Shown here: one piece after another, positions 1 through 21,072 of the stretch
How positions within the stretch are numbered: position 1 is the first letter of the stretch
How the letters are laid out: each line of letters begins with the position of its first letter
Origin: an uncultured Bacilli bacterium
GTDB lineage: Bacteria; Bacillota_I; Bacilli_A; RF39; UBA660
DNA: 21,072 bases
Direction: 5' to 3'
NCBI GenBank assembly: GCA_944364005.1
Contig: CALVVW010000023.1
Location: 1 to 21,072, forward strand
Notes under the pieces: generated by a model
What the model saw: the letters and a program-made list of their open reading frames with translations, nothing else
What the model was told of the DNA's origin: nothing
The model's database searches: none
Made by a program: the position numbers and the translations under genes

Positions 1-43
1 CTATATGATACTTAATTAAATTAATAACATTCTTCTTTTTCAT
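1..43 (-). CDS. N-terminus of an unidentified protein (partial)
   Basis: Fourteen codons are visible before the window edge, reading MKKKNVINLIKYHI. The ATG at 43 is preceded by a good ribosome binding site (AAAGGATGAT) about seven bases upstream and by a promoter at 69-97. The short basic start resembles the beginning of some Bacillota AAA-family ATPases, but 14 residues are too few to name it. Confidence 0.5.
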   Translation of the reverse strand, partial: MKKKNVINLIKYHI

Positions 44-68
44 TTTATATCATCCTTTCATCATTATT

Positions 69-97
69 ATTTTATCATTATGGGACAAAAATATCAA
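69..97 (-). promoter_or_regulatory. Sigma-A-type promoter of the left-edge gene
   Basis: On the minus strand TTGATA (97-92) and TAAAAT (74-69) are separated by exactly 17 bases, followed by a short leader to the ATG at 43. Two copies of TGGGACAAA lie over the spacer and just upstream of the -35 box, so this promoter is probably controlled by a repressor or activator. Confidence 0.5.
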
Positions 98-110
98 TGT
101 TTGGGACAAA
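81..110. repeat. Tandem 9-bp operator-like direct repeat
   Basis: TGGGACAAA occurs at 81-89 and again at 102-110, a centre-to-centre distance of 21 bp, i.e. two helical turns. One copy lies in the promoter spacer and one just upstream of the -35 box. Same-face direct repeats in this position are typical of a transcription-factor site. The cognate regulator is not in the window. Confidence 0.5.
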
Positions 111-124
111 TGTTTTTGGATTTA

Positions 125-153
125 TTGAAAAATTTTATAATTTATTATATAAT
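125..153 (+). promoter_or_regulatory. Plus-strand promoter for a candidate small RNA
   Basis: TTGAAA (125-130) and TATAAT (148-153) are spaced by 17 bases on the plus strand. No plus-strand gene follows; instead an intrinsic terminator occurs about 60 bases past the predicted start, near 160. AT-rich DNA makes chance promoter matches common, so the case rests on the pairing with the terminator. Confidence 0.4.
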
Positions 154-159
154 CATATA

Positions 160-243
160 TAGAAAGAGAACATAGTTCGTAACTTGTATGGTATCTGCTC
201 CATATGAAATACAAGAACTAGTCAACGACTGGTTCTTTTTTAT
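160..243 (+). ncRNA. Candidate small RNA with two hairpins
   Basis: The stretch between the plus-strand promoter (125-153) and a terminator (213-243) could give an RNA of about 84 nt. A first hairpin pairs GTATGG (186-191) with CCATAT (200-205). A second, the terminator, pairs AAGAACTAGT (213-222) with ACTGGTTCTT (228-237) and is followed by a T run. An alternative pairing, CTTGTAT (183-189) with ATACAAG (209-215), would compete with the terminator stem. It is antisense to the 3' end of the broken gene at 145-519. No known RNA family is recognised. Confidence 0.35.
213..243 (+). terminator. Intrinsic terminator, plus strand
   Basis: A ten-pair stem (one G-U) with a CAACG loop is followed by TTTTTT and more T/A on the plus strand. 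A related copy of the hairpin and its flank lies at 1926-1966. Confidence 0.6.
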
Positions 244-582
244 TTCTCCCATAGTTAGCTTAGAAGAAAACAGTCTCCTATTTCTATAAAAAACCATTAC
301 TTCTATAATATTATCTGAAATATTATACCATTTTACTTGAACTAGATTTCTACAAATCTCATACCTAGGATTATAATTAAGATTATGTAACATAGATTGT
401 AATGTTAATAAAGATATATACAATGATGCAAATTCTTCTTTCGTTATTCAAATAAAATCTTCAACAATATCATATATAATAACATCAACCTCATATTCAG
501 ATTTAGTTCCTTTATTCATATGTCAACTATTTTTATCAAGTTTTCAAATTTGAATTTTAAAGACGCAAATTCCATATAAATA

Positions 583-610
583 AAAAATAGACTGCACAAT
601 CGCAGTCCTT
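583..610 (-). terminator. Intrinsic terminator downstream of the membrane protein
   Basis: On the minus strand GACTGC, a six-base loop and GCAGTC are followed by TATTTTTTATT. It lies about 140 bases past the stop of the membrane protein at 748-1773. Confidence 0.6.
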
Positions 611-747
611 TAAAATTAGGCTCTTAAAAATATGAAGATAAATTAAATTTTATGCCTAACTAACCATCACTGAATTGACACTGCCATACAAGCTTTTATA
701 TAGATGGAGAATCTTCAACCTCATTACAAGAACTTATTATCACATAA

Positions 748-1773
748 TTAATTTACTATTTCTAATTGGTTATCTATAAAATAAAAATAATCAAAATCAC
801 CATTATTAGGTATATCAATTAATTTTGTTAACTTATCATTTTTAAACACAAATAATTCTTTATTATCTTTTTCTACAATATAATAATCAAATTTATTATT
901 CTTAATCAACATAAAAGATACTAATGTTTTAGAACTACCTTTTCCACCATTTGAAGTATAATTTTCTATATATCCATCATGCAATTGTTCCACTATTTTT
1001 TTCATAACATTTTTATCATTTTTAGATAAAGTAATTGAATTATTTGTCCAATTTGAATAAAATAATTTGTATTTATCTCCTATAGATACATTAATATACT
1101 GATCATTATTCTTTATACCAAAATTTCCATCAGGAGAATAACGTAAATCTACAAAATAATAATTGGTATTTTTATCTTCATAAATACTTAAGTCATTCAA
1201 ATTTTGATTAAAGTAATAACTAATTTGATTTGAGGTAAAAACAAAACAAGTTTTATTGTTTTTTATTAAATAGTATTCATATTCATCATGAAATAAATTT
1301 TCAATTCCTCTGTATGCAAAGCGCATTAATAAATAAGAAGTATTACTTTCTTCTTTTAAATTTTCAACGTTATGTTTATATAGTTTTTGCTGGCCTAAAA
1401 CAACCATTAGCAAAATTACAAAAACAGCAACAAAATATATGAACGCTTTTTTAAATCCTAAAATACCTCTAACAATTGCTAATCTTTTTTTGAAATAAAT
1501 AATACTTAATATAATACCTGAAATGATTGCAAATACTATATGCATTATAATTGCTATATAATTATAATGCAATAATTCTAATGTTTGTAGTCCAAATTCT
1601 TTATTTGCAAAAATTACTGGTGATAATAATATTAATAGAATAATACTAATAATTGATAAAAATTCTACCAGTATCAATATTTTCCAATATTTTGTATTTT
1701 TTGTTTTAAATGACTTCACAAATAGTAATATTTCAACACTAAAAAACAATAAAAAATAAATAAATATTACCAC
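748..1773 (-). CDS. Four-helix membrane protein with a soluble C-terminal domain
   Basis: A 341-residue protein of unknown function. Four hydrophobic helices are visible at about residues 2-19, 31-55, 71-93 and 108-126, followed by a roughly 210-residue polar region rich in Tyr, Asn and Lys, with short beta-like stretches. With four helices the C-terminal domain should lie on the same side as the N-terminus; which side cannot be decided from sequence. The start is a GTG with AAGGAG ten bases upstream. The gene stands alone, with its own terminator at 583-610. No enzyme motif is visible. Confidence 0.75.
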   Translation of the reverse strand: MVIFIYFLLFFSVEILLFVKSFKTKNTKYWKILILVEFLSIISIILLILLSPVIFANKEFGLQTLELLHYNYIAIIMHIVFAIISGIILSIIYFKKRLAIVRGILGFKKAFIYFVAVFVILLMVVLGQQKLYKHNVENLKEESNTSYLLMRFAYRGIENLFHDEYEYYLIKNNKTCFVFTSNQISYYFNQNLNDLSIYEDKNTNYYFVDLRYSPDGNFGIKNNDQYINVSIGDKYKLFYSNWTNNSITLSKNDKNVMKKIVEQLHDGYIENYTSNGGKGSSKTLVSFMLIKNNKFDYYIVEKDNKELFVFKNDKLTKLIDIPNNGDFDYFYFIDNQLEIVN

Positions 1774-1925
1774 TAAATACCCTCTCCTTAAATTAACTAA
1801 TTAAATTATACTATAAATTACAAAATAATGACCATACTTCCATGAAGAAATATGAAAAATGCCATATAATGATTTTAGAAATAATCATCAAAATTCATAA
1901 ACTATAACATAATCACTTCATATAT

Positions 1926-1966
1926 AAATACAAGAACAACAACTAGTTCTTTTTTTATATCTCCCG
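1926..1966 (+). repeat. Second copy of the terminator-like repeat
   Basis: AAATACAAGAAC, a short loop and GTTCTT followed by a T run and TATCTCCC closely match 207-249, including the shared flank after the T run. As an RNA it forms AAGAAC...GTTCTT plus T7 on the plus strand. It lies in the 320-base gap 1774-2093, where I see nothing else apart from a TATAAT-like box near 1805-1810. The two copies suggest a dispersed element or shared descent of a small RNA end. Confidence 0.4.
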
Positions 1967-2093
1967 TAAAGCTAAAAATACAAAGAATTTACTAAAAAAG
2001 GGATTTTAACAAAATAAAATAATTTTACCTCATTAAAGCCAACTCATTTTTTGCCATGGCAATATCATACATGAAAATTAGTATAATTTAAGT

Positions 2094-2657
2094 TTATAAA
2101 AGTCTCCTTAACTTCTCTACTATTTTTCCATAATTAGGATCAGAACTTAATTCATCGATATTAATCCATTTATAATTAGATAGTTCTGTTCCATCTACTT
2201 TTACATTTAATATTTTATCAATAATAAATAAATATCTAAAATCAAAATGATAATGTTGTGGTAAATTCAATCTTTCGTTATAACTTATAAGATGTGTATC
2301 TATATCGACGGGAACTAATTCATTTCTGGCTATATTAACTTCTTCAAAATCCATTAATCCTGTTTCTTCTTTTACCTCTCTAATGGCAGCTACTAACGGA
2401 TTAGCATCACATAAATCAATGTGTCCGCCTGGATAGGTATACATTTTCATATCGTTATGATACATAACCAAAAACTTTTTATCATTCTTAGAATAAACAA
2501 AACCACTTGCAACTATATGTCCGTTAAAGTTATTCCAATCTATTATTTGCTTATCATCAAAATTATTTAAAAAATTTACTAGTTTTGCTTGCCTTTGTTT
2601 TTCCTCCGGAAAAAGTAGTAAATATTGATTTATTATAGTTAATATAGAATCTTTCAT
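2094..2657 (-). CDS. Nudix hydrolase
   Basis: A 187-residue protein from the Nudix superfamily, which cleaves nucleoside diphosphates linked to another group. The Nudix box lies at about residues 77-101: PGGHIDLCD, then REVKEETG. Arg93-Glu94 and Glu97-Glu98 supply the metal ligands. The spacing has one residue more than the consensus, and Asp stands where the first Glu is usual. I chose the ATG at 2657 over an earlier in-frame ATG at 2714. GGAGG lies six bases before it, an extended -10 box (TGATATAAT, about 2683-2691) would start the transcript after 2714, and 2714 abuts a terminator. The substrate is unknown; the N-terminal 45 residues are helical and not part of the Nudix fold. Confidence 0.85.
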   Translation of the reverse strand: MKDSILTIINQYLLLFPEEKQRQAKLVNFLNNFDDKQIIDWNNFNGHIVASGFVYSKNDKKFLVMYHNDMKMYTYPGGHIDLCDANPLVAAIREVKEETGLMDFEEVNIARNELVPVDIDTHLISYNERLNLPQHYHFDFRYLFIIDKILNVKVDGTELSNYKWINIDELSSDPNYGKIVEKLRRLL

Positions 2658-2682
2658 AGAATCCTCCAAATAATACATAAAT

Positions 2683-2691
2683 ATTATATCA
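2683..2691 (-). promoter_or_regulatory. Extended -10 promoter of the Nudix gene
   Basis: The minus strand reads TGATATAAT, a TGnTATAAT extended -10 element, about 26 bases before the ATG at 2657. No good -35 box is seen, as is usual for this promoter type. Confidence 0.5.
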
Positions 2692-2714
2692 TATTTATTA
2701 AATAATCGTCCCAT

Positions 2715-2752
2715 ATAAAAAAACTACGCACCTTTACAGTGCATAAGTTAGT
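2715..2752 (-). terminator. Intrinsic terminator of the 7.3-2.7 kb operon
   Basis: On the minus strand TATGCAC, a seven-base loop and GTGCGTA (one wobble) are followed by GTTTTTTT. It lies downstream of the broken genes at 2911-3635 and just upstream of the Nudix promoter, separating the two units. Confidence 0.7.
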
Positions 2753-2910
2753 ATTTTATATAAAATAATGATTACACCATCTAATAAAAATAAGCAAATC
2801 AATCAGTTAAAATAGTAAGAACCATTGAACAACTATAAAAAGAGCAAAAAAACAATCTTAAACGAATTAATTTCTATATCCTAGTTAACAAAACTACTCT
2901 GACATACCTT

Positions 2911-3110
2911 CTATGATAGGAATTCCTTATCTCTTCTAGAATAAAATACTATATCTATATCTATATCATTATCAAATATTTAAAAATCTAATTCAGATTC
3001 ATTTGCTAAAAGAACTCTACAAACATAGTATAATTTATTACCATTTCATCTTCTTCATTTAATTCTGGTAATATTACGGGACATAATGTTTTACTCTTTT
3101 CAATTATCAT
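2911..3110 (-). pseudogene. Broken unidentified gene, downstream fragment
   Basis: An ATG at 3110 overlaps the end of the upstream fragment by 11 bases, as in translationally coupled genes. It reads MIIEKSKTLCPVILPELNEE and continues for 34 codons before a TAG at 3006-3008. In the next frame an amino-acid-like reading (YVCRVLLANESELDF, an in-frame TAA, then IFDNDIDIDIVFYSRRD) continues to 2911. One frameshift and one stop would explain this. The family is not recognised. Confidence 0.35.
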
Positions 3111-3635
3111 TAGCTCTTACCTTCTTTATCATTTTTCTTTTATTATAATCAAATTTCAAAGAATACTCTTCTATATTACCAAATAATATCTGACATCGTG
3201 ATATAAAAACATCCTCATTGTCAGCTTTTAGATATATATTAATTTTAGTGGCTTTTTCTCCATAATTTTTTTAAAATTTTAATATCATTTGCAAAATATA
3301 ACCTTAATAACTCATTTTGTGTCATAGCAATAATTGGTACACTAAATTCTTCTATATTTTCAAGTTGCTTTTTTAATGTAAATAATTCTGTTACAAGTTT
3401 TCTCCATTTAAGAGGATTGATATTTATTAACATTTTTTTATAAGTATTTATCGTTGCAAATGCATTAGATACAATTTTAATTTTTATATTATTTTTAATT
3501 GCATACTTTATGATATGATTAGATAAATCTGGTTATGTTGCCAGTTCATTTGTCATGATAAAAATTGTATCAATACCAAATTCTTTTTTCCCCGTAGAAC
3601 TTGAAATTACAAACACAACAAAAAATGGTATTCAT
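3100..3635 (-). pseudogene. Broken unidentified gene following the synthetase
   Basis: AAAGGG lies ahead of an ATG at 3635, only 13 bases past the stop of the synthetase-like gene, so this was probably the fourth gene of that operon. Three lesions are needed to read it through. One extra T in a six-T run gives MNTIFVVFVISSSTGKKEFG when removed. An in-frame TAA follows TNELAT, and a frameshift falls in an A run near 3265-3275. After the last, the reading NYGEKATKINIYLKADNEDV continues to a TGA at 3100. The restored product would be about 175-180 residues. An intact 62-codon stretch (3245-3433) is part of it. I do not recognise the family. Confidence 0.5.
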
Positions 3636-3648
3636 AATATTACCCTTT

Positions 3649-5016
3649 TTATATATTTTTAACTAATGTTTTCTTTAAAATTCTTTCTCCATTTTTAGCA
3701 CCAGTTCCTAAAGCAGATATTTCAACTTTTGTTTCTCTTTCTAACCAGTCAAAGTATTCTCTTAAATATCTATTAAAATAATAATCCTCGAAATTACCAC
3801 GAACACCTTTAAAATCTAATCCTAAATGTTGAAAAAAATTTAAATATAAACTAGATGGAGTATTGATTTGACAATTTGTTTTTAATTTTTTTATATCTAA
3901 ATCAAATACTCTTCTCTCCATTTTTGTTACTGTCGTTTGTTCAGACTGATCAAATATAGTATTAGGCGAAAAATCACTATCTACCATTGGAAGTTCAATT
4001 AACTTTGTTTCATATTCAGATAATCCCTTAGATTTATACATTAATCGTTCTAATTCTAATGCTTCAAGTAATGTTATAGTCTCTAATTTCTTTGATTTAT
4101 AATTTTCTACAAAGACTTGTTTTAAATATATTGGAGGGCAATGGCTGATAATTTTCTTTAATCTTTTAATATTTAAATGACTAGGAAAACATTCAACATC
4201 ACCATGACAAGGATAACATCCATACATTGATGCAAGATTAATTTGCGTCCAAGTTAATTCTTCACCTTTACCATAATTTCCTGAATAAATAAATTCCCCA
4301 GATTTTGTTATATTACTTATTCTTATGGGAAAAGGTCTTATCACCATAATTGTTTGTAATAATCTCTCTGCAGAAATTCCAGAATCTGCAAGTAGTTGCA
4401 TAGTAGAAACTTCTCTACAAACGGTATTAGGATAATGCCCACTATGATTAATATCTAAATCACAACCTTGTGAACCTTCTAATATTACATATTCTAAAGG
4501 ATTTTCAAGATGTTCATATAATCTTTCATGCCATTCATCATTTGAACAAACAATAGCATTTTTAAAGGTCTTAAAAAACTCTAATTTTTTATCTTTAAGA
4601 TTTTTTTCACATGTAACAGCATTACAACCTTTAAATGTTGAACCACTCTTAATATGTTCCTTTTCATATTGTTTATGTCTCTCTTCAATTAAAGGAACCA
4701 TTTCATGAACGTAAATTTTTCTATCTCCTAGATATTTACTAGCTTGTTTATATTCATTTTTAAATACTTCCATATCAATAGCAGAACCTGGTCCTATAAA
4801 TAACTCTGTATTAGGATTAACTGATGATACTGGTATATTTCTAAAAACAGTAGCATTACCATTTTCATCTACAAAAGTATGACCTGCATTTGGCATACAA
4901 TTAGTAACAGAAGCGCCTAGATTAATTGATTTATCTGTTGCTATTTCCCCTACCACTTTAGCTTTACCACAACTGCCAGCTGCTCCATCTATTACTGATA
5001 TAACATTTTTAACCAT
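3649..5016 (-). CDS. Adenylosuccinate synthetase-like enzyme with PurZ-type Ser substitution
   Basis: 455 residues of the PurA fold, which joins aspartate to the 6-position of a purine nucleotide. The P-loop, GDEGKGK in PurA, reads GSCGKAK (14-20), so the catalytic Asp (Asp13 in E. coli) is Ser15. The same Asp-to-Ser change marks phage PurZ, which converts dGMP to the 2-aminoadenine precursor. Other PurA landmarks remain: NAGHT with His46, GST (125-127), LEGSQG (179-184), MVIRPFPIR (224-232) and EQTTVTKMERRV (359-370), a phage/archaeal-style block. The TKLD guanine-binding motif is not seen; NFFQHLGLD stands in its place, so ATP rather than GTP use is possible. It lies 21 bases after the Ppx-like gene. 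A housekeeping PurA role is less likely. Confidence 0.85.
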   Translation of the reverse strand: MVKNVISVIDGAAGSCGKAKVVGEIATDKSINLGASVTNCMPNAGHTFVDENGNATVFRNIPVSSVNPNTELFIGPGSAIDMEVFKNEYKQASKYLGDRKIYVHEMVPLIEERHKQYEKEHIKSGSTFKGCNAVTCEKNLKDKKLEFFKTFKNAIVCSNDEWHERLYEHLENPLEYVILEGSQGCDLDINHSGHYPNTVCREVSTMQLLADSGISAERLLQTIMVIRPFPIRISNITKSGEFIYSGNYGKGEELTWTQINLASMYGCYPCHGDVECFPSHLNIKRLKKIISHCPPIYLKQVFVENYKSKKLETITLLEALELERLMYKSKGLSEYETKLIELPMVDSDFSPNTIFDQSEQTTVTKMERRVFDLDIKKLKTNCQINTPSSLYLNFFQHLGLDFKGVRGNFEDYYFNRYLREYFDWLERETKVEISALGTGAKNGERILKKTLVKNI

Positions 5017-5036
5017 AACATCCCTCTAAATAAATT

Positions 5037-5933
5037 TTACTTTAAATCATTAATAACACCATTGATTAAATTTAAATCTGATGGAATAATCCATTTTACA
5101 TTTGCCATTTTAAATAATACTAAAGGTATAATGGCACCACTTCTTGCACCATCCATCCATTTAGGATTATTAGGCATTAACTCATATAATTCATCAAGGG
5201 AAATATCATAAAATACCTTTTCAGTACCTTTAATATAATCTTCTAAACTAAGCATATATTTATGAATATTATCGTCAAATAAAGTATTATCTACTAAATT
5301 AAATCCAGTTAACAATTCAAATCTTTCTTCACCACCAGTAAATATTGCACAATCATAATCTTTATCTAATTCAATATTAGATAATTTTTCTCTAACAAAT
5401 TTTTCCATCTCTTCTACAGTATCACCACTATATTTATCATTAACTTTATCAAAGTTATTTAATAAATCAGCAACACCAATAGTTAAGTTTTTTGTATCAG
5501 TTATTTTATCTCCAACAAAAGTTACTAATTCAGTAGTTTTACCACCCATGTTAATAATTAAGACTTTCTTATTATTATAATCGTTTTCCATAGCTTTGGC
5601 TAAATAATAATTTTCAATACCATGACTAATAATATTGAAATGTAAATCAAATTTTTCATTAAATAACTTAACTAAATCTTGTTTTCTTTCCTGTGTTAAA
5701 TTTCTAAATATACCAGTAACAAAAATATTTGTATTATAATACTTTAAATCATATTTAACCTTTATTTCTTCGAAATAATCACATAGTTCTTTTAAATTAT
5801 TTTGACTAATACCCTTGAAGGCATCAAAGTCATTTTTAAAATAAATAGAATGTTCTTCTATAAGTTTTAAAGTATCTTCATAACAATATACTTTAATTGT
5901 TGATGAACCAAGATCAATATAATAATTATGCAT
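5037..5933 (-). CDS. Ppx/GppA-like phosphatase of the ASKHA superfamily
   Basis: A 298-residue protein with the actin/Hsp70-like nucleotide-binding fold of exopolyphosphatase and pppGpp phosphatase. Visible in order are the phosphate-1 motif DLGSSTIKV (7-15), VTGIFRNL matching the Ppx ATSAxRDA region (72-79), HGIEN with Glu107 in the place of the catalytic Glu, the phosphate-2 motif INMGGKTTEL (127-136) and FTGGEE (198-203). The phosphate-2 Asp of DIGGGSTE is Asn here (Asn128), which may weaken hydrolysis or change the substrate. It is one domain, lacking the C-terminal HD-like domain of long Ppx. I chose the ATG at 5933 because AGGAG lies eight bases upstream. It sits between the transglutaminase-like and synthetase-like genes, with gaps of 51 and 20 bases. 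A linked role in nucleotide handling is inference. Confidence 0.8.
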   Translation of the reverse strand: MHNYYIDLGSSTIKVYCYEDTLKLIEEHSIYFKNDFDAFKGISQNNLKELCDYFEEIKVKYDLKYYNTNIFVTGIFRNLTQERKQDLVKLFNEKFDLHFNIISHGIENYYLAKAMENDYNNKKVLIINMGGKTTELVTFVGDKITDTKNLTIGVADLLNNFDKVNDKYSGDTVEEMEKFVREKLSNIELDKDYDCAIFTGGEERFELLTGFNLVDNTLFDDNIHKYMLSLEDYIKGTEKVFYDISLDELYELMPNNPKWMDGARSGAIIPLVLFKMANVKWIIPSDLNLINGVINDLK

Positions 5934-5984
5934 AATTCTCACTCCTACCTCTTATTTTAACACAAATTCAAAATAACTTAGATT

Positions 5985-7064
5985 TTATTTCATTGTTGAG
6001 CTACCACCACTTTTCACTTCCATAAACACAAAAGATTTACCGCCATCATTTTCCCAATATTTTTCTTGCTGGTAAATAGACTTTGCCATTCTTTGCTCAA
6101 ATATTTGCTGACTTTGCATAGAAGCATCAGCAAAACTTAAATGATATTGATACATAAATTCAGAAGTTTTTACATTTTTAATAGCTTGTTTTAACTCATC
6201 AGAAGCAAATGGTTGAGCAATATTATTATAATATTGATACATTACTCTATATGCACCAATTAATTGAGAATTATCAAGACCATTAAAATCAATATTTAAT
6301 CTAAAAAAAGCATTTAACTCAACTAAATTGTTTTTTAACATAGTAAAGTGACCGTTAATTATTTCTTCTTCAGTTTTTCCAGATATCATTTGTTCAATTG
6401 GCCTAACTTGACTTAATAACGAAATTGAGTGTTCAAAACTTTGCTCATCTAAAAAATTATTATAAAAAGAAGATATATCAGTTCCCAATGGAATTTGTTT
6501 ATGATAATATCGATTGATATCAGTATCATGAATTAAAAAAGCATTAAACCCTAATATATCCACTTCATTCTTAGGAGAATCAATAGTAGGATCACAATGC
6601 AAACAATGATTAAATCCATCTTTATCTTGCACAATAACTTCAAAATTCCCATGTGAACCTATAGAATTTTTATTTTCATCAAAAGTAGCTGACCTCTTAT
6701 ATAAAAAAGGAATATGATACGATTCACATAAAAAATTCATTAACTGACAATAACCTTGACAAACTCCTTTATTTGTTATTAAAGCACCAATAATATCATG
6801 ACTAGTATCCTGTTCAGCATAAACTCTATCAGCAACAAATTCATAAATCGCAACAAATAATTCCAAATTATTTAATTTTCTAGACACATTATCCTCATAT
6901 ATTACCATATTATTTAATTTATCGAAAAAACTCTTAATTTGTATAGCTGCTTTTAACAATTCTTCATCTGTATATGGAATATTAGTAGCATTATATCTAG
7001 TATAAGTCATCAATAATTTCTTTTTAATTTTTTCTAATTCAAATTGATTATTTAATTGTTCCAT
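5985..7064 (-). CDS. Transglutaminase-fold cysteine protein
   Basis: A 359-residue cytoplasmic-looking protein without signal peptide. The transglutaminase/protease-like triad is visible: Cys102 in NKGVCQGYCQLM, His139 in GSHGNFEVIVQ and Asp158 in HCDPTID, in the right order and spacing. Such domains act as cysteine proteases, amidases or transferases. Residues 30-90 form a helical N-terminal region as in bacterial members, and about 190 residues follow the core without a recognised motif. It is the first gene of the operon from the promoter at 7336-7364. The Shine-Dalgarno site is weak (GGGTGAT). Its substrate is unknown. Confidence 0.8.
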   Translation of the reverse strand: MEQLNNQFELEKIKKKLLMTYTRYNATNIPYTDEELLKAAIQIKSFFDKLNNMVIYEDNVSRKLNNLELFVAIYEFVADRVYAEQDTSHDIIGALITNKGVCQGYCQLMNFLCESYHIPFLYKRSATFDENKNSIGSHGNFEVIVQDKDGFNHCLHCDPTIDSPKNEVDILGFNAFLIHDTDINRYYHKQIPLGTDISSFYNNFLDEQSFEHSISLLSQVRPIEQMISGKTEEEIINGHFTMLKNNLVELNAFFRLNIDFNGLDNSQLIGAYRVMYQYYNNIAQPFASDELKQAIKNVKTSEFMYQYHLSFADASMQSQQIFEQRMAKSIYQQEKYWENDGGKSFVFMEVKSGGSSTMK

Positions 7065-7335
7065 TTAAAATCACCCGTACTTCATATCTATATTAACAAA
7101 TAATAAAAAATTAATATTTTCTCATCAATTTTTATCTTTAATTATATAAAACTTTTAAAAATTATCCGGCTCCGAATCTATATTCATACTTTTTTAAAAA
7201 GAAGCTTCTAATATTATAACTAAAATGACCATTAGCAATTTTTCTAAATTAAGCTCACTATTTACTAAAACAACAAAAAGAGAAAATAAAAATAAAAGTC
7301 ATCCTACTAAAATACAATTCAAATTATTTTATCAT

Positions 7336-7364
7336 ATTCTACTATTATCCTCTAACTGTGTCAA
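7336..7364 (-). promoter_or_regulatory. Sigma-A promoter of the transglutaminase-Ppx-synthetase operon
   Basis: On the minus strand TTGACA (7364-7359), a 17-base spacer and TAGAAT (7341-7336) form a near-consensus promoter. The predicted start near 7329 leaves a leader of about 265 bases before the ATG at 7064. I see no known riboswitch in it. Confidence 0.65.
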
Positions 7365-7505
7365 CGATGAAATTCTTTTGATAATCATATCTTATCATTT
7401 CTTAAAAATATCAATCTATAATATAAAATATTCCTTAGAAAAAGAACCAATTATAATTAATCAAAAGATTTAAAGTCAACTCTCATGGAAATTTAATACA
7501 TAATA

Positions 7506-7514
7506 TGATATAAT
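7506..7514 (+). promoter_or_regulatory. Extended -10 promoter of the divergent transglutaminase-like gene
   Basis: The plus strand reads TGATATAAT, an extended -10 element, about 70 bases before the ATG at 7586. Together with 7336-7364 it makes this gap a divergent promoter region. Confidence 0.45.
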
Positions 7515-7585
7515 ATAGTCTCTATAAGAACTATTACCCCAAAAAACTAAAACAACATTACTAATAAAAGAAAGCAGATGATTAT

Positions 7586-8560
7586 ATGAAAATAAAAAGA
7601 AATGATAATTCAATCATAAAAAAAAGAAAAATAAATTTTAATAATATAGAAACATATGATGAAGTTAAAGTAAAACAAGCTATTGAATATTTAAACAATG
7701 AAATTACAAATAGTATAGTATCAAATTTTGATAACATTGCTTACATATTGCAAAAAAATGACAAACCAGTAAAATTTACAACTTATAATAAAAACACAGG
7801 TTGTATTAGTTCTTGTAAAAGACTAAAGAAAAAACTTAGTAAAATTGGCTTAAAAACTTATTTTATTAGCTGCAAGGCAACTGATTTTTCGAATCAAGCT
7901 GGCAATGAATTAGTAAAAGAAGCTCATGTATTTTTACTTTACCCTTCATTAAAGAATGAAAAACTTTATTTTACAATTTTTGATCCAGGTTTTCGAGTTA
8001 CAAATACGATATCATTCTATGATGGTGAAAATTCTTTGAAATATTCCTATTTATCACAAGGAACAATGAGTGTAAAATTCGCTCCAAACAATATAGACTA
8101 CCCTTATGAATTAATAACTAATAAAAGAATAAACTACAAACATGAAATCATAGATGCTAATGTTCACTGGAATTTCAATCCGTATTATGAAACAGTAAAC
8201 ATTGATGAATATAACGAAAAACTATATTGTGCAATGTTTTCATTAAAACTAATGAATTATCCTAATGATTTAAATAAATATTTGTGCATTCGCTCAAAAA
8301 TATTAGAAAAAACAATAGAAATATATACCATTAATAAATGTAAAACATATTCTTTTAAACAATTAATAAATCTAAATCAACAAGAAATTAAAAATTTATT
8401 TAATGACTATTTTTCACAAGCCGAAATACCAAGAAAAGAATTAAATAAATTTGTGCAAAATATTTTTTTATTAATACACAATGCAGACACCTATATAAAC
8501 CAAGTAATTAATCCTTGTGTTATAAAAGAATACAATCCTGAATATAAATGGAACAAATAG
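7586..8560 (+). CDS. Second transglutaminase-fold-like protein
   Basis: A 324-residue protein, Lys/Asn-rich and without signal peptide or membrane helix. The order Cys73 (TGCISSCKRL), His114 (EAHVFLLYP) and Asp133 (FTIFDPGFRV) matches the Cys-His-Asp triad of the transglutaminase or arylamine N-acetyltransferase fold. The distance from Cys73 to the following GLK strand equals that in the protein at 5985-7064. Cys77 could be an alternative nucleophile. The C-terminal 190 residues are unassigned. It is monocistronic, with an extended -10 box upstream and a terminator at 8582-8617. The ribosome binding site is poor. Function is unknown; the fold assignment rests on motif order only. Confidence 0.65.
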   Translation: MKIKRNDNSIIKKRKINFNNIETYDEVKVKQAIEYLNNEITNSIVSNFDNIAYILQKNDKPVKFTTYNKNTGCISSCKRLKKKLSKIGLKTYFISCKATDFSNQAGNELVKEAHVFLLYPSLKNEKLYFTIFDPGFRVTNTISFYDGENSLKYSYLSQGTMSVKFAPNNIDYPYELITNKRINYKHEIIDANVHWNFNPYYETVNIDEYNEKLYCAMFSLKLMNYPNDLNKYLCIRSKILEKTIEIYTINKCKTYSFKQLINLNQQEIKNLFNDYFSQAEIPRKELNKFVQNIFLLIHNADTYINQVINPCVIKEYNPEYKWNK

Positions 8561-8581
8561 AGTTTTTCAAATGTTTAAAAA

Positions 8582-8617
8582 GTATCCTCTCATTAAAAAA
8601 AGGATACTTTTATATTG
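8582..8617. terminator. Bidirectional intrinsic terminator between convergent genes
   Basis: AAAGTATCC and GGATACTTT pair around a loop of about 14 bases, with T-rich DNA on both sides. It can end the plus-strand gene stopping at 8560 and the minus-strand operon ending at 8668. Confidence 0.75.
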
Positions 8618-8667
8618 AGCTAACAAATACTATTTTCTTATCTGATATAAACAAATATCTAAAATGT

Positions 8668-9681
8668 CTAATTTTCTAAGATCCAGGATTGAAAATATTT
8701 GATTTTTGTATGACAATATTCACAATATCCCTTAGTAACATCAATAGAAGCACCACAATTATGACATTTAATAATATTTACACCTTCCCTTAACTTTAAG
8801 ATATCATCATTAATTCTTTTTAATGTATAAAGTTCATCAACAAACTTTGAAGTTATTTTATTATTTTCAAAAGTCACAATTCTAACATTTGCTTTAACAT
8901 TAACAAACAAATTACCATCTTTAATATATTCTTGAAATTCTATAAAATCAATAATGTCATAATCAATAATATTAGTAGATTCATAATATTTATTTCTGAT
9001 CTCATAATTGAAATTATTAAAAAACGTTTTTTTATCAATTTTACTTCTATTCCAAAAATCAATTTGTTTTTGATTTTGTTTATCCTTATATTTTTTTATA
9101 GGTCCTAATATAACATAACCATCCACAATATAAAAGAAATAATATAAGATTAATGCTAATATAATTCCATATATAAATATTTTAGAAATATCATATACAT
9201 TAAAGGTCCTAGAAGTAAATTTAATAAAAACAAAAGCTAATAATAAACTAATAAGCAAGTCAACAACAGCAGTAATAACTCTATAAACATTATTTTTAAG
9301 AATTAAATCGTAATGATATTTTCCACCTAAATCTTTATCTGTATAATCAATATTATAATATGTCTTACAATAAGGACAGCCATCTATAAATTCTTTTAAT
9401 TTTGCATGCATTCCACAATTAGGACATGTATAATCCTGTTCTTGTTGGCCTTCCGAAATAAATGTATATTCTATCCTAGAATCAAATAATTTCTCAATAT
9501 GTATTAATTTATGATTAACATAATATTGCTTTTCACATCTAATTCCATTTTTTATATCATCATTATGGCTATTATCTGTATTTCGTTCTAAAATTTTGTT
9601 TCCAACAATATATTTAGTTTTAATATTAATATTAAACTTCTGTAACTTTTTTAAGTGTAAATTATCTGAAATTAATGGCAT
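8668..9681 (-). CDS. Membrane protein with two zinc ribbons, Tim44-like middle
   Basis: A 337-residue protein. Zinc ribbon 1 has Cys86-x2-Cys89 and Cys102-x2-Cys105; two membrane helices follow at about 134-154 and 164-190; a polar domain at about 205-300 resembles Tim44-like domains (a weak call); zinc ribbon 2 has Cys306-x2-Cys309 and Cys320-x2-Cys323 close to the C-terminus. The N-terminal 80 residues are beta-like and unassigned. It is the last gene of the radical SAM operon, starting 11 bases after the Asn-rich protein. Its role could be scaffolding or membrane handling of the modified product, but this is inference. Confidence 0.75.
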   Translation of the reverse strand: MPLISDNLHLKKLQKFNINIKTKYIVGNKILERNTDNSHNDDIKNGIRCEKQYYVNHKLIHIEKLFDSRIEYTFISEGQQEQDYTCPNCGMHAKLKEFIDGCPYCKTYYNIDYTDKDLGGKYHYDLILKNNVYRVITAVVDLLISLLLAFVFIKFTSRTFNVYDISKIFIYGIILALILYYFFYIVDGYVILGPIKKYKDKQNQKQIDFWNRSKIDKKTFFNNFNYEIRNKYYESTNIIDYDIIDFIEFQEYIKDGNLFVNVKANVRIVTFENNKITSKFVDELYTLKRINDDILKLREGVNIIKCHNCGASIDVTKGYCEYCHTKIKYFQSWILEN

Positions 9682-9692
9682 AGTATCATATC

Positions 9693-10052
9693 CTATCTAT
9701 TGTTATTATTGTTATTATTATTGTTATTATTATTTGATGAAGAACCACCACTATAACCACTTGAAGAAGAGGGTGTATAATGTGGTATTATATTAAATAA
9801 TGTATTAGATAACACAATGCCATCAATTGCAGAACTGATACATTTAGAAGTAATAATAGTAGCATTAGCAAGATTATCATCTATTACTAAAGAAATAGAA
9901 TCTTTCCCCGCTCTAACTTGACCCTTAGGATTACTCTCTAAAAAATTATATATTTGTTCTAAATCTGCTTGTGATAATTCATAATACTTTGTCAAATCAA
10001 TACATCTTTTTTTCCTAATTAATTCTTCATAAGTTTCTGGCTCTTTATTCAT
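9693..10052 (-). CDS. 119-residue protein with Ser/Gly and poly-Asn tail, candidate RiPP precursor
   Basis: This gene overlaps the end of the radical SAM gene by 8 bases, and its AAGGAG site lies inside that gene, so the two are translationally coupled. Residues 1-91 form a leader-like region with charged helices and single Cys at 17 and 71. Residues 92-106 are YTPSSSSGYSGGSSS, followed by twelve Asn and a final Arg. The Asn run is coded by a mixed AAT/AAC triplet tract. Small size, two-part structure and tight coupling to a SPASM enzyme fit a peptide substrate whose tail is modified. It could instead be a partner subunit with a disordered tail. No cleavage site such as GG is certain. Confidence 0.75.
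   Translation of the reverse strand: MNKEPETYEELIRKKRCIDLTKYYELSQADLEQIYNFLESNPKGQVRAGKDSISLVIDDNLANATIITSKCISSAIDGIVLSNTLFNIIPHYTPSSSSGYSGGSSSNNNNNNNNNNNNR
9696..9734 (-). repeat. AAT/AAC triplet tract coding poly-Asn
   Basis: Twelve consecutive Asn codons (nine AAT, three AAC) lie just before the AGA and TAG that end the small gene. Slippage here would change the tail length in whole residues without shifting the frame. Confidence 0.7.
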
Positions 10053-11796
10053 TGTTTAACTCCTTATCTATATAATAAAATTCAATATTTTGAAATGGTA
10101 AATTAATTGCTTGTATATGATAATATGCATTATTTTTTTGCTTCACATAATGATAATCTCTTAAAGCAGAAGTAGTAAAAAATAAATTATTATAATTTTC
10201 ATTAGAATACATATATTTATATTCTTTAATAAGATTAGAAATATCATATTTATAAAATCCTTCTTTATCTGATTTTATATTATCTAGCACTCCTTTATAA
10301 ATTTGATGCGTACAAATATGTCTTTGTTTTGTTCTATTTTCATCACCATACGTAACTAAATCACCAGTTAATAACATAATATATAAAGAATTATTTTCAG
10401 GATATTCACACACTTCATTTATTAAACTTTTCTTCATATAAATAACTATCGTTGATTTAGGTGTAAAATAAACAATATCTCTTGTTTTCTTTATTATTTG
10501 AGATTCTAAGTTATATAATTGATTATCTACTTTTAAAATAAACGAACTATCATCATAAATATATTTTAAATTTTTATCATGCACGATTAGTTCTTCAAGT
10601 AACGGATAATCATTAACAGCCTTTTTATTTGGAATGTATTTACTAATATCTTCTAATCGCATCTTAGCCACATATTCATAAACAAACTCGTCATTAAATT
10701 CATCTTTAGGATAATTTCTATCTTGATACATCACTTGTTGTAATTTACAAGTATAACTTTTATTAGATTTATAATTATTTTTAACAAAAGGACATCCTGT
10801 TTTACATAAGTATAAATATCCGCATTTTCCACATTCCTCATTAAATGATTCTTTATTATGATTTTTAAATATTTTGCTATAAGCGGTATTCATAATTTCT
10901 TCAACACTATTTTGATATATATTACCATAATAATAATCAGGATTTTTTTGACCTCTAACACAAGAATAAATATCCCCATTTTTTTCTAATAAAAAAAACT
11001 TTTCACCACAATTATCACAGTTAGAGCAATATTCTGGTCCAAATTCATCAAACCACGGACCATTTACACCATAATCCAAATCTGTTCCATCAAATTCTTG
11101 ATGCATTCTGTTATAAAACTCTACTTGCTCATCTTCACTCATATGATGAAGAATACCATTAGAATTATAATCAAAACCAATCATAAAATTAAAATCATTC
11201 ATATCTAGACATGTATTTTTATGTAAATATTTTATATCTTCAATAATTTCATCTATATGATTATAATGCTCTTTAAAAATTGTAGAAGATACTTTCTTTT
11301 TATTAGGAATATCTTCAAGTAATTTTATATTTTTAAATATTTTCTCTAAAGTTTTTTGATTTCCTTTCGTTATTCTATATTCATCATGAAGTGACAATGG
11401 TAAATCTAAACTTCCTGATATAGAAACATTAAATTCTCGAATAGTATCAATATGTTTATCTATACTATATAAATTTGTTTTGATATGTGGTCTTCCTATT
11501 TTAAAACCAGCATTCATAATAAGTTCTTTATTTTGTTCATAATAGTCACTAATATATCTTATTAAATCATAAAAATCATCATGTGATAAAGTAGTTACCT
11601 CTCCTCCATGTAAGGATATATTAAAAGGAATTACATTGGAACTCTTCATCTTGTCTATAGCATATTTTAAAGTATCAAGAGCTTTCATGTTATGATATTC
11701 ATCTTTAGTATTATCCTCTAGATAACAATATCTACAAGCCATATTACAAGCCATGGTTGGAACATATAATAAATGTATGAATTTATTTACTTTCAC
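10045..11796 (-). CDS. Radical SAM/SPASM peptide-modifying enzyme
   Basis: 583 residues. The radical SAM cluster motif is Cys17-x3-Cys21-x2-Cys24 (ACNMACRYCYL) and the SAM-binding GGE-type motif is HGGEV (63-67). A SPASM domain follows, with Cys257, 260, 263, 279, 322, 325, 331, 335 and 350, enough for two auxiliary iron-sulfur clusters. This layout is that of sulfatase-maturase-like enzymes and RiPP maturases that make carbon-carbon, thioether or similar bonds in peptides. Residues about 360-583 form an extra domain I cannot assign. The start is GTG at 11796 with AGGGGG seven bases upstream. The adjacent small Asn-tailed protein is the likely substrate; no sulfatase is nearby. Confidence 0.9.
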   Translation of the reverse strand: MKVNKFIHLLYVPTMACNMACRYCYLEDNTKDEYHNMKALDTLKYAIDKMKSSNVIPFNISLHGGEVTTLSHDDFYDLIRYISDYYEQNKELIMNAGFKIGRPHIKTNLYSIDKHIDTIREFNVSISGSLDLPLSLHDEYRITKGNQKTLEKIFKNIKLLEDIPNKKKVSSTIFKEHYNHIDEIIEDIKYLHKNTCLDMNDFNFMIGFDYNSNGILHHMSEDEQVEFYNRMHQEFDGTDLDYGVNGPWFDEFGPEYCSNCDNCGEKFFLLEKNGDIYSCVRGQKNPDYYYGNIYQNSVEEIMNTAYSKIFKNHNKESFNEECGKCGYLYLCKTGCPFVKNNYKSNKSYTCKLQQVMYQDRNYPKDEFNDEFVYEYVAKMRLEDISKYIPNKKAVNDYPLLEELIVHDKNLKYIYDDSSFILKVDNQLYNLESQIIKKTRDIVYFTPKSTIVIYMKKSLINEVCEYPENNSLYIMLLTGDLVTYGDENRTKQRHICTHQIYKGVLDNIKSDKEGFYKYDISNLIKEYKYMYSNENYNNLFFTTSALRDYHYVKQKNNAYYHIQAINLPFQNIEFYYIDKELNNE

Positions 11797-11807
11797 TTCA
11801 TTTCCCC

Positions 11808-13457
11808 CTAATAGTTTGAATTATAATATTCATCATATAAATCAAAATAATTGATTGATGTAGGACTTTCTTTAAATGCCCGTTCATTAACATATACATC
11901 ACTTGGAATAGTTATGCTATATAAACTCGTACATTGTCTAAAAGCAGATGAGCCTATTTCTCTTAATTTACTATTTTCTGTAAATAATACTTCAGATAAT
12001 AATGTATCCCCATAAAAAGCATGACCACCAATTCTAGTAACCCTATCTGGAATTTCAATGCTCCTTAATGACGTACAATATTCAAAAGAATCTCCTCTAA
12101 TTTCCGTTAAATTTTCTGATAATTTTATTTTAGATAAAGAAGATGCACCATAAAAAACCTCTCCTCCCATATATGTTAATGTATCAGGCAATTCTATACT
12201 AGTAATAGATGAACAATTATAAAAAGCTCCACCACCTAAATATTCTAAATTTATTGGAATATTAACACTTCTCAAACTACTATCATTTTTAAAAGCTTGA
12301 CCTCTAATTTCGGTAATTGTATTAGGAAGCGTTACGCTTTCTAAAAAAGGCATGTTTGAAAATGTATTTCCCCTAAGACTAACTACCTTTTGACCATTAT
12401 ATTTTGCAGGAATAGAAGCTGTTTTGAAATTAGTTAAACCAAATGTATAAAACCTAACTGCATATCCACCTTCTACTTTTTCATACATAATTCTAGGGTT
12501 AATAAAAATAATCAGAGGTAATATGCAAGCAATGATAATAGATAGTATTCTTAACACTTTCAAATTATCAGATATAAATGAATTTTTAACATTCATAACT
12601 ATATTTGATATTTTCTCACTTGGTCTTGCTTTTACTTCTTTTTTTAGATAGCTCATTAAATTATATTTTATTGTAATTCTAAAAAAGCAAAACAAAATAA
12701 TAAATCCAACAACATAAGTATATATTGGAAAATGAAAAAATATTAAAGAAATATAGACAAAAACCAATACAGAAAAAATGATAGTTAATATATTTTTTCT
12801 TTTTAAAATATCAGCAGGATATAATTTATTATTTTGTTCAATTCCATTCCGTTTTAATTCTCTATTTATAAATTCTTCTAATAATTTATCCTCAGTATTA
12901 TTAAACATAGGATCAAAATCTGAATAATGAACTAAAACCTTAGATGCTGCTGCAGTAGATACTTTATTTTGAACAACAGATACACCACAGTTAGAACAAA
13001 ACTTATCTCCAACATTAATTACTTCTCCACAGTTAGAACAGTGTAATATATTTTCTTGATTATTTTGTGATGACATATTTTCTAATATAGTATTTACATT
13101 AAGAATATCAATTTGACCCTTATTTCTTTTTATTGTTATAAGTTTTGCGATAGGAACAATTATAAATGCCCCAATAAAAACTGCAAAAAAATCTATGAAA
13201 GCTATTTCCGTTGTAATAAAGAAATCAAAAAATAAAAGTACAATTGCTCTAATAATAAATAATGTCAAAAAAACCTTTTTATAATTATCCTTAGAAAAAA
13301 TTTTTGATAAGGGAAGTAATACAAAAATAGACATATGAATAGAAACAAAAGCCTCCATAACAAGAGCAACAATGATAGGTGTAGAATTATCACCAGAGCT
13401 TGCAAACACTAACATAGGAAAGAAAAAGATACTAACCATCAATAAATATTTTTTCAT
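11808..13457 (-). CDS. Membrane protein with zinc ribbon and BspA-type leucine-rich repeats
   Basis: 549 residues from the ATG at 13457, which has GAGGTG five bases upstream; an in-frame ATG four codons earlier lacks this. A signal-like hydrophobic start (4-20) is followed by helices at about 27-51, 61-81 and 85-108, a zinc ribbon (CSNC...CSNC, about 140-159), helices at 222-241, 244-260 and 301-321, then seven to eight repeats of about 23 residues of the LRR_5/BspA type (about 350-541, with AF and SLxSIxIP features). It is the first gene of the operon and ends 11 bases before the radical SAM gene. The repeats suggest protein binding. The second zinc-ribbon membrane protein of the operon makes a pair. 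Confidence 0.85.
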   Translation of the reverse strand: MKKYLLMVSIFFFPMLVFASSGDNSTPIIVALVMEAFVSIHMSIFVLLPLSKIFSKDNYKKVFLTLFIIRAIVLLFFDFFITTEIAFIDFFAVFIGAFIIVPIAKLITIKRNKGQIDILNVNTILENMSSQNNQENILHCSNCGEVINVGDKFCSNCGVSVVQNKVSTAAASKVLVHYSDFDPMFNNTEDKLLEEFINRELKRNGIEQNNKLYPADILKRKNILTIIFSVLVFVYISLIFFHFPIYTYVVGFIILFCFFRITIKYNLMSYLKKEVKARPSEKISNIVMNVKNSFISDNLKVLRILSIIIACILPLIIFINPRIMYEKVEGGYAVRFYTFGLTNFKTASIPAKYNGQKVVSLRGNTFSNMPFLESVTLPNTITEIRGQAFKNDSSLRSVNIPINLEYLGGGAFYNCSSITSIELPDTLTYMGGEVFYGASSLSKIKLSENLTEIRGDSFEYCTSLRSIEIPDRVTRIGGHAFYGDTLLSEVLFTENSKLREIGSSAFRQCTSLYSITIPSDVYVNERAFKESPTSINYFDLYDEYYNSNY

Positions 13458-13501
13458 ATCACACCTCATACCACTCGAACTCTTAATATCATATTTAAAT
13501 C

Positions 13502-13509
13502 ATTATAAC
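13502..13509 (-). promoter_or_regulatory. Extended -10 promoter of the radical SAM operon
   Basis: On the minus strand TGTTATAAT gives an extended -10 element about 45 bases before the ATG at 13457. The -35 region (CTTAAA at 17 bases) is poor. Confidence 0.5.
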
Positions 13510-13601
13510 ATATTTTTACAATTTTTTAAGTATTAAGTATTTAATAAAAAACATCATTCTTTAACACCTTTATGAATAAATAATATCAAAGGTACTATAT
13601 T

Positions 13602-14291
13602 CTATTTATTACATCCAGTAGCATTCAAATATGTTTTTAAATACTCTGTCCACTCTGGAACATCTTCTTCATCAAAGAAATGAAATAAAAAATCTACAAC
13701 AAATTGATGCCTACTTACCGCTTCTTTCTTTCCAGACTCTGTTAACATTAAGTTTTTTAATTTTAATATTTTATCAAACATATGACAAATAGCATTATCA
13801 GCACATTTTTCTAAAGATTTATCTTGTGTTCTACTTTCAAACGGAAAAACATTTTTATCAAAAAAGGGATTCCCGTAATTGATAACATATTCATAATCTC
13901 TTAAAATACCATGTGCACCTAATGCATCACACATATCTGCATCAGAAACAACCTTTCCTTCAATAGTTGTAGGAACACAACCCTGTAATCGCTTTCTATA
14001 TCCAATATTACTAATAGCAAGACAAACTTGATCATGTATACTTTGATCAATACCACAATCATCCATAATTTTTCTAGCATTCACCAAATGTTTCGCATAC
14101 TCCATACCAAACAGCTTATAATCATCTACATCATGAAGTAATGCAATCAAAGAAACAATATCTTTATCTGCCTTTTCCTGTTCAGCAAACTTTAAAGACA
14201 AATGAAAAACTCTATCAATATGTTCCATACCATGACCAGAATGGTCTTCTCCTAATAACTGACAAACATGTTCTCTAACCTTTTCTATCAT
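13602..14291 (-). CDS. HD-domain phosphohydrolase
   Basis: 229 residues. The metal-binding HD signature is visible as His24 (GMEHIDRV), His53-Asp54 (LLHDVDDYK) and Asp119 within VSDADMCDALGA, the arrangement of the stand-alone YpgQ/YedJ-like HD group. Some members hydrolyse nucleotides such as dNTPs; the substrate here is unknown. The start has AGAGGTG five bases upstream and lies 24 bases after the lipoprotein gene, suggesting co-transcription. No terminator is clear after it. Confidence 0.85.
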   Translation of the reverse strand: MIEKVREHVCQLLGEDHSGHGMEHIDRVFHLSLKFAEQEKADKDIVSLIALLHDVDDYKLFGMEYAKHLVNARKIMDDCGIDQSIHDQVCLAISNIGYRKRLQGCVPTTIEGKVVSDADMCDALGAHGILRDYEYVINYGNPFFDKNVFPFESRTQDKSLEKCADNAICHMFDKILKLKNLMLTESGKKEAVSRHQFVVDFLFHFFDEEDVPEWTEYLKTYLNATGCNK

Positions 14292-14315
14292 CTTAACACC
14301 TCTAATAAAACTATA

Positions 14316-14837
14316 TCAATCAAATGAATAATAAATTGCAATTTCCCTATCCTCTGGATTTCCACCATCTGATTCAATCAAATCCACATCTTGAATTCGC
14401 ATATAATATACACCTAGATTATCCGGATTATTTTTATTAATAAAAATTGCACTATGATTGATTCGATAATTTTTACCAGTATCAGTTTGAATGTTACGAA
14501 TAGAACCATACAATTTCTGATAGACCGTCTCTCCATAACGATACTCTCCTCCGCCTCTTTCTCCAAATGGTTCTGAATACGATACAATCTCTCCGTCAAT
14601 AAAATTCAAAAACGAATGAATCTGTTCATCTAATTCCGGCTTTTGCTGAATATCAGGAGTAAACAAACTTTTCAATGTGTCCGCATCATTCTCCTGAATA
14701 CACTTCAAAATAGTATTTGCCTGTTTCCTAGCAACAGCCGCGGGAGAATGGCTATTGGTAATACTACATCCTGTTAGACAAACAAAAATCAACGTAATTA
14801 AAAAAACACTAAAAATCAAACGATATCTTTTTACCAT
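14316..14837 (-). CDS. DUF5104-like lipoprotein
   Basis: 173 residues with a lipoprotein signal: basic start, hydrophobic core (8-20) and lipobox LTGC with Cys24. The mature part (ANTILKCIQENDADTLKSLF, FLNFIDGEIVSY) matches the pattern of the DUF5104 family, small extracytoplasmic proteins of unknown function in Bacillota. Its stop is TGA, the only intact gene in the window to use it. The ATG directly follows the stop of a broken small gene (14838-15005), with a weak ribosome binding site. Confidence 0.8.
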   Translation of the reverse strand: MVKRYRLIFSVFLITLIFVCLTGCSITNSHSPAAVARKQANTILKCIQENDADTLKSLFTPDIQQKPELDEQIHSFLNFIDGEIVSYSEPFGERGGGEYRYGETVYQKLYGSIRNIQTDTGKNYRINHSAIFINKNNPDNLGVYYMRIQDVDLIESDGGNPEDREIAIYYSFD

Positions 14838-15005
14838 TTATAACATCACTTCCATAACGACAATTACTAATATGAAAACAACAAAGATTCCAATATTCAA
14901 ATCAAACAAATCATTATCTACAACTACTTTAATAATCTTCTATAACAAAACACCAATAGCAAGACAAACTAATATTTACATCAACATCACAACCTGGTAT
15001 AACAT
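14838..15005 (-). pseudogene. Broken small membrane protein gene
   Basis: From the ATG at 15005 the frame reads MLYQVVMLM, an in-frame TAA, ILVCLAIGVLL, an in-frame TAG, then KIIKVVVDNDLFDLNIG followed by a second hydrophobic stretch ending at a TAA directly before the lipoprotein ATG. The two hydrophobic segments joined by a short polar part look like a small two-helix membrane protein hit by two stops. Hydrophobic readings are easy to find in AT-rich DNA, so the call is weak. Confidence 0.3.
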
Positions 15006-15101
15006 ACAGTACTCAAAGCACGGAAAAACAATAAAATATTTTTCGTATTAATTAATTTATATTTATCTATATAGCCCTTCTTCTAACCAAATCTACATCT
15101 A

Positions 15102-15614
15102 TTATACCAAACTAATATCTAACAACTCAATAAAATTAGAAATAACACACGCCAATACATCAAAATCATAATCCGTATCAATAGTAGGAACATGGATAAA
15201 TATCATTTTAGTAGATAATTGATTTTGATAAATATAACTTAATCCCTCATAATATACATGATTACATAAATACGAACCCGCATCATGAGAAATAAAAAAC
15301 TCTAATTGATACTTTTCTAAAAAACTTTCTAAATCATGATACAAGAAATTAGTCATCATAGTATCTTGGTTCTTATTAGCACAAAGTTCAATATATATTT
15401 GATTCACTCCTGGTTTTTGTCCGAAAGAAATAACATATGAATAACGATAAGCTAATTTCTTAATCAATTCAGATTTACTAGTATCAAAACTATTAGTTAA
15501 TTCTATTTTATCCACACGTATCTGTGGATTTATCTTATTTAATAATAAACTAGATGAATTATTTTTACCACGAAAACTAGTAACTAATATATTAGAACAT
15601 TTTTCCCTCTTCAT
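15102..15614 (-). CDS. Pyroglutamyl-peptidase I-like protein
   Basis: 170 residues resembling peptidase family C15, which removes N-terminal pyroglutamate. The catalytic set is visible in order: Glu76 (QIYIELCAN, for the ER motif), Cys117 (SHDAGSYLCNHVYY, matching the family's DAGxYxCN block) and His141 (FIHVP). The N-terminal ILVTSF also fits. It is shorter than the usual 200-215 residues, and the FxPFG and GLAGGR-like loops are reduced, so activity or specificity may differ. It lies upstream of the lipoprotein region on the same strand. Confidence 0.8.
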   Translation of the reverse strand: MKREKCSNILVTSFRGKNNSSSLLLNKINPQIRVDKIELTNSFDTSKSELIKKLAYRYSYVISFGQKPGVNQIYIELCANKNQDTMMTNFLYHDLESFLEKYQLEFFISHDAGSYLCNHVYYEGLSYIYQNQLSTKMIFIHVPTIDTDYDFDVLACVISNFIELLDISLV

Positions 15615-15724
15615 TACCTAAGCACCCTCTCTGTCATAAATAAACCATGAGACTTCTTACTTTTAAAGTATTGCTATAAACTTACTATATAACACAAAAA
15701 TACCATACATCAACATTTTTTAAA

Positions 15725-15759
15725 TAAAAAAAACTATATCAAACCAAGGTTCAATATAA
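15725..15759 (-). terminator. Intrinsic terminator after the esterase gene
   Basis: On the minus strand ATATTGAACC and GGTTTGATAT form a stem with two wobbles, followed by AGTTTTTTTTATTT. It lies just past the esterase stop at 15766. Confidence 0.65.
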
Positions 15760-15765
15760 TTTTAT

Positions 15766-16680
15766 CTATTCAAAAACACGTTCTAACCAATTAGCTACTC
15801 CTTCTGTCCAATCTCCTCCAATACCAAATCCATGTGGATAATTATCTAAAACACGAACTTCAATATCTTTATTTAAATCCTGTAATAAATCCACCTGCGC
15901 GTTAAATTGATTATAGAAAGGATCTTCCATACCATAAACATAATAAGTAGGAGATAAATCAACATCTCGAAAGGTATCTTCATCTAAATCAGCAATAGAA
16001 AGTCTTCCGTAGAAAGAATATCCCATGATTACTGCATTTGGTGTAGAAGAAGTTCTATCGATTTTATCAGGTTGATAATTATTATCTATTGCAGTACCGT
16101 TAGTTTTTTCATTAAACTCTAATACTGCATGTCCATTAGCAATACCACCTGCCGAAAATCCAACTAACCCTATATGGTTTTCCTGAAATCCATACTCATC
16201 TGCTCTACTTCTTACATATTTTACTGCTCTAGCAATATCAATTCCTGATTCTTCTTCCGTATAAGGATCTACTCTATAATGAACTACAAACGATACATAA
16301 CCAAGTCTCGCAAACTCTTTTGCAACATTAACTCCCTCTTGTATTTCAGAAGGAAACAAAAATGCTCCTCCAGGACTTACTAACATTGCTCCTTTTACTT
16401 CTGTTCCTTCTGGTACATCATAAACCGTCATAAAAGGGCGAAAATCAGGATCATCAAAATAATTACCATCATTTTCCTTATATTCTATTTCAACTGGCAT
16501 ATTACCTTCATCCCAAATATAAATCATATCACTACTATCCACATCTTCTCTTTGTTCTCCACTATAATAATCATAAACATTTACATCATCTTGAGAATTA
16601 TTGCTAAAAACAAAACTGCACAAAATAATAATGAATAATACAAGAGATAGAACTAAAATGATAATTGTTCTTTTATTCAT
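15766..16680 (-). CDS. Membrane-anchored alpha/beta-hydrolase (esterase), intact
   Basis: 304 residues. A single N-terminal anchor (5-26) places the enzyme outside the membrane. The hydrolase shows the oxyanion region SPGGAF (102-107), nucleophile Ser176 in GFSAGG, Asp253 in GMEDPF and His283 in YPHGFG, all expected for BD-FAE-type or acetyl esterases acting on ester side groups. The start codon overlaps the end of the broken flavodoxin gene by 8 bases, so the two were one unit. It resembles the broken esterase at 19479-20483 in the anchor, the YIW motif and PHGFG, so they are paralogues. The substrate is not known. Confidence 0.85.
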   Translation of the reverse strand: MNKRTIIILVLSLVLFIIILCSFVFSNNSQDDVNVYDYYSGEQREDVDSSDMIYIWDEGNMPVEIEYKENDGNYFDDPDFRPFMTVYDVPEGTEVKGAMLVSPGGAFLFPSEIQEGVNVAKEFARLGYVSFVVHYRVDPYTEEESGIDIARAVKYVRSRADEYGFQENHIGLVGFSAGGIANGHAVLEFNEKTNGTAIDNNYQPDKIDRTSSTPNAVIMGYSFYGRLSIADLDEDTFRDVDLSPTYYVYGMEDPFYNQFNAQVDLLQDLNKDIEVRVLDNYPHGFGIGGDWTEGVANWLERVFE

Positions 16681-17164
16681 TAAAGCCTAAATCCTCTAAC
16701 CAGTTTCTAACAGTATCTGTCTAATCACTATCCATATCTCCACCACGAATAGCAAGGCCATCTAACACAGTAGCATCACTTTCCATTTCAGCAATATCCT
16801 GATAAGTTTCACCATCTCCAGAACCTTCATGAATATTAAAGGGAATAATTATCTTACCTTTTAAATCTACATTTTTAATAAATGTTCTAATAATTTGTGG
16901 ATAAGTATACCACCACATCGGATATCCAATAAAGATATTGTCATACTTAGTAACATCTGGATAATTTTTTATTTCCGGAAGAATATGTTTATCTCTTTCT
17001 TTTTTGTAAAATCTGCAAGTTCTTCATAATGACTCATATCTTTATCATAAGAAACAACAGGTTCTATTTCAAATAAATCCCCCGCCTACTACTTCCTGTA
17101 TCTCTTTTGCAAACTTCTTTGTTGTTCCATAGCAACTAAAATATACGATCAATATCTTAGACGT
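16673..17164 (-). pseudogene. Flavodoxin pseudogene with four lesions
   Basis: A short-chain flavodoxin is readable: SKILIVYFSCYGTTKKFA (FMN phosphate loop), GYPMWWYTYPQIIRTF, GLAIRGGDMDSD and TVRNWLEDLGFNE at the C-terminus. The start codon is ACG at 17164, eight bases after GGAG, where ATG is expected. One extra G in a five-G run near 17078 and one missing A in an A run near 17005 shift the frame out and back. A TAG at 16721 stands where a Gln would fit. Each lesion alone would abolish or truncate the product. It is divergent from the TetR gene and lay in one unit with the esterase. Confidence 0.8.
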
Positions 17165-17190
17165 ACTATCATCTCCTTTCTTAATTATGC

Positions 17191-17226
17191 ACACGTGTTG
17201 CTTAATTTTTACAATTAAATTATAAT
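17191..17226 (+). promoter_or_regulatory. TetR gene promoter with palindromic operator candidate
   Basis: TTGCTT (17198-17203), a 17-base spacer and TATAAT (17221-17226) form a plus-strand promoter. The palindrome ACACGTGT (17191-17198) touches the -35 box and also lies in the leader of the divergent flavodoxin gene, a place where the regulator could repress both. Confidence 0.45.
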
Positions 17227-17314
17227 AAGAATAAATAGACTTTGACACCACGAATCAAAAAATATGAGAAATAATTCACACATCAAAAAAATTTGTGTAA
17301 AAGGAAATGATATT

Positions 17315-17866
17315 TTGCCTGATACAGACTTAAGAGTTCAAAGAACGAAAAAATTATTAAAAGAACAATTTAAAGAAATGTTTTTAGAGATGGATTATGA
17401 AAAAATTACCATTAAAGAATTATGTGAAAGAGCTATGATTAACAGAAGAACTTTTTATCTACATTATAATTCTATCGATGATATCTTAAATGAAGTCTTA
17501 GATGAGATGGCACATGACTTTTTAGAATATACAAAAGACTATGATCATTTTTTAAATCCCAAAAGAATTGTAAAAGATTATTTTCTTTTTACTAGTAGTA
17601 GTCCACTTTTTGAAAAGTTAAATAATAGTGTTGATTATAATTATTTAAGAGAAAGTATAAATACTAGAGTACGTGATATTGCGAAAGATAATTTTAGTAG
17701 TGTTTATAAATTTGATAAGTTTAAAATTATGATGATGACTTATTTAAATTCAGCTACTGTAAATATGTACCATGTCTGGTGTTTAAATGGGAATGCAGTT
17801 CCAATTGAAGAAGCAATTGAAATTGCTGGTAACTTAATAGAAAATGGATTAAAAAATAGTATATAA
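17315..17866 (+). CDS. TetR/AcrR-family transcriptional regulator
   Basis: About 183 residues from a TTG at 17315, nine bases after AAAAGGAA; an in-frame ATG at 17264 gives 200 residues but has no ribosome binding site. The family's N-terminal helix-turn-helix is clear: RTKKLLKEQFKEMFLE, then ITIKELCERAMINRRTFYLHY and IDDILNEV. The C-terminal ligand domain is variable as usual. It faces the flavodoxin/esterase unit, with a shared gap of about 150 bases, so it probably represses that unit and perhaps the related esterase/flavoprotein genes at 18.5-21 kb. The inducer is unknown. Confidence 0.85.
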   Translation: MPDTDLRVQRTKKLLKEQFKEMFLEMDYEKITIKELCERAMINRRTFYLHYNSIDDILNEVLDEMAHDFLEYTKDYDHFLNPKRIVKDYFLFTSSSPLFEKLNNSVDYNYLRESINTRVRDIAKDNFSSVYKFDKFKIMMMTYLNSATVNMYHVWCLNGNAVPIEEAIEIAGNLIENGLKNSI

Positions 17867-17868
17867 AT

Positions 17869-17897
17869 TTGACAAAACTCACCTTTAGAAGTATAAT
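17869..17897 (+). promoter_or_regulatory. Consensus sigma-A promoter
   Basis: TTGACA (17869-17874), a 17-base spacer and TATAAT (17892-17897) match the consensus perfectly, 30 bases before the ATG at 17927. It suggests strong constitutive transcription of the following gene. Confidence 0.8.
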
Positions 17898-17926
17898 ATA
17901 CCACTATAAAAAGGAAGGAATTTTAT

Positions 17927-18541
17927 ATGATAAGTTTTGAAAAGAAATTAGATGAATATAAAACTAGATTAGCAAATAATGCAGAACTTGCAATTATAAC
18001 AATAGAAAATGCGAAAACTCCAGAGATTCAGAGAATATTAATATCGCCATCAAATGAAGAAGAATTGGAATATGCCAATACAATGTTAACAATAAATCAA
18101 GATATGAAGACACTAACTGAATATGCTTCAAATGGTAAATTTAAAGGTATAGATTTTAAAAACTCTATTATCAAAAAATTCACAAAAGCTTTATATGATA
18201 AAATAAAGGATTCTGATTTATCTAATCCAATTGATTTATCTGATATGAATATGGATGAAGAAACATTTGTTACCTTGACGTATGAGATAATGATAGTATC
18301 AATAACAGATTCTGGTGACTTAGAGAATTATCTATGCGAATTATCTCAAAATAATCCTTTAGATCAATTAAAATTCCTAATAGGATTTAATCAAAGTATT
18401 TCACCACTTAAACCAAGTACAGATAATTCAGAAAATACTAAAAACATTATGGACAAAGTTCATGTCTTATTTCAAAAAGAAATAGCTAATCTTCAAGATG
18501 AAAATAATACTACTGATACAAGAAAAACTCACATCAAATAA
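17927..18541 (+). CDS. Hypothetical soluble helical protein
   Basis: 204 residues, no signal peptide or membrane helix, mostly charged and probably helical, with many Asp, Glu, Asn and Lys. I do not recognise a family. The gene has a perfect-consensus promoter (17869-17897), a strong AAGGAAGGA ribosome binding site and a terminator whose left arm lies in its last codons, so it is a well-expressed single-gene unit. It lies between the TetR gene and a run of broken esterase genes but need not be related to them. Confidence 0.7.
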   Translation: MISFEKKLDEYKTRLANNAELAIITIENAKTPEIQRILISPSNEEELEYANTMLTINQDMKTLTEYASNGKFKGIDFKNSIIKKFTKALYDKIKDSDLSNPIDLSDMNMDEETFVTLTYEIMIVSITDSGDLENYLCELSQNNPLDQLKFLIGFNQSISPLKPSTDNSENTKNIMDKVHVLFQKEIANLQDENNTTDTRKTHIK

Positions 18542-18558
18542 AGTGAGTTTTTTATTTT
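18526..18558. terminator. Bidirectional intrinsic terminator
   Basis: AAAACTCAC and GTGAGTTTT pair around a loop of about ten bases, followed by T/A-rich DNA in both directions. The left arm overlaps the end of the gene stopping at 18541; the other strand serves the esterase pseudogene ending at 18552. Confidence 0.75.
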
Positions 18559-19377
18559 GTAAGTAACCATTTCATAACATCTGCTTCCCGAGCCACCTCT
18601 TCTCCACCAGCATGTTGGGAAGTATATCCATGGCTAATAAAATGATCTTCATCTCGCACATCTAATATTAAAATATCATCGATTTGTTTCTCGGTTAATC
18701 CCTTCCTCAAGTATCGATTATAAAGTTCTTGATAAGTTTCTTTAAAATTAGCAGATCCATAATAATCATCTTCTTCTCCAATAAAGAAGTAAAGAGGAAG
18801 TTCTTCATCTACTACATCATCATAACCAGCATCCCACTCGCTACTAACCATTAAAGCGCCATCATAAAGATTCGCATTTTTATCTAAAACTAAAGATAAT
18901 GTCTCTCCTCCTCCTGAGTATCCCTCAATATAAGTTCTATCAACAGAATAATTTTTTTGATAATATTTTGTTAAAGCAATCGTATCTTCTGTAGATTGCT
19001 CTCCCCAGTCATCTAACTGAGGAGCGAATATAATCATATTTTTATTGATATCTCGGGCAGTAAAAGCAAAATCTTCATACTCTAGATTCACACCTACTCC
19101 TTGAAAGTATAATCCTTCCCATCCTGGTAAAGTAATAAACATAGAAACAGAATCTAATTCATCTATATTTTCTGGAATATAAGCACTATAGTGAATGTCT
19201 CGACCTTCTTCACTAGTAAATACCACATCGATTTGAAAATCATCTTCTATCGTATTTGATTCTTTTACTATCTCTGTTCTTTTTTCACTATCTTCTTTAG
19301 AAAAGAAACTTATCGTAAAAGAAACAACGATTCCAATAATGATAAGTATCGCAATTAAAATAAGTATTATTCTTCAT
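18552..19377 (-). pseudogene. Esterase (alpha/beta-hydrolase) with frameshift at codon 2
   Basis: AAGGAG lies seven bases before the ATG at 19377, but this ATG is out of frame with the rest. Restoring one A in the second codon gives MKRIILILIAILIIIGIVV, a perfect membrane anchor, and an open frame to 18552 (about 275 residues). The hydrolase core is complete: GYSGGG with the nucleophile Ser, FIGEEDDYY with the acid and DEDHFISHG with the His, as in PHB-depolymerase-like esterases. Internal GTG starts such as 19226 would lack the anchor and any ribosome binding site. A real one-base deletion or a sequencing error are both possible. Confidence 0.7.
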
Positions 19378-19407
19378 ATCATGTCTCCTTTCTTTTTTTA
19401 TACTATA

Positions 19408-19441
19408 AAAAAGAAGATAAGCCTACCACGTTTATCTTCTT
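19408..19441 (-). terminator. Intrinsic terminator after the esterase pseudogene
   Basis: AAAAGAAGATAA and TTATCTTCTTTT form a long perfect stem around a loop of about ten bases, with T-rich sequence after it on the minus strand. It ends the unit containing 19479-20909. Confidence 0.75.
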
Positions 19442-19478
19442 TTAGGGAAATAATTCTCATTTTTCATCTTTTTGTGAA

Positions 19479-20483
19479 CTATGACATATGCTCTTCCCAA
19501 AACTCTACGGCATGATTAATCCAACCTTCTGCTTTAGTACCGACTCCAAGACCAAATCCATGAGGGAGTCCGTCAAAGACTTCTATCTCCGCATCAGTTC
19601 CATCTTCTTTAATTCTTTCTATTCTATCTTCCATAACTCTATAATCAGCAATGCCATCACTAGTACCTACACAACTATAAGTAGGCACTTCGTCTCCAGT
19701 TACTTCACTAAGTCCTGTATATTAAATAATAGCTGCTGCTGGTCTAGGATAAGCTTTTTCTCCAAAACTTTCTGTACCATAACTGGAAATCCAAGCAGTC
19801 ATTCTACCTCCAGCAGAACCTCCCCAAACAGAATAATGAGAGATATCTATTTTTAATTCTTCTTTATGTTCATGAAGAAAAGCAATATCTCTTGCTAAAT
19901 CTTCCAGCGCAGTGTCTGATCCTGGTCGATAAATTAAAGAAAAAGCATTATATCCCATTTTCGATAAAGCTAAAGCATGAGGAAAACTATCTTGCATAGC
20001 TCCTACATACATAAATCCACCACCAGCATTAACAACTGCCGTTTTCGCATTCTCTTCTCCTCGAAAGAAGAACAATCCCGTATTTCTTTTATCAGGATTT
20101 CCCCTCATTTCTTCCTCACTATAAATTGGATAAAAAACTTGATTACCAGAATCAGCATCTTCTTTCAAAGAATTCACAATATCTACTGTAGTATCATCAT
20201 CTATATAGTTATACCAGATATAAATATCATCAATATCATCTAATCTAGTATCTCCATCAATTGGTCTATCGACTGGAAAAATTAAATTACCAAACCCTTC
20301 GAAAGATGCATTATTTATAACATCAGAGATAGTTGAAGATTTCGTAAAAGTTTTAATATGATTTACTTCATTAGAAGATGTATTTTGATTAAAATATATA
20401 AAGAATCCATATCCACCTATAAAAATCACCACCATTAAAATTATAAGTCCTAGTATTATTTTTGTATTTTGTAAAGATGTCAT
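19479..20483 (-). pseudogene. Membrane-anchored esterase interrupted by TAA
   Basis: From the ATG at 20483 (AGGTG upstream) 253 codons run to a TAA at 19722, and the same frame then continues to 19479. The reading resumes as YTGLSEVTG, so a CAA to TAA change (Gln) is the simplest cause. The parts form one hydrolase of about 334 residues: anchor 8-29, oxyanion region NAGGGF (152-157), nucleophile Ser223 in GGSAGG before the stop, the acid in GTSDG and the His in LPHGFG after it. The stop removes two of three catalytic residues. It is a paralogue of the intact esterase at 15766-16680. Confidence 0.8.
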
Positions 20484-20495
20484 ACATCACCTCTA

Positions 20496-20909
20496 CTAGA
20501 TTATCATTGTATTTACCATTTCCATAAGATAGCATAGCCGAGTTGCAAGATATGTGATAGAGTTTTCTGTATCTTCACTAAGTGCAGAACCTTGAGCAAA
20601 TAAATATAGCTTTTTTCCTTTTAATATTTTAACTTCATCTAACATATACAAGCGATCAATAAATGTTTTTAAAAGACCTCCTACAGTATACCAGTAAACT
20701 GGTGCACCAATAACTAAGGTATCAGCTTCCTTTATTTTTTCAAACACCTCACTTATTTGGTCATCTTCAAATACTTGACCATATTGAGAAATCTTATAAT
20801 CAACCATTTGTAATATTTTGTAATCTTTATTTCTTAATAACGCTTCTCCTATTCTATAAGTATTTCCCTTTTTATTAGGACTAAAGTTCATAAATAAAAT
20901 CTTATTCAT
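20496..20909 (-). CDS. NAD(P)H-dependent FMN reductase, C-terminally short
   Basis: 137 residues of the flavodoxin-like NADPH:FMN reductase family. The FMN phosphate loop is NFSPNKKGNT (8-17) and the PVYWYTVGGLLKTFIDR block (95-111) matches the family's second flavin contact. Relatives run to about 170 residues; here the frame stops after EMVNTMII, and the next gene starts 13 bases later, so the last strand and helix are missing. A deletion joining the two genes or a stop mutation could explain it, and the product may be non-functional. The start has GGAG with good spacing. Confidence 0.65.
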   Translation of the reverse strand: MNKILFMNFSPNKKGNTYRIGEALLRNKDYKILQMVDYKISQYGQVFEDDQISEVFEKIKEADTLVIGAPVYWYTVGGLLKTFIDRLYMLDEVKILKGKKLYLFAQGSALSEDTENSITYLATRLCYLMEMVNTMII

Positions 20910-20932
20910 TTGCTATCTCCTTTCATTTTTAA

Positions 20933-20961
20933 TATATACCCGTGAGCAGCTCCCTAGTCAA
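20933..20961 (-). promoter_or_regulatory. Promoter with dyad in the spacer
   Basis: On the minus strand TTGACT (20961-20956), a 17-base spacer and TATATA (20938-20933) lie just before the FMN reductase gene. The spacer holds GAGCTGCTC, an unusually GC-rich dyad (GAGC-T-GCTC) in this AT-rich DNA, a possible operator. Confidence 0.5.
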
Positions 20962-20978
20962 CAAAAAAATGATAATTT

Positions 20979-21072
20979 TTAATTACCATTTTTACTATCT
21001 AAATATTCCATAATAGCATACGCTGCATCTCGTCCACTTCGACCTGCAAAAGCAACCGTTCCAGGAGTATTT
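20979..21072 (-). CDS. C-terminus of a probable flavoprotein oxidoreductase (partial)
   Basis: The last 30 codons of a minus-strand gene are visible, including TPGTVAFAGRSGRDAAYAIM, then a TAA at 20979. The AGRSGRDAA segment followed by a C-terminal helix resembles the end of FAD-dependent oxidoreductases, where a Gly-rich turn contacts the flavin. The call rests on that short stretch. Its place beside an FMN reductase, flavodoxin and esterases supports a redox role, but this is inference. Confidence 0.4.
   Translation of the reverse strand, partial: NTPGTVAFAGRSGRDAAYAIMEYLDSKNGN

Follow-up and report, generated by a model that had tools for sequence, protein, structure and literature searches.

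A radical SAM/SPASM enzyme paired with C-terminal poly-asparagine tags in gut Bacillota and Campylobacter phages

The window, a stretch of 21,072 nucleotides from an uncultured Bacilli bacterium, carries a gene cassette on its minus strand in the order LRR membrane protein, radical SAM/SPASM enzyme, 119-residue protein and zinc-ribbon-like membrane protein. The first gene (11808..13469) encodes a membrane protein of 553 residues with a zinc-ribbon-like stretch and a BspA-type LRR domain, and the fourth (8668..9681) a membrane protein of 337 residues with zinc-ribbon-like Cys motifs at both ends; the zinc-ribbon-like Pfam matches of both lie under the cut-off. Between them lie the gene of the putative maturase (10045..11796; 583 residues, GTG start) and that of its small partner (9693..10052; 119 residues). 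The latter consists of an N-terminal domain, here called the leader (9777..10052; residues 1-92; two predicted helices and five predicted strands), a Ser/Gly linker, SSSSGYSGGSSS (9735..9770; residues 95-106), of which the GGSSS part is conserved, and a poly-Asn tag (9699..9734; residues 107-118) of 12 mixed AAT and AAC codons, so that the protein ends in ...HYTPSSSSGYSGGSSS, 12 Asn and Arg. Both ORFs are found where the initial annotation had placed them on the minus strand, with the 12-Asn-then-Arg end and the overlap of 8 bases (10045-10052) that it had described. Elsewhere in the window, at 3649-5942, a 455-residue protein that matches adenylosuccinate synthetase over its N-terminal part only (E 2e-18) adjoins a Ppx/GppA-like protein. 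At 15766-20909, esterase-like (PF20434, Peptidase_S9) ORFs cluster with flavodoxin/FMN-reductase-like ones, of which several are short or in pieces; a TetR regulator lies among them at 17264-17866.

The assignment of the larger protein to the radical SAM/SPASM enzymes is borne out by Pfam matches above cut-off to PF04055 (radical SAM) and PF13186 (SPASM), by a TIGR04085 SPASM score of 43.3 (cut-off 27) and by a CxxxCxxC motif at residues 17-24 (C17, C21 and C24). The SPASM cysteines are C257, C263, C279, C322, C325, C331, C335 and C350; C260 is not invariant. Both the CxxxCxxC motif and the SPASM Cys pattern are invariant in the two branches of the family, the cassette enzymes and the phage enzymes described below. 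Invariance of the eight SPASM Cys in both branches suggests two fully ligated auxiliary clusters, as are present in the anaerobic sulfatase maturase anSME. The C-terminal residues 353-583 (10048..10740), about 230 in number, have no Pfam match in the window copy and form an orphan domain common to the phage enzyme, with the conserved motifs YG[DE]ExRxKxxH and RxYHYxKxxxNAxYHxxxxNLPFxxxEF. Among the cassette copies, the enzyme is 59-93% identical.

A protein search with the small protein gave 167 homologues, 120 of them listed, and the named relatives among the matches include a Bacilli MAG, a Clostridia MAG and Clostridium sp. CAG:465. Tail counts were made on 145 copies, comprising the 120 listed of the 167 homologues, the window and 24 locus copies. 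The homologues retain the tail, with a run of five or more Asn in 140 of these 145 copies. The five others are P0028 and P0093, which are short, P0076, which is short with a different end, P0109, in which the end is changed after NNN, and the L047 copy, which stops after FSGSSS with an N8-coding run directly downstream. Uncut locus copies carry 9-16 Asn, usually followed by Arg. The contigs of four loci (L045, L056, L057, L058) break inside the poly-Asn run, and some deposited copies of the small protein are therefore probably truncated. In 139 unique sequences among the listed homologues, the window and the loci, the run is preceded by the pattern S-G-G-S-S-S (positions -6 to -1: S 113, G 108, G 124, S 108, S 127, S 125). 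Position -1 is Ser or Thr in 133 of the 139 (S 125, T 8), and the last residue is Arg in 107. The tail aromatic is not conserved, Tyr standing at -7 in just 50, and Cys is absent from the six most frequent residues at each of the 14 positions that precede the run.

The Asn tail exceeds what chance would produce. No run longer than five Asn occurs in 274 other ORFs of at least 100 residues around the cassettes. When 21 cassette genomes were scanned for eight consecutive Asn codons, 17 gave no match outside the small gene: in 16 the match lies in the small gene only, counting G050, where a run on the contig of the next cassette gene is taken to be the other half of a broken tail, and in G396 the small gene is cut by a contig edge and there is no match. 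The remaining four genomes (G216, G353, G368, G428) have further runs elsewhere, none of which is a protein end in the seven readable ORFs (L111 gave no ORF). Within the tail, 99 of 283 Asn codons are AAC, as against 335 of 2723 for the other Asn codons of the cassette genes, and the longest single-codon run is shorter than in shuffled tails (3.04 vs 4.29). This is the codon pattern expected if Asn is kept and slippage avoided, and the mixing of AAT and AAC thus points to selection for the amino acids and not to triplet slippage. The run keeps the same frame and C-terminal position across genomes of 18 genera.

Among 386 family genomes, the small protein was matched in 21, one of which (G156) was dropped as spurious, with 28 of 94 positions matched and no cassette gene in its locus (L054). 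The enzyme was found at E <= 1e-100 in 19 of the 386, all of them within the 20 true small-protein genomes; in the twentieth, G268, it is cut off by a contig edge. Counted over the genomes and loci named here, enzyme and small protein thus co-occur in 20 of 20 sampled relatives (the G268 enzyme being partial). Their coupling, proposed in the initial annotation, holds throughout: in the genomes examined the two were not found apart except at contig edges.

Over 25 loci, the small protein recurs in 25, the enzyme in 23, the LRR protein in 23 and the zinc-ribbon-like protein in 19; seven of the ten gaps are contig edges. This count leaves out L053 (the L006 contig), L054 (spurious) and L057 (the L047 genome in a second copy). 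LemA is one of three more families, each found in exactly 3 of the 25 loci. Of 21 cassette genomes, 18 have the zinc-ribbon-like gene, which is truly absent from G187, G216 and G263; 19 other genomes gave no strong match to it (one weak match, E 4e-4). Upstream of the LRR gene, G187 (L050:7201-9361) and G263 (L006/L053; L006:125-2283; compare L043:3930-6480) carry a LemA-DUF2207 pair, and G216 (L049) has a LemA fragment past the small gene, where the contig ends. A Ser/Gly tail is present on the DUF2207 protein of L043 and missing from those of L050 and L006, as if the tail had moved from DUF2207 to a separate small protein.

The two parts of the small protein have fared differently. Structure prediction gives the leader as a compact alpha/beta domain (pLDDT about 95) and the tail as disordered; a search of solved folds gave no convincing match to the leader. 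Among 24 cassette copies leader identity averages 39% and falls to 18%, whereas the five residues before the first Asn average 71%. In 52 pairs with leader identity below 30%, 84% is kept over the ten residues around the first Asn, a stretch that by its definition includes five Asn. Two unseen genomes came up in a search with a leader-only model of the divergent branch, and each has the tail and a complete cassette; weak matches in long ORFs were dropped (seven of seven in one search; G294, G430 and a second place in G376 in the leader-model search). Because the leader diverges and the tail and cassette persist in divergent copies, it is the tail, not the leader, that the system keeps.

With the enzyme as query, the phage collection and the plasmid collection each yielded a single full-length match: Campylobacter phage CAM-P21 and a Campylobacter coli plasmid record that contains a nearly identical stretch of prophage. 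The phage enzyme is 34.5% identical over residues 9-578, the C-terminal domain included. The family phrog_1802 covers both enzymes nearly full length (11-575 vs 48-551 of 556, E 2.3e-39), so that homology extends through radical SAM, SPASM and C-terminal domains. The phage gene lies in a Mu-like tail operon after a tail-fibre gene and a gene for a 211-residue protein, and the adjoining fibre ends in SGSTNNNNY.

Phage relatives were collected via the neighbouring tail protein I, independently of the enzyme, and supplemented with enzyme-found loci. They come from Campylobacter, plus two from Helicobacter. Of 41 loci, 36 could be classified (L159, L161, L186, L187 and L188 were dropped, having no anchor gene). 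L138-L141, L143-L153 and L157 were left out since they repeat counted contigs under other identifiers, except L139/L150, a separate contig whose fibre also ends in STNNNNY. The fibre ends in an Asn (NN) tag in 13 of 13 loci with the enzyme (L136, L137, L142, L154-L156, L158, L160, L162, L169, L180, L184, L185) and in none of 23 without it (L163-L168, L170-L179, L181-L183, L189-L192). An earlier reading of fibre ends had covered nine of ten loci, all with the NN tag; the tenth (L147) was read as L155. There are 10 distinct fibre ends with the enzyme and 13 without (Fisher P 9e-7), a P value that is overstated because the phages are related; the loci are closely related and enzyme presence or absence was judged within the stretch of locus available, so the comparison represents few independent events. 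The tags take the forms STNNNNY, ATNNNNY, SSNNNNY, SSGNNF, STGNNF, SMGNNF, SMGNNS and CNNNNN; four of the 13 enzyme-bearing loci have only two Asn (GNNF, GNNS), and all ten distinct ends have Ser or Thr within three residues before the first Asn. Among 575 other ORFs, NN stands in the last six residues of 5 and NNNN in the last eight of none. The fibres share stalk repeats, and their last 60 residues fall by eye into about four tip types with the tag unchanged. Where the enzyme is missing, a DUF4376-type gene stands instead of the 211-residue gene and the enzyme gene; fibre end, 211-residue gene (phrog_10241) and enzyme swap as a block against it. On one contig the phage enzyme is split between frames (L157:6968-8760, L169:9024-10816), and the fibre keeps SMGNNF.

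Of the genes compared between the two settings, only that of the enzyme is common to both. Six phage queries (enzyme, 211-residue protein, tail protein I, DUF1353, sheath and DUF4376-type) against 688 cassette-locus ORFs, and five window queries (enzyme, leader domain, both membrane proteins and the gene at 7586-8560) against 1128 phage-locus ORFs, gave matches for the enzyme only (phmmer, E <= 1e-3). Thus no homologue of the cassette leader was found among the 1128 phage-locus ORFs and none of the 211-residue protein among the 688 cassette-locus ORFs, and profile comparison of the 211-residue protein with the leader domain gave a probability of about 1%. Since the cross-queries match the enzyme only, what the two settings have in common is an Asn-rich end and the enzyme, orphan domain included. 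The initial annotation had suggested that some 220 unassigned C-terminal residues may bind the leader; the region indeed has no Pfam match, but leader binding is unlikely to be its only role, because it is shared with a phage enzyme in whose loci no leader homologue was found.

From these sequence comparisons, we consider it likely that this radical SAM/SPASM protein is a maturase acting on an Asn-rich tag at the C-terminus and not on a conventional peptide core. We infer that the tag is its substrate from the co-occurrence of enzyme and small protein, the joint conservation of tag and enzyme, and the correlated presence and absence in phages, for which this is the simplest account. The tag would consist of a linker with Ser/Thr and, after it, several Asn in a row that reach the C-terminus or stop just short of it. 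In gut Bacillota its carrier is a small folded protein, probably translationally coupled with the enzyme, and the two membrane proteins may house or display the tagged protein; in Campylobacter Mu-like phages a similar tag sits on the tail-fibre tip. The enzyme would bind the flexible tag, generate a 5'-deoxyadenosyl radical and remove hydrogen from residues of the tag, Asn being the most likely of these and several places in the run probably being attacked in turn, to give oxidized (dehydro or cross-linked) or epimerized Asn, with the two auxiliary clusters handling the electron. As to the product, our tentative first guess is oxidation at Asn C-beta or a cross-link; Asn epimerization is a more doubtful guess, and Ser/Thr oxidation of a formylglycine-like kind, or other chemistry, would each be a somewhat unlikely one. 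Asn is the most constant tag residue; Ser/Thr could also be the target, given its place before Asn in the ten distinct phage ends. For the biological use we can only guess at a stabilized, sticky or receptor-contacting surface tip, one that on a phage fibre or a membrane-associated protein would be chemically hardened or adhesive. Against the tag being the substrate, it could instead serve the 211-residue protein, which is swapped together with fibre end and enzyme. However, the cassette loci keep enzyme and tag and have no homologue of that protein. The phage loci with only two Asn, the L169 fibre that keeps its tag beside a split enzyme gene, and the five small-protein copies without the run also count against it.

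The best NCBIfam match of the enzyme is TIGR03942 (anaerobic sulfatase maturase, 95.7 bits) and its best fold match anSMEcpe (4k37/4k39). It might accordingly be a diverged sulfatase maturase that converts a tag Ser/Thr to an aldehyde, which could form imines with surfaces, leaving the Asn run as a flexible handle only. Ser/Thr before Asn in the phage ends and at -1 in the small proteins agrees with this. However, the score is far under the curated family cut-off of 349.45, so that the enzyme is not assigned to TIGR03942. The small protein lacks the C/S-x-P-x-R substrate motif of anaerobic sulfatase maturases, and no Ser position is more constant than the Asn run. We regard this explanation as rather unlikely.

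The small protein had originally been read as a ribosomally synthesized peptide (RiPP) precursor with leader and core. A classical RiPP, in which a modified core (SSSNNN...R) is released by cleavage after GG and then exported as a peptide product, would fit the size, the gene overlap, the neighbouring SPASM enzyme and the GG before the SSSN part in most copies (G at -5 in 108 and at -4 in 124 of 139). The comparison does not support that assignment. The supposed core is constant and the leader diverges, the reverse of a conserved leader with a variable core, and the leader is predicted to be a folded domain. With only four families in more than 3 of 25 loci, no protease or exporter recurs, and a dedicated protease or transporter is accordingly absent. 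The phage relative adjoins a structural tail fibre. A processed, exported peptide thus appears improbable to us.

Two further explanations fare worse. The tail might be a passive solubility or adhesive extension, the enzyme acting on the folded domain or on a membrane protein; in L043, DUF2207 has a Ser/Gly-rich tail with no adjacent radical enzyme of this kind, although the locus does hold the cassette about 3 kb away. The strong divergence of the folded domain beside a well-conserved enzyme, and a phage system that shares only tag and enzyme with the cassette as far as compared, make this quite improbable. That the run is a slippage-prone repeat or an assembly artefact, as the simplicity of AAT repeats and the four contigs broken within it might suggest, can be set aside almost entirely in view of codon mixing beyond random and the constancy of frame and C-terminal position in 18 genera.

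On balance, we lean towards the view that enzymes of a new radical SAM maturase family, made up of SPASM plus an orphan C-terminal domain, recognize and modify a portable poly-Asn tag at the C-terminus of unrelated carriers, a membrane-cassette protein of gut Bacillota and, in phages, the fibre tip that faces the receptor. If so, this would to our knowledge be the first case of a homopolymer tail altered by radical chemistry, and the first of a phage tail fibre altered by a radical SAM enzyme; we found no report of either in the open-access literature searched. A two-component system of enzyme and short Asn tag would then chemically change protein ends in bacteria and phages, account for radical SAM genes inside phage tail operons and offer a transferable tag for installing radical chemistry on chosen proteins. 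Poly-Asn can then be a functional element, even though it is readily discounted as low complexity and some assemblies break within it.

Several known systems offer points of comparison. The anSME-type enzymes, the best profile and fold matches among studied enzymes, share the radical SAM plus SPASM fold, act on a residue in a protein segment and oxidize Ser or Cys; the cassette enzyme differs in its extra orphan C-terminal domain, and the cassette contains no sulfatase. With the RiPP radical SAM/SPASM maturases (DynA, DarE, GrrM/OscB, YhhB, AmcB, PapB) it shares the enzyme class and a putative substrate encoded next door. However, all their models score below cut-off for the cassette enzyme, and the tail has no conserved aromatic or Cys and no variable core. 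Cyclophane maturases (GrrM/OscB, YhhB, AmcB, DynA) rely on a conserved aromatic in a three-residue motif, and assignment to them was rejected on the sub-cut-off scores and the sporadic Tyr at -7. Sactipeptides and ranthipeptides have Cys in the modified part, and the tail of the window protein contains none. Polytheonamide-type epimerase/methyltransferase RiPPs have Asn-rich cores modified by radical SAM enzymes, with another leader and enzyme architecture, and the small protein has no Pfam or NCBIfam match at E <= 0.001. The phrog_1802 system of CAM-P21 differs in its carrier, a tail fibre with the 211-residue gene between fibre and enzyme genes, and in its shorter tag of 2-5 Asn, usually followed by Tyr or Phe; its enzyme is nonetheless a full-length homologue, and its partner fibre likewise ends in an Asn tag.
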